The notes beneath the pieces were generated by a model, which saw only the letters and a program-made list of their open reading frames with translations, did no database searches and was not told the DNA's origin. A stretch of DNA of 64,000 nt from Chloroflexota bacterium (GTDB lineage: Bacteria; Chloroflexota; Anaerolineae; Aggregatilineales; Phototrophicaceae): NCBI GenBank assembly GCA_014338005.1, contig QUBZ01000009.1, positions 1 to 64,000 on the forward strand, in the 5' to 3' direction. A program made the position numbers and the translations under genes. This document shows positions 1-64,000 of the stretch, piece by piece (the first letter of the stretch is position 1; each line of letters starts with the position of its first letter).

Positions 1-54
1 GTTGGGGCGCGGTATTTCGACGGGATCGGGGACGGTTTCGCGGAGGGTGGTCAT
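1..54 (-). CDS. start of a gene, probably sugar ABC transporter permease (partial)
   Basis: An ATG at 54 reading leftward opens a frame that runs off the window edge after 18 codons (MTTLRETVPDPVEIPRPN). GAGG lies about 10 nt upstream. The gene follows a sugar-binding-protein gene on the same strand, separated by a spacer with a stem-loop. That order, and the proline-rich cytoplasmic-looking N-terminus, is what is usual for the first permease of a CUT1-type sugar ABC transporter. The permease call is inference from context only; no membrane segment falls inside the window. Confidence 0.5.
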   Translation of the reverse strand, partial: MTTLRETVPDPVEIPRPN

Positions 55-85
55 AGGGTAACATCCTCGGCTGTGGATATGGTAT

Positions 86-107
86 GGGGCGCAGCACCCT
101 GCGCCCC
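86..107 (-). other. stem-loop in the binding-protein/permease spacer
   Basis: GGGGCGCAG at 86-94 pairs perfectly with CTGCGCCCC at 99-107 across a 4-nt loop. No T-run follows in the transcribed (minus) direction, so it does not look like a full terminator. Stem-loops at this place in ABC operons commonly protect the binding-protein mRNA from 3' decay and lower permease expression. A stem-loop occupies the same place in the second sugar transporter operon of this window (8628-8652). Confidence 0.5.
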
Positions 108-183
108 TCCATGCGAATTCAAAACCGCCAGACGCCCCGGCGGGAACGGTCGCCCACCAGGGATGGGCGGAAAAACCGCCGGC

Positions 184-1506
184 TTACGACGACGCGCGCT
201 GTTCGTCCACGTCCTGCTGGATGCGCTCAATCGCTTCGTCCAGCGTCAGCTCGCCGGTGATGGCCTGCGTCAGCCGCTCGCGGATTCCGATGTTCAGCGC
301 GAAGCTGTTGCGGGCGGTTTGCAGCACCCAGGCGTCATCGGACAGCTTGGGGATTTCCGCCAGGAATACATCCAGCGACTTTTTGGCCGACGGCACGTCG
401 GTCTGGTAGTCTACGCCCTGTTCGGTCAGGGTTTTGTGGTAAGTCAGGAACAGCGCGCGTTCTACGAATTCCTGGTGGACTTCGGCGCTGCTCAGCCATT
501 CCATCAGTTTGGTGACTTCTTCAGGATGGTCGGTGTCTTTGAAGGCCATCAGGGCTGCGCCGCCGGGCATCCCGGTGCTGCCGCCTTCGCCGGACGGGTT
601 CGGGATGGCTTCCCAGTCGAACAGGTCGCCGATGGTGCTGGCGAGCGCGCCGACCTGCCAGCTCCCCGACATGAACAGCACGAGCTGGCCGTTGGTGAAC
701 AGGTCACGCCCGGAGGCGTACTGGCCGCCCGCGCTGACCCACACTTCCGCCGGAGTGAGGCCGTTGGTGTGCCAGTCCAAGATCATCTGCGCCGCTGCCC
801 GGAAGCCGGGGCTGTCGGCGGTGAAAATCACATTACCCTTATCGTCCATAACCGGGTTGCCGTCGGCGTCGCGCTCGAAGAACTTCGCGCCCATGCTCAA
901 CGCCGGCCCCCAGACACGGTGGCCGCTGCGGTCAATCGCAACAGCATAAACCACGTTGTCGGGGCTGCTGACGGCCTCCGCTACCTGCTGGGCGGCGTCC
1001 ACCCATTCTTCCCAGGTCGAGTCCCCGGCAGGGATGTCCACGCCGGCCTGCTCGAACAGGGTGCGGTTGATGAACGGGCCGGTGACGGTGGCCTGCGTCA
1101 TAAAACCATACAGGCCGGTGTCGCTGGCATCGGTACGCATCCAGTTGAGGATGGCCTCCGGCCAGGTGGCGGCCCAGGCTTCGGGGTCGCTCATGTAGGG
1201 CGTCATATCCAGGTAGTACCCTTTGTACCGCGAAACGTCCGTCACGCGCGCCATATCGGGCGCGTTGCCGGTTTCCACCTGCGGCTGGAGGGTTTTGTCG
1301 AGGTCAGGATAAGGGATGGTGTCTACCACGACCTTGACGTTCGGGTTGTCGGCCATATAGCGGTCGAGCAGGTCTTGTAAAACCAGCCCTTCGTTACCAT
1401 CATCATACCAGGCGATACGCAGTTCAACGGTGTCTTGCGCCGCTGCCAGGTTCGCGCCCAGGACGATCAGCGCGATCAGTAGGAAGAACAATCCACGACT
1501 CTTCAT
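184..1506 (-). CDS. sugar ABC transporter substrate-binding protein
   Basis: A 440-aa secreted solute-binding protein of the bacterial extracellular family 1 (sugar) type. A signal peptide occupies about residues 1-24 (charged MKSR, hydrophobic core, AxA before Q). The mature part has the usual features: an N-terminal 'LRIAWYDDGNEG' strand, 'GNAPDMARV' near residue 85, and the 'FTNGQLVLFMSGSWQVG' hinge region. Length is typical. The start has AAGGAG eight nt upstream. It lies 53 nt downstream of a fucose-isomerase-like gene and just before a probable permease, so it likely feeds a sugar to that isomerase. The substrate cannot be read from sequence. Confidence 0.9.
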   Translation of the reverse strand: MKSRGLFFLLIALIVLGANLAAAQDTVELRIAWYDDGNEGLVLQDLLDRYMADNPNVKVVVDTIPYPDLDKTLQPQVETGNAPDMARVTDVSRYKGYYLDMTPYMSDPEAWAATWPEAILNWMRTDASDTGLYGFMTQATVTGPFINRTLFEQAGVDIPAGDSTWEEWVDAAQQVAEAVSSPDNVVYAVAIDRSGHRVWGPALSMGAKFFERDADGNPVMDDKGNVIFTADSPGFRAAAQMILDWHTNGLTPAEVWVSAGGQYASGRDLFTNGQLVLFMSGSWQVGALASTIGDLFDWEAIPNPSGEGGSTGMPGGAALMAFKDTDHPEEVTKLMEWLSSAEVHQEFVERALFLTYHKTLTEQGVDYQTDVPSAKKSLDVFLAEIPKLSDDAWVLQTARNSFALNIGIRERLTQAITGELTLDEAIERIQQDVDEQRASS

Positions 1507-1559
1507 GCAAGTATCTCCTTAATATTCTTAATCGAAATTTTAACCGGGTGCAGATGCGT

Positions 1560-2891
1560 TTACAGCACCAACACAGGTAATTCTAGCATCTTTGCCAGCG
1601 AGTACAAAACGCCGGCATGGTCGCCGTAGGTTAAGGATACGTGATGTTCCAACCCTTCGGTCAGAATCGTATCCAGCACATCCTGGGCAGGACGCTCGAA
1701 ACGCACCACGCCGGTCGTGCCGGAAAACGCGCCCGGCGCACGCTGCACCTCGCCTTCACCGACTACCAGACGCCAGCCGCCTTTCGCCTGGCTCAACCGC
1801 GCCAGGGTAACACGCCCCGGTTTGAGCGTGAACTGGAACAGCAGCGGCAGTTTGCGGTTGGAATGGATGGTCACGCCGGGGCGCGAGGCCGGGTCGGCCA
1901 TCGAAAGCGGCGCCAAACCGCAGTGCCACAGCACCAAGCCGTCGCGTTCGTCGTCCACCGCCACGATGTCGCTGCCGAAGGCCGCTTCGCCGCTGATGGC
2001 TTGCAGCATGACCTGGGTGAGCGTGCCGTTCACGTCCGCCTCGCAAGAACAGGGCGTGCCGTCGTTGCTCATCATGGACATCGCGCCGCAGGCCGCGCAG
2101 CCCAGGTCGGTGAAAAATTCCGGCCAGCAGCGCACCGCCAGTCCGTCCAGCCGCCGGTTTTCCGCCAGGTCGCGCAGCGCCAGGTAAACGCCCAGTGTGC
2201 CGCGCGTCGGCGTGGGGTCGAGGTCGTCCAGGCCGTCCACGCGCACGCGCAGCCCTTCGGCCACTGCTTCGACGGCCTGCGGGTCGGCGGCGCGCGCGGC
2301 TTCAAATACGGTTGGCAGGCCGATCTGCACGACTTCCGCGCCGAACTGCTGCCGGATGGCCGCCTCATCGAACAGGCAGGTTTCAAACCCGGCGGGGTTT
2401 TCCCCCACACGGCCAATGCGCGCGGCTTTCAAAATACGGCGGGCGCGCCCCGCGCGGGCGAGCGTTCCGGCCAGCGCCGGCGCGCGGTCGTCGTCCGGGG
2501 CGGCGTACAGGTACTCATAGGTCAGGCCGGCGCGCGTCAGGGCGTGGGCGGCCAGGTTGATGCCGCACAGCGAATTCAGCCGCAGCCGCCCGCCCAGGCG
2601 TTCTTCCGGCACGGCCCACAGCAGCAGCGGCGCGTCCACCGCCTGCGCCAGCGCCATAACCATGCCGCTGTCGGCGAAGGTGGCCTGCAAAACCACCACC
2701 AGATCGGGCGGGGCGGCGGCCAGCGTGCGGATGGCGTCCGAGGCTTCATCCGGCGCTGTCACCGGCGCGTCCGGCCCGACCAGCGTAAAACCTGCCGCTT
2801 CCAACCGGGCGCGCGCATCCCGTATCACCTGTTCGGCCAGCGCCATATCAAACGTCGTGCGGGCGATGGGGAAAAAACCGAGAAGGTTCAT
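1560..2891 (-). CDS. L-fucose/L-arabinose isomerase family protein
   Basis: A 443-aa protein resembling the L-fucose/L-arabinose isomerase fold family. The N-terminal half is alpha/beta ('LLGFFPIARTTFD', 'DLVVVLQATFADSGM', 'LLLWAVPEERLGGRLRLNS'). The C-terminal part has a conserved Glu/Asp and Cys region ('AVRCWPEFFTDLGCAACG', 'CSCEADVNGTLTQVML') and a late His pair ('EGLEHHVSLTYGDHAG'). Enzymes of this family interconvert aldoses and ketoses using a divalent metal, and some act on sulfoquinovose or other deoxy sugars, so the substrate is open. It is the first gene of a probable operon with the sugar-binding protein. A degenerate repeat (2899-2929), rather than an SD, precedes the ATG. Confidence 0.75.
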   Translation of the reverse strand: MNLLGFFPIARTTFDMALAEQVIRDARARLEAAGFTLVGPDAPVTAPDEASDAIRTLAAAPPDLVVVLQATFADSGMVMALAQAVDAPLLLWAVPEERLGGRLRLNSLCGINLAAHALTRAGLTYEYLYAAPDDDRAPALAGTLARAGRARRILKAARIGRVGENPAGFETCLFDEAAIRQQFGAEVVQIGLPTVFEAARAADPQAVEAVAEGLRVRVDGLDDLDPTPTRGTLGVYLALRDLAENRRLDGLAVRCWPEFFTDLGCAACGAMSMMSNDGTPCSCEADVNGTLTQVMLQAISGEAAFGSDIVAVDDERDGLVLWHCGLAPLSMADPASRPGVTIHSNRKLPLLFQFTLKPGRVTLARLSQAKGGWRLVVGEGEVQRAPGAFSGTTGVVRFERPAQDVLDTILTEGLEHHVSLTYGDHAGVLYSLAKMLELPVLVL

Positions 2892-2898
2892 CTTAAAA

Positions 2899-2929
2899 GT
2901 TCCGAGTGATGAGTGCCGAGTTCCGAGTT
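2899..2929 (-). repeat. degenerate AACTCGGAACT repeat 5' of a start codon
   Basis: Read on the minus strand, AACTCGGAACT, CGGCACTCAT and CACTCGGAACT follow each other and end 7 nt before the ATG of the isomerase-like gene at 2891. The same words in the same orientation precede the starts at 45271 and 49747. No purine-rich SD is visible between the repeat and the ATG. Confidence 0.7.
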
Positions 2930-2956
2930 AAAGACCGGACGGTCGTGCGTCTGGCA

Positions 2957-2986
2957 GGGGTGGGTTTTTAAACCCGCCCCTTTTTT
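2957..2986 (+). terminator. intrinsic terminator, plus-oriented, between two minus-strand genes
   Basis: GGGGTGGGTTT (2957-2967) pairs with AAACCCGCCCC (2970-2980) with one G-U wobble, then six T follow on the plus strand (2981-2986). The orientation would stop plus-strand (antisense) transcription, although both neighbours are on the minus strand. The hairpin belongs to a GGGGCGGG/CCCGCCCC palindrome type seen elsewhere in the window. Confidence 0.55.
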
Positions 2987-3011
2987 CTCACAATTCGCCC
3001 CAGGGAAAATT

Positions 3012-4373
3012 TTACACCTGCGGCAGCGCGGCCATCGCCCGCTCGATTTCCGCTTCGGGATACTCATAATCGGTAAGCTGCCCGGACAGGAAGGTATCGT
3101 AGGCCGACATATCAAAGTGGCCGTGACCGCACAGGTTAAACAGGATGACGCGCTTTTCGCCGGCGGCTTTGGCCTCCAGCGCCTCCTGGATGGTGGCGGC
3201 GATGGCGTGCGACGGCTCCGGCGCGGGGACAATGCCTTCGGCGCGCATGAACTGAATAGCCGCGTGGAAGGTTTCGGTCTGCGGGACGGCGCGCGCTTCG
3301 ATGATGCCCTGGTCGTACAGCTCGCAGATGATACTCGCCATGCCATGATACCGCAGCCCGCCGGCGTGCAGCGGCGCCGGCACGAAATCGTGGCCGAGGG
3401 TGTACATCTTCACCATCGGGGCCAGGCCGACCGTATCGCCAAAGTCGTAGGCGTATCTGCCCCTGGTCAGGCTGGGGCAGGCCGATGGTTCAACCGCCAC
3501 GATACGCACGTTTTTACCTTCGACCAGCTTTTCCCGCACGAAGGGCAGGCCGATCCCGGCGAAGTTGCTGCCGCCGCCGACACAGCCCACCACCACGTCC
3601 GGGTATTCGCCGGCGATTTCCATCTGTTTGATGGCTTCCTGGCCGATGACCGTCTGGTGCATCAGGACGTGATTCAGCACCGAGCCGAGGGCATATTTGT
3701 ATTTGCCGCCGCTGGTGGCCGCCGCCTCGACCGCCTCGCTGATGGCGATGCCGAGCGAGCCGGTGCTGTCCGGGTCTTTCGCCAGGATGCCCCGCCCGGC
3801 GTTCGTCCGGTCGCTGGGGCTGGCGTACACCTGCGCGCCGAAGCTCATCATCATCGAGCGGCGGTAGGGTTTCTGCTGGTAGCTGACCTTGACCATGTAG
3901 ACAACACATTCCATGCCGAAGAAGTTGCAGGCCTGCGCCAGCGCCGTCCCCCACTGTCCTGCGCCGGTTTCGGTAGTCAGCCCGATGACACCTTCCTGCT
4001 TGTTGTAATAGGCCTGCGGCGCGGCGGTGTTCAGTTTGTGGCTGCCGCTGGGCGACACGCCTTCATATTTGTAGTAGATGTGCGCCGGGGTATCCAACAT
4101 TTTTTCCAGCCGCCGGGCGCGCAGCAGCGGCGTGGGCCGCCACAGCCTGTAGATGTCGCGCACCTCCTCCGGGATTTCGATATAACGCTCCTGGCTGACC
4201 TCCTGCAAAATCAGCCCCATCGGGAACAGCGGCGCCAGGTCATCCGGCCCGACCGGCTGTTTAGTGCCGGGGTGCAGCACCGGCGGCAACGGGCGCGGTA
4301 AATCCGCCTGGACGTTGTACCAGGCCGGCGGCATTTCGGACTGTGGCAGGTCGAAGCGAATGGAATCGGTCAT
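3012..4373 (-). CDS. trpB2: TrpB-like PLP enzyme, tryptophan synthase beta chain type 2 (TrpB2)
   Basis: A 453-aa PLP-dependent beta-family enzyme. The '[10 protein letters not shown]' motif places the Schiff-base lysine at K113, and '[12 protein letters not shown]' and the glycine-rich phosphate loop '[11 protein letters not shown]' follow. The long N-terminal extension (about 60 residues before '[10 protein letters not shown]') and the 450-aa length are marks of TrpB2 rather than the 400-aa TrpB1. TrpB2 makes tryptophan from serine and indole, and is often not paired with TrpA. No trpA or other trp gene is nearby. The ATG has a strong AAGGAG eight nt upstream. Transcription is leftward; the nearest upstream gene (rsgA) ends in a terminator, so trpB2 probably has its own promoter in 4374-4530. 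Confidence 0.92.
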
Positions 4374-4533
4374 GCGAACATCTCCTTGAAAAGGTTATAC
4401 CCTGAAGGACACAGCGCAGCGTCCCGGCAGAAACCAGTTCGATTGAATGGATAATTAAAGTGCTGAAATATTGCTTATTGGCGGCATAGTGTAGCGGGTT
4501 TGCGCCAGCCGCGCCAGAAAAGACCATACGCGG

Positions 4534-4573
4534 AAAAAACGATGAAGGCCCGTTCGGGGGCGAGGGCCTTCAT
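4534..4573 (-). terminator. intrinsic terminator of rsgA
   Basis: A perfect 10-bp stem (ATGAAGGCCC at 4542-4551 with GGGCCTTCAT at 4564-4573) is followed on the minus strand by CG and six T (4539-4534). It sits 31 nt past the rsgA stop codon. Confidence 0.85.
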
Positions 4574-4604
4574 GCGTGGTTTCGTCGTTGACAAAAGCGA
4601 CCTG

Positions 4605-5570
4605 TCAGGTAATGGCATAGGCATCTTCCAGTTCCATTCGCAGGCTCAGGTAGCTGAGATAGCGGCTTTCCGCAATCTCGCCCTTTTCGGCGGCTTCGGC
4701 CACCGCGCAGCCCGGCTCGTCGAAGTGGGCGCAGTCGTTGAATTTGCAGGCGCTCACCAGCGGCGCGATCTCCCGGAAGTACCCGTCCAGCTCCTCCGGC
4801 TCAATGTCCCACAGCGCCAGCGTTTTGAGGCCGGGTGTGTCGGCCAGGTAGCCGCCGATTTCCAGCTTCACCAGGGCGCTGTCGCGGGTGGTGTGAATGC
4901 CTTCGGCGCGGCGGCTCACTTCCTTAACGACACGCCCCAAGCCTGGCTGGATAACATTAAGCAGGCTGGTTTTGCCCACCCCCGACGGCCCGGTGAAAAC
5001 CGACAGATGCCCGCGCAGCACCTCGCGCAGTTCGTCTATGCCGGTTTTTTCCCGCGCGCTGGTGTACAGGATGCGGTAGCCGATTTTTTCGTAAGGGGCG
5101 AACAACTTCCGAATGGCAGCCGGTTCTTGCAGGTCAATTTTGTTGACGACGATCATCAGCGCGCCGATGCCCGATTTTTCGCCCGCCACCAGAAAGCGGT
5201 CGAGCATCTTAAAATTCGGGGAGGGCTGCGCCGCCGCGAATACAAACAACGCCTGGTCGGCATTGGCGACGATGACCTGCTCGCGGTCGGGCTGCCCTTC
5301 GCCCCGGCGGCCTTCGGTGCGGACGGCGCGCGAAAGCACGCTGGTGCGCGGATGCACCTCCTCAATAGCGCCGGTTCCATCCGGCAGGATGCTGATTTTC
5401 ACCCGGTCGCCGACGGCGGCGATGTCTGACGACCGGGCTTCTTCCATTAAACGACCCCTTAGCCGGCACGTCACGATCTGCCCGCCGGCGACTTCCACAT
5501 TAAAGAAGCCGCTCTGATCGCTGACGACCAGACCTTCCAATAACGCTGCTACCGCTTCGCCTTCACCCAA
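4605..5570 (-). CDS. rsgA: ribosome small subunit-dependent GTPase A
   Basis: A 321-aa circularly permuted GTPase that acts late in 30S subunit maturation. Domains in order: N-terminal OB fold (about 10-75), permuted GTPase with G4 'VVNKIDL', G5 'TSAREKTG', G1 'GPSGVGKTSLLN' and G3 'DTPGLK', and a C-terminal zinc knuckle 'ACKFNDCAHFDEPGC'. All parts are present and the length is normal. The start is TTG, supported by AGGAGG six nt upstream. It diverges from the DsbA-like gene and ends in its own terminator, so it is probably monocistronic. Confidence 0.96.
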   Translation of the reverse strand: MGEGEAVAALLEGLVVSDQSGFFNVEVAGGQIVTCRLRGRLMEEARSSDIAAVGDRVKISILPDGTGAIEEVHPRTSVLSRAVRTEGRRGEGQPDREQVIVANADQALFVFAAAQPSPNFKMLDRFLVAGEKSGIGALMIVVNKIDLQEPAAIRKLFAPYEKIGYRILYTSAREKTGIDELREVLRGHLSVFTGPSGVGKTSLLNVIQPGLGRVVKEVSRRAEGIHTTRDSALVKLEIGGYLADTPGLKTLALWDIEPEELDGYFREIAPLVSACKFNDCAHFDEPGCAVAEAAEKGEIAESRYLSYLSLRMELEDAYAIT

Positions 5571-5596
5571 ACAAGACCTCCTGGCAAGCTCTAATG

Positions 5597-5658
5597 TTTT
5601 CGATTCAATTGATGGTGTAACATAAGACTGCTATGCCGCATCTATATTGTATCGAAAA
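5597..5658. promoter_or_regulatory. inverted repeat in the rsgA/dsbA-like divergent spacer
   Basis: TTTTCGATTCAAT (5597-5609) and ATTGTATCGAAAA (5646-5658) are inverted copies matching at 12 of 13 positions, 36 bp apart, in an AT-rich spacer between divergent genes. They could be paired operators or a looped structure. No regulator can be named. Confidence 0.35.
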
Positions 5659-5729
5659 TCTATTCTTTTTGCGCCTGCCCTGCTGGTGTAAACTAGAGGG
5701 GTAGTTGAAGATGATTGGACGAGGTGATC

Positions 5730-6584
5730 GTGGAAAACGAAATTAAAACGATGCAGACGACCGACCCCCTGGCCGATTCTGCTCCCACAGACGGCGAAAA
5801 AGCGCGCACCGAGCCGCCTCCGGTGCTGGTTATCCCCCGCGTGGTTTTTAACTACGTGGTGATCGCCATCACGTTTTTCATCCTGGGCGCGGTGGTCAGC
5901 GCCGCCGGGTCGAATGCCCTGTTTAACGCCAACAGTGCGGAAAACCGCCGCCTGATTGATGAAGCGGTGAGCGCCGCCGTCGCCGCCGCCGGCAGCAGCA
6001 GCGCCAATACTGCCAGCACCGAGCCAGACCCCAACCGAGTTTATGATGTCAGCGCCGATGATGACCCCTTCATCGGCCCCGCGGACGCCCAGGTAGTGAT
6101 GATCGAATTCAGCGATTTTAACTGCGGTTACTGCGGGCGTTTCGCCCGCGAGACGCTTAACCCCCTCATGGAAGCCTACAAAGATCGGGTCAAGTTCGTC
6201 TACCGCGATTATCCGATTCTGGCGCAGTCCTCGCTCGATGCGGCCCTGGCGGCGCAGTGTGCCTTTGAACAGGGCAACTTCTGGGATTATCACAACGCGC
6301 TGTTCAACAACCAGGGGTCTTTTGGTCGTGACCTGTACCTGCAGCTGGCGCAGGAGATGGCATTTGATGTGGAGAGCTTCACTACCTGCCTGGACGACCA
6401 GCAGTACCTCAACGAAATCGCCGCCGATTTTAACGTCGCGCGCGGCTTCGGCCTTCGCGGCACGCCCAGCTTTTTCATCAACGGGCGTTTCATCAGCGGC
6501 GCACAGCCCTACCAGGTCTTCGCCGGTATGCTGGATGAGGAACTGGCGAAAGTCGCTAACCCCGCCAGCGATACCTCATCGTGA
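5730..6584 (+). CDS. membrane-anchored DsbA-family thiol-disulfide oxidoreductase
   Basis: About 284 aa. A cytoplasmic N-terminus of about 45 residues is followed by one membrane segment ('NYVVIAITFFILGAVVSAAG'), then an Ala/Ser-rich linker and an extracytoplasmic thioredoxin-fold domain with the redox motif CGYC in 'FSDFNCGYCGRFARETL'. The helical insert ('AALAAQCAFEQGNFWDYH') and cis-Pro region ('RGTPSFFING') are those of DsbA/BdbD-like proteins that form or shuffle disulfides outside the membrane. The GTG at 5730 is chosen because GAGGTGATC, a perfect anti-SD complement, abuts it; a TTG at 5715 is possible. The stop codon lies inside the GTGACGTACTCCCC sequence of an IS-end-like motif, so the last residues may not be original. 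Confidence 0.85.
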   Translation: MENEIKTMQTTDPLADSAPTDGEKARTEPPPVLVIPRVVFNYVVIAITFFILGAVVSAAGSNALFNANSAENRRLIDEAVSAAVAAAGSSSANTASTEPDPNRVYDVSADDDPFIGPADAQVVMIEFSDFNCGYCGRFARETLNPLMEAYKDRVKFVYRDYPILAQSSLDAALAAQCAFEQGNFWDYHNALFNNQGSFGRDLYLQLAQEMAFDVESFTTCLDDQQYLNEIAADFNVARGFGLRGTPSFFINGRFISGAQPYQVFAGMLDEELAKVANPASDTSS

Positions 6585-6611
6585 CGTACTCCCCATACCT
6601 AAAGGTAGGGG
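6582..6611 (+). mobile_element. solo IS200/IS605-like end (relic)
   Basis: TGACGTACTCCCC is followed by a hairpin with stem CCCC-TACC (6591-6599, one bulged A) and GGTAGGGG (6604-6611), then CTTCTACC. This layout resembles the subterminal right-end hairpin of TnpB-bearing IS200/IS605 elements as I know them. No transposase or TnpB frame is present, so it would be a relic or a non-autonomous remnant. The motif supplies the stop codon of the upstream gene. Confidence 0.4.
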
Positions 6612-6628
6612 CTTCTACCGACTGAGAC

Positions 6629-6660
6629 AGTATGAGGCGGCGCACAGCCTCATACTCTTT
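6629..6660 (+). terminator. perfect 10-bp stem-loop, possible terminator of the DsbA-like gene
   Basis: AGTATGAGGC (6629-6638) pairs fully with GCCTCATACT (6647-6656) across an 8-nt loop, then CTTT follows. The T-run is short, so termination may be partial. It could also be an inner hairpin of the IS-like remnant next to it. Confidence 0.45.
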
Positions 6661-6850
6661 AATATCCTACACCTTTCAGTATCCTCCACGGACCGAAGCA
6701 AGGTGCGCCTTATATCCCCAAAGTGCTTTCAAAATCCTCCACCTTCAATATCATCCACCTTTCAATATCCTCTACGGATCGAAACAAATTGTAGCCGAGT
6801 TTCAACACTCAACATTCTCCAATTTCAAAATCCTCCACGGATCGAAGTGG
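6661..6850. repeat. degenerate two-word repeat array
   Basis: A short word (about AATATCCTCCACCTTTC; 6661-6677, 6731-6746, 6747-6763, diverged 6811-6826) alternates with a longer word (AATATCCTCCACGGATCGAA type; 6678-6700, 6764-6786, 6827-6850). The order is short-long, short-short-long, short-long. The AT-rich composition is unlike flanking genes. The rest of the spacer, 6851-7123, holds a small ACAGC/GCTGT hairpin around a T-run near 6873-6888 and nothing else I can identify. Confidence 0.65.
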
Positions 6851-7123
6851 CCGATTAATTGGGCGTTCTACACAGCTTTTTTGCTGTATACTTGGGATGT
6901 GTTGAGCGAGCGAATATCGCGCCAGCACAGTCAAAATCGGGCAAGACGCGCCCGTGTCGCGTAAACGCAGCTCCGCTGCCTCAACCGAATGGGCGAGGTA
7001 AGGGCAAACATGCGGCAGAATCTACACGGATTTATCCGCAGTAGAGCGTCACTCTGATGATGCCGGTATTTTTCGCGCATCGTTAACCATTTACTATACC
7101 TATTACTTTAAGGAGCAGAAACG

Positions 7124-8599
7124 ATGTTGAAAAAAGTCTTTTTCCTGGCGGTTGCCCTGGCGCTGCTGGCCCTTCCGGCGCTGGCGCAGGATGCGCCCCC
7201 TCGTCTAAATGTAGTGGATTATGATCTGTGCGGCGACTTCGGCGGCGTGACCGTGACCGTCGTCGGGGATGCCGGCCATAACCTCGCCCCCTATCACTTC
7301 TGGGCCGACGATTTCGCCGCGATGGGCATCACCATCGAGATCATCGAAGTGCCGTTCGCCGACGTTTACCAGGTGCTTAAAACCGAATTCGTGGCGGGCA
7401 GCGGCGCGTTCGACGTGGTGACGTTCTATCCATCCTACATTGGCGACTTCGCCGGCAACGGTTATCTGCTGCCGCTGGATGACCTGATGGCGCGCGAACC
7501 GGCCAGCGTGTGGGACCCCAACATGGACGATGTGCTGGCCCCCTTCCGCGAGCTGTACAATAAATGGGGCGGCCAGACCTATGCCCTCACCATTGACGGC
7601 GACGTGCTGGTGATGATGTACCGCGCCGATCTGTTCAGCAATGAGGACGAAAAAGCCGCCTTCATGGAACAGTATGGCCGCGAGCTGCGCCCGCCGGAAA
7701 CCTGGAGTGAATGGCTGGAAGTGGCCGAATTTTTCACCCGTGACGCGGGCGAAACGCTGGCCGGCGAAGTGCTGACGCAGCCCTTCTACGGTACGGCGGA
7801 ATTTGGCCGGCGTGGTTTCAGCTATGCCTGGTATCTCAACCGCGCCGCCAGCAACGGCGTTATGCTGTTCGATGAGCAGATGAACCCCGGCATCAACTCG
7901 CCGGAAGCGGTGGCCGCGCTTCAGAACATGATTGACACGCTCAAGTTTGCGCCGCCGGACGTGCTGAACTTCGGCTATGACGAACTGCGCGACGCCTTCA
8001 TCGGCGGCCAGCTTGCTATGGTCGTTCAGTGGACGGATGTGCCGAAGAAGGCCGCCGACCCCAGCATTTCGCGGATTGCCGGCAAGGTGGGCGTGGGCCG
8101 CGTCCCTGGCTTTGAGGTGGGTGGCGAAGTGGCGCACCGCTCGATGATGCCGGTTGGCCGCGTGGTGGGCGTGGCTGCCGACAGCGACGTGCCGGAAGCT
8201 GCCTACTGCGTCGCCAAACACATCGCCTACAACACCAGCCTGGAGAACGTCTCCACATCGCTGACCGGCCTGGACCCGTACCGGATGCTGCATCTGACCC
8301 ATCCCGAAGCTTTCGCCCCGCTGATGGGCCAGGAAAACGCCGAGGCGTATTTGGCTGGTTTGCAGGTGGCGCTGGCCGATGGTTATCCTGATCTGTTCAT
8401 CCCCGGCGCGGCGCAGTATCAGGACGCGCTCGACATCCAGGTTAACCGCGCCCTGGCCGGCGAAGTTTCGGCGCAGGAGGCGCTGGACGCCGTAGCCGCC
8501 GCCTGGAACGAAATCACCGACCGGCTGGGCCGCGATACCCAGGTCGCCTTCTGGCAGCAGGCGCTGGAAAGCTACCGCGCGCTGGGCCTGGTTAAATAA
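7124..8599 (+). CDS. sugar-type ABC transporter substrate-binding protein
   Basis: A 491-aa secreted binding protein. The signal peptide (about 1-22) ends in LALPALAQ. The mature part reads like extracellular solute-binding family 1, with 'FVAGSGAFDVVTFYPSY' early, 'YALTIDGDVLVMMYRADLF' near residue 155 and 'FIGGQLAMVVQWTDVP' in the hinge region. It is somewhat longer than average for the family. AAGGAG lies 8 nt before the ATG. It is the first gene of an operon with two permeases and an EthD protein. No ATPase is encoded here; such systems often use a shared MsmK-like ATPase encoded elsewhere (inference). Confidence 0.9.
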   Translation: MLKKVFFLAVALALLALPALAQDAPPRLNVVDYDLCGDFGGVTVTVVGDAGHNLAPYHFWADDFAAMGITIEIIEVPFADVYQVLKTEFVAGSGAFDVVTFYPSYIGDFAGNGYLLPLDDLMAREPASVWDPNMDDVLAPFRELYNKWGGQTYALTIDGDVLVMMYRADLFSNEDEKAAFMEQYGRELRPPETWSEWLEVAEFFTRDAGETLAGEVLTQPFYGTAEFGRRGFSYAWYLNRAASNGVMLFDEQMNPGINSPEAVAALQNMIDTLKFAPPDVLNFGYDELRDAFIGGQLAMVVQWTDVPKKAADPSISRIAGKVGVGRVPGFEVGGEVAHRSMMPVGRVVGVAADSDVPEAAYCVAKHIAYNTSLENVSTSLTGLDPYRMLHLTHPEAFAPLMGQENAEAYLAGLQVALADGYPDLFIPGAAQYQDALDIQVNRALAGEVSAQEALDAVAAAWNEITDRLGRDTQVAFWQQALESYRALGLVK

Positions 8600-8627
8600 A
8601 GCCGGGTCACGCAGGAAATAACACTGT

Positions 8628-8652
8628 GGGGGCGGGTGTATCACCTGCCCCC
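8628..8652 (+). other. stem-loop after the binding-protein gene
   Basis: GGGGGCGGGTG (8628-8638) pairs with CACCTGCCCCC (8642-8652), with one wobble and a 3-nt loop. Only TT follows, so read-through into the permeases is expected. It likely acts as a 3' stabiliser that raises binding-protein over permease levels. Compare 86-107. Confidence 0.55.
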
Positions 8653-8697
8653 TTCATGCATCTGGCAACCGGGCAACTAACGAAAGGCTGTGCTGCC

Positions 8698-9597
8698 ATG
8701 TTCTCATCCAGTGTTACACGGCGCAGGGTTGCTTTTGCTTTTGTGCTGCCTGCGTTTGTTCTGCTGCTCGCCATCAGCATTTATCCGCTGTTACGCACGC
8801 TGGGGCTGGCGTTTTCCTCGCTGGAACTGACCGTTTCCCCGGCGGAGTCATTCGTCGGGTTTGATAACTTCGCCAAAGCCTTCCAGGACGTACGGTTCTG
8901 GAACGCGATGGGCAATACGCTGGTGCTGGTCATTGTGGGCGTGGCGATTCAGCTTGTGCTGGGCGTTGGTCTGGCCCTGCTGTTAAGCGAGATCGGCTTC
9001 ACGCGGGTGGTATGGCTGACGGCGCTGCTGCTGCCGGTGATGATCGCGCCGGTGGTATCCGGCTTCCAGTTCCGCGTAATCTACAACGACACCTTCGGCC
9101 CGCTCAACTATCTCATCAAAACCATCTCCGGCGGGTTTGTTACCGGGCCGCCCTGGCTGGCCGATACCCGAACGGCGCTGCTGACGATCATGATGACCGA
9201 TGTATGGCAGTGGACGCCGTTTATGATGCTGCTGGCGCTGGCCGGCCTGGAATCAATCCCGGTAGAACTGACGGAAGCGGCAGAAGTGGATGGGGCCGGT
9301 TACTGGGGCGCGTTCTGGCGCATCAAAATCCCGATCCTGCTGCCGGTGATTGTGATCGGCCTGCTGATCCGGGTGATGGACACATTCAAAACCTTCGATC
9401 TGGTGTTTTTGCTGACCGGCGGCGGGCCGGGCAGTTCGACCGAGACGATTGCTTTTTACACCTATCTTAACGGCTTCCGCTTCTTCAGCATGGGTTATAC
9501 GGCAGCTATCGCATTCATCCAGTTGATTGTTATCATCGTCATCGCGCGCATCTTTCTGGTGGTGCAAAAACGGATGCGCGGCGGCGAGATACAGTAA
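8698..9597 (+). CDS. sugar ABC transporter permease (MalF type)
   Basis: A 299-aa integral membrane protein with about six membrane helices, from 'VAFAFVLPAFVLLLAISIYPLLRTL' at the N-terminus. The conserved cytoplasmic EAA loop that docks the ATPase reads 'ELTEAAEVDGAGYWGAFWRIKIPIL'-like at about residues 205-225 (quoted in part: EAAEVDGAGYWGAFWRIKIP). The C-terminal part 'GGGPGSSTETIAFYTY' is typical of the MalF/UgpA branch. I chose the ATG at 8698, where the membrane protein consensus begins, over upstream in-frame starts. It lies 16 nt before the next permease. Confidence 0.92.
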   Translation: MFSSSVTRRRVAFAFVLPAFVLLLAISIYPLLRTLGLAFSSLELTVSPAESFVGFDNFAKAFQDVRFWNAMGNTLVLVIVGVAIQLVLGVGLALLLSEIGFTRVVWLTALLLPVMIAPVVSGFQFRVIYNDTFGPLNYLIKTISGGFVTGPPWLADTRTALLTIMMTDVWQWTPFMMLLALAGLESIPVELTEAAEVDGAGYWGAFWRIKIPILLPVIVIGLLIRVMDTFKTFDLVFLLTGGGPGSSTETIAFYTYLNGFRFFSMGYTAAIAFIQLIVIIVIARIFLVVQKRMRGGEIQ

Positions 9598-9613
9598 AGA
9601 GGCAGTCGCAGCC

Positions 9614-10450
9614 ATGAGAAAGAAGAAACCGCTGTATCTACGTATCATCATGGGTGTCATCCTGATGGTGGCGCTGATCTTCTTCCTGTTCCCCGTGATG
9701 TGGATGTTCCTCACATCGTTTAAAACTCAGGATCAGATTTTTTCGACCCCGCCGATTTTGATTCCGCCGGCTGAACAGTGGAATCTCGATAATTACGTCG
9801 CCGTTATGCGGGACAACAAGGGCCTTCAGGGTGTGCGCGACACGACGATTGTGGCCTTCTCAACCGCGCTCATCAGCGTCAGCATCGGGGCGCTGGCGGC
9901 CTACAGCCTGGCGCGTTTCCGCTTCGGCGGCGACGAATTTTCGTTCTGGATTATCTCAACGCGCATGTTCCCGCCGGTCGCTTCGGCCATCCCGCTGTTT
10001 CTCATCTTTCGCCAGCTTGAAATCCTCGATACCCATTGGGTGTTGATTATCGCCAATTCGGTGTTTAACGTGCCGTTCGCCGTGTGGCTGCTGAAGGGTT
10101 TTATCGAAGACCTGCCGGTTGAACTGGAGGAGGCGGCGCTGATTGAAGGGGCAAGTATTTTCGGCGCGTTCTGGCGTATCACGCTGCCGCTGATTACGCC
10201 GGGGCTGGTGACGGCTTTCCTGTTCACCTTCGTATTCACCTGGAACGAGTTTATGTTCGCCCTGCTGATGACGCGGCGGGCGGTGCGCCCGATGACGGTG
10301 GTCATCAGTTCGCTGGCGGGCGGCCATACCATCCTGTGGGCGCAGATCGCGGCGGCAGGCGTTATCACGATCATCCCCGGTGTCCTGGTGGTGATCTTTT
10401 TGCAGCGGTATATCGTGCGCGGCCTGACGATGGGCGCGCTGAAAAACTGA
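9614..10450 (+). CDS. sugar ABC transporter permease (MalG type)
   Basis: A 278-aa permease with an N-terminal helix 'IIMGVILMVALIFFLFPVMWM' followed by 'TSFKTQDQIFSTPP', which is characteristic of the MalG branch. About six helices are present. The EAA loop reads 'ELEEAALIEGASIFGAFWRI' near residue 175. The end 'LQRYIVRGLTMGALKN' is the classic MalG-type C-terminus. It forms the transport channel with the preceding permease. The ATG at 9614 begins 16 nt after the upstream stop. Confidence 0.93.
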   Translation: MRKKKPLYLRIIMGVILMVALIFFLFPVMWMFLTSFKTQDQIFSTPPILIPPAEQWNLDNYVAVMRDNKGLQGVRDTTIVAFSTALISVSIGALAAYSLARFRFGGDEFSFWIISTRMFPPVASAIPLFLIFRQLEILDTHWVLIIANSVFNVPFAVWLLKGFIEDLPVELEEAALIEGASIFGAFWRITLPLITPGLVTAFLFTFVFTWNEFMFALLMTRRAVRPMTVVISSLAGGHTILWAQIAAAGVITIIPGVLVVIFLQRYIVRGLTMGALKN

Positions 10451-10483
10451 GATGCAGCTACAACACACAAAAGGTGACAAACC

Positions 10484-10810
10484 ATGATTAAACTCATCGC
10501 ACTGCTCAAGCGTAAACCGGAACTTAGCAGGGAGGAGTTCGCGCGGCGGTGGGTGGAGGAACATACCAAAATCTCCGCCCGGCTTCCCGGCCTGATTGAC
10601 TATCGTATCAACATCGCTATCCCGGAGCAGGAGATAACCGGCGAGCTGCCCTATGACGGCACGGCGGAACTGTGGTTCGAGAGCGTGGAGGCCATGCGGG
10701 CGGCGTTCGCGTCGGAAATCGGCCAGGCCGCCGGGGCGGATGGCGACCTGTTCGCCGCCGTGCGGCTGCACATTTATACCGAGGAACATATCATCAAGCC
10801 GGTGAAATAA
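10484..10810 (+). CDS. EthD domain protein
   Basis: A 108-aa single-domain protein of the dimeric alpha-beta barrel type. It opens with 'MIKLIALLKRKPELSREEFARRW' (quoted in part: LKRKPELSREEFARRW), followed by 'EHTKISARLPGLIDYRINI', the usual start of EthD proteins. EthD members are known from ether and sugar breakdown loci, often with unclear biochemistry. It is the last gene of the sugar ABC operon, 33 nt after the permease, with AAAAGGTG as SD. A role in handling the imported sugar is plausible but unproven. Confidence 0.8.
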   Translation: MIKLIALLKRKPELSREEFARRWVEEHTKISARLPGLIDYRINIAIPEQEITGELPYDGTAELWFESVEAMRAAFASEIGQAAGADGDLFAAVRLHIYTEEHIIKPVK

Positions 10811-10826
10811 GCCGGCGCGGTGTGTG

Positions 10827-10870
10827 ATGATCGAAGATCGGGTGAGTCAGGCTTCCTGGTCTTCGATCAT
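10827..10870. terminator. inverted repeat at a convergent junction
   Basis: ATGATCGAAGA (10827-10837) and TCTTCGATCAT (10860-10870) are perfect 11-bp inverted copies around 22 nt. They lie past the EthD gene and overlap the last codons of the GT4 gene on the other strand. No T-run follows, so it is at best a weak bidirectional terminator. Confidence 0.35.
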
Positions 10871-12016
10871 TTCCTGGTAGACCGTTTCCATCTGCCGGGC
10901 GACGTTATCCCAGGCGAAGTGCGTCCGCACCAGCACCTGTGCCGCCGCGCCCATACGCGCCCGCAGGTCGGCGTTGCAAAGCAGTGCCTCCAGTGCCGCC
11001 GCCAGCGGCTCGACGGCGGGTTCCACCTCCAGCCCCGCGCCGTATTGGGCGGCTTCCGGCAGGTAACAGCCCGGCGAGACGATCACCGGCCTGCCCGCCG
11101 CCATCGCTTCCAATGCTACCATCGGCAGCCCTTCGCCGACGGCCGGCAGCGCCAGCACATCCGCTGCCGCCAGCGCCGCCAGCCGGTCCTGCCCACCCAG
11201 GTAGCCGGTCAGTATCATACGGCCATCCAGCAAAGGCCGAACGGCGGCCAGCGCGCCTTCGTCCGGCCCGGCGATCACCAGCCGCGCACCCAGAATGTTC
11301 GCCTGTCTGAAGGCTTCCACCAGCGCCACCACGCCCTTGCGCGGGTGCAGCCGCCCCATAAACAAGCACACCGGCGCATCCCCCAAACCGTACTTTTCAC
11401 GAAAGGCTGCGCGTCCCGGCAGATCGGCATACTCATCCGGGTCCACACCGTTGGGGATAACCTGGACGCGCGCCTGCCCGCCAAAAGCTGCCCACAGTGA
11501 TTCCGCTTCTGCTGCCTCCGCCGCTGTCAGGCCGATGATCCGGTCGAAACGCCGCGCCATCGCCGGGCTGAAAAGCCGGTCCCAAGCGGCCTTAAAACCG
11601 CTGCGGCCCGTGTTCAGCGCCAGTGTGCCATGCGGAGACAGCGCCAGCAGTCTGCCCAGGCGCGCCGCGATGGGCGTGACCAGCAGGTTTTCTACCGTGC
11701 GAAATTCGTGGCAGTGGAGAACATCGGCTTCCGGCAGCAGCCGCCGCGCCGCCGCCGGCAAACCGGGCGGCGTGGACAAATTTAGGCGACCACGCAGCCA
11801 GGGTGATAGATTGTGGGCGCGCACCACACGTACGCCGTCCAGAACTTCTTCGGCAGGGCCGGCATAACGCGCCTGCCGGTCGAGCGCATCGGTGGTTAAA
11901 ACCGTGACGGCATGGCCGCGCCGCGCCAGTGCCCGCGCCAGACCTTCCACCGAACGCACGACGCCGCCAAAAGCATAAGCCGGGGCATAATAAGGGGCGA
12001 GGTGGATGATATTCAT
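10847..12016 (-). CDS. glycosyltransferase family 4 protein
   Basis: About 389 aa with the GT-B fold of GT4 retaining glycosyltransferases. The N-terminal acceptor domain opens 'MNIIHLAPYYAPAYAFGG' with the typical glycine-rich loop. The C-terminal donor domain has 'FMGRLHPRKGVVALVEAF', 'LVIAGPDEG', and the EX7E region 'PAVGEGLPMVALEAMAAG'. It probably adds a sugar from a nucleotide donor to a glycan or lipid at the inner membrane face. The start at 12016 is chosen because the fold begins there; an upstream in-frame extension would overlap the 73-aa gene at 12096. It is not clustered with other glycan genes. Confidence 0.9.
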   Translation of the reverse strand: MNIIHLAPYYAPAYAFGGVVRSVEGLARALARRGHAVTVLTTDALDRQARYAGPAEEVLDGVRVVRAHNLSPWLRGRLNLSTPPGLPAAARRLLPEADVLHCHEFRTVENLLVTPIAARLGRLLALSPHGTLALNTGRSGFKAAWDRLFSPAMARRFDRIIGLTAAEAAEAESLWAAFGGQARVQVIPNGVDPDEYADLPGRAAFREKYGLGDAPVCLFMGRLHPRKGVVALVEAFRQANILGARLVIAGPDEGALAAVRPLLDGRMILTGYLGGQDRLAALAAADVLALPAVGEGLPMVALEAMAAGRPVIVSPGCYLPEAAQYGAGLEVEPAVEPLAAALEALLCNADLRARMGAAAQVLVRTHFAWDNVARQMETVYQEMIEDQEA

Positions 12017-12053
12017 GGTTGTGATGATAACCGACGCCCTTTTAAACAGCAAT

Positions 12054-12071
12054 CGCCCCGTTTCCGGGGCG
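12054..12071 (-). terminator. GC hairpin after the 73-aa gene
   Basis: CGCCCCG (12054-12060) pairs with CGGGGCG (12065-12071) across a TTTC loop. It lies 24 nt past the stop of the minus-strand 73-aa gene. On that strand ATTGCTGTTT follows, which is a weak U-tract. Confidence 0.4.
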
Positions 12072-12095
12072 AGTTTTGCCGGCGTAACGAACCGT

Positions 12096-12317
12096 TCAGG
12101 CCCGACGCGCCTTTTTCTTGACCAGAATGGAACGATTATCAATCCCCGTCAACAGTTTTTGCCCATCCAGGACGGTGGTTTCCGCCTGACTGCTCAGAAT
12201 ACGAACTTCGTCTTCGCCGGAATACGTAACATGCCCTTCAGCCACAAGGCTGCCGTTTTGAAAAATCTGTACCTCTTCGCCCGTTTTGGGCCACATCAAC
12301 CGCCGTGTCAGACTCAT
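12096..12317 (-). CDS. small conserved-looking protein of unknown function
   Basis: A 73-aa basic, soluble protein (from MSLTRRLMWPKTGEEVQ) with alternating short strands ('EVQIFQNGSLVAEGHVTYSG', 'EVRILSSQAETTVLDG') and a Lys/Arg-rich tail, KKKARRA. The ATG at 12317 has AAAGGAA 8 nt upstream, which argues for a real gene. The pattern suggests a small beta-barrel and the tail suggests nucleic-acid contact, but I do not recognise a family. The AT-rich spacer upstream (12318-12504) carries GTACTAGTAC (12403-12412), CGATTG/CAATCG inverted words and a minus-strand TATAAT at 12433-12428, which may be its promoter. Confidence 0.6.
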   Translation of the reverse strand: MSLTRRLMWPKTGEEVQIFQNGSLVAEGHVTYSGEDEVRILSSQAETTVLDGQKLLTGIDNRSILVKKKARRA

Positions 12318-12504
12318 CGCGGTTTCCTTTACATTCTTCACTAATCTAACACCTTCAATTACGACTCTAGCCCGCCCTACTGCCGATTGCGATAGCCCAA
12401 TCGTACTAGTACAAATCATATGACAAAATTATATATTAAGTATTTACGTGGCAGAAAGACAGCGGCAGTGGTTGGCTAAAGCGCCTGTTCAGGGTATAAT
12501 GAAA

Positions 12505-14664
12505 TTACGACGCCGACACCCAGGCCGGGAACTGGCCGCCGCCGCTGGTGATCTGCCGGAGGTTGCCGCCGTCGGCATCCATGACGAAAATTTCCTCGCG
12601 CCCGCCGTCCGGCGCGGTGAAGGCGATTAACTGCCCGTCGGGACTGTAGCTGGCCCCCCACTCGTAGCCGGTGCCGTCGTAGAGGATTTTTCGACCGCTG
12701 CCATCGGCGGCCATACGGGCAATGGCCGAATCGCCGCGCGCGCCTTCGTTGGTCAGGAACAGGATGTAACGCCCATCCGGGCTGAAAGACGGCGACCAAT
12801 CCTTGACCGCGTTTTCGGTCAGCCGGGAGAAGACCGCGCCGGGCAGGTGAAACCGCGCGATTTCCCACGTCCCGGCGTCGTCACGCGCCCCGCTGGTAAA
12901 AACCAGCGTCTGGCCGTCAGGACTCCAGCGCGCGCCGCTGCTGCGCGCCGCGTCGCCGAACACCGCCTGTAAATCACTGCCGTCGGCGCGGGCGCGGTAC
13001 AGGTCGAACGTGCCGTCGCCGCGTATGTCCGACGAAAAGCTGATCCATTCGCCGTCAGGACTCCAGGCCGGCAGCCGGTCATCAACCGCATTGCGGGTGA
13101 TCTGGCGCAGGTTGTCGCCGGATAGATCCATCACGTAAATGTCAAAATCGCCGTCACGGTCGGACTGAAAGGCGATGCGCCGCCCATCGGGCGAGACGGC
13201 GGGGAAAACATCCATCCCCGCGCCGAAGGTGAGCTGCGTTTCCTGGCCGGTGTTTAAATCCAGGTGAAACAGTTTGGTCGAACTGTCGCGTTCGGCGAAA
13301 TAAACCAGACTGCCGCCAATTGCCCGCACCTCCGGGCTGAGCAGCATGGCCGAACGCACGCCGACCGGGGCGATGGTCGCCGTGTGGTCGGGGGTGCGGC
13401 TGGGCAGCGGCGTGGGGGTCGCGGCGGGCAGGCGGGCGTCACGCGCGGCGCGGCTGGTCGGGTCGAGCGTCGGCATGACCTCCCCATCACGGCTGACGCC
13501 GCTTAACCAGGGCGGAGTAGTGGCGGTCGGGGTTGGGGCAGCCTCCGAACCGCCGGTTATCATGCCGATAATCAGCAGCGCCGTGATCGCCAGCACCACC
13601 AGCACGCCGCATCCGATCAACCCGCCCACCGCCGCATTCATCCACACGTTCGGGCGGCGCGGTTTGCGGCGCCGGTATATGGCAGCCGGAGGAGCAGCCG
13701 ACTGGCCGAGCGGCGCATAGGCAATCGGCGGGATGGCAACCATCGGCGGGGGGGACTGCGCCGGCTGTTCAATCGGAATTGGGTGCGGCTGCGGGCGCAC
13801 CGCCACCGGCTGGGTATCGTGGATGCTGGTGATGGGTTTGTCCACCGCCCGTTTAAGCGATTCCGCCAGCGCGACCGCGTGCGGATAGCGTTCCTCGCGC
13901 TTTTTTTTGAGCGTCTTTAAAATCACTTCTTCGACGGCGAACGACAGATTGGGGTTATAAGCGCGCGGCTGCGGGGGCGGCGTCGTAACCTGCATGACGG
14001 CGATGCTGTAGGGGGTATCGCTCTCAAAAGGCCGCCGGCCGGTCGCCATCTCGAACAGCATCACGCCCAGCGCATACAGGTCGCTGCGGTTATCCAGCGG
14101 CAGCCCCTGGGCCTGTTCGGGACTCATGTAACTGGGCGTGCCGACCACCCCCTGGGTAGTGATGCCCACGCTCTGCTCGCCCAGAATACGGGCGATGCCG
14201 AAATCGGTCAGGTAAGCGCCGCCGTCATCATCCATCAGCACATTGCTGGGTTTCAGGTCTCGGTGCAGCACGTTTTTGCTATGCGCGTAATCTAGCGCCG
14301 GGGCGATCTGCTCCAGAATCGAGATGATCGTTTCGATGTCCAGCGGCCCGCGGTTAATGCGGTCATCCACCGACCCCGCCGGCATGTAACGCATGACGAT
14401 ATACGGCTGGCCTTCGCTTTCGCCGTAGTCGTACACCGGCACGATATTCCGGTGTTCAAGCTGCGAGACGATTTTTACTTCCTGGTGAAAACGCTGGAGA
14501 TAGGTATCATCGTGGATGTACTGCTTCGGCAGCACCTTAACGGCCACCACCCGCTTCATCGAAACCTGCTGGGCGCGGTAAACCGTCGCCATACCGCCGC
14601 GACCGATCACGTCCAGGATTTCATAACCGCCGATGGTTTTGCCGATCAACTCATCCGTCGTCAT
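12505..14664 (-). CDS. transmembrane Ser/Thr protein kinase with TolB-like beta-propeller
   Basis: A 719-aa receptor-like kinase. The cytoplasmic Hanks-type kinase domain (about 13-275) has the glycine loop 'GRGGMATVYR', ATP lysine K43, catalytic 'HRDLKPSN' (D136), metal-binding DFG D154 and 'SPEQ' in the activation segment. A proline-rich juxtamembrane stretch leads to one membrane helix near 340-372 ('GVLVVLAITALLIIGMI'). After a Thr/Pro-rich linker, an extracytoplasmic WD40-like (PD40/TolB) propeller from about 430 to the end repeats 'SPDGRxIxFxSDRDGxxDIYVMD'. All kinase residues are intact, so it should be active. It diverges from a DinB-family gene. The ligand of the sensor propeller is unknown. 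Confidence 0.95.
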   Translation of the reverse strand: MTTDELIGKTIGGYEILDVIGRGGMATVYRAQQVSMKRVVAVKVLPKQYIHDDTYLQRFHQEVKIVSQLEHRNIVPVYDYGESEGQPYIVMRYMPAGSVDDRINRGPLDIETIISILEQIAPALDYAHSKNVLHRDLKPSNVLMDDDGGAYLTDFGIARILGEQSVGITTQGVVGTPSYMSPEQAQGLPLDNRSDLYALGVMLFEMATGRRPFESDTPYSIAVMQVTTPPPQPRAYNPNLSFAVEEVILKTLKKKREERYPHAVALAESLKRAVDKPITSIHDTQPVAVRPQPHPIPIEQPAQSPPPMVAIPPIAYAPLGQSAAPPAAIYRRRKPRRPNVWMNAAVGGLIGCGVLVVLAITALLIIGMITGGSEAAPTPTATTPPWLSGVSRDGEVMPTLDPTSRAARDARLPAATPTPLPSRTPDHTATIAPVGVRSAMLLSPEVRAIGGSLVYFAERDSSTKLFHLDLNTGQETQLTFGAGMDVFPAVSPDGRRIAFQSDRDGDFDIYVMDLSGDNLRQITRNAVDDRLPAWSPDGEWISFSSDIRGDGTFDLYRARADGSDLQAVFGDAARSSGARWSPDGQTLVFTSGARDDAGTWEIARFHLPGAVFSRLTENAVKDWSPSFSPDGRYILFLTNEGARGDSAIARMAADGSGRKILYDGTGYEWGASYSPDGQLIAFTAPDGGREEIFVMDADGGNLRQITSGGGQFPAWVSAS

Positions 14665-14708
14665 ATCGCGCCTTTACCGTCCGCGCCGGGATTCATCCAT
14701 CCACGCCC

Positions 14709-14714
14709 ATTATA
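14709..14714 (-). promoter_or_regulatory. candidate -10 element of the Ser/Thr kinase gene
   Basis: The minus strand reads TATAAT here, 45 nt before the kinase start codon. No good -35 hexamer lies at 16-18 nt upstream, so the assignment rests on the -10 alone. Confidence 0.3.
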
Positions 14715-14749
14715 CGGTAGACCGGGGGACAAAACCATACGGCGGACTT

Positions 14750-14777
14750 TCGACAAAATGCGCTTTTTCGTTATACA
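14750..14777 (+). promoter_or_regulatory. sigma70-type promoter of the DinB-family gene
   Basis: TCGACA (14750-14755) and TATACA (14772-14777) are separated by 16 nt and lie 47 nt before the ATG at 14824. Five of six -35 and four of six -10 bases match consensus. Confidence 0.5.
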
Positions 14778-14823
14778 CTGTTTGTACGCCCAACGAATAT
14801 ATTCCGGTGAAAGGGGATGTTTG

Positions 14824-15318
14824 ATGAACCCGTCTGATATTTTAAAGTATGGACACCGGCACATTTTACGTACTCTAGACGGCCTGGATTTTGATTATTG
14901 GGAAATCGGCGGTGTATGCGGCATCTGGTCGGTCAAGGATATTATGGCGCACCTGGCGTCTTACGAGCATATGCTGACCGAGGTGCTGTCGCCTTTTGCC
15001 GGCGTCAAACAGGCTGCCACACCCTATCTGACCCAGATGGGTGAGATGGATCCAGACAGCTTTAATGACACGCAGGTCGGCGCGCGCCGGGGGCTGCCTC
15101 CCGCTGACGTGCTGGCCGAGTACAACCAGGTCTTCAGCCGTGTAGCCGACCTGGCGGTTAAAATTCCGCCGGAGGTCTGGCGGCAGACCGGCGCGCTGCC
15201 CTGGTACGGCCCGGAATATGATTTGGATGATTTTATCGTCTACACATTTTACGGCCACAAACGCGAACACGGCGCGCAGATCAGCGTGTTCCGGGACACT
15301 TTAAAAGGCCAGCAGTAG
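14824..15318 (+). CDS. DinB-family four-helix protein
   Basis: A 164-aa protein with the DinB/YfiT-like four-helix bundle. The metal-binding His pattern is visible: 'DIMAHLASYEHM' near residue 40 and 'YGHKREHGAQI' near the end. 'GIWSVKDIMAHL' is the common DinB opening. Members are metal-dependent thiol-transferase-like proteins or stress proteins, and the reaction of this one is unknown. The ATG has AAGGGG about 8 nt upstream. Confidence 0.75.
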   Translation: MNPSDILKYGHRHILRTLDGLDFDYWEIGGVCGIWSVKDIMAHLASYEHMLTEVLSPFAGVKQAATPYLTQMGEMDPDSFNDTQVGARRGLPPADVLAEYNQVFSRVADLAVKIPPEVWRQTGALPWYGPEYDLDDFIVYTFYGHKREHGAQISVFRDTLKGQQ

Positions 15319-15387
15319 CCGTCCTTTCGTCTTTTCCCGGCCCGAAAATCGTTTTGAACGCGGCACGCTTTTTAAGAGAGGTGGTTC

Positions 15388-17001
15388 ATGGGAGCATTCA
15401 GTTTACAGTGGCCGTCGGCGGCAGCGCCCGCCCGTTATACCACGCCGTTCGATGCCGCTACCGGCGCGATTGGCGTTTACGCACCTGCCGGGACGCCGGT
15501 CAGCGCCGGCGCTGCCGGCCAGGTGGTTGCCATCACCGGCGGCTCGGTGCTGGTGAAAACCGGCCTTTACACCGTCATTTATGGCAACCTGCGCGCCGTT
15601 CGCGTCCAGCCGGGGCAGGCGGTAGCCGCCGGGCAAATCCTGGCCGAATCCGCCGGGCCGGAGAGTTTTACATTGGCGGTTGAGCAGGCGGTGGATGTCT
15701 CCAAGCTGCTGCCGCCGCCCGCGCCGCAGCCGAGCGCCGCACCCACTCCGCCCCCGCCCGCGCCCGTTCCGCCCGCCGCGCCCCCGTCAAAAGTTTACGT
15801 TCGTCCGACTCTGGACGGCGTTCGCCTGCGCGAGCGCCCGGTAGACGGCAAACCCATCGCCCAGGTGAACGCGGCAGACACGCTCGAATCGCTGGAGACA
15901 GCGGAAGCCACGCGGGGCAAGCTGGGCGTCCCCGGCCAGTGGCTCCAGGTGCGGAGTCCTGCCGGTTTAACCGGCTTCGTAGCGGCTCAATATCTCCAGG
16001 CCGGCAGCGCGCCTGTCCCTGTTCCGGCTCCCGCGCCGGTTACGACGACCGGTAACATGCTGGGCGTGAACCTGGACATCTATAACCCGCTCGGACGCCC
16101 TGACCCGGCTCTGATGCGCGGCATCGGCTGGGTGCGCGTGAAGTTTAACGTGTCGCTCAACCCCGACCGCCCGCATACCGACGACAACAGCAGCGGGCGT
16201 TACGGTAATACCGACATCGGCGCGGCCTTCAACCGCTACCGGGCCGCGCTGGAGCCTTACGCCCGCGCCGGGATGAAAGTGCTGATGGTATTTACACACC
16301 AGCTTTACGGCGAAGGCGCGGGATACAACTGGAACGCGATGGACAGCGGGCGCTGGCGCGACCTGACCCGCACCTATGCCGACTTCGCCCGCCGCAGCGT
16401 GGAACTGTGGAAGCCAACCGGCTTCGTTCACGCCTATCAAATCTGGAACGAGCAGGATACCGAACCGGGCAAAGGCCGCGCTGCCGTCCCGATTCCGGCG
16501 GCGGATTACGGCCACCTGCTGGCAGAAACCATCCGCGCCATCCGCTCGGTAGACCCCGCCACACCGATTATCACTGGCGGCCACACACGCGGCCCGCAGG
16601 TGGGCAGCGCCTATGCCCGCGCGGCCCTGGCGGCCATGCCCGCCGATGTGCGCCCGGACGGCATCGCCACGCACCCTTACGGGCGCGGCGTAGCCGGGCA
16701 TGTTTTTAGCAACTGGGGGCCGCTGGACGAAGAAATCCGCCTGTGTGCGGCGGTGCTGCCCGGCAGGCCGGTCTGGATTACCGAATGGGGTGTGTTGGGG
16801 CGGCAGGGCGACTTAAGTATCGCGCCCCAGGTGAGCGACTACGCCGCCGGATTTGTGCGAATCTGCAAGGCGCAGTTTGCGGGACAGGTAGCCGCCGCCA
16901 TCTGGTATGCCTGGGCGGACGGCATGGACGATGGCTACGGCCTGGTGGACGCCGGCGGCAGGCCGAAAGCCGGTTTCACCGACCGATTCCTGGCGCTTTA
17001 G
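15388..17001 (+). CDS. barrel + SH3 + glycoside-hydrolase-like (clan A) fusion protein
   Basis: A 537-aa multidomain protein. Residues 1-110 resemble the beta-barrel of M23/lipoyl-type domains ('GVYAPAGTPVSAGAAGQVVAI') but lack M23 zinc ligands. A proline-rich linker follows (110-130). An SH3-like domain spans about 130-205 ('GVRLRERP', 'GQWLQVRSPAGLTGFVAAQYL'). A TIM-barrel hydrolase domain runs from about 215 to 537, with likely acid/base E355 in 'QIWNEQDTEP' and nucleophile E466 in 'WITEWG', as in GH5/GH39-type enzymes. No signal peptide is visible, so export would need another route. The target is probably a cell-wall or matrix glycan (inference). Confidence 0.8.
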   Translation: MGAFSLQWPSAAAPARYTTPFDAATGAIGVYAPAGTPVSAGAAGQVVAITGGSVLVKTGLYTVIYGNLRAVRVQPGQAVAAGQILAESAGPESFTLAVEQAVDVSKLLPPPAPQPSAAPTPPPPAPVPPAAPPSKVYVRPTLDGVRLRERPVDGKPIAQVNAADTLESLETAEATRGKLGVPGQWLQVRSPAGLTGFVAAQYLQAGSAPVPVPAPAPVTTTGNMLGVNLDIYNPLGRPDPALMRGIGWVRVKFNVSLNPDRPHTDDNSSGRYGNTDIGAAFNRYRAALEPYARAGMKVLMVFTHQLYGEGAGYNWNAMDSGRWRDLTRTYADFARRSVELWKPTGFVHAYQIWNEQDTEPGKGRAAVPIPAADYGHLLAETIRAIRSVDPATPIITGGHTRGPQVGSAYARAALAAMPADVRPDGIATHPYGRGVAGHVFSNWGPLDEEIRLCAAVLPGRPVWITEWGVLGRQGDLSIAPQVSDYAAGFVRICKAQFAGQVAAAIWYAWADGMDDGYGLVDAGGRPKAGFTDRFLAL

Positions 17002-17022
17002 CACTTAAGCTGCCGGTGGGCT

Positions 17023-17619
17023 TCAGCCGCCTTTCGCCAGGGTGAAGTCCGGCGCGGGGATGAGCAGGTCAGGTGCCGGCTGGAGTCCCTGTTCGGCCAG
17101 CGCGCCGGCGTATTCCGGGTGCATCTGGAACGCGCCGTTGGCGAAAATTTCCCGGTCCCAGGGGTTCAGCAGCAGCGCATCGGACACCAGGCCGATATAA
17201 TCCGGCGTTTCCGTTCCCCAACTGTGCGCGTATAACACGGCGCAGCGCACCGCCGCCGCACCCAGTTTTTCGACTTCGGCTTTGACCACCCGCAGCGTTT
17301 CGCCGGTGCTGGAGATTTCGTCCACCACCAGCGCGCGCTGCCCGCGCACAACCTCCGGCGGGCGCACCAGCCACATTGGACTGGCATGAGTCGCCACATC
17401 ATTCACCCGGCGCGAAAGCCGCACCGGGTAAATTTCCACGCGCAGCATGTGGGCGATCAGCGTGCCGGGATAATATCCCCCGCGCCCGACCGCCAGGATG
17501 ATCTCTGGCCGAAACGCGGCGGCGGCCTTCACCAGCGCCTTGCACAACCCATGAACGTCATTCCACGAAATCGGGCGGATTCCCCGCCGCTGCGAATAAT
17601 CGTAGGGCTGCTGGCTCAT
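17023..17619 (-). CDS. phosphoribosyltransferase family protein
   Basis: A 198-aa type I PRTase. The PRPP-binding signature is 'ALVVDEISSTGETLR' at about residues 95-110, with 'LAVGRGGYYPGTLIAHML' as the pyrophosphate loop. It most resembles xanthine/guanine or hypoxanthine PRTases, and the pocket for the base cannot be named. The acidic pair usual in these enzymes (DD or ED) reads DE here. The ATG at 17619 is preferred over a TTG two codons upstream because GGAG sits 8 nt before it. It converges on the hydrolase fusion gene. Confidence 0.85.
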   Translation of the reverse strand: MSQQPYDYSQRRGIRPISWNDVHGLCKALVKAAAAFRPEIILAVGRGGYYPGTLIAHMLRVEIYPVRLSRRVNDVATHASPMWLVRPPEVVRGQRALVVDEISSTGETLRVVKAEVEKLGAAAVRCAVLYAHSWGTETPDYIGLVSDALLLNPWDREIFANGAFQMHPEYAGALAEQGLQPAPDLLIPAPDFTLAKGG

Positions 17620-17753
17620 GGTCAAGTCTCCTCTCTTTTAGATACGCTTCAAAGCTTACTGCAAAAATATCGCGGCGAACAAACGCGGCAGCGGTGGCCT
17701 TACTTTAGATACCGGATTTGTGTATTTCTCATGGTCAAAACGCTGGCATTAGT

Positions 17754-17779
17754 GTTACAGTTAGTGTATATTCGTTACA
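17754..17779 (+). promoter_or_regulatory. GTTACA direct repeat upstream of the response regulator
   Basis: GTTACA occurs at 17754-17759 and 17774-17779, exactly 20 bp apart (about two helical turns), in the AT-rich leader of the response-regulator gene. OmpR-type regulators often bind direct repeats with such spacing, so autoregulation is possible. Confidence 0.3.
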
Positions 17780-17818
17780 AATATTGAGACATTTAGGTGA
17801 TCGAAAAGAGGTCTAGGG

Positions 17819-18568
17819 ATGAACAAAACCAAAGTCCTTGTGGTGGAGGACGAGGTAAATATCTGCAAGCTCATCGGCGATTACATGACGGCACATGGTT
17901 ATGATGTGACCGCCGTCCAGGACGGGCCGGAAGCGATTGAATACGTCAAACAGCGCGGGCTGCCGCACATCGCTTTGATTGATCTGGCGCTGCCGACCAT
18001 GCACGGCTTCGAGTTAAGCAGCAAACTCAAATCTATGGCCGATGTGCCGATCATCTTCGTCACCTCCACAGGCGACACGGATACCATCGTCCAGGGCTTA
18101 AAACGTTATGCCGAGGATTTTATTGTCAAACCCTTTGACCTGCGCGAACTGGAAGCCCGCGTCCAGGCTGTCCTGGCGCGGATGCCCAGCCTGGATTACG
18201 CCAGCGAGCCGGTCGTCCGCATTGACGAACATCTGTCGGTGGATTTTGCCCACAACCGGCTGACAGTGGGCAGCAAAACGTTCGGCCTGACGCCGACCGA
18301 ATCGATCCTGCTGCATGTTTTGCTCCGCAACGCCGGGCGCGTGGTGGAAAACCGCATGTTAATCGCCCGCGTATGGCCGTCGGAGGACGTGTTTGAGGAT
18401 ACCCTGCGCGTCCACATGCACCGGCTGCGCCGCAAACTGGAAGCCGACTCGCACCACCCGCATTACATCCGCACCGAACGCGGCGTTGGGTATATGTTCA
18501 CCATTCGCCCGCCGGAGGGCAGTAGCCGGCCTTCGGACGCGCCGGACGAGGAAGAATCGGCTGAATAA
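17819..18568 (+). CDS. OmpR/PhoB-family response regulator
   Basis: A 249-aa two-domain regulator. The receiver (1-120) has the acidic pair E10/D11, phospho-acceptor D55 in 'IALIDLALP', Thr/Ser in 'IIFVTSTGD' and K in 'IVKPFD'. The C-terminal winged helix (about 135-230) includes 'LTPTESILLHVLLRNAGRVV' and 'LRVHMHRLRRKLE'. It is co-transcribed with the downstream kinase (5-nt gap). A short acidic tail (SDAPDEEESAE) follows the DNA-binding domain. Confidence 0.95.
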   Translation: MNKTKVLVVEDEVNICKLIGDYMTAHGYDVTAVQDGPEAIEYVKQRGLPHIALIDLALPTMHGFELSSKLKSMADVPIIFVTSTGDTDTIVQGLKRYAEDFIVKPFDLRELEARVQAVLARMPSLDYASEPVVRIDEHLSVDFAHNRLTVGSKTFGLTPTESILLHVLLRNAGRVVENRMLIARVWPSEDVFEDTLRVHMHRLRRKLEADSHHPHYIRTERGVGYMFTIRPPEGSSRPSDAPDEEESAE

Positions 18569-18573
18569 ACCTT

Positions 18574-20679
18574 ATGCCCGCCGCGTTTCAGGTCGAGTCC
18601 GCCCTGCCTTCCACCCAACTGCGCCACATCCTGGAAACACTGGCCCAGGAAATCCCGGCGCAGTTGGCGCGCGTTTATACCTATTATCGCTACCAGCGTC
18701 GGCTGGAAATGCTGGCGGAGTACAGCGGCGCGCCGGTCGCCAGCTTTGCTTCAGACCGCCTGCGTTTGATGCTTGAACGCCAGCTTGAATCCACATCCGA
18801 CGAGGTTTTTTCCCTGTCTCGTGATGTTCTGGAAAACACTGGCTTTCAATCGGGGCTGGTTTTCCGGTTGATGATGGACGGCGAATTAACCGGCCTGCTG
18901 GTTTTGCTGGCGGCCATGCCTGACGCCTACAGGCCGGAACACGCCGCGCGCGCCTACCCCTGGGTGAACATGGCGCGCATCATCGTCGAAAACAAATACC
19001 TGCACGACAACCAAGCCGCCGCGCGCGCCATCCAGGCGGCGGCGCACATCATCGGCGACCAGCCCTCGCCGCAGCAGCTCATCAATATCCTGCACGATTA
19101 TCTGTGCAGCCCACAGGTGGCGATGTGCGTGCTGATGTTTTACGGGCCGCAGCACGAAAATCGCCCTGACGGCCCGTTTGACTACCTGGAAATTCAGGGC
19201 AGTTGGCTGCGGCGTTACGGCCAGGGGATCGGTGTAGGTGTGCGGTTTTACCTGGATCAATATGCCGACCTGCTGGCGGAACTCGACAGCAGCCGCGTGC
19301 TGACGTTCGCCAGCGTCAAACCGCTCAGGTCGCGGCTTGACCCGCTGGTGCGGGCTTTCATCCGCGAGGAGCGGGTGCAGTCCTTAACGCTGATCGCGCT
19401 GCACGCCGGAAACCGCCGCCTGGGTGTGATCGCCATCGCCACCGACCGCCCATACCAGTTTACCGCGCAAGAGATGGACAACTACCGCGCCGTCAGCGAA
19501 TTTTTAGCCGTCGGCACCATGGCGCGGATGCTTCAGCAGCAGCACGACCTGGTGCAGCGCGCCCGTTCCGCCCTGCTGGACGCCGTGACCGACGGCGTGA
19601 TGATGGTGCTGCCGAATCCGCTTAATGCGACGGTGCTGACGGTTAACGAATGTTTTGCGCGCATGTTCCAAACCAGCGCGGCGGCGGTGCAGGGGCTGCC
19701 GCTGCGTAAACTGCTGGAACGCCTGCAAATCCCCGACGATGTGCGCCAGGAACTGCGGCGGCGCTGGCTGAGTTTTCCCTTCGCGGATACTGCCGTTCAT
19801 CGCGGCGAATTTGAGATGGTTCACCCGGATGGGTATCATGCCGCCATCACCTGGTACAGCGCGCCGGTTTACCAGGAAAACCGGGTGATGGGGCGCATCT
19901 ACATCTTTCATGATGTGTCGGCGGAGCGGGCGTCGGCGGCGCTGCGGGCAAATTTCGTCTCGTGGGTATCGCACGAGCTTCGCACACCGCTGACCTCCAT
20001 TCGAGGTTTCGCCGAATTTATCCTGGAAGCGGCCGGCGACCAGCTTCCTGATGTGGCGCGGGAGTATGTCGAGATCATCCACCAGAGTGCTGTACATCTC
20101 AACCGGGTTTTTTCGGACATCATCGAAATCGCGCGCGCCGACGCCGGGCAGCTCAAGTTAAACCTGGAGGAAGCCCGCCTGCCGGACATTCTGGCCGAAG
20201 CGATCGCGCTCCTGGAGCCGCAGCACAAAATGCGCGGGCAGAGGGTCGTCATGCAGTGCGATGATGATTTGCCGGCAGTCCGGGCAGACCGAAACCGGCT
20301 CATCCAGGCGGTCACTAACCTGCTGGGGAATGCCATCAAATACAGCCCGGAGAACAGCGTTATCCGCCTGACCGCCCGCTACGTAGCCGCGCGCGAGGCG
20401 CTGCCCGCCGGCGCTCCCCCGGATGTCGTGCTGCCGGGCATTCTGGTGACGGTGACGGACGAAGGGCCGGGCATCAAACCGGAGGAAACCGAGCAGGTGT
20501 TTCTGCCATTTTTTCGGTCGCAGGAGGCGCGCGCCGGCAAAATCGCCGGCACCGGCCTGGGGCTGACCATCGCGCGCAGTTTTGTCGAACTGCACCGGGG
20601 CAAAATCTGGGCCGAGGGGCGGCAGCGCGGCAGACGAGAGGGGCGCTTTTTGTTCACCTTGCCGGTGTCTGGCGTTTAA
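18574..20679 (+). CDS. soluble PAS-containing sensor histidine kinase
   Basis: A 701-aa kinase with no membrane segment. The N-terminal 320 residues look like two GAF-type modules, followed by a PAS-like domain (about 325-445, 'ALLDAVTDGVMMVLPNPLN'). HisKA contains phospho-acceptor H467 in 'WVSHELRTPLTSIRGF'. The HATPase domain shows the N box 'NRLIQAVTNLLGNAIKYSPE', G1 'DEGPGIKPEE' and G2 'GTGLGLTIARSF'. It is the cognate kinase of the regulator 5 nt upstream. The signal must be intracellular, and its nature is unknown. Confidence 0.93.
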   Translation: MPAAFQVESALPSTQLRHILETLAQEIPAQLARVYTYYRYQRRLEMLAEYSGAPVASFASDRLRLMLERQLESTSDEVFSLSRDVLENTGFQSGLVFRLMMDGELTGLLVLLAAMPDAYRPEHAARAYPWVNMARIIVENKYLHDNQAAARAIQAAAHIIGDQPSPQQLINILHDYLCSPQVAMCVLMFYGPQHENRPDGPFDYLEIQGSWLRRYGQGIGVGVRFYLDQYADLLAELDSSRVLTFASVKPLRSRLDPLVRAFIREERVQSLTLIALHAGNRRLGVIAIATDRPYQFTAQEMDNYRAVSEFLAVGTMARMLQQQHDLVQRARSALLDAVTDGVMMVLPNPLNATVLTVNECFARMFQTSAAAVQGLPLRKLLERLQIPDDVRQELRRRWLSFPFADTAVHRGEFEMVHPDGYHAAITWYSAPVYQENRVMGRIYIFHDVSAERASAALRANFVSWVSHELRTPLTSIRGFAEFILEAAGDQLPDVAREYVEIIHQSAVHLNRVFSDIIEIARADAGQLKLNLEEARLPDILAEAIALLEPQHKMRGQRVVMQCDDDLPAVRADRNRLIQAVTNLLGNAIKYSPENSVIRLTARYVAAREALPAGAPPDVVLPGILVTVTDEGPGIKPEETEQVFLPFFRSQEARAGKIAGTGLGLTIARSFVELHRGKIWAEGRQRGRREGRFLFTLPVSGV

Positions 20680-20712
20680 AGCCGTCGGGGTTCGGCGGCG
20701 CGGCATAAAGCC

Positions 20713-21138
20713 TCAGGCGTTATCCCGCGTTTGGTAAAACAGGGCGCGTTTTTCGCCGGGCAGCGTATAGTCGAAACCGCAGTTGATGAAAAATTCGTCT
20801 GCCGAAGTGATCGCCATCACCTCCAGCACGTTCCGGCTGCGGGCGCGCTCCAGGCAGGCCGCTACCAGCCGTTTGCCGATGCCCATACCCTGTGCATCTG
20901 GTGCGACGGCCAGGCTGCGGATTTCGGCCAGCTTGGGCGAATATACTTCCAGCGCCGCGCAGCCGACCATCCGGCCTTCCAGTTCCGCGATAAAAAACAG
21001 CGGCAGCAGATCGGCCAGCTCGTCCAGGGTGCGGGGCAGCAGCTTGCCGTCCTCGACGAAGGGTTTGATGAAGTCCGCCAGGGCGGGGGCGTCCACGTCC
21101 ATAGCGGGCCGCACGATCACGTCGGTTTTCGTCGCCAT
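20713..21138 (-). CDS. GNAT N-acetyltransferase, short NAGS-like
   Basis: A 141-aa GNAT protein. The acetyl-CoA site is 'VAPDAQGMGIGKRLVAACLE' with the R/Q-x-x-G-x-G/A pattern. 'PRTLDELADLLPLFFIAELEGRMVGCAALE' (quoted in part: LPLFFIAELEGRMVGCAALE), the acidic front region and 'DEFFINCGFDYTLPGEKR' resemble stand-alone short N-acetylglutamate synthases (ArgA of the Rv2747 type). That would make it the first step of arginine synthesis, but no arg genes are near, so the substrate is uncertain. Its start overlaps the end of the GT39 gene by 22 nt, which suggests translational coupling. Confidence 0.8.
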   Translation of the reverse strand: MATKTDVIVRPAMDVDAPALADFIKPFVEDGKLLPRTLDELADLLPLFFIAELEGRMVGCAALEVYSPKLAEIRSLAVAPDAQGMGIGKRLVAACLERARSRNVLEVMAITSADEFFINCGFDYTLPGEKRALFYQTRDNA

Positions 21139-22694
21139 ACTAAAAAGCTGCCTATCTGCGTCTCGCGCTCGTAGTTGAATATCAGCCAGTTGTTCAGTTC
21201 AGTATAATCCTGAAGCAGCGTATGGGAGTCTGCATCCCTGCCCGTCACCCAGGGCATAAAATCGCCTTCCAGCACCAGCACGTAAGGCGGCAGCGCCGCC
21301 CACAACTGCTCCACCGTTTCCTGCTTCCAGGCCGCCGGATACCAGTCGCCCACCAGCGGGAACTGGAAGATAAACCGCACCGCCGGGTTCAGCCCGCTGA
21401 GGTAATACACCTCCGGCCTGAAGCCCCAGATGAACAGCGAATCGCCCGGCGCGACCCGCTCCCGCAGAAAGTCCGCCATTTGCAGCGATTCGTCCGCCAC
21501 GAACTCCCCACCCTGGAAGCGGCTGTAATACCGTTCCCGGCTTTCCTGACCGGTCAGGTACGGCCAAGCATTCGGCCAGATGCCCGCCGCCAGCACTGCC
21601 AGCAGCCCCAGCGCAGCGCCCGCAGACGCGGCTATCCTGAGCGGGAAACCGCGAATGTGGGCCGAGCGCCGGGTGAGGGTTTGCAGAATCCGGTCTATGC
21701 CGCCGGCGGCCAGCAGCGCCAGCGGCGGCAGCATCGGCAGCCAGTGATAATCGTACCCTTTGGCCTGCACCAGCATGATGCCCAACCCGGCCAGCGCCCA
21801 CAGCCGCACAACCCACCCGCCGCGCCGGTCATCCGGCCACAGCGCCAGCCCTACCCCTGCCAGGATGAACAGCAGCCCCCAATGCGACCAGCGGAAACCG
21901 AGCGCCGTCGCCATCAGGCCGCCGAAGTCGTCCGGGTTGAGCGTTAGCGCGGCGTAACCGGCGGTGACGCGGAGACTTTCCAGCAGGCCGTCCCACGCGC
22001 CGATGGCCGACAGATAGGCCGCCCCGCCCAGGCCGACCAGCAGCCCGCCGACCACAAAAGCCGCTGCTGCCCTGGCTGCCATCCCGGCGTTGAACGGGCG
22101 CAGCAGGATATAACCTGCCGCCAGCGCCAGCCCGAACAGCGCGAAAGGATATTTAAACCACACTGCCCAGGCGCACAGCGCCCCGGCCACAAAAGCCCAG
22201 ACCGGGCCGCCTCGCCGCGCCTCGGCCATGCTCAGCATCGCCAGCGTCATCGGCAGCAGGGCGATTCCGTCGTTCTGGGTGAGCGTCCAGAACGTTTCGG
22301 TGAAGTAAAAAACCGGGAATACCAGCGCCGCCCACAGCCCCACCCGCCGGCTGGCGAGCCGCCCGCTAAGCCGGTACAGCGCCGCCGAAATGACCGGCAC
22401 GATCAGCAGGTCAATCAGGCGCAGCGCCTCGGTCGAACGCCCGAACAGCGCCATCGCCGCCGCGTAGACATAAAACACAGCCGGCGGTTTAGGATTCCAC
22501 AGGTCACGGTAAGGGACGCGCCCGTCCAACAGGCCGCGCCCGATGGTGGCGAACTCGCCCTGGTCGCGCCCCAGTGGATAAGTCAGCGTCGGCAGCGCCA
22601 GCAGCGTGATAACCAGCAGCAGCGCCACCAGCACAAGGACATGATTTTGAAACAGGCGGCGGCTCAACAGCTCCTCCAGACGCGCCGTTTTCAA
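21117..22694 (-). CDS. GT39-like (ArnT/PMT-type) polytopic glycosyltransferase
   Basis: A 525-aa membrane protein with about ten helices. The first extracytoplasmic loop carries the acidic motif 'LGRDQGEFATIGRGLLDG' followed by 'PYRDLWNPKPPAVFYVYA', as in lipid-phosphosugar-dependent GT39/GT83 enzymes. The rest is hydrophobic helices ending in a 100-residue soluble part ('LFIWGFRPEVYYLSGLNP'). It probably moves a sugar from a polyprenyl carrier to a protein or lipid outside the membrane. The TTG start overlaps the stop of the upstream small gene (TTGA), and the gene overlaps the GNAT gene downstream. Confidence 0.85.
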   Translation of the reverse strand: MKTARLEELLSRRLFQNHVLVLVALLLVITLLALPTLTYPLGRDQGEFATIGRGLLDGRVPYRDLWNPKPPAVFYVYAAAMALFGRSTEALRLIDLLIVPVISAALYRLSGRLASRRVGLWAALVFPVFYFTETFWTLTQNDGIALLPMTLAMLSMAEARRGGPVWAFVAGALCAWAVWFKYPFALFGLALAAGYILLRPFNAGMAARAAAAFVVGGLLVGLGGAAYLSAIGAWDGLLESLRVTAGYAALTLNPDDFGGLMATALGFRWSHWGLLFILAGVGLALWPDDRRGGWVVRLWALAGLGIMLVQAKGYDYHWLPMLPPLALLAAGGIDRILQTLTRRSAHIRGFPLRIAASAGAALGLLAVLAAGIWPNAWPYLTGQESRERYYSRFQGGEFVADESLQMADFLRERVAPGDSLFIWGFRPEVYYLSGLNPAVRFIFQFPLVGDWYPAAWKQETVEQLWAALPPYVLVLEGDFMPWVTGRDADSHTLLQDYTELNNWLIFNYERETQIGSFLVWRRKPT

Positions 22695-23014
22695 CCGCCG
22701 CTCACAATCCGCACGATGAGCAGGGCGATCACCAGCGACAGCGCCAGCAAAATGAACAGCGCCAGCCGGATAGAGCTGCCCGGCGTGTTTTCGGTGGATT
22801 TTTCAACGGTGACGCTGCCGAGCAGATCAACGTAAAAATCGAGCGTGACGCTGCCGCGCGCCAGCCGCGCCATATAATCATGGCCGGACACGCGCACCCA
22901 GCCGGTTTGTTCATCGTCCCAGTCCTCGCCCAGCCGCTCCCGGATGGCCGCTTCCAGGATGGCGCGCGCGCGTTCCGGCGAAATCGGTTCGATGGGTTCA
23001 ATCGGGTCGCTCAT
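22691..23014 (-). CDS. small C-terminally anchored membrane protein, unknown
   Basis: A 107-aa protein. It has an acidic, Pro/Ile-rich N-terminus (MSDPIEPIEPISPERAR), a compact soluble domain of about 60 residues ('GWVRVSGHDYMARLARGSV'), and one C-terminal helix ('LALFILLALSLVIALLIVRI') with almost nothing after it, as in tail-anchored proteins. The ATG at 23014 has GGAG 8 nt upstream. Its stop overlaps the TTG of the GT39 gene, so it may be a partner of that enzyme. The family is not recognised. Confidence 0.65.
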   Translation of the reverse strand: MSDPIEPIEPISPERARAILEAAIRERLGEDWDDEQTGWVRVSGHDYMARLARGSVTLDFYVDLLGSVTVEKSTENTPGSSIRLALFILLALSLVIALLIVRIVSGG

Positions 23015-23114
23015 ATCCTGCTCCACTGCCGGCAGCCGGTACGATTATAACGGATAAAACCCTACGATGGGGAGAACATATTTCTTAAGCCCTGCGCCTC
23101 GAAGGCTTAAAACG

Positions 23115-24299
23115 TTAAGGCACTAAACCGCGCCCTCTTAACCACAGGGCGATGCGCCGGGCAGCGGCGGCATGGCCGCGCGCGTTAAAGTGACCGTCGT
23201 CGGCGTAATACAGCCGCTCTCCGCTGCTGTTGGCCTCGGTTTTCAGCGCCCAGGTCAGATTCAGCGCCGGGATGCCGCTGGATTCCAGAAAAGCCTCCAT
23301 CCGCGAAGCCGGCGCAAGCAGATCGGCCTGATGCACAGCGGGGACGCGCTCCCCGTACAGGTCGAGCAGGATGCCCCAGTCGGTATTATGGATGGCCCGC
23401 CGGTCGGGGATGATGACCGCCGCAAACGGGACGCCCTGCAAATCTTCCACCACGTCCCGGAAGGCCAGCACCAGCGCCTCGGTAATCGCCCAGGCATCGC
23501 GCCAGTAATCGTCCTCCGGCAGGAAAATACCCAGTTCGACCGGGTATTCGATGATATATGGCTGCTGGCTGAGGACGGCGGGGCGCGGCGGCGGGTTTTC
23601 CGGCGTGGCGGGGAGCTGCGCGGCCTGCATCCGCGCCAGCCAGCCGAACACCGGCGAGTCGGGATACTGGCCGGCATCGTAGGTTGGGCTGTTGTGCAGC
23701 CGGAGCCGGCCATCTTGTTGGGTGAAATAAGGCCGGTTCAGCCGGTAGCCGTAGCGGCGGTGTTCCAGATCAATCTGGTTGTCCTGGATGTCGTTGCCGG
23801 TGTATATCGAAAGCAGCACCAGATCGGGCTGGAACTGCCAGCCCAGCGCCGCGTACAGCAGCAGTTCGCGGTCGGTGCCGTAGGCGTCCACGCTCAGGTT
23901 GATGACCTCTACCCGGCGCGGCGAATCTGCATTCAGATATTCCTCCAGCAGCCAGGTAAAACCCTGCTCGCGCTCCACTTGAAGCGCCTGAGGGAAGGAA
24001 TCGCCCACGACGACGATCCGAAAGACGCCGGGCGGTTTTTCCAGCGTGTAGTCGTCGTCGTTGAGGCCGTAGTTATTAAACCGCCAGAAGGCCGGAAAAC
24101 CCTCCTCCTGCTGCGTGATCGGGAATACGCCGCACACCTCGCGGTACGCGCCCGTGACGCCAAAAACCAGCCAGAACCAGTCGCCCGGCGCGGGGATGCA
24201 GCCGGAGGCCGGGCGCAGCAGCGGCAGCGCGGCCAGCGCGATAACCCCCGCCAGGCCGACGCCGAAAGCGGCCAGCAGCAGTTTTTGCAGTCGAGACAT
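23115..24299 (-). CDS. membrane-anchored SGNH/GDSL hydrolase-like protein
   Basis: About 394 aa with an N-terminal anchor ('LLLAAFGVGLAGVIALAALPLL'). The hydrolase blocks are in order: I 'VVGDSFPQALQVEREQ' (Ser nucleophile), III 'IYTGNDIQDNQ' (Asn), and V 'DDGHFNARGHAAAA' (Asp/His). Proteins with this layout usually deacetylate or acetylate extracellular glycans. The start at 24299 is chosen because the signal anchor begins there. It fits the surface-glycan theme of its neighbours (GT39 proteins and methyltransferases). Confidence 0.85.
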   Translation of the reverse strand: MSRLQKLLLAAFGVGLAGVIALAALPLLRPASGCIPAPGDWFWLVFGVTGAYREVCGVFPITQQEEGFPAFWRFNNYGLNDDDYTLEKPPGVFRIVVVGDSFPQALQVEREQGFTWLLEEYLNADSPRRVEVINLSVDAYGTDRELLLYAALGWQFQPDLVLLSIYTGNDIQDNQIDLEHRRYGYRLNRPYFTQQDGRLRLHNSPTYDAGQYPDSPVFGWLARMQAAQLPATPENPPPRPAVLSQQPYIIEYPVELGIFLPEDDYWRDAWAITEALVLAFRDVVEDLQGVPFAAVIIPDRRAIHNTDWGILLDLYGERVPAVHQADLLAPASRMEAFLESSGIPALNLTWALKTEANSSGERLYYADDGHFNARGHAAAARRIALWLRGRGLVP

Positions 24300-24450
24300 G
24301 CTTAAACGCCTGTTTGATTGCAGCGGCAGACCATCCTTATCCCATCCAGTGTAACACCGGCGGCGGACGCCGGACAATGATAGCGCGCCCAAAAGTGTGC
24401 TAAAATGAACCCCTGCATCTACTTCAACCCGATTGGCTCAGGAGCATTTT

Positions 24451-25365
24451 ATGAATCGTTTATGCTGTGTTTGCGGCGCAGATAATTATGAGCCGCTGTA
24501 CAAACCGGAACATTCCCCAGGGCCGGTCGTGCGCTGCAAAGTGTGTGATTTTGTTTACGTTAACCCCATCGAAACGGACAAGGCGCTGATTACCGAAGGC
24601 CCGGTGCTGGGCGACCGACCGGAAGACCTGCTGCACAGCGCCGATCTCGATGCGATTAAAGGCAGTTGGGAAGAACCGATTATTGAAGCTTACCTGGCCG
24701 AACTGCGCCCCAAGCAGGTTAATGCCGAAGAAGCCCTGACGTACATCAACCAACTGGCCGGCCAGCGCGGGAAAATCCTGGATTACGGCTGTTTCTGCGG
24801 GGTGTTTTTGAGCGTGGCACAGGCGCAGGGCTGGGACGCCTATGGAATCGAGCCGCTGGTGATGCCGTCCATTTATGCGCGTGGCAAGTTCGGGTTAAAA
24901 GTCACTACCGATACCCTGCGCCACGATACATTCCCCGCCGATTTTTTCGACGTGGTGACGGCCTTCCAGGTGTTCGAGCATATCGTTGACCCGCAGGACT
25001 CGCTGGAAAAAATCCGCCATATCATCAAACCCGGCGGTCTGATCGCCATCGAAGTGCCGAACATTGAAAACACCTGGGTGAAAATCTTCAAGGAAAAACA
25101 CCGGCATTTCGTCGAAGATCACGTTTCGTTTTTCTCTGCCGAAACGCTCAAACGCCTGCTGGAACGTTTTGGCTTCCAGCCGGTCGGCGTTTATTATCCG
25201 GTGCGCGCCCTCAGCTACCGGCATTTCGCCTGGTGGATCGGGCGGTTCGCCGGCAAACGCAGCGGCGGCATGGCGCAAAACCTCGTCTCCCGGCTGGGAC
25301 TGGACGAAAAAACCATCAACCTGAGCTTTGGCGATATTGTAATGGTCATCGCCCGCAAGCCTTAA
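24451..25365 (+). CDS. zinc-ribbon class I SAM-dependent methyltransferase
   Basis: About 304 aa. The N-terminal zinc ribbon 'CCVCGADNYEPLYK' with 'RCKVCDFVYVNP' is followed by a Rossmann methyltransferase: motif I 'ILDYGCFCGVFLSVAQAQGW', 'FFDVVTAFQVFEHIVDP' and 'KIRHIIKPGGLIAIEVPN'. Motif I carries Cys at two usual Gly/Ala places (GCFCG). Relatives methylate sugars in surface-glycan or deoxysugar pathways. The ATG at 24451 has AGGAG six nt before it. It is a paralogue of the protein at 26964, with the same domain order. Confidence 0.88.
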   Translation: MNRLCCVCGADNYEPLYKPEHSPGPVVRCKVCDFVYVNPIETDKALITEGPVLGDRPEDLLHSADLDAIKGSWEEPIIEAYLAELRPKQVNAEEALTYINQLAGQRGKILDYGCFCGVFLSVAQAQGWDAYGIEPLVMPSIYARGKFGLKVTTDTLRHDTFPADFFDVVTAFQVFEHIVDPQDSLEKIRHIIKPGGLIAIEVPNIENTWVKIFKEKHRHFVEDHVSFFSAETLKRLLERFGFQPVGVYYPVRALSYRHFAWWIGRFAGKRSGGMAQNLVSRLGLDEKTINLSFGDIVMVIARKP

Positions 25366-25384
25366 AATCGGCTGCCGCGCCGTT

Positions 25385-26749
25385 TTATCGAATCGCATAC
25401 TCCGGCGAGGGCGGGCCCATCAGGCCGGCGGAGTCTATGGCGAAAACGGCCAGCGCCGCGAACTGGCTGGACACAAAACCATCCCAATCCACCGATGTGC
25501 CGTTCCAGGGGAACTGCTGGTCGTAATACAGCGAGTTCGGGCGGCGCAGGGCAACGATATAGCCGGCAGCGCCGGGGCTGGGTTCCCAAACCAGCGTGCG
25601 GGTTCCGCTGCTGTTGTCCCGCAGGCTCAGGTTGCGGGGCGGCGGCGGCCCATCGGCCAGGGCGGTGATGGCCGCCAGCGCCGTCTGGGTGGCGCGCGCC
25701 AAGTAAACCGCGTCTATATCCTCGATGGTATCCTGAGGGGTGTGGTGGCGCTGCCGTTCTTCCAATGCTTCGATCAGGCGCACCGCCGGGATGCCCGCCT
25801 CGCTGAACGACATATGGTCGCCATACCGTCCGGCGCGGTCTACCTCATCCTGCACCGTCACCCGCATGGACGGCATGTACTGGAAGTTGACCAGCTCCAG
25901 CACCCGCGCCAGCTGGCGCGAAGCCGATTCGTTCGGCCCGGCGGAAAAAGCGCGGATTTCGCCATCCCGGATTTCGCCGTTCGGCCCGTCTGCGCTGCCG
26001 ATGATGTCCAAGTTCAGCATATAGTTGATGGGAATCTGGCGGGCTTGCAGGTATTTCACAAATTCAATGCTGCCCTTGCGCCCCACTTCCTCCGCCGAAA
26101 ATGCCACCAGCATGATCGTCGCGCGGTGCGGGCGCGCGGCCAGAATACGCGCCAGTTCGATGAGGGCCGCCACGCCGGAGCCGTTGTCGTTCGCGCCGGG
26201 CGCGTTGTAGGATGGGTCATCCGGGGCCATCGAAATGCTGTCGTAGTGCGCGCCGACCAGAATGATGCCGCCGCCCACTTCCTTGCCCTGAATAATACCG
26301 ACGATATTGTACTGGACGGTGGTCACGCCCGCCCAATCCAGCGTGAAGGGATGGTCGAAAATCGAAAAACTGCCGCCGGACGCTTTTTGAATCTCCTCAA
26401 ACTGCGCTCGAACGTAACGGTACGCGGCGGCGATGCCCCGGTCTGGCTGGTCGGGCGAGTTAACATGACGGGTGTAAAGCCGCTGCAAAGCGTCCACGTG
26501 CAAAAACAGCCGGTCGGACTCCACCCGGTTAAGCAGGCTGCTGAGGTTGGCATCGGCGGGGGCGGCAGTCACCACCGCCTGCGGCAGTTCTTCCGGGCTG
26601 AGAGTGGCATACCCGATGGTCGGCAGGGGCGTATCGGTGACGCGCGGCACAAGAGTCGGCGGCGCGTCCGAACCGGAGAGGTTGCAGGCCAGCGCCGTGA
26701 TGGCGAACCAGGATAAAATCAGCAGTATACGGAGGGAAGATCGCTTCAT
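25385..26749 (-). CDS. M28-family metallopeptidase lipoprotein
   Basis: About 454 aa. The signal peptide ends in a lipobox (ITALAC), so the protein should be lipid-anchored outside. The M28 zinc peptidase domain has all expected ligands: His in 'VGAHYDSISM', bridging Asp in 'GANDNGSGVAAL', the Glu pair in 'FSAEEVGRKGS', Asp in 'LNLDIIGSADG' and His in 'RHHTPQDTIED'. A short C-terminal fibronectin-like part follows. It probably acts as an aminopeptidase for peptide uptake. On the minus strand TACAAT lies only 9 nt before the ATG, which would give a very short leader. Confidence 0.92.
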   Translation of the reverse strand: MKRSSLRILLILSWFAITALACNLSGSDAPPTLVPRVTDTPLPTIGYATLSPEELPQAVVTAAPADANLSSLLNRVESDRLFLHVDALQRLYTRHVNSPDQPDRGIAAAYRYVRAQFEEIQKASGGSFSIFDHPFTLDWAGVTTVQYNIVGIIQGKEVGGGIILVGAHYDSISMAPDDPSYNAPGANDNGSGVAALIELARILAARPHRATIMLVAFSAEEVGRKGSIEFVKYLQARQIPINYMLNLDIIGSADGPNGEIRDGEIRAFSAGPNESASRQLARVLELVNFQYMPSMRVTVQDEVDRAGRYGDHMSFSEAGIPAVRLIEALEERQRHHTPQDTIEDIDAVYLARATQTALAAITALADGPPPPRNLSLRDNSSGTRTLVWEPSPGAAGYIVALRRPNSLYYDQQFPWNGTSVDWDGFVSSQFAALAVFAIDSAGLMGPPSPEYAIR

Positions 26750-26878
26750 ATTCAGCCGATTGTACCACAATCCACCGGCCCGCAAGATTAAGCGTAGGGA
26801 GATCGCCCGTCAAACGCGGCCAGACAAAATATCTACATCCGCGCGGTCAAAACACGTCTATAATAATGAGGGTGTGGG

Positions 26879-26907
26879 TTGTACTCGGCCACAAACCGCG
26901 CTACAAT
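26879..26907 (+). promoter_or_regulatory. sigma70-type promoter of the second methyltransferase gene
   Basis: TTGTAC (26879-26884) and TACAAT (26902-26907) are 17 nt apart, 56 nt before the TTG start at 26964. A second TATAAT occurs at 26859-26864 without a clear -35. Confidence 0.5.
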
Positions 26908-26963
26908 GCGCCCGTTTTGTCCTGAACAGCGGACAGCCCGATCAATCATCGAGAGAATGAGCC

Positions 26964-27893
26964 TTGTCGGAAAAAATCGCTACCCATCACAAGTCCCCGC
27001 GAGTCCGTCTGGACGCCACCCGCAACCACATCCCCTGCAACCTGTGCGGCAGCAGCCAGAACGAACCGTTCTGCCCCGGCAACGGCCTGGGGCTGGTGCA
27101 GTGCCAGAACTGCGGATTGGTTTACGTCAGCCCGCGCCCCGACCCGAACGAACTGTACGCCCTGTATGGCGAAACCTACTTTCATAACGACGAATCGGGC
27201 GTGGTGGGGTATTCCAACTACATCGCCGACGAAAGCAACATTCGTAAAACGGCCAGCCGGCGGCTGGCCCGGCTGGAGCGGTTTATCAGGCCGGGGCGTA
27301 TGGTGGACGTGGGCTGCGCGGTCGGCTTCTACCTGGACGAAGCTCACAAACGCGGCTGGCAGGTGGAAGGGCTGGATGTATCCAACTTCGCCGTCGAATA
27401 TGCCCGCGAACACTTTGGCCTGGACGCGCGCCAGGGCAGTTTCACCGGTCAGGAGTTTGCGCCGGAGAGTTTCGACCTGGTGACGATGTGGGACGTGATC
27501 GAACACGTGCCGGACCCGAAAGCCTACGTTCGCAAAGCGGCGGCGGTGCTGCGCCCCGGCGGGATTTTCGCGCTGGCGACGCCGGACATTGACAGCCTGC
27601 CGGCCCGGCTAACCGGCAAACGCTGGGTGGGTTTTAAGCTGTCGGAGGAACACGTTTATTATTTTTCCCGGCGCACGCTGTCCCTGATGCTGGAAGAAGC
27701 CGGCTTTGAAATTGTAGAGGCGCGGCATGTCGGCAAATATGTGACGCTGCGCCTGTTCCTCGACCGGCTGGGTATGTACGCGCCGGCGCTCTCAAAAATG
27801 ATGGCGCTGCTGGAACGCGCGTTTAAACTCTCCGAGTGGTCGCTGTACATCAATCCCTACGACATCGTGGCGATCACGGCGCGGAAGAAATAG
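26964..27893 (+). CDS. zinc-ribbon class I SAM-dependent methyltransferase
   Basis: A 309-aa protein. The N-terminal zinc ribbon 'CNLCGSSQNEPFC' with 'QCQNCGLVYVSPRPD' is followed by the Rossmann domain: motif I 'MVDVGCAVGFYLDEAHKRGW', 'LVTMWDVIEHVPDPKAYV' and 'VLRPGGIFALATPDI'. It shares domain order with the gene at 24451; the two flank the M28 peptidase gene. The start is TTG at 26964 with a weak GAGAG; no better start is available. Likely a glycan or sugar methyltransferase. Confidence 0.87.
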   Translation: MSEKIATHHKSPRVRLDATRNHIPCNLCGSSQNEPFCPGNGLGLVQCQNCGLVYVSPRPDPNELYALYGETYFHNDESGVVGYSNYIADESNIRKTASRRLARLERFIRPGRMVDVGCAVGFYLDEAHKRGWQVEGLDVSNFAVEYAREHFGLDARQGSFTGQEFAPESFDLVTMWDVIEHVPDPKAYVRKAAAVLRPGGIFALATPDIDSLPARLTGKRWVGFKLSEEHVYYFSRRTLSLMLEEAGFEIVEARHVGKYVTLRLFLDRLGMYAPALSKMMALLERAFKLSEWSLYINPYDIVAITARKK

Positions 27894-27916
27894 CGGCCAT
27901 CCGGCACAATCGCCCA

Positions 27917-27936
27917 GGGCGCGTTTAAACGCGCCC
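27917..27936. repeat. 20-bp perfect palindrome before a GT39-like gene
   Basis: GGGCGCGTTT and its exact complement AAACGCGCCC abut with no loop, two bases before the ATG at 27939. It may be a member of the window's GGGGCGGG/CCCGCCCC palindrome type, or an operator. No T-run follows. Confidence 0.5.
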
Positions 27937-27938
27937 CG

Positions 27939-29366
27939 ATGGTTTTTATGCACAAGCGACTCCTCGCATATCAACTGCCGCTGATTTTAGGGCTGGCTGC
28001 CGCCGTCCGGCTGGCTGTGCTGCTGGCCTTCCCGCAGGTGTTCGCTTTTGAGCAGACCGGCGCGGTACACGGTTCGGACGCTTACGACGCCTACGCGCAA
28101 AATCTGCTGGCGACAGGTGTTTATGGGCGCACGCCGGGCGTGCCAGACGCAGCCATCCCGCCGCTGTACAGCTATGCGCTGGCCGCCGTTTACGACCTGT
28201 TCGGGCGCGGCCACGTGCAGGCCGGGCTGTTCCATATCGCGCTGGATCTGTTTTCCATCGCCTGCCTGTTTAACATCGGCAAACGGCTGATGGAAAATCA
28301 AACCGTTGGGGCGCTGGCGAGCCTGTTTTACGCCCTGTATCCCTATCTGATTTTTCAGAACCTGACGCTGATAGACACGCCATTTTTTATGGCGCTGTTA
28401 TACGCCTTCCTGCTGCTGGTCATCCAACTGCGCGAGCGCCCGGTTTTCGATCGCGCCGCCTGGGGGCTGGCGGCGCTGGCTGGGCTGGTGCTGGGCGCGT
28501 CTTTGCTCACGCGCCCGATCACGCCGCCGCTGGCGCTGCTGGTGGCAGTCTGGTTTTTGTTCCGGCTGGACCTGCGGCAGACCATCATCCGGCTGCTGCC
28601 GGTCGCAGCCGTCGGCGCGCTGGTACTCGCGCCCTGGATCGCCCGCAACACGGCGGTTTACCATGCTTTCGTGCCGATGACCACCACCTCCGGCGCGAAC
28701 TTCTGGCAGGGCAACAGCCGCTATACCGTGCCGGTGTTCCGCGCCGGGTACGACGTGCAGTGGACGGCCCCGGAACTGGAAACGCCCGACCCCTACAGCC
28801 GCGAGGCTGACGCCGAACGGTTCGCGCTTGGCTTCCGGTATTTGCGCGAAAACCCGGAAAAAATCCCCGAACTGCTGTGGGTGAAGTTCCTGGTGTACTG
28901 GAGCTTAGACATCGCGCCGCGCTACAACCCGCTGCCGGGCGAACGAATCGGGCTGGACGAAAACGGCGAATTTGTCATCCGGCGGGTGGATGCGGACGGC
29001 CAGCTGCTCACCTATGGCGAAAACGACCCGGTGAACGCCTACGACGAGCCGCTGTTCGACGTGCTGGGGCGGCTCGTCCACCGGTTTTACTGGGGGGGAT
29101 TATTTTTGCTGGGGCTGGCAGGCGGCCTGCTGGCGCTGCGCCGCTGGCGCGAAACGGCGCTGCTGTGGTTCGCGCAGATCAGCATGACGCTGGTTTATCT
29201 GGCCTTTCATCCGTCCACGCGCTACCGCGTCCCCACCGACCCGCTGTGGTTTTTGTTTCCGGCCTATGCGCTGGTTATGCTGTGGGGATGGTGGCGGGGG
29301 CGTCGCCAAAACCTGGCCCCCGCCGCCGAGAACGCTCCATCACATCAGCGCCAGGACGGGGCGTAA
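27939..29366 (+). CDS. GT39-like polytopic glycosyltransferase
   Basis: A 475-aa membrane protein with about nine helices. The N-terminal helix is followed by a loop with 'GSDAYDAYAQNLLATGVYG' (acidic pair as in ArnT/PMT enzymes) and 'IPPLYSYALAAVYDLFG'. The later loop 'RNTAVYHAFVPMTTTSGANF' resembles other GT39-like glycosyltransferases. It probably uses a polyprenyl-phosphate sugar donor. An ATG three codons in (27948) is an equal start candidate, since neither has an SD. It follows a sugar-methyltransferase-like gene by 45 nt, and the two may act in one pathway. Confidence 0.82.
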   Translation: MVFMHKRLLAYQLPLILGLAAAVRLAVLLAFPQVFAFEQTGAVHGSDAYDAYAQNLLATGVYGRTPGVPDAAIPPLYSYALAAVYDLFGRGHVQAGLFHIALDLFSIACLFNIGKRLMENQTVGALASLFYALYPYLIFQNLTLIDTPFFMALLYAFLLLVIQLRERPVFDRAAWGLAALAGLVLGASLLTRPITPPLALLVAVWFLFRLDLRQTIIRLLPVAAVGALVLAPWIARNTAVYHAFVPMTTTSGANFWQGNSRYTVPVFRAGYDVQWTAPELETPDPYSREADAERFALGFRYLRENPEKIPELLWVKFLVYWSLDIAPRYNPLPGERIGLDENGEFVIRRVDADGQLLTYGENDPVNAYDEPLFDVLGRLVHRFYWGGLFLLGLAGGLLALRRWRETALLWFAQISMTLVYLAFHPSTRYRVPTDPLWFLFPAYALVMLWGWWRGRRQNLAPAAENAPSHQRQDGA

Positions 29367-30430
29367 AGCAGGCCGCCGTCGCGCCACAGGCTGTTGAGGT
29401 CGCGCTCCAGACGCAGTTCGCCGCCCGGCCCGAAGTGCCGGGTGTAAATTTCGCCGTAATTACCCACCTCATGGATCACGTTCACCATGAAGTCGTTCGC
29501 CAGGCTAAGCTGGCTGCCGACGCCGGTTTTAACGTCGAGGAAACGCGCCACATCCGCGCCGACGCGGTTAATATAGGCTTCTTCGCCTTCGTTCGGCTGG
29601 CGTATGATGGTATTGATATTTTCGCTGGTGATGCCCAGTTGTTCGGCTTGAATCAAGCCGAGTATCGTCCAGTTGACAATATCTGCCCACTGCGGGTCGT
29701 CGCTGCGGTAAACCGGCGCGATTGGCTCCTGCGTGTACAGGTGTTCCCGTCCCTGCCAGACGGTATAAGCCGCCGGATCGGTCAGCCGCTGGCGGGCGGC
29801 CTCCAGGTCTATCAACCCGGCGCTGTAAGCCTGGCAGCGCCCCTCGGTAAGGGCCTGGACGGCCTCCGCAGCCGTTGGCAGCGTCACCGGCTGGTAAGAC
29901 AGCCCGCGAACCGCCATCGCCTGCCCCAGACTGGCCGCCGCTGTCGAACCTTCGACGATGCAGATCACCCCGCCGTCCAGGTCGTCCCATCCGCTAAGGC
30001 TGCTGTCCGTGCGGGTGATGAAGGTCTGGCCGGTGTAGAAGATGATCGTCCCGAAGTCCAGGCGCGGCCTGGAATCGAGCGAGAGCGTCCAGACGACATT
30101 CCGCAGCAGCACGTCAATCTCGCCGGATTCAAGCGCATTCAGGCCGCTGTCGCCGCTGAAGGGTACAAGCTGCGCGGCGGTCGCATCGCTGAATACCGCC
30201 GCCGCCAGCGCGCGGCACAGGTCTACCTCAAAACCACGCAGTTCGCCGGTGTTGGGGTCTAAAAAGCCGAAACCGCGCAGGCTCTGGTTGAGGCCGCAGG
30301 CCACCCCCCCCCGCGACAGTACCGAATTAAGAGTCGGGCCGATGACGGCAGGGGTGGGTTCTTCCTGCGCGAGGGCCGCGCCGGCCAGCGCCAGCAGCAA
30401 AACAGCGATCAGTCCAAGCCGTTTGAGCAT
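29345..30430 (-). CDS. general L-amino-acid ABC transporter substrate-binding protein
   Basis: About 361 aa. Signal peptide 1-22 (LLLALAGAALAQ). The mature part is an SBP family 3 protein of the AapJ/BztA type: 'GVACGLNQSLRGFGFLD', 'GFEVDLCRALAAAVF', 'EIDVLLRNVVWTLSLD', and a long C-terminal region with 'HEVGNYGEIYTRHFGP'. No permease or ATPase is adjacent. The gene lies 10 nt after the selenoprotein gene on the same strand, so they are likely one transcript. A run of nine G (plus-strand C at 30304-30312) lies in the codons after the signal peptide. The 3' end overlaps the GT39 gene on the other strand. Confidence 0.9.
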   Translation of the reverse strand: MLKRLGLIAVLLLALAGAALAQEEPTPAVIGPTLNSVLSRGGVACGLNQSLRGFGFLDPNTGELRGFEVDLCRALAAAVFSDATAAQLVPFSGDSGLNALESGEIDVLLRNVVWTLSLDSRPRLDFGTIIFYTGQTFITRTDSSLSGWDDLDGGVICIVEGSTAAASLGQAMAVRGLSYQPVTLPTAAEAVQALTEGRCQAYSAGLIDLEAARQRLTDPAAYTVWQGREHLYTQEPIAPVYRSDDPQWADIVNWTILGLIQAEQLGITSENINTIIRQPNEGEEAYINRVGADVARFLDVKTGVGSQLSLANDFMVNVIHEVGNYGEIYTRHFGPGGELRLERDLNSLWRDGGLLYAPSWR

Positions 30431-30440
30431 AGATTCCCTT

Positions 30441-30740
30441 TTATTCGTCCTCACTAAAAAATTGTATGCCTGGCGGGCGGATGGCCTCCAGCTTTTCCAG
30501 GATGCGGGCGCGGATTTCGCCGGGTTCGGCGTGGCGTCCGAGTGCCTTTTTAGAGAACACCAACTCACCGTTGACCGTCACTTCAAATTTCCCGCCCGTG
30601 TCGGGGATCAGCAGCCAGGAGCGGATAAACACCTCGATCTCACGTTCGCCCAAAATTTCATTCGTCAAACTGACGACGCGCGGGGTATATTTTCATACCG
30701 CGCAGTATTCAATGGCGATGTCTATAAGCGGATACTGCAT
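30441..30740 (-). CDS. selenocysteine-containing SelT/SelW/SelH (Rdx) family protein
   Basis: Read with TGA as selenocysteine, this is a 99-residue thioredoxin-like Rdx protein beginning MQYPLIDIAIEYCAVU. The UGA (30695-30693) sits at the second residue of the CxxU motif, where relatives have Cys or Sec. Everything on both sides is in frame and fits the family: 'IAIEYCAVUKYTPR' before and 'GKFEVTVNGELVFSKKALGR' after. The ATG at 30740 has AAGGAG six nt upstream, whereas the frame after the TGA has only an internal TTG (30668) and no SD. A SECIS-like hairpin follows the UGA. Proteins of this family are thiol or selenol redox proteins of undefined partner. Expression needs SelA/B/C/D encoded elsewhere. 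A genuine stop or sequencing error is the alternative. Confidence 0.85.
30662..30695 (-). promoter_or_regulatory. candidate bacterial SECIS element with its UGA codon
   Basis: In the mRNA the UGA is followed by 16 nt, then UCGUC (30676-30672), loop AGUUU (30671-30667) and GACGA (30666-30662): five Watson-Crick pairs and a 5-nt loop with G at loop position 2. Known bacterial SECIS elements lie just after the UGA inside the coding region and carry G in the first two loop positions, so this fits. SelB would bind the loop. Confidence 0.6.
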
Positions 30741-30808
30741 CAGGCACTCCTTAAGTTTTCGTTATATACTAAAACCTGTACCCCCTGTATATGAGGAGGA
30801 AGGGCAGA

Positions 30809-31606
30809 TTGAATTATATACAGGATATTCTAAACGAATACACCGGGATGCGCGACAACGGCGCGGAGAGCAAAGTTGCTTTGCAGGCGCTTCGGGCGCA
30901 CATTGAAAAGCTTAACAAAAGCCAGCGGGAGGAATTAGCCTCGCTTATTCGCAGTTGGGAAAATCAAAACGCTGCTGAAAAAACCCGGTCGCGCCCACAT
31001 TCGGTCATCAAGCCTATTATCGGCAAACCGTCCCCCGCTGAGCCGCCCGCGCCGCCCGTTCCGCCTGCCCCCCAGCGGGAAAATGTCATTACCTGGGTGG
31101 CCTGCCCCAACTGCGGCAAAGCCAACCAGCGGCACGAAGTGTTTTGTTATGCCTGCGGCCACCTGCTGGATACAACGCGGGGCGAACAGAACACCAAACA
31201 TTTTGCCGATGCCAGCGACTTAATGGACGCGGGTTATTTTGGTGCAGACTCGGTGCTGGCGCTGCGTGCGCGCGGTTCGACCGAAGTATACGAAGTGCGC
31301 CCGCAAAAATCCGACCATGAAATCATCGTCGGGCGCAGCTCCAGCGGCAGCGCCATCGCGCCGGATGTAGACCTGAAAGACCGGCAGGCCGCCGACCTGG
31401 GCGTTTCCCGGATGCACCTGGCGCTGCGTTATGACCCTGACCAGAAAGCCATCCTGGTTTCCGACCTGGGCAGCGCCAACGGGACATACATCAATGGGCA
31501 GCGCGTTCTGCCGAAGGAAGTGCGCGCGCTGCGTCATGGCGACGAACTGCGTCTGGGGCGGCTGATGCTGATCGTTTCGTTCCGGCATCCCGGCGAACAA
31601 ATCTAA
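30809..31606 (+). CDS. FHA-domain protein with zinc ribbon
   Basis: A 265-aa cytosolic protein. A helical N-terminus (1-60) and Pro-rich linker lead to a zinc ribbon 'CPNCGKANQRHEVFCYACG' (about 100-120) and a C-terminal FHA domain (about 160-260) with the phosphothreonine-binding signature: GR in 'IIVGRSSSG', 'GVSRMHLALRYD' and 'GSANGTYINGQRV'. It probably reads Ser/Thr-kinase phosphorylation such as that of the kinase at 12505. The start is TTG at 30809, because AGGAGG ends 9 nt before it; the ATG at 30791 overlaps that SD. It diverges from the selenoprotein gene. Confidence 0.88.
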   Translation: MNYIQDILNEYTGMRDNGAESKVALQALRAHIEKLNKSQREELASLIRSWENQNAAEKTRSRPHSVIKPIIGKPSPAEPPAPPVPPAPQRENVITWVACPNCGKANQRHEVFCYACGHLLDTTRGEQNTKHFADASDLMDAGYFGADSVLALRARGSTEVYEVRPQKSDHEIIVGRSSSGSAIAPDVDLKDRQAADLGVSRMHLALRYDPDQKAILVSDLGSANGTYINGQRVLPKEVRALRHGDELRLGRLMLIVSFRHPGEQI

Positions 31607-31614
31607 ACAGCGGG

Positions 31615-32301
31615 TTAAACCGGCGGCATGGCGCGCAGGCGCGCGGCGGCTTCGTCCACTACCCGGTCAAAAAGCGCCTGCATCAGCGTATCGTCCACCT
31701 GGTACGGGCCGCCAAAGCTGCCATCTCCCAGCACATCGCGGGGCGTGCGCCCGCCCTGAATCTCGGCCAGCATGACGGCAGGTTTGACCTCCGCCGGCGA
31801 TTCGGCCACGCGGTTAAAGGGGAAGTTCTCGCCCCAGTTGGCATGATTCAAACGCAGGCCGTGTTCAACCTCGAAGTTCTGGACGGCGTTCTCTCGCCAC
31901 CAGTCGTACCATTCCACCCGCGCCAGGCCCTCTAGCTGCAAATCGTTTAAATGAGCGGGCATCTGGTTGCCGCCATGCCCATTGAGGATAAAAAAGCGGC
32001 GAAAGCCGTGTTGCAGCAGGCCGTCGGCCATTTCTGACAGCACCGCCTCGAAGGTCGCCCGGCTGAGGCTGATCGTGCCGGGAAAATCCACGAACAATTC
32101 GCTGACGCCGAAGTTAAACGGCGGCGCGACCACCACCCGCTCGCGTTCCGCAACCGCCAGGGCGATTCGGGCAGGGATGAGGATGTCGGTCAGCAGGCTG
32201 AGATAAGCGTGCTGTTCCGTCGAGCCGGTGACCAGGATGATACGGTCGTCCTGCTCCAGATACCGCTCGATGTCCATCCAGTTGAGGTCTTCAAACCGCA
32301 T
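31615..32301 (-). CDS. creatininase-family amidohydrolase
   Basis: About 228 aa. The metal-binding pattern of the creatininase/MftE family is present: Glu and His in 'VTGSTEQHAYLSLLTD', Asp in the same stretch, 'PPFNFGVSELFVDFPGTIS', and 'FILNGHGGNQ'. Family members hydrolyse cyclic amides or formamides (creatinine, FAPy, mycofactocin precursor), and the substrate here is unknown. I chose the ATG at 32301 with GGAG about 10 nt upstream, over a TTG seven codons earlier. It diverges from a TetR gene. Confidence 0.88.
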   Translation of the reverse strand: MRFEDLNWMDIERYLEQDDRIILVTGSTEQHAYLSLLTDILIPARIALAVAERERVVVAPPFNFGVSELFVDFPGTISLSRATFEAVLSEMADGLLQHGFRRFFILNGHGGNQMPAHLNDLQLEGLARVEWYDWWRENAVQNFEVEHGLRLNHANWGENFPFNRVAESPAEVKPAVMLAEIQGGRTPRDVLGDGSFGGPYQVDDTLMQALFDRVVDEAAARLRAMPPV

Positions 32302-32369
32302 AACGGGCTTGCTCCTAACCAAATAAACGAAATTCTAACGTCGTGTAAGTTCATTCTAGCACCATCTGC

Positions 32370-32375
32370 TATAAT
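32370..32375 (+). promoter_or_regulatory. -10 element upstream of a TetR gene
   Basis: A consensus TATAAT lies 33 nt before the ATG at 32409 in an AT-rich divergent spacer (32302-32408). The -35 region is poor (AAGTTC at 17 nt), as is common for regulated promoters. Confidence 0.45.
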
Positions 32376-32408
32376 TATAAATCAACCAACGGTGCAACTT
32401 GATCTGCT

Positions 32409-32993
32409 ATGGCCGACAATAACCTGATCTTAAACGAGAACCACACCACCCGCGCCGACGCGCAAAAAAACCACGCCCTGCTGCTGGAAACGGCCCGGCG
32501 GCTGTTCGAGGAGCGCGGCGTGGAAGCTGTGCCGATGTCCGCAGTGGCCGAGGCCGCCGGCGTGGGCAAGGGAACGCTCTACCGGCATTTTGAGAACAAA
32601 GCCGCGCTGTGCCAGGCGCTGCTGGACGCAGACCAGCGCGATTTGCAGGAACGCACGCTGCGGCGGCTCTCGGCGGGGGGCGGCGTGCCGGAAAACCTGC
32701 GCTGGTTTTTGACGCAGGTCATCCTGTTTGTAGACCATAACGCGGCGCTGCTGTGCGAAAGCGCGCATGACGTTAATCGCTCCATGCTGGAACACCCGGC
32801 GCATCTGTGGTGGCGGCAGACCATTCGCGGGCTGCTGCTGCAACAGCGAACGGCGGGCGACGTAGACTATACCGCCGACGTGCTGTATGCCATGCTGGAT
32901 GCCCGGATGATTTATTTCCAGCGCCAGTTTCTGGGCTATTCGCTGGACCGCATCATCACCGGGCTGGCCGCTACGCTGGAACGATTGATTTAG
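32409..32993 (+). CDS. TetR-family transcriptional regulator
   Basis: A 194-aa repressor-type protein. The N-terminal helix-turn-helix domain (about 17-65) reads 'LLETARRLFEERGVEAVPMS' then 'AVAEAAGVGKGTLYRHFENK', typical of TetR. The C-terminal ligand domain contains 'VILFVDHNAALLCESAHDVN'. The target is unknown: it could be the divergent creatininase-like gene or the CrtC/AttH-like gene 91 nt downstream. Confidence 0.92.
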   Translation: MADNNLILNENHTTRADAQKNHALLLETARRLFEERGVEAVPMSAVAEAAGVGKGTLYRHFENKAALCQALLDADQRDLQERTLRRLSAGGGVPENLRWFLTQVILFVDHNAALLCESAHDVNRSMLEHPAHLWWRQTIRGLLLQQRTAGDVDYTADVLYAMLDARMIYFQRQFLGYSLDRIITGLAATLERLI

Positions 32994-33084
32994 GCGGCAT
33001 TCATGATTTTCTCAGCCGGGGCGGTTATCATCCCCTTGTGACGTATCGAACAATCAAAACCCGGTGGAAGGATCGAAACGGGTG

Positions 33085-34257
33085 ATGTGGCGGTGGACTG
33101 TACTGGCGCTGCTGGCGCTGGTGATTATCGTATTCGGCTTCAGCCTGATGGATACTGGCGGCGGCACGATCAGCGCCGAGGCCGTGCTGGCGGGCGCAGC
33201 GGCTGATACCGGCGGTTTCGCGCAGGCAACCGACCCTTATGCGTGGTCTTTCCCGGCGGATTTTGGCGCGCATCCGGCTTTTCAGACCGAATGGTGGTAT
33301 TACACCGGCAATCTTAAAACCGCCGATGGGCGGCACTTCGGCTACCAGTTTACCATCTTCCGCCGGGCGCTGGCGCCGCCTTCGTCTCCGGTCACGCTCA
33401 CCGGCGGCGCGGCTTCCGAATGGCGCGCCGACCAGATTTATATGGCGCACTTCGCTTTAAGCGATGTCGCGGGCGGGCGCTATTTTCACCAGCAGCGTTT
33501 CAGCCGGGGCGGCGCCGGCCTGGCCGGGGCGGCGCTTGAGCCGGTTTACCGCGTGTGGCTGGAGGACTGGCAGGTGGTCGCACTGGAGCCAGCCGCCCGG
33601 CGGACACGGATTTATGCTCATGCGGATGATTTTGGCGTCGAACTGGTTATGGATCAGCTCAAGCCGCCCGCGCTGCATGGCGATAATGGCCTCAGCCCCA
33701 AAAGCGACGAACCCGGCAGCGCCAGCTACTATTACAGCCTCACACGCCTGAAGACGGCGGGCGAAATCGTCGTAAACGGCGAAACGTTCCAGGTCAGCGG
33801 CGCAAGCTGGAAAGACCACGAATTCAGCACCAGCGCCCTGGGCGCAGACGCGCAGGGATGGGACTGGTTCGGCTTGCAGTTGGACGATAACCGCGAATTG
33901 ATGCTCGGCCAGATTCGCATGACCGATGGCTCGCGCGAGCCGGCCTTCGGCGGCCTGCTGGTCGAAGCCGACGGCAGCACACGCTACCTGAGCGCCGAGG
34001 ATTTCAGCATCGAAACGACCGCCACCTGGACGAGTCCCCACACCGGCGCGGTTTACCCGGCGGGCTGGAATATCGCGATCAACACCGGCGCGGAACAACT
34101 GGAGATCAATCTCACCCCGCTGCTGGCCGACCAGGAGCTGCACGGCGGCGGGGGCGTGGACTACTGGGAAGGCGCGGTCGCCATCTCCGGCGGTGCAGCC
34201 GGCTATGGTTACGCCGAACTGACCGGCTATGCCCAGGCCATGACCGGGCGGTTTTAG
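33085..34257 (+). CDS. lipocalin-like CrtC/AttH-family protein, membrane-anchored
   Basis: About 390 aa. One N-terminal membrane segment ('VLALLALVIIVFGFSLMD') is followed by the CrtC/AttH fold: 'HPAFQTEWWYYTGNLKTADG' and 'GASWKDHEFSTSALG', both hallmark motifs. The family includes carotenoid 1,2-hydratases and secreted lipid-handling proteins. No carotenoid genes are near, so hydratase activity should not be assumed. The exact start is uncertain: the ATG at 33085 fits the signal anchor, and a GTG at 33064 is in frame. It ends at a strong convergent terminator. Confidence 0.85.
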   Translation: MWRWTVLALLALVIIVFGFSLMDTGGGTISAEAVLAGAAADTGGFAQATDPYAWSFPADFGAHPAFQTEWWYYTGNLKTADGRHFGYQFTIFRRALAPPSSPVTLTGGAASEWRADQIYMAHFALSDVAGGRYFHQQRFSRGGAGLAGAALEPVYRVWLEDWQVVALEPAARRTRIYAHADDFGVELVMDQLKPPALHGDNGLSPKSDEPGSASYYYSLTRLKTAGEIVVNGETFQVSGASWKDHEFSTSALGADAQGWDWFGLQLDDNRELMLGQIRMTDGSREPAFGGLLVEADGSTRYLSAEDFSIETTATWTSPHTGAVYPAGWNIAINTGAEQLEINLTPLLADQELHGGGGVDYWEGAVAISGGAAGYGYAELTGYAQAMTGRF

Positions 34258-34269
34258 CGTCGAAAAGCA

Positions 34270-34320
34270 GGCCGACCACATCCCCTGCCGTTTTTCGCAG
34301 CAGGCGGGATGTGGCCGGCC
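34270..34320. terminator. bidirectional hairpin at a convergent junction
   Basis: GGCCGACCACATCCC (34270-34284) pairs with GGGATGTGGCCGGCC (34306-34320) with one mismatch, and CTGC/GCAG extend the stem inward around TTTTT. It lies between two genes that meet tail to tail and should stop transcription from both sides. Confidence 0.7.
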
Positions 34321-34344
34321 ATTACCGCGCATGGTGCAAAGTTC

Positions 34345-35637
34345 CTACTCGGTCAGCCGTAAATCATCAACCCAGATCGTGCCTTGCTGCGGCTGTTCCC
34401 AGTTGCCAAAAGTGATGGCGATGGCGTCAATCCGCGACGGTTCAAGTACGTCGAGGTTAGAATCATCAGCCCAGCTTGCTTTCTGAAAATCATCCCAGGC
34501 CAGGTTTACCAACGTCCAGGTTTCGCCGGGGGTTTCCAGCCCGGTTTTGAGTTCAAAGGGACTCTGCTCAATCCACAGCAGGATGTCGACCGATATGCCC
34601 GGCGCATCGGACTTCCAGAAGAAGTTTAAACCCTGGGCATCGGCCCAGTGGCCGGTATCGGTCAATCCCCGGCTGCACGCCGGGTAGCGCCCGCTGGCAG
34701 CCTGGAAGGTGATTTGCAGCGCCCCTTCGCTTTCATAACCCGGCTCGCCCCGGTCGCAGGTCATGTCGGTATCGTCTTCCAGGTAGATGTACCAGGATTC
34801 ATCAGGCGTCATGGTTTCAAAATCCTGGATCATATCGGCGGCCTGCGGTGCGGCGGACGACTGCGGCGCGGGCGCTTCTACCCCGAAGAATTCCTGAATG
34901 CTGAGGTCAACCCGTTCGACTAACGCCGCGCCCAGTTCGCCGTTGGCGATGTCATTGGGATGGCTGTCCCATTCGTCCACGCGGTAATCCTCGCGCAGAA
35001 AACCGTCCTCGTCGGCCAGCAAGCCGAAAATGTCGAAAACGACGATATTCGGATGCCCATCCAGGTACTCGTCTGAGGTGAGATATTCCGACCAGCGGCG
35101 GGCGCGAGCGGCGTTTTCCGATGTGGTCGCATTGGGGACGAGCGGCGGCGTAGTGAATGGGATGAACAGTTTATCGGGATATTCGTCTATCACCTCACGG
35201 ATGCTGAGGTAGTAGTCGCGGTAGGTTTCAAACTGTTCCTCGCTTTGAATGTCGGAAGAAGGAAAGCAGCTTTTGAAAATAATCACGTCGTATTCGAGCA
35301 TGTGGCTGAAGGTGTTATCCGGCGGGTCGCCGACCGGCTGGTTAAAAATGGCGTACCAGCCGTCCGGGTCGGTGTTGTCGCCCGGCACGTCCCAGTTCAG
35401 GCCCAGATTCTCACCGGCGGCGTTCGTCAGCCCTTCGTCATTGTAGCCGTGATCCCAGAATTCATAACCGCGTTCGGTCAGCCCTTCGCGCGCGCCCCCC
35501 TGCCAGATGAGGCCCGCGCCCGTCGAATGGTGCATAAAGATGATACGGATGGGGTCATCCTGCGCGGCTGCGCCGCTGAGGCTCATCAGGAAGAGTGCCG
35601 CCAGCAGCAGGGCAGCGGCGATGGTTCTCCTGTTCAT
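34345..35637 (-). CDS. secreted SGNH-like hydrolase with C-terminal carbohydrate-binding-like domain
   Basis: A 430-aa protein. The signal peptide (1-25) ends SLSGAAAQ. The first domain (30-255) has an SGNH-like layout: Ser in 'IIFMHHSTGAGLIW', 'VIIFKSCFPSSDI', and Asp-His in 'DEWDSHPNDIANGELG'. The second domain (about 270-430, from 'MIQDFETMTPDESWYI') is a jelly-roll of the CIA30/CBM-like type ending 'GTIWVDDLRLTE'. It likely acts on an extracellular glycan. AAAGGAG lies 8 nt before the ATG. The hydrolase call rests on weak motifs; the secretion and two-domain calls are firmer. Confidence 0.72.
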   Translation of the reverse strand: MNRRTIAAALLLAALFLMSLSGAAAQDDPIRIIFMHHSTGAGLIWQGGAREGLTERGYEFWDHGYNDEGLTNAAGENLGLNWDVPGDNTDPDGWYAIFNQPVGDPPDNTFSHMLEYDVIIFKSCFPSSDIQSEEQFETYRDYYLSIREVIDEYPDKLFIPFTTPPLVPNATTSENAARARRWSEYLTSDEYLDGHPNIVVFDIFGLLADEDGFLREDYRVDEWDSHPNDIANGELGAALVERVDLSIQEFFGVEAPAPQSSAAPQAADMIQDFETMTPDESWYIYLEDDTDMTCDRGEPGYESEGALQITFQAASGRYPACSRGLTDTGHWADAQGLNFFWKSDAPGISVDILLWIEQSPFELKTGLETPGETWTLVNLAWDDFQKASWADDSNLDVLEPSRIDAIAITFGNWEQPQQGTIWVDDLRLTE

Positions 35638-35746
35638 AAAGAGACTCCTTTCCGCAGAAATATTGCTATTTTAATTATAGGCCGTGATTGCTTTCTAAAA
35701 TCGTTTATCTTTCGGACAATCTACAATCGGGGCATTGGCAGGCAGC

Positions 35747-35774
35747 AAAAGGGGCAGACGCGCCGGCCTGCCCC
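35747..35774 (-). terminator. intrinsic terminator after fadA
   Basis: On the minus strand GGGGCAG (35774-35768) pairs with CTGCCCC (35757-35751) across 10 nt, then TTTT (35750-35747). It is about 32 nt past the thiolase stop and closes the beta-oxidation operon. Confidence 0.7.
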
Positions 35775-35805
35775 TGATGATTGATGTCGTCGTTTCTCCG
35801 GCGGG

Positions 35806-36990
<1,185 letters not shown>

Positions 36991-37000
36991 AATAAGTCTC

Positions 37001-37090
37001 CAGTCGTCAGTCTATAGTCCTTAGTCTTCGGTTGTCAGTGGTTAGTTAGGATGCAGCGATTTTTCCCGACTCGTACCTCATGGCTCATCC
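37001..37090 (-). repeat. degenerate word repeats in the fadN-fadA spacer
   Basis: Read toward fadA on the minus strand, words like GGGACGAGGGATGAG and GTACGAG (37090-37050 region) are followed by words like GAAGACTAAGGACTATAGACT and GACGACTGGAGACT (37040-37000). The last unit carries the GGAG that serves as fadA SD. The spacer is therefore almost wholly degenerate repeat. Confidence 0.55.
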
Positions 37091-37097
37091 CTCGTCC

Positions 37098-39569
37098 CTA
37101 ATTCCGCAGCGGTTTGTTGTTTTGCAGCATGTAGGCGATGCGCTCCTGGGTTTTCTCCTCAGTGACGAGGCTCATGAAGGCTTCGCGCTCCAGGTTCAGA
37201 ATGACCTGCTCGTCCACCCAACCCGGCTCGCTGATCGCGCCGCCGGTTAAGACGTAGGCCAGCTTGCGGGCGATGAAAGCGTCGTAATCGCTGGCGAAGC
37301 CGCTCTCGCGGAAGCCCTCGATGCCCAGCAGCAGCGCGGCGTAGGCATCGCGCCCGGCGGCCCACACTTTGCCGGGACGCTTCGGTGTGTAATCGTCCGC
37401 CAGCCGGCGCGCGGCTCGTTTAGCCTCCCCTAGCAGGTGGGCGCGGTTCATCACGATTTTATCGTCCGCCGCCAGGAAGCCAATCTCGCGGGCTTCCATC
37501 GCGCTGGTGCTGACTTTGGCAGTCGCAATCGCTTCAAAGGCTTTTTGCAGGTGCGGCAGCACGTCGGCGTTGGGTGAGGCGGCCATCACCGGGCTGACCA
37601 CGCGGCGCAGCATTTCCTTGCAGCCGCCGCCCGCCGGGATGAGGCCAACACCGAACTCGACCAGCCCGGCGTACAGTTCGGCATGGGCGACGATTTTTGT
37701 GCCGGACATCAGCAGTTCCGTGCCGCCGCCCAGCGCCATATTAAACGGCGCGGTCACAACCGGCTTATGATGATAGCGCATGGCCTGGGTCAGGTCTTGC
37801 AGGCGGCGAATCATGCCCTCAAGCTGCTGCATCTGGCCGCTCTGCACGGCCATCACCACCATAAACACATTTGCGCCGATGTTAAAACGTTCGCCGTCGT
37901 GGCCGACCACCAGCGCGTCAAAATCGCGGTCGAGGATGTCCAGCGCCTGCCAGGCCATTTCGATCAAATCCAGATCAATCGCGTTGGCCTGGCTGTGAAG
38001 TTCCAGCAGCGCCACGCCGTCGCCCATATCCAGCACGCTGGCGCTGTCGTTGCTGGCGACCACGCCCAACGGCTCGCGCCGCCACTGTTCCAGCACGTTT
38101 TCCGGTAAACCGGCCTGCGGACTGACCGCCACCGGCACTTTTCTGGCGCGCAGTTGTTTAACGCTGATAGCGCGCGGGTCAACCGGAACCGGCACGTAGT
38201 CGTTGTCCTGAGGGCTGTAATAGGCGGTTTTCAAGCCGTCCTCGTCATACAGGTAAAACGTCCGGCTGCCTTTGGCGACCATGTGTTTAACCCAGTCCGC
38301 CACCGGATAGCCCGCCGCCTCGAACTGCGGGATCGTCTCTGCCACGCCGATGGCGTCCCAGATTTCAAACGGCCCCATCTCGTGGCCGAAGCCCCACTTC
38401 TGAGCATTATCAATATTCAGAATCGTATCGGTGATTTCCGGCACGCGGTTCGAAGCATAGGCCAGGTAGAAGGCGTGCAGATGCCACAGCAGTTTGGCGG
38501 CCCGGTCTTCCTCGTTGATGAGCAGGCGAATCCGCTCGCCCAGCGGCTCGACCTTGCGGTGTTTGCCGACGCTTTCAAAACGGGGGTTTTTCGGCGGCTC
38601 GTACTCCAATGTTTCGAGGTTCAGCGCCCAGAATTCCTTTTCACCGCTTTCGCCTTTCACCATCTTGTAAAAACCCTGGCCGGTTTTGTTGCCCAGCCAG
38701 TTGTTATCCAGCAACTTTTGGCTGAGCGCCGCCGCTTTGGGGTGGTTAAGCACCTCGCGGGCCGGGTCGTCGGGGATAGCCTCGTACAGATTGCGGGCGA
38801 CATGCACCGCCACGTCGAAGCCGACCAGATCGTTCAGCCGGAAGGTGGCCGTTTTGGGATGCCCGATCAGCGGCCCGGTCAGGCTGTCCACCTCCTCGAC
38901 CGTGAAGCCGTTGTCCAGCGCGTAGTTCATCACCTGCATACCGGACATGCTCATAAAACGGTTGCCGATGAAGTTGGGTTTGTCCTTGCAGATCACCACG
39001 CCCTTGCCGAGCGTCCGTGTGCCGAAGTCCACCATGTACTGCACCAGTTCGGGGTCGGTGTTCGGGTGAGGGATGACTTCCAGCAGGTGCAGGTGGCGCG
39101 GCGGGTTAAAAAAGTGCGTCCCCATAAACCGGCGGCTGAAGCCCTCGCCCATCCCTTCGGCGATGGCCTGAATCGGGATGCCGGAGGTGTTGGTGGTGAT
39201 GATGGCGTCTGGGCGGGCGACTTCGATCAGCTTTGCCATCAGGCTGCGTTTTATGTCCAGCCGTTCGACCACCACTTCGATAATCCAGTCGGCGTCACTT
39301 ACCATAGCCAGGTTGTCGTCCAGGTTGCCGGTCTGGATGCGCTCCATGTCAGAAGCGACGAATACCTGCGGCGGGCGCGCGCCGATCAGCTTTTTCAGGT
39401 TGTCGTTAACCAGGGCATTCCGTTTGGCGGGCGGGTCGCCCGGCTGCGTGCCTTTGGCCGGGATGTCCAGTACGACGGTATCTATGCCCACCGCCGCCAG
39501 CAGGGTGGCGATACCGCCGCCCATCGTGCCGGAGCCGATGACGGCTGCTTTGCGAATGTGATAAGCCAT
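37098..39569 (-). CDS. fadN: 3-hydroxyacyl-CoA dehydrogenase / enoyl-CoA hydratase fusion
   Basis: An 823-aa bifunctional beta-oxidation enzyme. The N-terminal hydroxyacyl-CoA dehydrogenase has the NAD loop 'VIGSGTMGGGIATLLAAVG', catalytic 'GTHFFNPPRHLHLLEV' and 'DKPNFIGNRFM'. Two C-terminal dehydrogenase modules follow. The crotonase domain lies at the C-terminus (about 520-720) with 'PVVTAPFNMALGGGTELLMS' and 'EFGVGLIPAGGG'. This dehydrogenase-first order is that of FadN rather than E. coli FadB. GGAG sits 6 nt before the ATG. It hydrates enoyl-CoA and oxidises the product for FadA. Confidence 0.94.
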   Translation of the reverse strand: MAYHIRKAAVIGSGTMGGGIATLLAAVGIDTVVLDIPAKGTQPGDPPAKRNALVNDNLKKLIGARPPQVFVASDMERIQTGNLDDNLAMVSDADWIIEVVVERLDIKRSLMAKLIEVARPDAIITTNTSGIPIQAIAEGMGEGFSRRFMGTHFFNPPRHLHLLEVIPHPNTDPELVQYMVDFGTRTLGKGVVICKDKPNFIGNRFMSMSGMQVMNYALDNGFTVEEVDSLTGPLIGHPKTATFRLNDLVGFDVAVHVARNLYEAIPDDPAREVLNHPKAAALSQKLLDNNWLGNKTGQGFYKMVKGESGEKEFWALNLETLEYEPPKNPRFESVGKHRKVEPLGERIRLLINEEDRAAKLLWHLHAFYLAYASNRVPEITDTILNIDNAQKWGFGHEMGPFEIWDAIGVAETIPQFEAAGYPVADWVKHMVAKGSRTFYLYDEDGLKTAYYSPQDNDYVPVPVDPRAISVKQLRARKVPVAVSPQAGLPENVLEQWRREPLGVVASNDSASVLDMGDGVALLELHSQANAIDLDLIEMAWQALDILDRDFDALVVGHDGERFNIGANVFMVVMAVQSGQMQQLEGMIRRLQDLTQAMRYHHKPVVTAPFNMALGGGTELLMSGTKIVAHAELYAGLVEFGVGLIPAGGGCKEMLRRVVSPVMAASPNADVLPHLQKAFEAIATAKVSTSAMEAREIGFLAADDKIVMNRAHLLGEAKRAARRLADDYTPKRPGKVWAAGRDAYAALLLGIEGFRESGFASDYDAFIARKLAYVLTGGAISEPGWVDEQVILNLEREAFMSLVTEEKTQERIAYMLQNNKPLRN

Positions 39570-39623
39570 TTTGTCTCCTCAACAATAAATTCCAGATGCG
39601 CGATAAATAGATTCAACACACAG

Positions 39624-39693
39624 AGGCGAAGGGGCAAAGACGCAAAGAACGGGTTACTGCGCGCCTTTCGCCCCCTTGCGCCTTTGCGTTACG
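39624..39693. repeat. inverted pair of GCGAAGGGGCAAAGACGCAAAG-type repeats
   Basis: A GCGAAGGGGCAAAG-ACGCAAAG word at 39624-39647 and a diverged inverted copy at 39661-39693 (CCCCCTTGCGCCTTTGCG) flank a short centre in the spacer between fadN and an acyl-CoA dehydrogenase. A related direct word occurs at 45157-45178. Confidence 0.6.
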
Positions 39694-39718
39694 CTCTCAT
39701 GGGGTTCTCAGCCGCCCA

Positions 39719-40993
39719 TTACGCCAGTTCCCGCCGCGAGTAATCCAGGATGCGGCGCGCCACGATCAGCGTGTTGATCTGGTTCGTGCCTTCATAGATT
39801 TCCGCGATCTTGGAATCGCGCATCCACTTTTCGACCAGCCATTCGCGGCTGTAACCCATCATACCCAGCATCTCGACGGCCTTCTGCGCGATCCAGGCGC
39901 AGGCTTTGGCGGCCTTTACCTTCGCCATCGAGGCTTCCAGGCTGTTGTGCAGCCCTTCGTCCAGCATGGCAATCGAACGCAGCGTCAGCAGGTAGGCCGC
40001 TTTCCACTGGGCTTCCATCTCCAGCACGTCGCGCTGGACGGCGGTCAGTTTGTGGTACGGCAGGGTGTAGGGGATTTCGACGCCGTTTTCGGCCAGTTTT
40101 TCTTTAACGAACTCCAGTGCGGCGCGCCCCACGCCCAGGGCGCTGGCAGCCACAATCGGGCGGCTGGCGTCGAAGGTCGCCATCGCGCCTTTAAAACCCT
40201 TGTCCTCGCTGCTGGCCTGCACTTCGGGGCTGCCCAGGATATTATCCGCCGGGATGCGCGCGTCGTTGAACACAATCGAAACCGTGTCGCTGGCGCGGAT
40301 GCCGTGTTTGATCTCCACCTTGCCGATGCTCACGCCCGGCGTGCCGGCTTCCACCACAAACGGTTTGATGCCCGCGCGCCCGGCGGCTTTGTTCACCGTC
40401 GCCCATACGATCACCAAGCCGTTGGATTCTTCCAGCGCCAGCTTGCCGCTGGTGATGAAGATTTTTTCGCCGTTGATGACCCACTGGTTATGCTCCTCAT
40501 CGAAAACCGCCGTCGTGGCGATGGACGAGTTATCCGACCCCGCGCCCGGCTCGGTGATCGCCATCGCGCCCCATACCGGCTGATCACCTTCGGCGAAGCG
40601 CGTCAGCAGGCGGAGCTTTTGCTCGGTCGTGCCGACCGCCTCGATGGCGAAACCGCCCAGGCCGGCGCTCGGCAGGCACAGGTAAACGCCGGCGTCCCCC
40701 CAGGCCAACTGTTCGATCATCAACATCAGCTGCAGGTTGCGCGTGCCGGGGCGTTTTTTCTTCGGCTCGCCGCCTTTGTCCCCGCCGTTGGCCGGCGGCG
40801 CGGTCAGTTTGTCGAGCGTGGCCTTCTGCTGGTCGCGCAAAATCGGCCACATGGCCTCGACAAATTCCTTCGGGCGTTCATGTTCGTTTTCGTCCAGCCG
40901 GCGCGCATGGGGGCGCATGTAAGTCTGCGCCATAAAACCGGCCATCTGCGCCATCTGCTGCACAAATTCGGGGATTTCAAAGCTGATTGCCAT
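39719..40993 (-). CDS. acyl-CoA dehydrogenase
   Basis: A 424-aa FAD-dependent dehydrogenase that makes the 2,3-double bond of acyl-CoA. The FAD/substrate signature 'WGAMAITEPGAGSDNSSIAT' is complete. The C-terminal region has 'EMLGMMGYSREWLVEKWMRD' and 'KIAEIYEGTNQINTLIVARR', with the catalytic Glu in 'YEGTNQ'. A Lys-rich surface insert ('PPANGGDKGGEPKKKRPGTR') near residue 70 is unusual. It is one of two tandem but divergent acyl-CoA dehydrogenases in the operon, likely with different chain-length ranges. Confidence 0.94.
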   Translation of the reverse strand: MAISFEIPEFVQQMAQMAGFMAQTYMRPHARRLDENEHERPKEFVEAMWPILRDQQKATLDKLTAPPANGGDKGGEPKKKRPGTRNLQLMLMIEQLAWGDAGVYLCLPSAGLGGFAIEAVGTTEQKLRLLTRFAEGDQPVWGAMAITEPGAGSDNSSIATTAVFDEEHNQWVINGEKIFITSGKLALEESNGLVIVWATVNKAAGRAGIKPFVVEAGTPGVSIGKVEIKHGIRASDTVSIVFNDARIPADNILGSPEVQASSEDKGFKGAMATFDASRPIVAASALGVGRAALEFVKEKLAENGVEIPYTLPYHKLTAVQRDVLEMEAQWKAAYLLTLRSIAMLDEGLHNSLEASMAKVKAAKACAWIAQKAVEMLGMMGYSREWLVEKWMRDSKIAEIYEGTNQINTLIVARRILDYSRRELA

Positions 40994-41024
40994 TGCTTTT
41001 ATCTCGCTTTACATTCGACCTCAG

Positions 41025-41095
41025 TTAATACAGGGCAGCCGGCTGCCAGCTACCAACCACCAGAAAAGCTGGAAACCGGTATCTGGGAACTGGAG
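41025..41095 (-). repeat. degenerate word repeats between the two acyl-CoA dehydrogenase genes
   Basis: On the minus strand the spacer reads AGTCTCCAGTTCCCAG, GGTTTCCAGC, then GGTGGTTGGTAGCTGGCAGC, GGCTGCC. Two word types sit between the upstream stop and the downstream start, as in the spacer at 37001-37090. Confidence 0.5.
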
Positions 41096-41096
41096 A

Positions 41097-42194
41097 CTAC
41101 ACCATCGCCATGCCGGTAAAGGTGGGGAAACCACGCCCGTTCCGCAGCCAGCGTTCGACCGGGTATTCGCGGATGAAGCCGTAACCACCCAGGATTTGCA
41201 GGCCGTTGTCGGCCACTTGCAGCACCATTTTGTCGGCATATTGTTTAGCAAGGTAGGCTTCGCGGGTGGCATCTTCGCCCCGGTCGAGCTTCCAGGCGGC
41301 TTCCCACGCCAGCAGCCGCACCGCGTCAATCTCAATCGCCATCTCCGCCAGCATGAAGGCGATGGACTGGTTCTGGGCGATGGGTTTGCCGAACTGCACG
41401 CGCTGTTTGGCGTAATCGCGCGCGTACTCGAACGACGCCCGCGCCACGCCAACGGCCATCGCCGCCAGCGCCACCTGGCTGCGATTGAGCAGGGCGTTAA
41501 AATCGCTGCCGGCCGCGCCGCCCAGCCGCGCCGCCGCCTCAATCTCCACGTTAACGAAGTGGACGCGGTAGGTCGGCAGGGCGCGCAGACCCATCATCAG
41601 CTCGCGTTTTTCGATCTGCACGCCGGCAGCGCCTTTTTCCACGATGTAAGCGTCCACATCCCCGGACTCGGCATTGCGGGCATAAACCAGCATCAGCCGG
41701 GCATCTTCCGCCAGCGGCACGTAGGCTTTGCTGCCGTTCAGGCAAACACTGCCGTTGCTGGCCGAAGCGACCGTCTGCAAATCGAAGGGGTCGAAACCGA
41801 TACCGGGTTCGAGCAGCGCCGCCGTCGCCGGGAAAAACTGCTCCTCCAGGAAGGCCGGCAGCAGGTTTTCCCGCTGCTCCGCCGTGCCATACAGCGAAAC
41901 CGGGTAAGCAAACAGGGCCGGGGACATCACCTGCAAAGCGACGGCCAGGTCGCCAAAGGCCAGTTCCTCGGCGGCCAGCACGCCGGTGAGGGCGCTCATC
42001 TCGCCAAAACCGCCCAGTTCTTCCGGGATGGCGGACGGCACGAGGCCGATCTGCCAGCCGGTGCGGGTCAGTTCCGGCGGAATTTGGCCGGACTCGTCGG
42101 CATCATGCGCCGCTGCCCGCACGTCGTTGACGGCATATCGGCGAATCGTATCAAGCAGCAGTTGTTGTTCTTCGGTAGGGGTGAATGAAACCAT
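41097..42194 (-). CDS. acyl-CoA dehydrogenase family protein
   Basis: About 365 aa, shorter than usual (380-400). It has the N-terminal helical domain ('TEEQQLLLDTIRRYAVNDVR'), a beta domain with 'QTVASASNGSVCLNGSKAYV', and a C-terminal domain with 'ALAAMAVGVARASFEYARDY' and 'ILGGYGFIREYPVERWLRNG'. The usual 'TEP-AGSD' FAD signature reads 'LLEPGIGFDPFDL', so substrate or cofactor contacts differ. The ATG at 42194 is preferred for its AGGA spacing. An ATG at 42206 overlaps the TIR gene's stop (ATGA), which suggests coupling. Confidence 0.88.
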   Translation of the reverse strand: MVSFTPTEEQQLLLDTIRRYAVNDVRAAAHDADESGQIPPELTRTGWQIGLVPSAIPEELGGFGEMSALTGVLAAEELAFGDLAVALQVMSPALFAYPVSLYGTAEQRENLLPAFLEEQFFPATAALLEPGIGFDPFDLQTVASASNGSVCLNGSKAYVPLAEDARLMLVYARNAESGDVDAYIVEKGAAGVQIEKRELMMGLRALPTYRVHFVNVEIEAAARLGGAAGSDFNALLNRSQVALAAMAVGVARASFEYARDYAKQRVQFGKPIAQNQSIAFMLAEMAIEIDAVRLLAWEAAWKLDRGEDATREAYLAKQYADKMVLQVADNGLQILGGYGFIREYPVERWLRNGRGFPTFTGMAMV

Positions 42195-42202
42195 ATCCTT
42201 CC

Positions 42203-43399
42203 TCATCCTTCATGTGGGGTCATCCGGTGGAAAAATTGCCGCGCCTGCCGGTAGAGCGCGTGCGCGTTCGCGCCGACCGCCAGCAGCGCGACCATCGGTA
42301 TCGCAATCGAAAACAACTGGTCGCGGAAGTCGAAAAAGATCAGGGGTACAAAACCGCCTGTGTCGGCAAAAAAACTGTCGTAAGTGATGATGATCGGCAC
42401 AAAAGTAAAAACCGCCGTCAGCAGCGCCGCCAGCCAGCCCGGCGGGCGCAGCAGCAGCCGCACGATGAAGCCCCCCGCCAGCCCCGCCCCACCCAGCAGC
42501 AGCGCGTTTAAGTCCTGCGGCGTTAGCGCCAGATTTTCTAGAAACCAGCGGTAGCTGCCCCAGGCCAGCACGCCCAGTAGCAGGCACAACACCACGCGCC
42601 CCGGCGCGCGCGCCGGCAGCCACAGCTGAAGCCCCTGCGGCAGTTCGCCGGTCAGGACGGCCATCGCCCCCAGGCACAGCCCGAACGTCTGCCCCAACGC
42701 GATGGTATAGATGATGCGTACCGGCGTGATAAGCACGTCGCTGCGAAAAGTGGAAAACGCCCAGAAGGCAATCGTCAGCAGCCCACCGGCGAACGCCCAG
42801 GCGAAGCGGTCGAGCATCTGCCGTCGCAGGTCGGCCTGGCGGCTGGCCGCGATATATTCGCGCTGCAAGTCGGTCAGCGGCAGGCCGTCGAGCAGGCTTT
42901 CGGCCTCCTCCAGCGGCTCGCCGCGCAGCAGCAGGCTGTGGCTGTGGCCGTTGTTCTCCCACTCCCTGGCGCGCACCAGCAGCCGGGTATGGCGGCGGAC
43001 GGCTTCCAGATCGGTCTGGAGCGTTTCGACCAGTTCCGACGCACCCCGGTCAAACCGCGCCGGGTCGCTGAAGTCCAGCCATTGAATGTGCGAGATATGC
43101 GGCGGAACGGTCTGGCCGGCAGGCTGCCGGTAGAGGATCGGCACCAGGCGTTTGTTGTTTTTGAGCGCGTAGTTTACTTCCAGCCCGCAGTATTCTGACT
43201 CCAGCGAGTCCGGGCTGATGATGAACAGGACGGTATTGGCGGACTCAATGCCGCTGCGAATTTCCTCCCACCAGTCCGCCCCAAACGGAATATCCTCAAA
43301 ATCCACCCACACATCATAATCACGGTCGGCCAGGGCGATCACCAGCCGCCGGACAAAATCCTTATCCACACGCGAGTAGGAAACGAATACGTCCGACAT
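42203..43399 (-). CDS. TIR-domain protein with C-terminal polytopic membrane region
   Basis: A 398-aa protein. The TIR domain (1-135) opens 'MSDVFVSYSRVDKDFVRRL', with 'WWEEIRSGIESANTVLFIIS' and putative NADase Glu E74 in 'CGLEVNYALKNNKRLVPI'. A linker (about 140-195, 'LLVRAREWENNGHSHSLLLR' then 'TDLQREYIAASRQ') matches the segment that joins TIR or caspase domains to WD40 effectors in cyanobacterial and Chloroflexi proteins. Six membrane helices fill residues about 200-385 in place of an effector. It lies between SDR and acyl-CoA dehydrogenase genes and overlaps the latter. Role unknown; TIR NADases often act in defence by draining NAD. Confidence 0.88.
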   Translation of the reverse strand: MSDVFVSYSRVDKDFVRRLVIALADRDYDVWVDFEDIPFGADWWEEIRSGIESANTVLFIISPDSLESEYCGLEVNYALKNNKRLVPILYRQPAGQTVPPHISHIQWLDFSDPARFDRGASELVETLQTDLEAVRRHTRLLVRAREWENNGHSHSLLLRGEPLEEAESLLDGLPLTDLQREYIAASRQADLRRQMLDRFAWAFAGGLLTIAFWAFSTFRSDVLITPVRIIYTIALGQTFGLCLGAMAVLTGELPQGLQLWLPARAPGRVVLCLLLGVLAWGSYRWFLENLALTPQDLNALLLGGAGLAGGFIVRLLLRPPGWLAALLTAVFTFVPIIITYDSFFADTGGFVPLIFFDFRDQLFSIAIPMVALLAVGANAHALYRQARQFFHRMTPHEG

Positions 43400-43452
43400 T
43401 CGGCGTCTGCGCCCTCAACCTCCATCACTGCCGTTCGAAAAGCCGCGCCGGT

Positions 43453-44274
43453 TCACATGCCGCCCGCGACTTCCAACACCTGCCCGGAGACGTAGTTCGA
43501 CAGCTCGCTGGCGAAAAACAGCAGCGGCCCGGCGGCTTCGTCCGCCGTACCGGGGCGGCCCATCGGGATACCGGCGATGACCGCCTGCCGGATGCGGTCA
43601 GGGATGCCCAGTTTGATGCGCTGCCCTTCGCGTTCGGTGAAGTCGCCCAGTTCGTCCGGCTGCGTCAGGCGCGTTTCGATATACCCGAAGGCGACGGCGT
43701 TCACCTGAATGTTAAAGGCGGCCCACTCTTTCGCCAGCGTGCGCGTCAGCCCGACGATGCCCATCTTGGCCGCCGCGTAGTTGGCCTGGCCGATATTGCC
43801 GCGCGTGCCGGACGTGCTGCTGACGTTGATGATTTTACGCGCCTGGGCCTGGCCGGTTTCGTCCTTTTCTTTTTTGGCGATGTCGCGCATGTAGGGGACG
43901 GCAGCCCGGATGATGCGGAAAGGCGCGGTCAGATGCACGCCAATGATGGCTTCCCACTGTTCGTCGGTCATCTTGTGGATCATACCGTCCCAGGTATAGC
44001 CGGCGTTGTTCACCAGAATATCCAGCCCACCGAAGGTCTGAACGGTCTGCCCGATCAGGTTTTCGATGTCGGCGGCTTTGGTCACGTCGGCGGCGACCGC
44101 CAGCGCCTGGCCGCCCGCCGCTTTGATCGAGCCGGCGGTTTCCTCCGCCGGGACGGGGTCAATGTCGGTCACGACCACCTTCGCGCCGTGCTGGCCGTAC
44201 AGCTTGGCCGCCGCCGCGCCGATGCCGCGCCCGCTGCCGGTGATGAGAGCCACTTTATTTTCGAGTAAGTTCAC
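43453..44274 (-). CDS. SDR-family oxidoreductase (FabG-like)
   Basis: A 273-aa short-chain dehydrogenase. The NAD(P) motif is 'LITGSGRGIGAAAAKLYG', and Asp at the end of strand 2 ('VVVTDIDP') suggests NAD preference. The NNAG motif is 'LVNNAGYTWDGMIH'. The active site is Ser in 'INVSSTSGTRGN' with 'YAAAKMG' (YxxxK). It probably acts on 3-hydroxy- or 3-ketoacyl-CoA within the operon. The start is GTG at 44274. It is preceded by the TetR gene (61 nt) and followed by the TIR gene. Confidence 0.93.
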   Translation of the reverse strand: MNLLENKVALITGSGRGIGAAAAKLYGQHGAKVVVTDIDPVPAEETAGSIKAAGGQALAVAADVTKAADIENLIGQTVQTFGGLDILVNNAGYTWDGMIHKMTDEQWEAIIGVHLTAPFRIIRAAVPYMRDIAKKEKDETGQAQARKIINVSSTSGTRGNIGQANYAAAKMGIVGLTRTLAKEWAAFNIQVNAVAFGYIETRLTQPDELGDFTEREGQRIKLGIPDRIRQAVIAGIPMGRPGTADEAAGPLLFFASELSNYVSGQVLEVAGGM

Positions 44275-44335
44275 AGCCGTTTATCCTTTTCGGTTTTAAT
44301 AAAAACCCGGCACGGGCAGCGCCGCCGCCTGCTTT

Positions 44336-44968
44336 TCAGGCCGGTTGAAGCGCCCGCAAAAACGTATCGGCCATCCGGTCGGCGATTTCGTCCCCGTTCA
44401 GCCGCCCATCCGGGCGATACCAGACGCCGACCCAGTTTTGCGCGCCCAGCAGCGTTTTGACGAAAATCGGCACATCCACCGGGCAGAAAAGGCCGCGTTC
44501 AATGCCTTCCTGAATGACCGCGCGGAAAAGCCGCTCAAATTGGTCACGGCGGGCGATGAAAGCCCGGCGGCGTTCGGCCACCTCGGGGTCGCGGCCATCG
44601 TCCGGCGCGGTTTTCACGCTCACCAGCGACTTGATCTCGAACACCATCGCCGCGCCCACCGCCGTATTATCCGTCAGGCCGGTGACGTGGGCATGAATCA
44701 TCAGGCGCAGTTTATGATCGGCGGGATAATTGGAGGCGGCAATCGGCTCGATCTGGCCGAGGATGTGGTCAATTCCGGCTTCCAGGACGGCCAGAAGCAA
44801 CGCGTCTTTATTACGAAAATGGTGGTACAGGCTGGCCGCCGTCAGGTTAACCTCAGCGGCGATGTCCTTCATGGTGGTGGATTCGTAACCATTGCGCTGC
44901 AATACGTCCGCCGCTGCCAGCAAAATATCTTCTTTATTTACCGATTGGTCAGCAGGTTTGCGCGCCAA
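44336..44968 (-). CDS. TetR-family regulator of the beta-oxidation operon
   Basis: A 210-aa regulator. The helix-turn-helix domain (about 12-58) is 'ILLAAADVLQRNGYESTTMK' then 'DIAAEVNLTAASLYHHFRNK'. The C-terminal domain resembles FadR-type acyl-CoA-responsive TetR proteins (inference from context). The start is TTG with GGAGAGGG about 10 nt upstream. A 22-bp perfect palindrome 26 bp upstream overlaps its promoter, so it very likely represses itself and the six downstream genes until acyl-CoA binds. Confidence 0.92.
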   Translation of the reverse strand: MARKPADQSVNKEDILLAAADVLQRNGYESTTMKDIAAEVNLTAASLYHHFRNKDALLLAVLEAGIDHILGQIEPIAASNYPADHKLRLMIHAHVTGLTDNTAVGAAMVFEIKSLVSVKTAPDDGRDPEVAERRRAFIARRDQFERLFRAVIQEGIERGLFCPVDVPIFVKTLLGAQNWVGVWYRPDGRLNGDEIADRMADTFLRALQPA

Positions 44969-44994
44969 CGAAGGCTGCCCTCTCCGGGTAAAAA

Positions 44995-45016
44995 TAATCT
45001 AATCATGATTAGATTA
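44995..45016. promoter_or_regulatory. 22-bp perfect palindrome, TetR operator
   Basis: The half-site TAATCTAATCA (44995-45005) is followed directly by its exact complement (45006-45016). It overlaps the -10 region of the TetR promoter, a classic place for a repressor. Confidence 0.8.
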
Positions 45017-45040
45017 CCAGGGTTACAAGAGCCTTGTCAA
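45011..45040 (-). promoter_or_regulatory. promoter of the TetR/beta-oxidation operon
   Basis: On the minus strand a consensus TTGACA (45040-45035) lies 18 nt before TAATCT (45016-45011), a weak -10 inside the palindrome. Confidence 0.6.
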
Positions 45041-45156
45041 GCTGCGCTGATCGAAATCTCACGATTGGGTGGGCATTTTGACCGTCTGCTAAACGTGCGA
45101 AAACGCCTAAATCGGCGATAATAAAGTATGGGTCAAAAACACTTTAAAAACATAAT

Positions 45157-45178
45157 GCAAAGGCGCGAAGGCACGAAG
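45157..45178 (+). repeat. GCAAAGGCGCGAAGGCACGAAG word
   Basis: A diverged direct member of the CAAAGGCGC/GAAGGCAC word family seen at 39624-39693, in the 250-nt spacer 45017-45270. That spacer also holds the repeat at 45223-45250. Confidence 0.5.
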
Positions 45179-45222
45179 AAAAGTATCCTTCCCTTTACAT
45201 CTTTACGTTGACTTCTGGTTTT

Positions 45223-45250
45223 CACTGAGAACTCGAAACTCAGAACTCAT
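45223..45250 (+). repeat. degenerate AACTCGGAACT repeat 5' of a start codon
   Basis: CACTGAGAACT, CGAAACT and CAGAACTCAT follow each other and end 20 nt before the GTG at 45271. Same word family and same orientation relative to the gene as at 2899-2929 and 49711-49740. Confidence 0.65.
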
Positions 45251-45270
45251 TTCAGGGGGATGTCGGCAGG

Positions 45271-46836
45271 GTGAAAAAACATCAGATCGGCGCGGGACTG
45301 CTGGCAGCGGGGGCGGCGCTGCTGGGCATGGTAGGCTCTCGCTTCGCGCGGCGGCGGCAGCCGGCGGCGGCTGAAACCCTCCCGCCGGAGCAAAAAGCCG
45401 AAATGCCGGTTTTGGCCGCCGAGCTTCCGGCACAATTGCAACCGGAACGCGTGCGGCCCGTTCTGGCGCGGCTGGCCGCCCTGTCCCCGCTGGCGGCGGC
45501 GCTGGGGCTGGCCGGCTGGACGCTGGCCCAGGCGCAGCTGCTGGAGTCGCGCCAGCCGGTTTTGCCGCTGCTGCTGTATATCGGCGGGCTGGCGCTGCTG
45601 CTGCCCGCGCTGCGATCTTTTCCACTTTCCGCCATCGAAACACGCGGCGAAAACGGTGAAAACAAAGCGGGTTCACCTCCGTTCGCCGCGTCCTGGGGCG
45701 GCGTGTGGGGCATGGCGGCGCTGCTGGTCTTGATGGTCATCGCCACCATGACGCCGGGCTTGTTCCCCAACCCGCCCACGCTGCCCGCCGAAATAACGCA
45801 GCGCGACTCGGCCTTTCTGTTCGAGTATTTGCGGGCGCAAACCCAAGTGGACTGGGGCGCGTTGTTCGCAGTCCTGCTCATCCCGGCCACCTATCTTCTG
45901 GTCAGCCGGTTTGAGGCGGGTATAACGGGCCGATGGGCGGGGTTAAACCTGGCCGGTTTGCTGGCCGCCGGGTTTCTGGTCGTGTCGGGCTGGCCGCTGG
46001 CGCTGGTCAAGACCGGCGACATTTACGCGGCGCTGGCTTTTTTCGCCGCGCTGCTGGTGACGGCGCTGGTGAACGGGTTCACGGCCAGCGCCGCACTCAG
46101 AAATATACCGCTGGCGAGCGTCATAGGCGCGTTCGCGCTGCTGATTCTGGTGACGTGGCTGGTGTCGCCGCTGTTCGGCGCGCTGGCGCTGCTGGTGCCG
46201 GCTTTTAATCTGCTGTACCTGCTGGAAAACCGTTTTTCCCGGCTGCAAGTGGTTCTGGGCGTGGGCGCGGCGCTGGTGCTGGCGCTGCCGTTCTGGCTGG
46301 TGACGGATTCGGCGCTTGCCGCCAACAGCCTATCGCAGACCGCTGATGGCCTCAGCCCGGCGCTGGCGCTGCTCGACTCGCTGGCGGCTTCGCTGCTGCT
46401 GTTCAACCTGACCGGCGACCCGAACCCGCTGCACGGTATTTTCAACCGTCCGGTGCTGTCGCCGCCGCTGGCCGCGCTGTTTGTTTTCGGCCTGCTGGCC
46501 TGGGCGGTTCGGATACGCGGCGCGCGGCGCTGGTCAGGCGGCCTGCCGCTGCTCGCGCTGGTTTTCGGCCTGCTGCCATCGGCGCTGGCAGCTACTTACC
46601 CGGACGCGCAGCGGGCGGCGCTGGCGCTGCCGGCGGCGCTGTTTTTCGCTGCTTACGGCGCGGCCTTCCTCGCTCGGATGCTCGTCCGGCGGCTCGGCAG
46701 CCTGGGCGCGGCGCTGGCGCTGTGGCTGCTGCTGGCGGCGCTGGCGCTCACTGCCGCCGACGCTTACCGGCACTATACGGTGGTTTTTCTGCCCGCCGCC
46801 GAACAGGCCGTCTCCGCGCTGGAAACGCCGCCATGA
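45271..46836 (+). CDS. polytopic membrane protein, possibly degenerate GT39-like
   Basis: A 521-aa, extremely Leu/Ala-rich protein with about 12 predicted helices. The overall layout (long array of helices, 'SAFLFEYLRAQTQVDWGALF' loop, terminal 'HYTVVFLPAAEQAVSALE') recalls GT39-like glycosyltransferases, but the acidic first-loop motif that marks catalysis is not seen. It may be an inactive relative or an unrelated transporter-like protein. The loop at residues about 124-141 is encoded by a palindromic element. The start is GTG at 45271. Confidence 0.65.
   Translation: MKKHQIGAGLLAAGAALLGMVGSRFARRRQPAAAETLPPEQKAEMPVLAAELPAQLQPERVRPVLARLAALSPLAAALGLAGWTLAQAQLLESRQPVLPLLLYIGGLALLLPALRSFPLSAIETRGENGENKAGSPPFAASWGGVWGMAALLVLMVIATMTPGLFPNPPTLPAEITQRDSAFLFEYLRAQTQVDWGALFAVLLIPATYLLVSRFEAGITGRWAGLNLAGLLAAGFLVVSGWPLALVKTGDIYAALAFFAALLVTALVNGFTASAALRNIPLASVIGAFALLILVTWLVSPLFGALALLVPAFNLLYLLENRFSRLQVVLGVGAALVLALPFWLVTDSALAANSLSQTADGLSPALALLDSLAASLLLFNLTGDPNPLHGIFNRPVLSPPLAALFVFGLLAWAVRIRGARRWSGGLPLLALVFGLLPSALAATYPDAQRAALALPAALFFAAYGAAFLARMLVRRLGSLGAALALWLLLAALALTAADAYRHYTVVFLPAAEQAVSALETPP
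45642..45691 (+). repeat. palindromic element inside a membrane-protein gene
   Basis: ACGCGGCGAA (45642-45651) is the exact complement of TTCGCCGCGT (45682-45691), and GGTGAA (45655-45660) of TTCACC (45672-45677). The nested palindrome is in frame and encodes a hydrophilic loop (TRGENGENKAGSPPFAAS) between two membrane helices. Confidence 0.65.
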
Positions 46837-46888
46837 TAGGAATCCGCAAACCGGCGGCGGTAGATTGATGCCAGACCGCTGTTTTCCG

Positions 46889-46917
46889 TTCACAAAGTCC
46901 GTTCAAAAGAGTACAAT
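46889..46917 (+). promoter_or_regulatory. near-consensus sigma70 promoter of the serine cluster
   Basis: TTCACA (46889-46894) and TACAAT (46912-46917) are exactly 17 nt apart, each matching five of six consensus bases, 36 nt before the TTG start of the SerB-like gene. Confidence 0.7.
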
Positions 46918-46952
46918 CGCCCCGTCTGAATGAGTGAGGAGGCCATGCGCCT

Positions 46953-47810
46953 TTGGTCAACGACGTTCGCTGGACGAGTTTTGATCTGATCTTCTTTGAC
47001 TGCGACAGCACCCTCTCCGCCATTGAGGGCATTGACGAACTGGCCCGGTTGAAAGGTAAGGAATGGCGCGTCGGCGTGCTGACCGAAAAAGCCATGAACG
47101 GCGATCTCGACCTGGCCGAAGTGTACGGCAAACGGCTGCGCGCCATCCGTCCCACGCGCGGCCAGCTTAAGGCCATCGAAGAACGCTACTGGGAAACGCT
47201 GGTGCCGGACGCACAGGCCGTCATCGCCGCGCTGCGTTTTTTGGGCAAGCAGGTCTTTATCGTCAGCGGCGGGCTGGCGGAGGCGGTGCGCGGCTTCGGC
47301 AAGCGCCTGGGCGTGCTGCCGGAAAATATTCGCGCCGTCGAACTGGAATATAACGAACTTTCCGGCGACTGGTGGCGTTATTACCAGCCGGATACCCGCG
47401 CCCGCCAGTCCTACCTGGATTATGACGACGGCCCGCTGACTGTTTCCAGCGGCAAAGCGGACATCATCCGGGCGCTGGCGGCGGGCAAACCGGGCCGCCG
47501 CCTGATGATCGGCGACGGCGCTTCTGACTTGGCGGCCCGCGATCAGGTGGATGCATTTGTTGGGTTTGGCGGCGTAGTCTCGCGCGAGAAGGTGCGGAAC
47601 GGCTCGGACATATTTATATCGGCCAGCTCGCTGGCGCCGGTGCTGCCGCTGGCTGCCGGAGCAAGCGGCCTTCATCGCGCCGCTGGGACGCCGCACCAGG
47701 CCGTTTTCGAGCGCGGCATCGCCCTGGCGCTGGACGGCGGCCTGACGATCAGGCGCGACGATTGGCGGCAGTCATTTGAAAATACCTTCAGGAAAAGCAG
47801 CCATGAATGA
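46953..47810 (+). CDS. serB: HAD-family phosphoserine phosphatase-like protein
   Basis: A 285-aa HAD phosphatase. The nucleophile motif is 'FFDCDSTLSAIEGIDELA' (DxDST, as in SerB), with the cap 'LTEKAMNGDLDLAEVYGKRL', motif II 'IVSGGLAEAVRGF' and motif III/IV 'LMIGDGASDLAARDQVDAFV'. It should release serine from phosphoserine. The start is TTG at 46953 with GAGGAGG 10 nt upstream; a nearby ATG is out of frame. Clustered with serA about 2 kb downstream, it supplies the last step of serine synthesis. The C-terminal 60 residues exceed the classical SerB core. Confidence 0.85.
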   Translation: MVNDVRWTSFDLIFFDCDSTLSAIEGIDELARLKGKEWRVGVLTEKAMNGDLDLAEVYGKRLRAIRPTRGQLKAIEERYWETLVPDAQAVIAALRFLGKQVFIVSGGLAEAVRGFGKRLGVLPENIRAVELEYNELSGDWWRYYQPDTRARQSYLDYDDGPLTVSSGKADIIRALAAGKPGRRLMIGDGASDLAARDQVDAFVGFGGVVSREKVRNGSDIFISASSLAPVLPLAAGASGLHRAAGTPHQAVFERGIALALDGGLTIRRDDWRQSFENTFRKSSHE

Positions 47811-48474
47811 CTGGAAAGCGATTATCTTCGACATGGACGGCCTGCTGGTGGATACAGAAGTCGTCTGGACGGAGGCCGAGTCCATGCTGCTGGCGGCGCG
47901 CGGCTTCCAATACGACGAGCAGCACCCGCGCAGCGAGGTATTGGGGCTGCGGCTGGATGAATTTTTCGAGAAGTTGGGCATGATGTTCGGCTTCCAGGAA
48001 GATCATAACCGCCTGTACGACGAACTGCTGAATTATATGGCCGCGCTCGTCCCCGATAAGGTGATTAAAAAACCCGGCGCGGCGGAAATCCTGGACTATG
48101 TTCACCGGCAGGGTATCCCCTGCGCCATCGCTTCCAGTTCGCCGCAGTCGGTCATCGAGGCCGTCGTCGAAGGTGAGGGGTGGGGGCATATCCTCAAGGT
48201 GCGCGTTTCTGCCGAGGCGGTGGCGCGCGGCAAACCCGCGCCCGACGTGTACCTGGAAGCCGCCCGCCGGCTGGATGTTTCGCCCGCCGGCTGCCTGGCG
48301 CTGGAAGATACGCCCGCCGGGGCGCGGGCAGCAGTGGCGGCGGGGTTGACCTGTTTCGCCGTGCCGGACTCGTCCAACCCCTGGCCGGTGTCGTTCGATG
48401 GCATCACGCCGCACATCTTCGACAGCCTGCATGATGTCCTGGCGCGGCTGAATGGCAAAACACAAACCGGATAG
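47803..48474 (+). CDS. HAD-superfamily hydrolase (beta-phosphoglucomutase-like)
   Basis: A 223-aa HAD subfamily IA protein with C1 cap. Motif I is 'IIFDMDGLLVDTE', motif II 'CAIASSSPQSVIEAVV', the Lys 'GKPAPDVYLEAARRL' and motif IV 'ALEDTPAGARAAVAAGLTCF'. It resembles beta-phosphoglucomutase or sugar-phosphate phosphatases. The ATG at 47803 overlaps the SerB-like gene by 8 nt with AGGA 9 nt upstream, so translation is coupled. Confidence 0.9.
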   Translation: MNDWKAIIFDMDGLLVDTEVVWTEAESMLLAARGFQYDEQHPRSEVLGLRLDEFFEKLGMMFGFQEDHNRLYDELLNYMAALVPDKVIKKPGAAEILDYVHRQGIPCAIASSSPQSVIEAVVEGEGWGHILKVRVSAEAVARGKPAPDVYLEAARRLDVSPAGCLALEDTPAGARAAVAAGLTCFAVPDSSNPWPVSFDGITPHIFDSLHDVLARLNGKTQTG

Positions 48475-48551
48475 TATCCCAAACGCCCGGTTCGCCGTCG
48501 TGATTCCGGCGTATGCTGAAAACAGATTTTTTGTGGGCTAAAGGATAAACC

Positions 48552-49667
48552 ATGAGAAAAATCCTGTTTGTTATGCTTGTGGCGCTTGTGGCACTGGCCG
48601 CGCCCGTTTGGGCTGCCGACCAGATCACCTACATCAGCCAGCCGGATGAAATTTACATCTTCCTGAACAACGTGGCCTTCGCGCGGGATACCATCACCCT
48701 GCCCGCCGGCGTGCAGGCGCGAGTGGCGCTGCCACCGAGCATTTTTGACAATACGCTCACCGTGCGCGAGGGCGACCGGCGCGTGCCGGCCTACCGGCTG
48801 CGGCGGGCGGACGGCCAACTGCTGCTGGAATGGACAACCGGCGCAGACACGCGCGAGGTGACGCTCGAATATCTGCTCTCCGGTTTAAGCTGGACGCCGC
48901 GTTATGATATGACGCTCAATGGCGACCCGGCGGAGACGGTGGACTTTTACTTCTATGCCGAGGTGCAGAACACGGCGCTTGCGCTGGACGCCGTACAAAC
49001 GCACCTAATCGCCGGGCGGGTGGATACCTCGCAGCCGGTGGATACGCTGTCGCGGGTGACGGCCAACCAGTATCTGGCCGGTTACGATGAGGCCGCCCCA
49101 TCCGGCGGCGAAGTCGGCGCGGCCACTATCCAGTATATTTACGAGCCGGGGGCGCTGACCGGCGCGGCAGGTGAAACGCTCTACCAGCAGATGCTCCGGG
49201 CGACCCTGCCGGCGCGCCGCGTGCTGCTGTGGAATGCCCAGGCCGACCAGCAGGTGACGGTGATTTATAAGGTTCGCAACCGGGCCGATCTGCCGCTGGC
49301 CGAAGGCATCGTACGTTCCTACCGGGACGGCATTTTCATCGGCAGCGATTTTATCGAAATCACGCCGGTTGGCAGCGAGGGCAGCGTCACAATCGGCAGT
49401 TTACAGGATGTGCGCGTCAACCGCAGCGAGAGCCAGACGGTGCTGACGGGGCTGGGTTACAATTATCAATACCGTGTCGAACTGGAACTGACTAATTTCG
49501 GCCAGCAGCCGGTGACGGTTGAAGTTGTGGACTACCAACGCCCAGACGCGCAAAGCCTGGTTTTTTCTGAAGAACCTTCCCGCGAAACCGGAAACGTCTT
49601 ACGCTGGATGGTCACAATCGAAGCCGGACAGACGGTGACAATCCAGTATTCGTTCAAGACAAAATAA
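48552..49667 (+). CDS. secreted DUF4139-type protein
   Basis: A 371-aa protein with a signal peptide (1-22, 'LVALVALAAPVWAADQ') and a beta-rich mature region. 'VTLEYLLSGLSWTPRYDMTL' and the late 'YRVELELTNFGQQPVTVEVV' match DUF4139 proteins, whose function is unknown. AAAGGA lies 6 nt before the ATG. It sits between the HAD and serA genes and may ride on the same transcript without a shared role. Confidence 0.8.
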   Translation: MRKILFVMLVALVALAAPVWAADQITYISQPDEIYIFLNNVAFARDTITLPAGVQARVALPPSIFDNTLTVREGDRRVPAYRLRRADGQLLLEWTTGADTREVTLEYLLSGLSWTPRYDMTLNGDPAETVDFYFYAEVQNTALALDAVQTHLIAGRVDTSQPVDTLSRVTANQYLAGYDEAAPSGGEVGAATIQYIYEPGALTGAAGETLYQQMLRATLPARRVLLWNAQADQQVTVIYKVRNRADLPLAEGIVRSYRDGIFIGSDFIEITPVGSEGSVTIGSLQDVRVNRSESQTVLTGLGYNYQYRVELELTNFGQQPVTVEVVDYQRPDAQSLVFSEEPSRETGNVLRWMVTIEAGQTVTIQYSFKTK

Positions 49668-49682
49668 CCGTCCGCGGGTGTG

Positions 49683-49704
49683 GGGACGTGCTGCAGCGCG
49701 TCCC
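49683..49704. repeat. near-perfect 22-bp palindrome
   Basis: GGGACGTGCTG (49683-49693) is complementary to CAGCGCGTCCC (49694-49704) except for one position. It lies between the DUF4139 gene and the word repeat before serA. No T-run follows. It resembles GGGGCGCAG-type hairpins such as that at 86-107. Confidence 0.45.
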
Positions 49705-49710
49705 TGCAGC

Positions 49711-49740
49711 TCGAAACTCGGAACTTAGCACTCGGAACTT
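49711..49740 (+). repeat. degenerate AACTCGGAACT repeat 5' of serA
   Basis: TCGAAACTCGGAACTTAG and CACTCGGAACTT follow each other and end 6 nt before the serA ATG at 49747. Same words and same orientation as at 2899-2929 and 45223-45250. No other SD is visible. Confidence 0.7.
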
Positions 49741-49746
49741 ATCTTT

Positions 49747-51345
49747 ATGGTCTTCTATATCCTGGTGGCGACCGATCTGACCGATGAAGCTGTCGAACGA
49801 CTGCGCGCCGTCGGTGACGCGCAGGCGATCATTGTGCCGCCGTCGTTCCCGGCGGTGCGGGACGGCCTGAAAACCGCTCACGCGCTGATCGCCCGCGATG
49901 GCATCCATATTGACCGCGACCTGCTGGAAAACGCGCCCAACTTGAAGGTGATCGGGCGCGTGGGGGCGGGGTTGAACGGTGTGGATACCGAGGCCGCCAC
50001 CGAACGCGGCGTGATCGTCATGAACACGCCGGGAACCAGCGCCATCGCGCATGGCGAACTGGCGATCACGCTGATGCTGGCGCTCAGCCGGAAAATTGTC
50101 GTCGCGCACCAGAGCCTCAAAGATGGCTGGTGGCTGCTCGACCGCAAGCGGCAGGCCGGCGTTCAGCTTCATGGCAAAACGCTGGGTGTGGTCGGCCTGG
50201 GGCGGGTCGGGCAGGTGGTGGCGGCGCGCTGCCTGGCCTTCGGCATGACGGTGCTGGCGAACGACCCTTACATCGGCGAGGAGCAGGTCAGCGACGAACG
50301 TATCGCGCTGGTCGGCCTGCGCGAGCTGCTCCAGCGCGCCGATTTTGTGACCCTGCACATGCCGCTGACCGCCGAGACGCGCGGCCTGCTGGATGCCGAG
50401 GCCATCAAACTGATGAAACCCGGCGCGCGGCTTATCAACACGGCGCACGGCGCCATCTGGGACGAAAACGCCGTCGCCGAAGCGATCAAAAGCGGGCATC
50501 TGGCGGGCGTGGCGGTGGATGTTTACCCGGAAGAACCGCCCTACAACAGCCCGCTGGTCGGCCTGGATAACGTGCTGCACACGCCGCATATCGGCGACAA
50601 CACGGTCGAGGCCACCCAGGATTTATCCATCCAGATCGTCGAGCAGGTGTTGGACGCCCTGCGCGGCGACGACTACCGCAACGTGGTGAACATGCCGTTT
50701 ATGCCCGGCCTGGACTACGAAACCGTGCGCCCGTATATGTGGCTGGCGGAGTGCATCGGCACGCTGACCCATTCGCTGGCGCGCGCGGCGGTGCGCCGGG
50801 TGGCGGTTGAATACCGGGGCGAGGAGGTGAGCGGGGTTGTCAAGCCGGTGGCCGTCGGCCTGCTCAAAGGGCTGCTGCGTCCGGTGCTGGGCGAGAAGGT
50901 GAACACCATCAACGCGCCGGTGCTGGCCGCCGAACGCGGCATCCAGATTACCCAGACCAAAGGGCTGCAAACCGGCGAGTATACCAACCTCGTCACCTGC
51001 CAGGTGACGCTGGATGACAGCGAGCAGATCACCACCTCCGGCACGCTGCTCGACCGCAAACAGCCGCACATCGTCCAGATCAACCAGTATCGCATGAATT
51101 TTGTGCCGGAGGGACACCTGCTCATCCTGGGCAGCTACGACCAGCCGGGCGTCATCGGCAGAGTCGGCACGCTGATGGCGAACAACAATGTCAATATCGC
51201 CAGTTGGTACACCGGGCGCGCCGAACCCGGCGGCCACACGCTGACCGTTCTCACGCTCGATCAGCCCATCCCGGAAGCCGTTCTGGACGAACTGCGCCAA
51301 CTGGAGTTTGTGCGCCATGCGCGCCCGGTTGAGATTAAGGGGTAG
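49747..51345 (+). CDS. serA: D-3-phosphoglycerate dehydrogenase
   Basis: A 532-aa long-form SerA that oxidises 3-phosphoglycerate as the first step of serine synthesis. The substrate and NAD domain has 'GRVGAGLNGVDTEAATERG', 'LGVVGLGRVGQVVAARCLAF', the catalytic Arg in 'LINTAHGAIWDENAVAEA', Glu in 'VDVYPEEPPYNSPLV' and His in 'TPHIGDNT' (family usual TPHLGA). The intervening ASB domain (about 320-450) and a C-terminal ACT domain ('GSYDQPGVIGRVGTLMANNN') give serine feedback control. Only a repeat, not an SD, precedes the ATG. Confidence 0.95.
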   Translation: MVFYILVATDLTDEAVERLRAVGDAQAIIVPPSFPAVRDGLKTAHALIARDGIHIDRDLLENAPNLKVIGRVGAGLNGVDTEAATERGVIVMNTPGTSAIAHGELAITLMLALSRKIVVAHQSLKDGWWLLDRKRQAGVQLHGKTLGVVGLGRVGQVVAARCLAFGMTVLANDPYIGEEQVSDERIALVGLRELLQRADFVTLHMPLTAETRGLLDAEAIKLMKPGARLINTAHGAIWDENAVAEAIKSGHLAGVAVDVYPEEPPYNSPLVGLDNVLHTPHIGDNTVEATQDLSIQIVEQVLDALRGDDYRNVVNMPFMPGLDYETVRPYMWLAECIGTLTHSLARAAVRRVAVEYRGEEVSGVVKPVAVGLLKGLLRPVLGEKVNTINAPVLAAERGIQITQTKGLQTGEYTNLVTCQVTLDDSEQITTSGTLLDRKQPHIVQINQYRMNFVPEGHLLILGSYDQPGVIGRVGTLMANNNVNIASWYTGRAEPGGHTLTVLTLDQPIPEAVLDELRQLEFVRHARPVEIKG

Positions 51346-51349
51346 TTAT

Positions 51350-51395
51350 TCGTTGTCCGTTATCGGTCATCATCTGCTAGTCACCAGCTGCCGGT
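51350..51395 (+). repeat. degenerate word repeats between serA and a membrane-protein gene
   Basis: CGTTGTCCGTTATCGGTCATC words are followed by TAGTCACCAGCTGCCGGTT up to the ATG at 51397. Two word types fill the whole 51-nt spacer. Confidence 0.5.
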
Positions 51396-51396
51396 T

Positions 51397-52809
51397 ATGA
51401 GTCAAAATCGGATGATGCGGCTTTTAGATGGCCTGTGGCTGCTGGCGCTGGCGGTTTACGTTTTCGCCGGGATGCCCCTCGCCAGCTTTCATGGCGACGA
51501 GGCCATGCAGATTTACATGAGCCACGATTACGCGACGGCGTTTATTTATAAAGAGCCGCAGCGCCTGATGGTGCAGCCGCCGTATTACATTGACGAGGAT
51601 AACTGGCTGCGGATTCTCAACGGCTCGGTGAACCGCTACGCCATCGGTTTAAGCTGGCATCTGGCTGGGTTCACGACCGGCGATCTGCCGCCGCGCCCCG
51701 GCTGGGACTGGGGGTTAAGCGTCGAACGCAACGTCGAAACCGGACACCGCCCGCCGCAGGCACTGCTGAATGCCAGCCGTTTTTCCTCCACCCTGTTCCT
51801 GGCGCTCAGCGCCGGGCTGATGTTCGCCATCGGCGGGCAGTTCGGCGGGCGCCTGCCGGCTTATTTTATGAGCGCGCTGCACACGCTTAACCCCGTGATT
51901 CTGCTCAACGGACGCCGCGCCATGATGGAAGGTTCGCTGCTGTTTTTCGGCCTGCTGACCATCTTCGCGGCGATTCTTATCAGCAAAATGATAACGCAGA
52001 ACCGGGACGGGTTTGAAACCCGCCCCTACAGCAGACGCCGGGAAATCCTGCTGTGGGCGCTGCTGGCGCTGGCGGGCGGGTTAACGCTGACCAGCAAACA
52101 CAGCGGCGTGGTATTCGTCGCCGGGGCATGGGGCTGGATTCTGGCGGCGGCGGTTATCAAAACTCTCCCCCTCTCTCTCAGGGAGAAAGTGCCAGAGGGT
52201 GAGGGCAGTATCATATCCCTGCCGGTGACTGTACTCAAACTCGCCGCCGCCGGGGTGCTGGCGGTGGCGCTGTTCGTGGCGCTTTCCCCGGCGCTGTGGA
52301 ACGATGTGCCGTCCCGCCTGCGCGATCTGGTCGAACAGCGCGAAGGGCTGCTGCAAATCCAGGTCGAGGCCGACCCACGCGCCCCAACCACCCTCGGCCA
52401 GCGTTTCGAGGGTCTGCTCGTACAGCCGTTTATGACCCCCGCCATGCACTACGAATCGCTGGTGTGGGACGGGTCGCCGACGGCAGCCGCCGAAATCGCC
52501 GATTATATGGCCTCGCCGTTAAGCGGCTTGCAGTTCGGCGTCCTGCTCGGCCTGCCGCTGACCCTGCTGGCCGGGTTCGGGCTGGCGGCGCTGGTTCTGC
52601 CGCGCCTGCGGCCAGCCGGGGGGTGGATATTGGGGCTGCCGGCCTGGATGCTGGTCACGGCGGCCAGCCTGCTGGTGAACCCCCTGCCCTGGCAGCGATA
52701 TTACCTGCCCTGGCTGCCGGTCGTCACCGTGCTGGCAGGGGCCGGCCTGCTGGCGGCGCGGCGGGTCTTAAGTACGCTTGCCAGGCCGGGCGGAGTGGGC
52801 GAAACTTGA
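51397..52809 (+). CDS. GT39-like polytopic membrane glycosyltransferase
   Basis: A 470-aa membrane protein with about nine helices. After the first helix, 'SFHGDEAMQIYMSHDYATAF' gives the acidic motif of GT39/PMT-type enzymes, and 'LNGRRAMMEGSLLFFGLLTI' resembles their third-helix region. The last soluble part is short. Two palindromic repeats lie in frame in inter-helix loops: residues about 202-211 (NRDGFETRPY) and about 256-271 (TLPLSLREKVPEGEGS). Both loops appear dispensable. The reaction would be extracytoplasmic glycosyl transfer from a lipid carrier (inference). Confidence 0.8.
   Translation: MSQNRMMRLLDGLWLLALAVYVFAGMPLASFHGDEAMQIYMSHDYATAFIYKEPQRLMVQPPYYIDEDNWLRILNGSVNRYAIGLSWHLAGFTTGDLPPRPGWDWGLSVERNVETGHRPPQALLNASRFSSTLFLALSAGLMFAIGGQFGGRLPAYFMSALHTLNPVILLNGRRAMMEGSLLFFGLLTIFAAILISKMITQNRDGFETRPYSRRREILLWALLALAGGLTLTSKHSGVVFVAGAWGWILAAAVIKTLPLSLREKVPEGEGSIISLPVTVLKLAAAGVLAVALFVALSPALWNDVPSRLRDLVEQREGLLQIQVEADPRAPTTLGQRFEGLLVQPFMTPAMHYESLVWDGSPTAAAEIADYMASPLSGLQFGVLLGLPLTLLAGFGLAALVLPRLRPAGGWILGLPAWMLVTAASLLVNPLPWQRYYLPWLPVVTVLAGAGLLAARRVLSTLARPGGVGET
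52004..52026 (+). repeat. palindromic element inside a membrane-protein gene
   Basis: GGGACGGGTTT (52004-52014), one G, then AAACCCGCCCC (52016-52026), complementary except at one place. In frame it encodes NRDGFETRPY between two helices. The unit resembles the intergenic hairpin at 2957-2980. Confidence 0.7.
52163..52206 (+). repeat. CTCTCCC...GGGAGA repeat inside the same gene
   Basis: CTCTCCCCCTCTCTCTCA is followed by GGGAGAAAGTGCCAGAGGG and TGAGGGC. It is a pyrimidine-rich arm and a purine-rich arm, of a type usually found between genes. It is in frame and encodes TLPLSLREKVPEGEGS in an inter-helix loop 150 nt after the first element. Confidence 0.65.
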
Positions 52810-52844
52810 AGCAGGCAGAATGCTGTACCTGGAAAGGATCGTTT

Positions 52845-53411
52845 ATGCGACGTTTTGCTGTCCCGATGTTGATTTTATTGGCGCTGGCGGCCTGCCAGCC
52901 CGCCGAAACGCCCGTCCCGCCGCCAGTTGTCGAGGAAGCCACGCCGGAAGCTGCTGCCACCCTCGCTACCGTCGAGCCGACCCTGGCGGTGCAGCAGCGC
53001 GAGCCGATTGCCGGGCTGTCCCTGCCCATCCCCGGTACGGCGGTGGTCGCCGCCGCCACCGAAGACCCGTTCGCCGGGATTACGTTTGAGCGAATCCTCT
53101 TTAAACGCACCGGCGGCGGTTCCGAACCGCTGACGATTGAAATTCTGGGCGACGGCAGCTTCACCCGCAACGGCGCGCCCGGTAATATCGGGGCAGCGCA
53201 GGTGCAGGAGTTAACCGGCATCGTAGACCGGATGGCCTTCTTCGACCTGCAAGGTATTTTTGTGGCCGCCGGCACCAGCGCGGAGATTTACCAGTACAGC
53301 ATCACGGTAGACCGCCAGGGCATGAGCCGCACGATTGACGCCCAGGACGGTTTAATCCCGCCGCAGTTGGAGGCCTTCATCACCATCCTGGCGAACATCG
53401 GCGCAGGATAA
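52845..53411 (+). CDS. lipoprotein of unknown function
   Basis: A 188-aa lipoprotein. Signal peptide with lipobox LAAC at residue about 16-19 ('LILLALAACQPAE'), then a Pro/Ala/Thr-rich linker to residue 75 and a compact domain ('ILFKRTGGGSEPLTIEILGD', 'MAFFDLQGIFVAAGTSAEIY', 'YSITVDRQGMSRTIDAQDG'). The domain resembles small secreted beta proteins of unknown role. The ATG at 52845 has AAAGGA 7 nt upstream. It converges on a HAD gene six nt away. Confidence 0.75.
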   Translation: MRRFAVPMLILLALAACQPAETPVPPPVVEEATPEAAATLATVEPTLAVQQREPIAGLSLPIPGTAVVAAATEDPFAGITFERILFKRTGGGSEPLTIEILGDGSFTRNGAPGNIGAAQVQELTGIVDRMAFFDLQGIFVAAGTSAEIYQYSITVDRQGMSRTIDAQDGLIPPQLEAFITILANIGAG

Positions 53412-53417
53412 AACGCC

Positions 53418-54137
53418 TTATGCCGGTTTGAGGTAGGCCGGCAGTCCCTCCAGGCTGCCGGTCAGGATGAAGTCGGCGGGCGTGTCCGGCGGCGAACCTT
53501 CCCGGTTAAGCAGAACCGCCTGCATCCCGGCGGCTTTCGCTCCGAAAATGCCGTCCGGCGAATCATCTACCACCAGACATTGTTCCGGGGGCAGACCGGC
53601 GGACAGGTAGTAGGCGCGGTTTTTGGCGAAGCGACCGGTCACGTCCGGGCCAAGAATCGGCCCGGCGAAAAACCCGGCCAGGCCGCCGCCTTCCAGCGTG
53701 CCGCGCGACTGAAGACTGGTGGCGTGGCTGGCGATGCCCAGCGTATAACCCGCTTCATGCAGGCGTTCGATCACACCGCGCGCCTCCGGGAAAAGCGTGT
53801 CACATTCGCGGGTCGCCAGGTAGGGCAGTTCGCGAGCAAGCGCGGCCAGTTCCGGCGCTTCCGGCTCCGGTCTGCCGGTCAGCCGGAAGAGCGCCCGCGT
53901 GGTGCGGAACGCGCCTTCCCACATTTCGTTAATGCCGTCGTCGCCTTCCAGATCGAGATCGGCATAATAGCTGTCCCAGTCGGCCACGATGCGCCGGTTC
54001 GCGCCGCTCCACTCGTCGGGGCTGCCGCCGTAACGTGCGGCCATCACCCGGCCAAGCTGCCGCGCATAACAAGGGTACATCAGGCGGCTGTCGGCCAGCG
54101 TGCCGTACAGGTCGAACAGAATGTGCGTGATGTTCAT
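53418..54137 (-). CDS. HAD-superfamily hydrolase
   Basis: A 239-aa HAD protein. Motif I reads 'ILFDLYGTLADSR' (Asp nucleophile with Tyr at the second Asp position, as in many HAD IA members with altered chemistry, e.g. haloacid dehalogenases). The later motifs are 'LGIASHATSLQSRG' and 'CLVVDDSPDGIFGAKAAGMQ'. The usual acid/base Asp (DxD) is replaced by Tyr, so phosphatase activity is uncertain. Its start overlaps the preceding lipoprotein gene's stop by 4 nt. Confidence 0.88.
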   Translation of the reverse strand: MNITHILFDLYGTLADSRLMYPCYARQLGRVMAARYGGSPDEWSGANRRIVADWDSYYADLDLEGDDGINEMWEGAFRTTRALFRLTGRPEPEAPELAALARELPYLATRECDTLFPEARGVIERLHEAGYTLGIASHATSLQSRGTLEGGGLAGFFAGPILGPDVTGRFAKNRAYYLSAGLPPEQCLVVDDSPDGIFGAKAAGMQAVLLNREGSPPDTPADFILTGSLEGLPAYLKPA

Positions 54138-55297
54138 GGCAAACCCTGGATGTTCAGAATGTAATTGAGCGCCTCGCCGCCCAGTTCCGGCAGGGTGATC
54201 TGAAACGCGGTGGATTCGCCCGGCGCGAGCGACGGCGTGATGTCCCCGTATCCAGCGGCAATCACCCGCTGGTCGGCGTCGAACACTGTGACGATGGCGC
54301 GCAGGCCGCGCGCCGTATCACCGCCGGAATTGCTCACGCGCCCGGTGATAACAAGCTGCCCGGCGGCATTCAAGCTCGATTCGTCCGTCCATTGCAGCGT
54401 TTCCGGCCCGTATACTGCCGGCATGGTTTCTGGCAGCCAGCCCTCGCCGCCGATCACCAGTTCGTAGGACGCCGCCAGCGATGGCCGCCCCTGACCGAAA
54501 CGCAGGCTGAAGGGCGCGAATCCGCCCGCCGGGATGCCGTAGCCCATCACGACATCGGCGGTTTCGGCCACTACCAGCCCATCCGCCGAGCGCAGCACCG
54601 CCCGTACCGGCACGGCGGCCAAGCCGTCCGGGCCGGCATTAGCGACTTCGCCGCTGATGATGAATGCCCCGGCGGGGGTCGTCCAGGCGGCCACATTCAG
54701 GAAGTCCAGGCGGCTGCCGGAAGCAAAAGCGAAAACCGTCGGTTCGCCGGGTTGAAGTTCCGCGTCAGGCCGCAGTTCAAAGGTGTTCACCAGCATTTGC
54801 AGTTCTTTCAACCGTGCCGCGTCGTCCGGGATGGCGACTTCGATGACCGCCACCCGCGAACCGGCGGCCTGGATGAAGGTATTGAGCGGTTGAGTCAGGC
54901 CGCCCGGCGTATGCTGCAAGCCGGTCAGCCGCCAGCTTCCGTCGCCCATCGCCTGCCGGCTGGCCTCGACATAACCGCCGACCTGCGGGCGCAGTTCGGT
55001 CTGGTAGCGGTTGATGAACACGCCCAGCGCCGCCGAGTCCACCGTCCCGCCCAAGTTGATGACCGCCAGGCGCACCGCCGGCTCGTCCGCGCCCGGCGGC
55101 GAAAAAGCCGCCGCCGCCAGCGTGGTGGTATGCTGGACGGCCACAGACCACCGGCGCGGAACCATGATCGAAAATGCGCCACTTGGATGCCGGTAAAGCA
55201 GCGGCGAAACATCCGGCGGCGGCGGGGTGGGCGCAAAAACCACCGCGCCCCCACTGCACCCGGCCAGCAGCACAACGCCCAGCAGCAAAACACGCAT
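54134..55297 (-). CDS. lipoprotein with FxLYD-like domains
   Basis: About 387 aa. Lipobox LAGC in 'GVVLLAGCSGG'. Residues about 45-190 form an alpha/beta domain ('LYRHPSGAFSIMVPRRWSVA') seen in secreted stress proteins. The C-terminal half has two beta-sandwich repeats ('VAAWTTPAGAFIISGEVANA' and 'AGQLVITGRVSNSGGDTARG'), like FxLYD/CARDB modules. The ATG at 55297 has GGGAGGGG upstream and marks the signal peptide. Function unknown; it is coupled to the downstream HAD gene. Confidence 0.75.
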   Translation of the reverse strand: MRVLLLGVVLLAGCSGGAVVFAPTPPPPDVSPLLYRHPSGAFSIMVPRRWSVAVQHTTTLAAAAFSPPGADEPAVRLAVINLGGTVDSAALGVFINRYQTELRPQVGGYVEASRQAMGDGSWRLTGLQHTPGGLTQPLNTFIQAAGSRVAVIEVAIPDDAARLKELQMLVNTFELRPDAELQPGEPTVFAFASGSRLDFLNVAAWTTPAGAFIISGEVANAGPDGLAAVPVRAVLRSADGLVVAETADVVMGYGIPAGGFAPFSLRFGQGRPSLAASYELVIGGEGWLPETMPAVYGPETLQWTDESSLNAAGQLVITGRVSNSGGDTARGLRAIVTVFDADQRVIAAGYGDITPSLAPGESTAFQITLPELGGEALNYILNIQGLP

Positions 55298-55414
55298 GAA
55301 AAACCCCTCCCGAAAGCTGTTTTCCAGTATAACAGCAATCATGATCTGGTTTATAATAAACACGCGAAGGGATACATCCTTTCGCAAACCGGGCGAGGGA
55401 GTTGAGGTTAACCG

Positions 55415-55771
55415 ATGTATACCGCGAACGAGTTGTTATTCCCCCATTACGTGATCCCTTCGTTAAAAAAACTGCGCGGCCCGCAGTGGCGCGCGCTGGT
55501 CGAGCGTGTGCTGTCCCTGCCGGAAACACATGAAGAAACGCTGGCGTTTATGCTGATGATGATCCGGCTGAACGGCTGTATGGCCTGCGAAACCGACAGC
55601 TACCGCGCCATGCGCGGCTGCGCCGCCTGCGCCCTGCAAACCCTGCGCCGCTACCGGGGCGACGACGCCGAACTGCTGGAATTTTACGAGCAGGCGCTGG
55701 AAGACGTGCGGAACTTCGCCCGCCACAGCCCGGATGTCACCTATAACCAGAACATCCTGGAAATCCTCTGA
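55415..55771 (+). CDS. conserved-looking cysteine-bearing small protein, unknown
   Basis: A 118-aa soluble, helical protein. The centre carries four Cys as 'NGCMACETDSYRAMRGCAAC' (two CxxC pairs, 13 apart), with an aromatic- and Arg-rich C-terminus ('LRRYRGDDAELLEFYEQALE'). The CxxC pairs could bind zinc or an Fe-S cluster. The ATG has GAGG 9 nt upstream. I do not recognise the family. It diverges from the lipoprotein gene and converges on the M23 gene. Confidence 0.7.
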   Translation: MYTANELLFPHYVIPSLKKLRGPQWRALVERVLSLPETHEETLAFMLMMIRLNGCMACETDSYRAMRGCAACALQTLRRYRGDDAELLEFYEQALEDVRNFARHSPDVTYNQNILEIL

Positions 55772-55777
55772 CCGCCG

Positions 55778-57328
55778 TCAGCCGCACCGGCCCGCAAAGG
55801 CCGCCCAATCCAGCGCCAGGATTTGCGCGCCGACCGCAGCCCGCAGCGTCCCGTCCGCACCCAGGCTGTACCAGACATTCGCGCCGGGGTAAACCCGCAG
55901 TTGATTGCAGATTGCGCCGTTGGCCGGATTCAGCGCCAGCACATCTCCCCCGCCGCCGAGCAGCAGTAGCGCCCCGCCGTGTTGCTGTAACCTCACCGTA
56001 CCGGATACGTCCGGCAGATCGGTCTGCCAGCGCATCTGGCCGTTCCGGTCATAAGCGCGCAGCGCGGGCGCTGCCTCCCGGCTGAACAAATATAACTGTC
56101 CATCTTCGGCCAGCAGCACACCGCTGCCTGCCCCACCCGGCGGCGCGTCCTCGCGCTCCAGCGCCCACACGCCCGCCCCGTCCACCCGCCACAGCCCGCC
56201 CGCGACATAAACCAGCAGCGTCCCATCCGGCGCGGCGGCAAAACTGCCGGGTTCGGCCAGCGTGGCAGTGTCTAAAAGCTGCCCTTGCGGCGAAACCGAC
56301 AGCAGTTGATGGTCTGCCGTTAAAAAGGCCAGCAGATTGGGCGCGGCGTAAGCCGATGCCACCGGCGGCACATCCTCCAGCCGCCAAATAACCGTTTCCC
56401 GATCCGCGCCGAACGCCACCAGCGCGCCGTCCGCCGAGCGGAAAACCAGCCGTTCGCCGGTCAAAAGCTGGCTTTCCAGCGGGATGCCGGTCGTCCAGCT
56501 TTCGCGCGGCGCGCCGTCCAGGCCAAATGCCTGCATCGCACCGTCGGCGTAAGCCGCCGCCGCCGCTTCCCCATACCCAAACAGCCCGACCGCCGTTTTG
56601 TCCAGGTTGGCGCGCCACAGTATACGCCCATCCGGCGTGATGCGCCGCAGCCGGTTGGCTTCCAGGTAAACCAAGCTGTGATCGGCAAGTTCCACCGGCG
56701 GCAGCCGCAGTTCCCCGTTCAGTTCCAGATGCCAGCGGTGCGCCGGGTGCAGCCACGCGCCCCAGTTCACCACAAACGGCGTTGGGTGTTTCCAGCCCAG
56801 CGCGGTCGGGAAGTCCCAGGTATAACCAGGGCCGGGGATGTCCGGCTGGTTGGTGCGGATTTCAAAGTGCAGGTGCGGCGCGGGGCGGGCGCTGCCCACG
56901 CTGCCGATGATGTCCCCGGCCTTGACGCAGGTATAACGCGCCGGGAAAGGCCGCTCCGGGATTTCCTCCATATGCCCGTACTGGCTGTAGGCCGTCGAAC
57001 CGTCCGGGAAGGTGTGTTCGATGATGACCACGCCGCCGTCGCGCCCCCATCCCCAGGGCGCGGAATAGGTCACGCGCCCGTCGGCGACAGCCCGCACCGG
57101 CTGTAAATAACTGGCGTTCCGCCCGCCGTAATAATCCTCGCCGGTGTGGTAGCGCCCCTGATGGCGCGGGCTGGGTACGCCGAACCCTTGAGCGATAGCG
57201 AAGGTAGCCGTATCCACCGGCAGGCTGATGCCCGTCACCGTGCCGCACTGCCCCTGCGCCCGCACCGGCGCGGCAGCCAGCAGCGCCGCCCACAAACCGA
57301 TAAAAAGCTGCCGGACGAAAATCCGCAT
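55778..57328 (-). CDS. secreted M23 metallopeptidase-like protein with PQQ-type propeller
   Basis: A 516-aa protein with a signal peptide (1-24, 'LLAAAPVRAQGQ'). The LytM/M23 domain (about 40-190) has the zinc ligands: 'RYHTGEDYYGG' (HxxxD) and 'APHLHFEIRT' (HxH). It should cleave peptidoglycan cross-bridges or bind the wall. From about 205 to 516 a beta-propeller of short repeats ('LRRITPDGRILWRANLDKTA', 'LRAYDRNGQMRWQTDLP') of the PQQ/BamB kind follows. The ATG has AGGTGAT upstream. Confidence 0.87.
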   Translation of the reverse strand: MRIFVRQLFIGLWAALLAAAPVRAQGQCGTVTGISLPVDTATFAIAQGFGVPSPRHQGRYHTGEDYYGGRNASYLQPVRAVADGRVTYSAPWGWGRDGGVVIIEHTFPDGSTAYSQYGHMEEIPERPFPARYTCVKAGDIIGSVGSARPAPHLHFEIRTNQPDIPGPGYTWDFPTALGWKHPTPFVVNWGAWLHPAHRWHLELNGELRLPPVELADHSLVYLEANRLRRITPDGRILWRANLDKTAVGLFGYGEAAAAAYADGAMQAFGLDGAPRESWTTGIPLESQLLTGERLVFRSADGALVAFGADRETVIWRLEDVPPVASAYAAPNLLAFLTADHQLLSVSPQGQLLDTATLAEPGSFAAAPDGTLLVYVAGGLWRVDGAGVWALEREDAPPGGAGSGVLLAEDGQLYLFSREAAPALRAYDRNGQMRWQTDLPDVSGTVRLQQHGGALLLLGGGGDVLALNPANGAICNQLRVYPGANVWYSLGADGTLRAAVGAQILALDWAAFAGRCG

Positions 57329-57440
57329 GGCTCATCACCTATAAGCTGCCAAAGCTTCCCGAAATGCCCTATGCTGTACATGATAACACACGCAGGAGAA
57401 GGAAATGGGCGGCAAAATCGGCAGTGTACAGTGCAGGAGG

Positions 57441-57464
57441 GGGGCGGGCAGCGCAGCCCGCCCC
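57441..57464. repeat. GC-rich hairpin between two minus-strand genes
   Basis: GGGGCGGGC (57441-57449) pairs fully with GCCCGCCCC (57456-57464) over a 6-nt loop. There is no T-run on either side, so termination of the upstream 57491 gene is doubtful. It is of the GGGGCGGG/CCCGCCCC type. The rest of 57329-57490 shows nothing I can name. Confidence 0.5.
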
Positions 57465-57490
57465 GAAGCGCAATAGGGGAAAAAGGGGAA

Positions 57491-58447
57491 CTACGAACCG
57501 ATTTCCGGCGCAGTGATGTTCACCGGCGCGCCAAAAGCCGAAAAATCGGTGATACTCGTGGCTGTGACCTGCCCAGGCGCGGCGTCGGACAGGGATGAGA
57601 CCACGCTGTAAATCCGGTGTATATAACCGTCATCCTGGCCGATATAAACGGCGAAGGTGATCTGGATATTTTCCGGGTTCGCCATCATGGGCGCGCCCTG
57701 GAAGCCGCCCTCAGCGCCGGGAGTGGCCGGCGGCGCAGATGGCGGTTCAGCATTGGGGGCGGCATTCAACTGGCGGCCAAACAGCCCCACCCCTGCGTTC
57801 AGCAGCCCGCCGAAGCCGGCGTCCAGCACAGCCTGCGGGTCAACCGTCACTTGGAATACGCGCATGGCCTGGCCGTTGATCGTATCGGACGCCAGTTCTT
57901 TGATCGCCAGGGTGCTGTCGGCGCTCACCGGCAGCAGCAGCATCCCCAGCGCGCTGTTGGCCGAGGCCATGCCGCCGCCCCGTCCCAAGCCCGGCGGTGT
58001 TTCCTGTCCCGCCTGCGGCTGTTCGACCTGGAACCAGCCTTCCGGCTGTGATGGCGCGTTCTGGCCGCCTGCCCCCGGAAAACCGGCCCCCTGGCCGGTG
58101 AGGCGCAGGTAAACCACGCCGTCCAGGATGACCGTCTCGGTGGTGCTGGTCACTTCAGCGCCCTGGACGGCAGCTGTCGTCGTTTGTTTTCCGGCCAAAT
58201 TCCACCCGTCCGCACCCTGCGCCGCATCGAAGCTGGCGGTTTCCCGCTGGGTCAGGCTGAACTCAGCCCCGGCGATTTCGGTGATGCTCTGGCGCTCGAT
58301 GTGCAGGCTGGCGACCGCGCGGGATTTTTCAAACGCCTGCGTTACCGCGTCCAGCAGAGCGGGGTCGGTGCTGCTCTGCGCCGCTGCGGTTCCCGCCCAG
58401 CCGACCGTTAAAACGACCGCCGCCAGAAGATGCTTCCATGCTTTCAT
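57491..58447 (-). CDS. secreted protein of unknown function, LppX/LolA-like
   Basis: About 318 aa with a signal peptide (1-24, 'VVLTVGWAGTAAAQ'). The mature part repeats strand-turn-strand segments ('SLHIERQSITEIAGAEFSLT', 'TVILDGVVYLRLTGQGAGF', 'TINGQAMRVFQVTVDPQAVL'), which suggests an open beta-barrel of the LolA/LppX type for a lipid or other hydrophobic cargo. A Pro/Ala-rich insert near 220-250 is likely disordered. The start codon is ambiguous between 58447 and 58453. It follows the SH3 gene by 11 nt. Confidence 0.65.
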   Translation of the reverse strand: MKAWKHLLAAVVLTVGWAGTAAAQSSTDPALLDAVTQAFEKSRAVASLHIERQSITEIAGAEFSLTQRETASFDAAQGADGWNLAGKQTTTAAVQGAEVTSTTETVILDGVVYLRLTGQGAGFPGAGGQNAPSQPEGWFQVEQPQAGQETPPGLGRGGGMASANSALGMLLLPVSADSTLAIKELASDTINGQAMRVFQVTVDPQAVLDAGFGGLLNAGVGLFGRQLNAAPNAEPPSAPPATPGAEGGFQGAPMMANPENIQITFAVYIGQDDGYIHRIYSVVSSLSDAAPGQVTATSITDFSAFGAPVNITAPEIGS

Positions 58448-58458
58448 CGTCATCCGTC

Positions 58459-59343
58459 CTATTCTTCTTCAACCGGTAAATCATCAATGCTGCCGGAAAT
58501 GAGGCTGACCTGGCCGACGGCAATCCAGCCCGTTTCATCGTTATAGGTGACGCGAATCCGGCTGCTGTCGGAATTGCGCGCTTCGGCCACCAGCACGACA
58601 TTGTAGGGAATGACGGCGATAACTTCCGCCGAAGCGTAGTTGCTGGCGCGCAGGTTAACATTGTTGAGCGTGACAACGGAAACGAACCCGCTCGGCGCGG
58701 AAGCGCCGGTCGAGGCCGCCGTGTCGGTGATTTCGTCCAGCGCGCAAACGTCGCCGCTGACGGTGGCGTAATCGTAAGACACCCACGCCGGACGCCCATC
58801 GTAATTAATTTGCAGCCACAGGCCGCTTTCTTCCACTTCGCCGCTGGAAAGATCTATCAGCCCGCCGCGCCCGCACACCAGGGGATACCGCAGCGCCGAC
58901 CGCCCGGTGACATCAAACGTCGCGCCGGACTCGCCGGTCGTGCCGACCACCCGCGCCGACGTGCGGGGTTCAAGCCGGATGTTCACCGCCGCGCCTACTG
59001 TGGCGGTCACATCGGTATTGCCGACCGTGCTGACGGCATTGGCCGGCGTGACCACCGGAAGCTGCGTGGGATCGCCGACGATTGTCACCACCGACGCCGC
59101 TACCCAGCCCTCGCTGTTCTCAAAAACGATACGCAGCCAGGCATTGCTGGTGTCGGCGCGCCCGGTGGCCGTCACTTCCGCGCCCGGCGGCAGATGCCCG
59201 ATCACCGAATAGGTTGTGCCGGGGCCGCTTCGCACCCTGGTCTGCGTATAAGCGCGCACCGTGACATCGGCTGCCAGCGCGGGAACGGCGATCATCAGGG
59301 CGCACAAACCCGCGAATATCCAGAAGAATCTTCGGATAGGCAT
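58459..59343 (-). CDS. secreted bacterial SH3-domain protein
   Basis: About 294 aa. Signal peptide 1-24 ('LCALMIAVPALAADVT'). Three SH3b-like modules: 'VRAYTQTRVRSGPGTTYSVI' (25-95), 'VNIRLEPRTSARVVGTTGES' (about 115-205, with an insert) and 'TLNNVNLRASNYASAEVIAV' (about 225-285). Such modules bind cell-wall peptides or glycans. The ATG at 59343 has AAGG upstream. It is transcribed with the gene at 57491 and lies next to the two-component pair. Confidence 0.85.
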   Translation of the reverse strand: MPIRRFFWIFAGLCALMIAVPALAADVTVRAYTQTRVRSGPGTTYSVIGHLPPGAEVTATGRADTSNAWLRIVFENSEGWVAASVVTIVGDPTQLPVVTPANAVSTVGNTDVTATVGAAVNIRLEPRTSARVVGTTGESGATFDVTGRSALRYPLVCGRGGLIDLSSGEVEESGLWLQINYDGRPAWVSYDYATVSGDVCALDEITDTAASTGASAPSGFVSVVTLNNVNLRASNYASAEVIAVIPYNVVLVAEARNSDSSRIRVTYNDETGWIAVGQVSLISGSIDDLPVEEE

Positions 59344-59454
59344 AAACTTCGACCTTTCTGCTTTGCTCAGACGATACACGCGGCGAACGGTTTCGCCGCC
59401 TACATCCCCACTGTAGGCGGCTATTCTCAAGAAATTGTCAAGAAATGGCTGAAG

Positions 59455-60882
59455 TTACGAGGAAGTTACAGGAGCCGGCTGGCCGGCACTTTTCGCCAGC
59501 GGCAGCGATACTGTGATGCGTGTTCCACTGCCAGGAACGCCGTCGCTGTGGGCCTCCACGCAGCCGTTGTGCATCTCGACGATGGCCTTGACGATAGCCA
59601 GCCCCAGGCCCGCCCCGCCGGTTTCGCGGCTGCGCGAGGGGTCTATCCGGTAAAACCGCTCAAAAACGTGGGGGAGATGTTCGGGAGCGATGCCGCTGCC
59701 GGTATCCTGAATCATCAAACGCGCCCATTCGCCATCCCGCTGCTGCCAGATTTGAATCGTGCCGCCGGGCGGCGTATGCTGCAAGGCGTTGGTCAGCAAA
59801 TTGTTCATCACCTGGTCGAGCCGTTTCCAGTCGGCTTCGACCAGGAGCGGGTCGGGCAGCAGTTGGACTTGCAGCGCGATGGCGTGCGTTTTTGCCGACG
59901 GCGCGAATTTCTCCGCCGTCCTGGAAACCACGCTCGAAAAATCAATCACCTCGGTATCGAGGTGAAGCTGCCGGGCTTCCGCCTGCGCCAGATCGTGCAG
60001 GTCGCTGACGAGATGGCCGAGCAGTTCGGTTTGATCCACCAACACCTGTAATTCTTCGTCCGTAAGCTGGAATACCCCGTCCTGGAGCGCCTCCAGGTTG
60101 CTCTTTAATACGGCCAGCGGGGTACGCAGTTCGTGGGCGATGTCGGCCACCATATTGCGCCGCTGCTGTTCGTTTTTCTGCAAAGCGTCGGCCATTTCGT
60201 TAAAGGCTTTCGCCACTTCGGTGATTTCGGCGCTGCCTTTGAGGCTGGCGCGTTTGTCCATGTTTTTCGCGCCGAACTCGCGCGCCGTCTGCGCCAGATG
60301 ACCCAGCGGGGCGGTCAGCGAGCGGGTGACGACGATGCCGGCGATGATGCTGGTCAGGCCGCCGATCACCGACACGATCACCACCAGGCTGCCGATCTGC
60401 TGCTGGAGGAAGCCGGCGGGCGGGTCCGGCGGCGGCGATACCGCCACGCGGTTAAGCTGGATATAACCGATGACCTGCCCGCCCCAGATAATCGCCATCG
60501 GGCTGTCCTGCGGGCCGGGCGGCGCATCTGTATTACCCGCCGTGCCGTAAACGACTCTGCCGTTTGCATCCGCCAGCATCAGTCCCAGCCCGCGCCCCGG
60601 CACGCGCGGCAGTTCCGACTCCTGTACGGCCAGGATGGTATCTACCCCTTCCCAACTCCGATTCTGTCGGTAATAATCCACCAACTGCGCGACGAACGTG
60701 CCGGGCAGTTGGTAGCGGTCGAGGAAAAAATCGCCCAGCTGTTCATGCCGGTTGATGATGAGTCCCGTCATGGCGACCAGGATCATGCTAATCGCTACCG
60801 CCAGGCTGAAGGCCAGGCTCATACGAACCCATAGTCGGTTCATCAGTTTCATAATATCGAGCCGCCCGCTCTGGCCGCTCAC
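59455..60882 (-). CDS. membrane sensor histidine kinase
   Basis: A 475-aa kinase with two membrane helices (about 20-42 and 162-184) around a 120-residue extracytoplasmic sensor, a HAMP domain (about 185-237), HisKA with H250 in 'VADIAHELRTPLAVLKSNLE', and HATPase with N box 'VMNNLLTNALQHTPPGG', G1 'DTGSGIAPEHLP' and G2 'GGAGLGLAIVKAIVE'. The GTG start overlaps the regulator's stop (GTGA), so the pair is coupled. An ATG at 60852 is the alternative start. Confidence 0.93.
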   Translation of the reverse strand: MSGQSGRLDIMKLMNRLWVRMSLAFSLAVAISMILVAMTGLIINRHEQLGDFFLDRYQLPGTFVAQLVDYYRQNRSWEGVDTILAVQESELPRVPGRGLGLMLADANGRVVYGTAGNTDAPPGPQDSPMAIIWGGQVIGYIQLNRVAVSPPPDPPAGFLQQQIGSLVVIVSVIGGLTSIIAGIVVTRSLTAPLGHLAQTAREFGAKNMDKRASLKGSAEITEVAKAFNEMADALQKNEQQRRNMVADIAHELRTPLAVLKSNLEALQDGVFQLTDEELQVLVDQTELLGHLVSDLHDLAQAEARQLHLDTEVIDFSSVVSRTAEKFAPSAKTHAIALQVQLLPDPLLVEADWKRLDQVMNNLLTNALQHTPPGGTIQIWQQRDGEWARLMIQDTGSGIAPEHLPHVFERFYRIDPSRSRETGGAGLGLAIVKAIVEMHNGCVEAHSDGVPGSGTRITVSLPLAKSAGQPAPVTSS

Positions 60883-61607
60883 TCGTCGCCCAACCGGTAT
60901 CCAACTCCATAAACGGTCTGGATGTAAATCGGGTTCCGGGGGTCAGCCTCGATCTTTTTTCGCAGGTTGCGAATGTGCGTGTCTATCGAACGCTCCAGGC
61001 TTTCGTAATCGTAGCCGGGGTGTTTCTGCGCCAGTTCAAAGCGCGTGATCGGAATGCCTGGATGGCGCATTAATTCCAGCAGCACGTTAAATTCCGTCGG
61101 CGTCAGTTCCAGCACGCGGTCGGCCAGCGTCACCCGGCGGCGAATGACATCCAGCGTCAGTTGATTGTAGCGCAGGATTTCATGATTCAGCGTGTCGGCG
61201 TCCAGTTGAATCCGCCGCAGCGCCGAACGCACCCGCGCCACGACCTCACGCGGGCTGAACGGTTTGGTCACGTAATCATCCGCGCCCAGTTCCAGGCCGA
61301 CCACCTTATCGGCATCCTCGACCCGCGCCGTCAGCATCAAAATATACACTCGCGCCAGGGTGGACTCGCCGCGCACCATGCGGGTGATGTCTAGCCCGTC
61401 CCGGTCCGGCAGCATCAGGTCCAGCACCATCAGGTCGGGGCGCTCACGTTTGAGAACGTGCAGGGCGGTGCTGCCGTCATAGGCGGCGAACACCTCATAC
61501 CCGGCCTGTTCCAGATAGGCTTTTAACACCCGCACGATCTGTTTATCGTCATCTACCACCAGGATGCGCTGCCGCGCCCCGGTTTTCGCTATAGGTTCGG
61601 TTTCCAT
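60879..61607 (-). CDS. OmpR/PhoB-family response regulator
   Basis: A 242-aa regulator. The receiver has D19/D20 in 'LVVDDDKQ', phospho-acceptor D63 in 'LMVLDLMLPDRDG', Thr in 'ILMLTARVED' and Lys in 'VTKPFSPRE'. The winged helix has 'ELTPTEFNVLLELMRHPGIP' and 'DTHIRNLRKKIE', and ends 'TVYGVGYRLGDE'. It forms one operon with the kinase downstream. The neighbouring envelope genes (SH3 protein, M23 protein) make an envelope-stress role plausible. Confidence 0.95.
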   Translation of the reverse strand: METEPIAKTGARQRILVVDDDKQIVRVLKAYLEQAGYEVFAAYDGSTALHVLKRERPDLMVLDLMLPDRDGLDITRMVRGESTLARVYILMLTARVEDADKVVGLELGADDYVTKPFSPREVVARVRSALRRIQLDADTLNHEILRYNQLTLDVIRRRVTLADRVLELTPTEFNVLLELMRHPGIPITRFELAQKHPGYDYESLERSIDTHIRNLRKKIEADPRNPIYIQTVYGVGYRLGDE

Positions 61608-61707
61608 GCTTTATCTCACATCAATACGATCTGTTTTTCATCATACACCCGGTTTTGTGGTCAGAATTTACTCATAAGCCGGCGCACTCAAGGTCGAAAG
61701 ACAGCCA

Positions 61708-61741
61708 GGGGCGGCCCTGTATGATGTCCAGGGCGCGCCCC
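61708..61741 (-). terminator. hairpin after the tandem binding-protein gene
   Basis: GGGGCGGCCCTG (61708-61719) pairs with CAGGGCGCGCCCC (61729-61741) with one bulged base. It lies about 25 nt past the stop of the gene at 61767. The U-tract on the minus strand is poor (TGGCTGTCTTT), so it may be a stabiliser more than a terminator. Confidence 0.4.
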
Positions 61742-61766
61742 AACTGCCGGTCTGACAAACAGCGGT

Positions 61767-64000
61767 TTATTCGCACCCGACCAGACAGGTCATATTGTCG
61801 TACCGCGCGATTTCATACACGCCCTCGCTGCCGACCTCCAGCATCATCACGGCGCGGGTCAGTTCGCCCGTGCTGTAGGTTTTGGGTTGGTACGACCCCT
61901 GAACGCCGGTGAACGAGTCCAATTTGGTCAGCCAGCTTTGAATGCTGCTGGACGATGGGCCGGCTTTTTCCAGCGCGGCGGCGATCAGGTAAACGGCGTC
62001 GTAGTAAGCGGCACTCTGCGGCAGGGGCTGGTCGTCGTACCGCTCGCTAAAGCGGGCGACAAAATCCCGGCTGGCCCAGTCCAGCCCGCCGGCCCACCAG
62101 CCCACCGGGCCGATCACTTCGACCGATGTTTCGGCGGCCAGCGCGGCAAAATCCGGCGTCAGATAACCGTAGACGAACAGGCCGTCCCAACCCAGTTCAT
62201 CCAGCGCGGCCAGCAGCGCCGAAGCTGCCGACGAGGTAGACCACACCGCCACTGCCTGCACGTCGGCGATCTGTTCCGCCAGGCGCGAAAAATCGCCCGC
62301 GCCAACGGCGTGTTCCAGGCGCAGCGCCAGTTCGCCGTCGTCGGAGGCGCTGACCACATCGGCAAAAACGTCGGCGGAGTCCAGACCATAGTCGGTCTGC
62401 ACGGCGACGAAAGCCAGCCGTTCCAGGCCGCGCACGTTCAGCAGGTATTCGGCGGCGGTGGCCGCCAGCGTATTATCGGTGGCGCGAAGCTGGAAAACCA
62501 TATCGTTCACGTCCGTCAGCGCGATCTGCGAGCTGGTGGCGGAAACCATCTGCACCAGGCCAGCGTTTGATGCCGCGTTTAAATCCGCCAGCACCTGGGC
62601 ATTGGCGTCCGGCCCGATGACGATGTTCATGCCATCGGCAGCCGCCTGCTGGAAGGCCGCCTGCGCTTCATCGGCGGTCGTCGCGCTGTAAACCTTCAGG
62701 TTCAGGGTGTAACGGGTGCTGCTGCGGACGATACCGCCCGCGTTATTGATCTCGCGCAGGGCCAGGCGCACGGCCTGTTCGATGTTTTCCCCGATGCTCT
62801 GGGCTGGGCCGCTGCCCGCTGTAATGAGGCCGATATTAAACATGGCGCTTTTGCTGGCCGATTTGGAGGTCGTATCTACCCGGCGTGCGTCCGAGCAGGT
62901 AGCGCACTCTCCCTCATCGTAACGCGCCGCCTCGACCAACTGGCCGCCCGCCTCGACCTGGACGATTCGCAGCGATTCCGTCACGCCCCGGTTATAAACT
63001 CCCTGAACGCCGGTGAAATCGCTCAGGCTCGACAGCCGCGTGGCAACCGACGAAGGGCTGCTCCCGGCTTTGCTCACCGCTGCCGCGATCATATACACCG
63101 CGTCGTAATAAGCCGCCGCCGCTTCCGGCGGGGTTTCGTCCCACCGCGTCTCGTAATCCAGGACGAACGACTGGCTGGCCGCGTCATACGCCGCCGGAGT
63201 CCAGCCCACCAGACCCAGCACCTTCATCAACTGCGGCAGCGCCGAGTCCGCCGCGTCCACAAAATCCTGGTTCACGCCGGCGGCCAGCACGACACCGTTC
63301 CAGCCCACACGCTCCAAAGCCGCCAGCAGTTCAGTGGTCTGCGAGTCCAGCATCCAGGTAAAAACCGCCTCGGCTTTGGCATCGCGGATGGCGCGCGCAT
63401 CATCGTCAAAGTACGACTCGTTGGCGGCGTTCATCAGGTCGGCCACCAGCAGGTCGTCGTCCACCGCTTTTCTGAAGGTTTTAACGGCGGTCGAGGCCGC
63501 GCCGGCATCCGACGCGACGATGGCGATCCGCGTGAAGGCGCGCGCGTTTTCCAGGTAATCGGCGGCGGCTTCCGCCCAGGCGGTGTAGTCGGCGGCGGCG
63601 CGGAATACACGGCTGCTTTTTTGAGCATCTGGCAGGCCGGTGATAATCGCCACGTCGGGCGTGCCATCGTCGGTGATGGTAGTCAGCCATTGGCTGTGGT
63701 GCGGCCCGACCACCGCTACCGCGCCGTCGCCTACCGCCGTGTTATAAGCGTCCAGGGCTTCGGCGGCGGTGTTCGCTTCGTAGTAGACCACTTCCAGTTG
63801 GTAGCGGGCGCTTTTGGGGCCGCGCACGCCGGCGTCATCATCGTCGTCGCCGGCGTTGATCTGTTCGGCGGCCAAGGCGGCAGCCTGGTAAAGCTGCCGG
63901 TCGAAGTCGGCGGCCTGCCCGTCTGCCGCGCCGATAAAACCGATGGTCAGTGTTTCAAAATTGCTCTGCGCCGCCGCCGGGACGATCACCAGCAGGGCCA
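61767..64000 (-). CDS. tandem-domain branched-chain amino-acid-type ABC binding protein (5' end cut)
   Basis: At least 743 aa; the N-terminus lies beyond the window. The first visible residues (ALLVIVPAAAQSN) are the end of a signal peptide. Two Peripla_BP_6 (LivJ-type) domains follow in tandem: about 12-375 ('LTIGFIGAADGQAADFD') and about 385-740 ('FNIGLITAGSGPAQSIGENI'). Each ends with a matching 'LxSxxDFTGVQGxY' segment and a Cys pair tail (ECATC; CLVGC), so the gene arose by internal duplication. Usual family members have one domain (380-420 aa). Permease genes, if any, lie outside the window. Confidence 0.85.
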   Translation of the reverse strand, partial: ALLVIVPAAAQSNFETLTIGFIGAADGQAADFDRQLYQAAALAAEQINAGDDDDDAGVRGPKSARYQLEVVYYEANTAAEALDAYNTAVGDGAVAVVGPHHSQWLTTITDDGTPDVAIITGLPDAQKSSRVFRAAADYTAWAEAAADYLENARAFTRIAIVASDAGAASTAVKTFRKAVDDDLLVADLMNAANESYFDDDARAIRDAKAEAVFTWMLDSQTTELLAALERVGWNGVVLAAGVNQDFVDAADSALPQLMKVLGLVGWTPAAYDAASQSFVLDYETRWDETPPEAAAAYYDAVYMIAAAVSKAGSSPSSVATRLSSLSDFTGVQGVYNRGVTESLRIVQVEAGGQLVEAARYDEGECATCSDARRVDTTSKSASKSAMFNIGLITAGSGPAQSIGENIEQAVRLALREINNAGGIVRSSTRYTLNLKVYSATTADEAQAAFQQAAADGMNIVIGPDANAQVLADLNAASNAGLVQMVSATSSQIALTDVNDMVFQLRATDNTLAATAAEYLLNVRGLERLAFVAVQTDYGLDSADVFADVVSASDDGELALRLEHAVGAGDFSRLAEQIADVQAVAVWSTSSAASALLAALDELGWDGLFVYGYLTPDFAALAAETSVEVIGPVGWWAGGLDWASRDFVARFSERYDDQPLPQSAAYYDAVYLIAAALEKAGPSSSSIQSWLTKLDSFTGVQGSYQPKTYSTGELTRAVMMLEVGSEGVYEIARYDNMTCLVGCE

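Follow-up and report, generated by a model that had tools for sequence, protein, structure and literature searches.

A candidate selenoprotein W gene with an in-frame UGA in a Chloroflexota genome, and its loss together with the selenocysteine machinery among relatives

The locus raises the question of whether a TGA located sixteen codons into a small gene ends its protein or is read as selenocysteine (Sec). In the window analyzed here, a 64,000-nucleotide stretch of Chloroflexota DNA, a minus-strand frame opens with an ATG at 30740-30738 in the context AAGGAG-N6-ATG and meets the TGA, past which 83 further codons are open, to a TAA at 30443-30441. The elements of this frame are:

30441..30740, minus strand: selW (Rdx family) coding sequence, 99 aa with the TGA as Sec (Pfam PF10262 and TIGR02174 matches, alignment, AlphaFold model)
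30747..30752, minus strand: Shine-Dalgarno sequence AAGGAG, 6 nt ahead of the ATG (read from the sequence)
30693..30695, minus strand: in-frame TGA, codon 16, predicted Sec codon of a CxxU motif (frame and conservation in relatives)

A preliminary description had reported the ATG with its perfect AAGGAG, the TGA at 30693-30695, and the 83 codons beyond it, and every coordinate was correct. It had also anticipated that a routine gene call would yield only a truncated protein from an internal TTG; under the standard code, the sole open frame at selW is indeed a 75-aa ORF from the TTG at 30668. Standard gene calling would thereby cut the catalytic motif off the protein. The 99-aa read-through product is MQYPLIDIAIEYCAVUKYTPRVVSLTNEILGEREIEVFIRSWLLIPDTGGKFEVTVNGELVFSKKALGRHAEPGEIRARILEKLEAIRPPGIQFFSEDE. 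When both strands of the whole window were scanned for TGA codons that have behind them both an open frame and a hairpin of SECIS-like form, the selW site was the only match.

The read-through product matched the Pfam Rdx family (PF10262) with 59.4 bits (cut-off 22.6; E 4.2e-16), compared with a weaker E of 1.1e-8 for the 75-aa ORF, in agreement with the Rdx-family hallmarks noticed earlier in the continued frame. Its best NCBIfam score, 70.3 bits, was obtained with the Campylobacter-type SelT/W/H equivalog (NF041051); this is below the cut-off of 88, so the protein was not assigned to that equivalog, and the broader TIGR02174 (CXXU_selWTH) was passed with 51.7 bits (cut-off 34.2). Residues Y12, C13, and Sec/Cys16 are invariant in an alignment of 25 homologues. 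The AlphaFold model (mean pLDDT 85) has a thioredoxin-like fold that places CxxU in the loop after the first β-strand (strand 6-13, helix 19-30). A profile search with the product retrieved SelW-related solved structures, and by sequence profile and AlphaFold comparison the fold is like those of 2fa8, 2oka, 2obk, 2p0g, 3dex, and mouse SelW (2npb). The top matches to the model were 2fa8, 2oka, 2obk, and other bacterial SelW-related entries (TM by target 0.84-0.90), with mouse SelW ranking lower. Identity to the solved structures is about 24-35%, and the CxxU of selW is represented by Cys in the two structure alignments shown.

Knowledge of bacterial SelW-like (SELENOW-like) CxxU selenoproteins goes back at least to 2005-2006 (PMC1088965, PMC1794560), and a 2026 review lists them (PMC13188914). 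With 48 genes they were the most abundant family of the Sargasso Sea set (PMC1088965), and 10 SelW-like genes were counted in the 2006 survey that also counted three selenoproteins in Chloroflexi (PMC1794560). The gene described here shares with them the Pfam family PF10262, the CxxU motif, and a bacterial SECIS right behind the UGA, and the assignment of Chloroflexota selW to this already known kind of selenoprotein is well supported.

Because the standard code leaves only the 75-aa ORF, selW could instead be a truncated gene or pseudogene, with translation stopping after codon 15 or starting at the internal TTG and the CxxU motif never made. However, codons 1-15 are under purifying selection (pN/pS 0.17, and 0.21 from the internal TTG onward), the ATG and ribosome-binding site are kept among homologues, and the internal TTG overlaps the hairpin described below, which together with the features of a true relic (see below) makes truncation very unlikely.

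The locus was compared across 61 genomes (its own and relatives, most of them metagenome assemblies). Twenty-seven of them keep the TGA at the selW position, as do nearly all of the Chloroflexota loci that were inspected in named genomes. The preliminary description had proposed looking for Cys homologues in related genomes; these were found (G025 L012 and G028 L029), and their Cys sits exactly at the TGA position. Two marks of a bacterial selenoprotein, a UGA aligned with the Cys of homologues and a frame kept on either side of it, are thus present. The existence of Cys homologues, and a contig that is probably metagenome-derived, would also suit a sequencing or assembly error in which the real codon is TGC or TGT and the product is a Cys-containing Rdx protein. 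A 95%-identical relative nonetheless has TGA at the same position, which argues against such an error, as do the other genomes with the TGA and the covarying hairpin behind it; the error is extremely improbable and is in effect refuted by independent genomes. That the frame stays open under a changed code does not in itself demonstrate Sec: TGA might have been reassigned to another amino acid such as Trp, or a near-cognate tRNA might read through it leakily. The neighboring substrate-binding protein gene, however, genuinely stops at TGA, homologues carry Cys rather than Trp at this position, the genome encodes a tRNA-Sec with anticodon UCA, and the gene vanishes along with the Sec machinery. 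Reassignment or leaky read-through is therefore left with a negligible probability.

A hairpin is found just downstream of the codon:

30662..30676, minus strand: bacterial-type SECIS hairpin, 16 nt past the UGA, stem UCGUC/GACGA (30676-30672 with 30666-30662) and loop AGUUU (30671-30667)

This 5-bp stem with its 5-base loop (UCGUC-AGUUU-GACGA), whose distance from the TGA is fixed, is formed by all 27 TGA loci from the related genomes. Among 71 distinct selW sequences (TGA loci and further genome-contig loci), 65 have the full stem and six lack it in this exact register (e.g., L114, L115, and L122); after random synonymous recoding it formed in only 13.3 +/- 3.1 of the 71 (maximum 27 in 1000 trials). 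In a 32-sequence alignment, two-sided changes occur at all five stem pairs, with 18 such cells compared with 3.3 in shuffles. The covariation value of 0.465 compares with 0.236 for shuffled alignments and at most 0.175 when the partner is slid, and the signal is gone when the partner is moved by 1-3 columns. Synonymous divergence falls to 0.19 in codons 17-24 from 0.64 and 0.59 in the flanking regions; as judged from these values, the drop is an RNA constraint added to the protein constraint. The stem is missing from both Cys-selW genes. A bacterial SECIS is expected to be a hairpin just past the UGA with a small apical loop containing a G (PMC1088965); the selW hairpin has this form, with an invariant G as the second base of its loop.

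The genome around the window (4.82 Mb in 214 contigs, 96.8% complete) was then considered for the machinery. A complete Sec system had been implied by the preliminary description, for which absence of selB and selC would have been fatal; all four genes are present and the reading stands. SelA scored 542.6 bits, SelB 364.8 bits (a 621-aa ORF), and SelD 356 bits, and tRNA-Sec (selC; anticodon UCA) lies at C66:4459-4555, the four genes being on four different contigs. selA adjoins, on the same strand, a gene for a peroxiredoxin-like (AhpC-TSA) protein (G000:C18:7646-9435), and that gene has no TGA. SelD itself contains an in-frame TGA, MENIRLTSLVACAG-U-ASKLG (gene at L051:86-1141, G000:C183; TGA at L051 128-130), followed after 26 nt by the hairpin GGCGCA-AGUUU-UGCGCC. 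The TGA and most of this hairpin are kept in 20 relatives. The selD hairpin lies further from its TGA than that of selW, and the AGUUU loop is identical in the two, with similar loop variants across selD genes. A common loop in these unrelated genes fits recognition of both by one SelB, a predicted interaction, and points to what the SelB of this lineage probably reads. Among the families tried in this genome, no selenoprotein beyond SelW and SelD was found; three molybdopterin oxidoreductases and thirteen AhpC-TSA matches had no TGA.

Across the 61 genomes, an Rdx gene with one TGA is present in 27, a Cys version alone only in G028, and both in G025. SelB, rather than tRNA-Sec model matches alone, was used as the marker of the Sec machinery. 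Other long-arm tRNAs reach about 52 bits on the tRNA-Sec model (one in the present genome was confirmed as tRNA-Leu), and because such tRNAs pass the cut-off in some SelB-less genomes, tRNA-Sec matches alone were not counted as presence. SelB was over the cut-off in 27 of 27 genomes with TGA-SelW and in 14 of the 34 others, leaving 20 without it (Fisher p 2e-7, with relatedness ignored); no SelB was over the cut-off in G028, which has Cys-SelW only. In two genomes of the same order, other combinations were seen: the tRNA-Sec of G049 is strong (76 bits) and no SelB is over the cut-off there, and G054 has SelB beside tRNA-Sec and a SelD lacking an in-frame TGA. Rdx genes were found in 181 of 400 genomes of a phylum-wide sample, and about two thirds of the matches listed have one TGA and no other stop. 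Since TGA-SelW is common in the phylum, many Chloroflexota genomes are probably miscalled in the same way. Among named records, the closest are metagenome-assembled genomes of Chloroflexota/Anaerolineae, some of which bear the name Aggregatilineales.

Within the genus, the loss of Sec decoding can be followed as a natural experiment, as 11 genomes keep both SelW and SelB and six have neither (p 8e-5), one of the six with a decaying gene. Best tRNA-Sec-like scores are at most 47.7 bits in the six and at least 63 in the 11. In this genus, selW is flanked on one side by a divergent FHA/zinc-ribbon gene and, downstream, by the gene of a substrate-binding protein (SBP), represented in the window by:

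30791..31606, plus strand: zinc-ribbon/FHA-domain gene, divergent, conserved neighbor on the other side (synteny)
29345..30430, minus strand: substrate-binding protein SBP_bac_3 (PF00497), 361 aa, probable operon partner, starting 10 nt past the selW stop

Both neighbors are kept in G003, G004, G009, G010, and G015, with no SelW match between them. The sixth genome, G016 (85% complete), has no SelB, SelD, or convincing tRNA-Sec and keeps a SelW relic at the same site (L142:1268-1450). The relic reads MQYPLLDSAFEYGAV*NDT, then, after a deletion of about 37 residues, KKAFVRRAEAGEIRAAIVKKLAAIRPPGIKLDQED; Cys13 has become Gly, the TGA is kept, and the SECIS region is deleted. With its deletion and lost Cys13, this true relic looks unlike the selW gene of the window, contrary to what a pseudogene there would suggest. 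In a tree of the two flanking genes, G016 falls outside the clade formed by the other five SelW-less genomes, which implies at least two independent losses of selW. Coupled loss is the expected behavior of a Sec-dependent gene and is hard to explain with TGA as an ordinary stop.

The preliminary proposal that this TGA is read as Sec is thus supported by the machinery, the Cys homologues, the covarying hairpin, and the coupled loss. At the level of sequence, the codon, frame, hairpin, machinery, conservation, and coupled loss are established. Given that relatives retain the codon, the hairpin, and the machinery, and that genomes without the machinery have the gene missing or in decay, this is almost certainly the gene of a bacterial selenoprotein W of the Rdx/SelW-like CxxU type, with the UGA at 30695-30693 decoded as Sec. 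In the proposed mechanism, SelA and SelD would supply Sec-tRNA and the selenium donor, SelB would recognize the hairpin starting 16 nt downstream through its AGUUU loop, and tRNA-Sec(UCA) delivered by SelB would decode the UGA. The product would be a cytosolic thioredoxin-like thiol/selenol oxidoreductase acting via Cys13-Sec16, and its transcript is probably common with that of the amino-acid-type SBP.

The preliminary description had placed the redox gene in one transcript with an amino-acid binding protein. The linkage part of this claim holds: besides the 10-nt gap, 48 of 80 Chloroflexota loci from named genomes have an SBP homologue (identity down to about 33%) downstream of selW, in every case on the strand of selW and in 44 of them within 400 nt. 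Co-transcription itself is what this arrangement suggests. Compared with NCBIfam, the SBP was nearest to amino-acid-type binding proteins, with none over the cut-off. The pairing of selW and SBP is real, and a regulatory or redox link between them may be envisaged. Four Cys are invariant among 48 aligned SBP sequences and were considered as a redox connection to SelW; this idea was dropped, as the four Cys are presumably typical of AapJ/BztA-type proteins and the SBP is retained in genomes that lost SelW, which indicates that it is independent of SelW. The open-access literature, to which the search was confined, contained no description that we found of SelW in Anaerolineae or of its conserved partner genes. 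Three features appear to be fresh: that SelW and the machinery are lost together, with a relic left in one genome; that selW and selD have a common SECIS loop; and that the binding-protein partner is conserved. A broader and rather doubtful proposal is that Sec-SelW and the adjacent orphan amino-acid-type SBP work together as a conserved pair in Anaerolineae, perhaps as the redox arm of a nutrient or redox sensing unit, and that Sec decoding in the genus is kept chiefly for the sake of SelW (and SelD itself), so that SelW and the machinery are lost together. In G025, the genome with both versions of the gene, the TGA copy (L039) has the binding-protein gene nearby on its contig, and the Cys copy (L012) does not.
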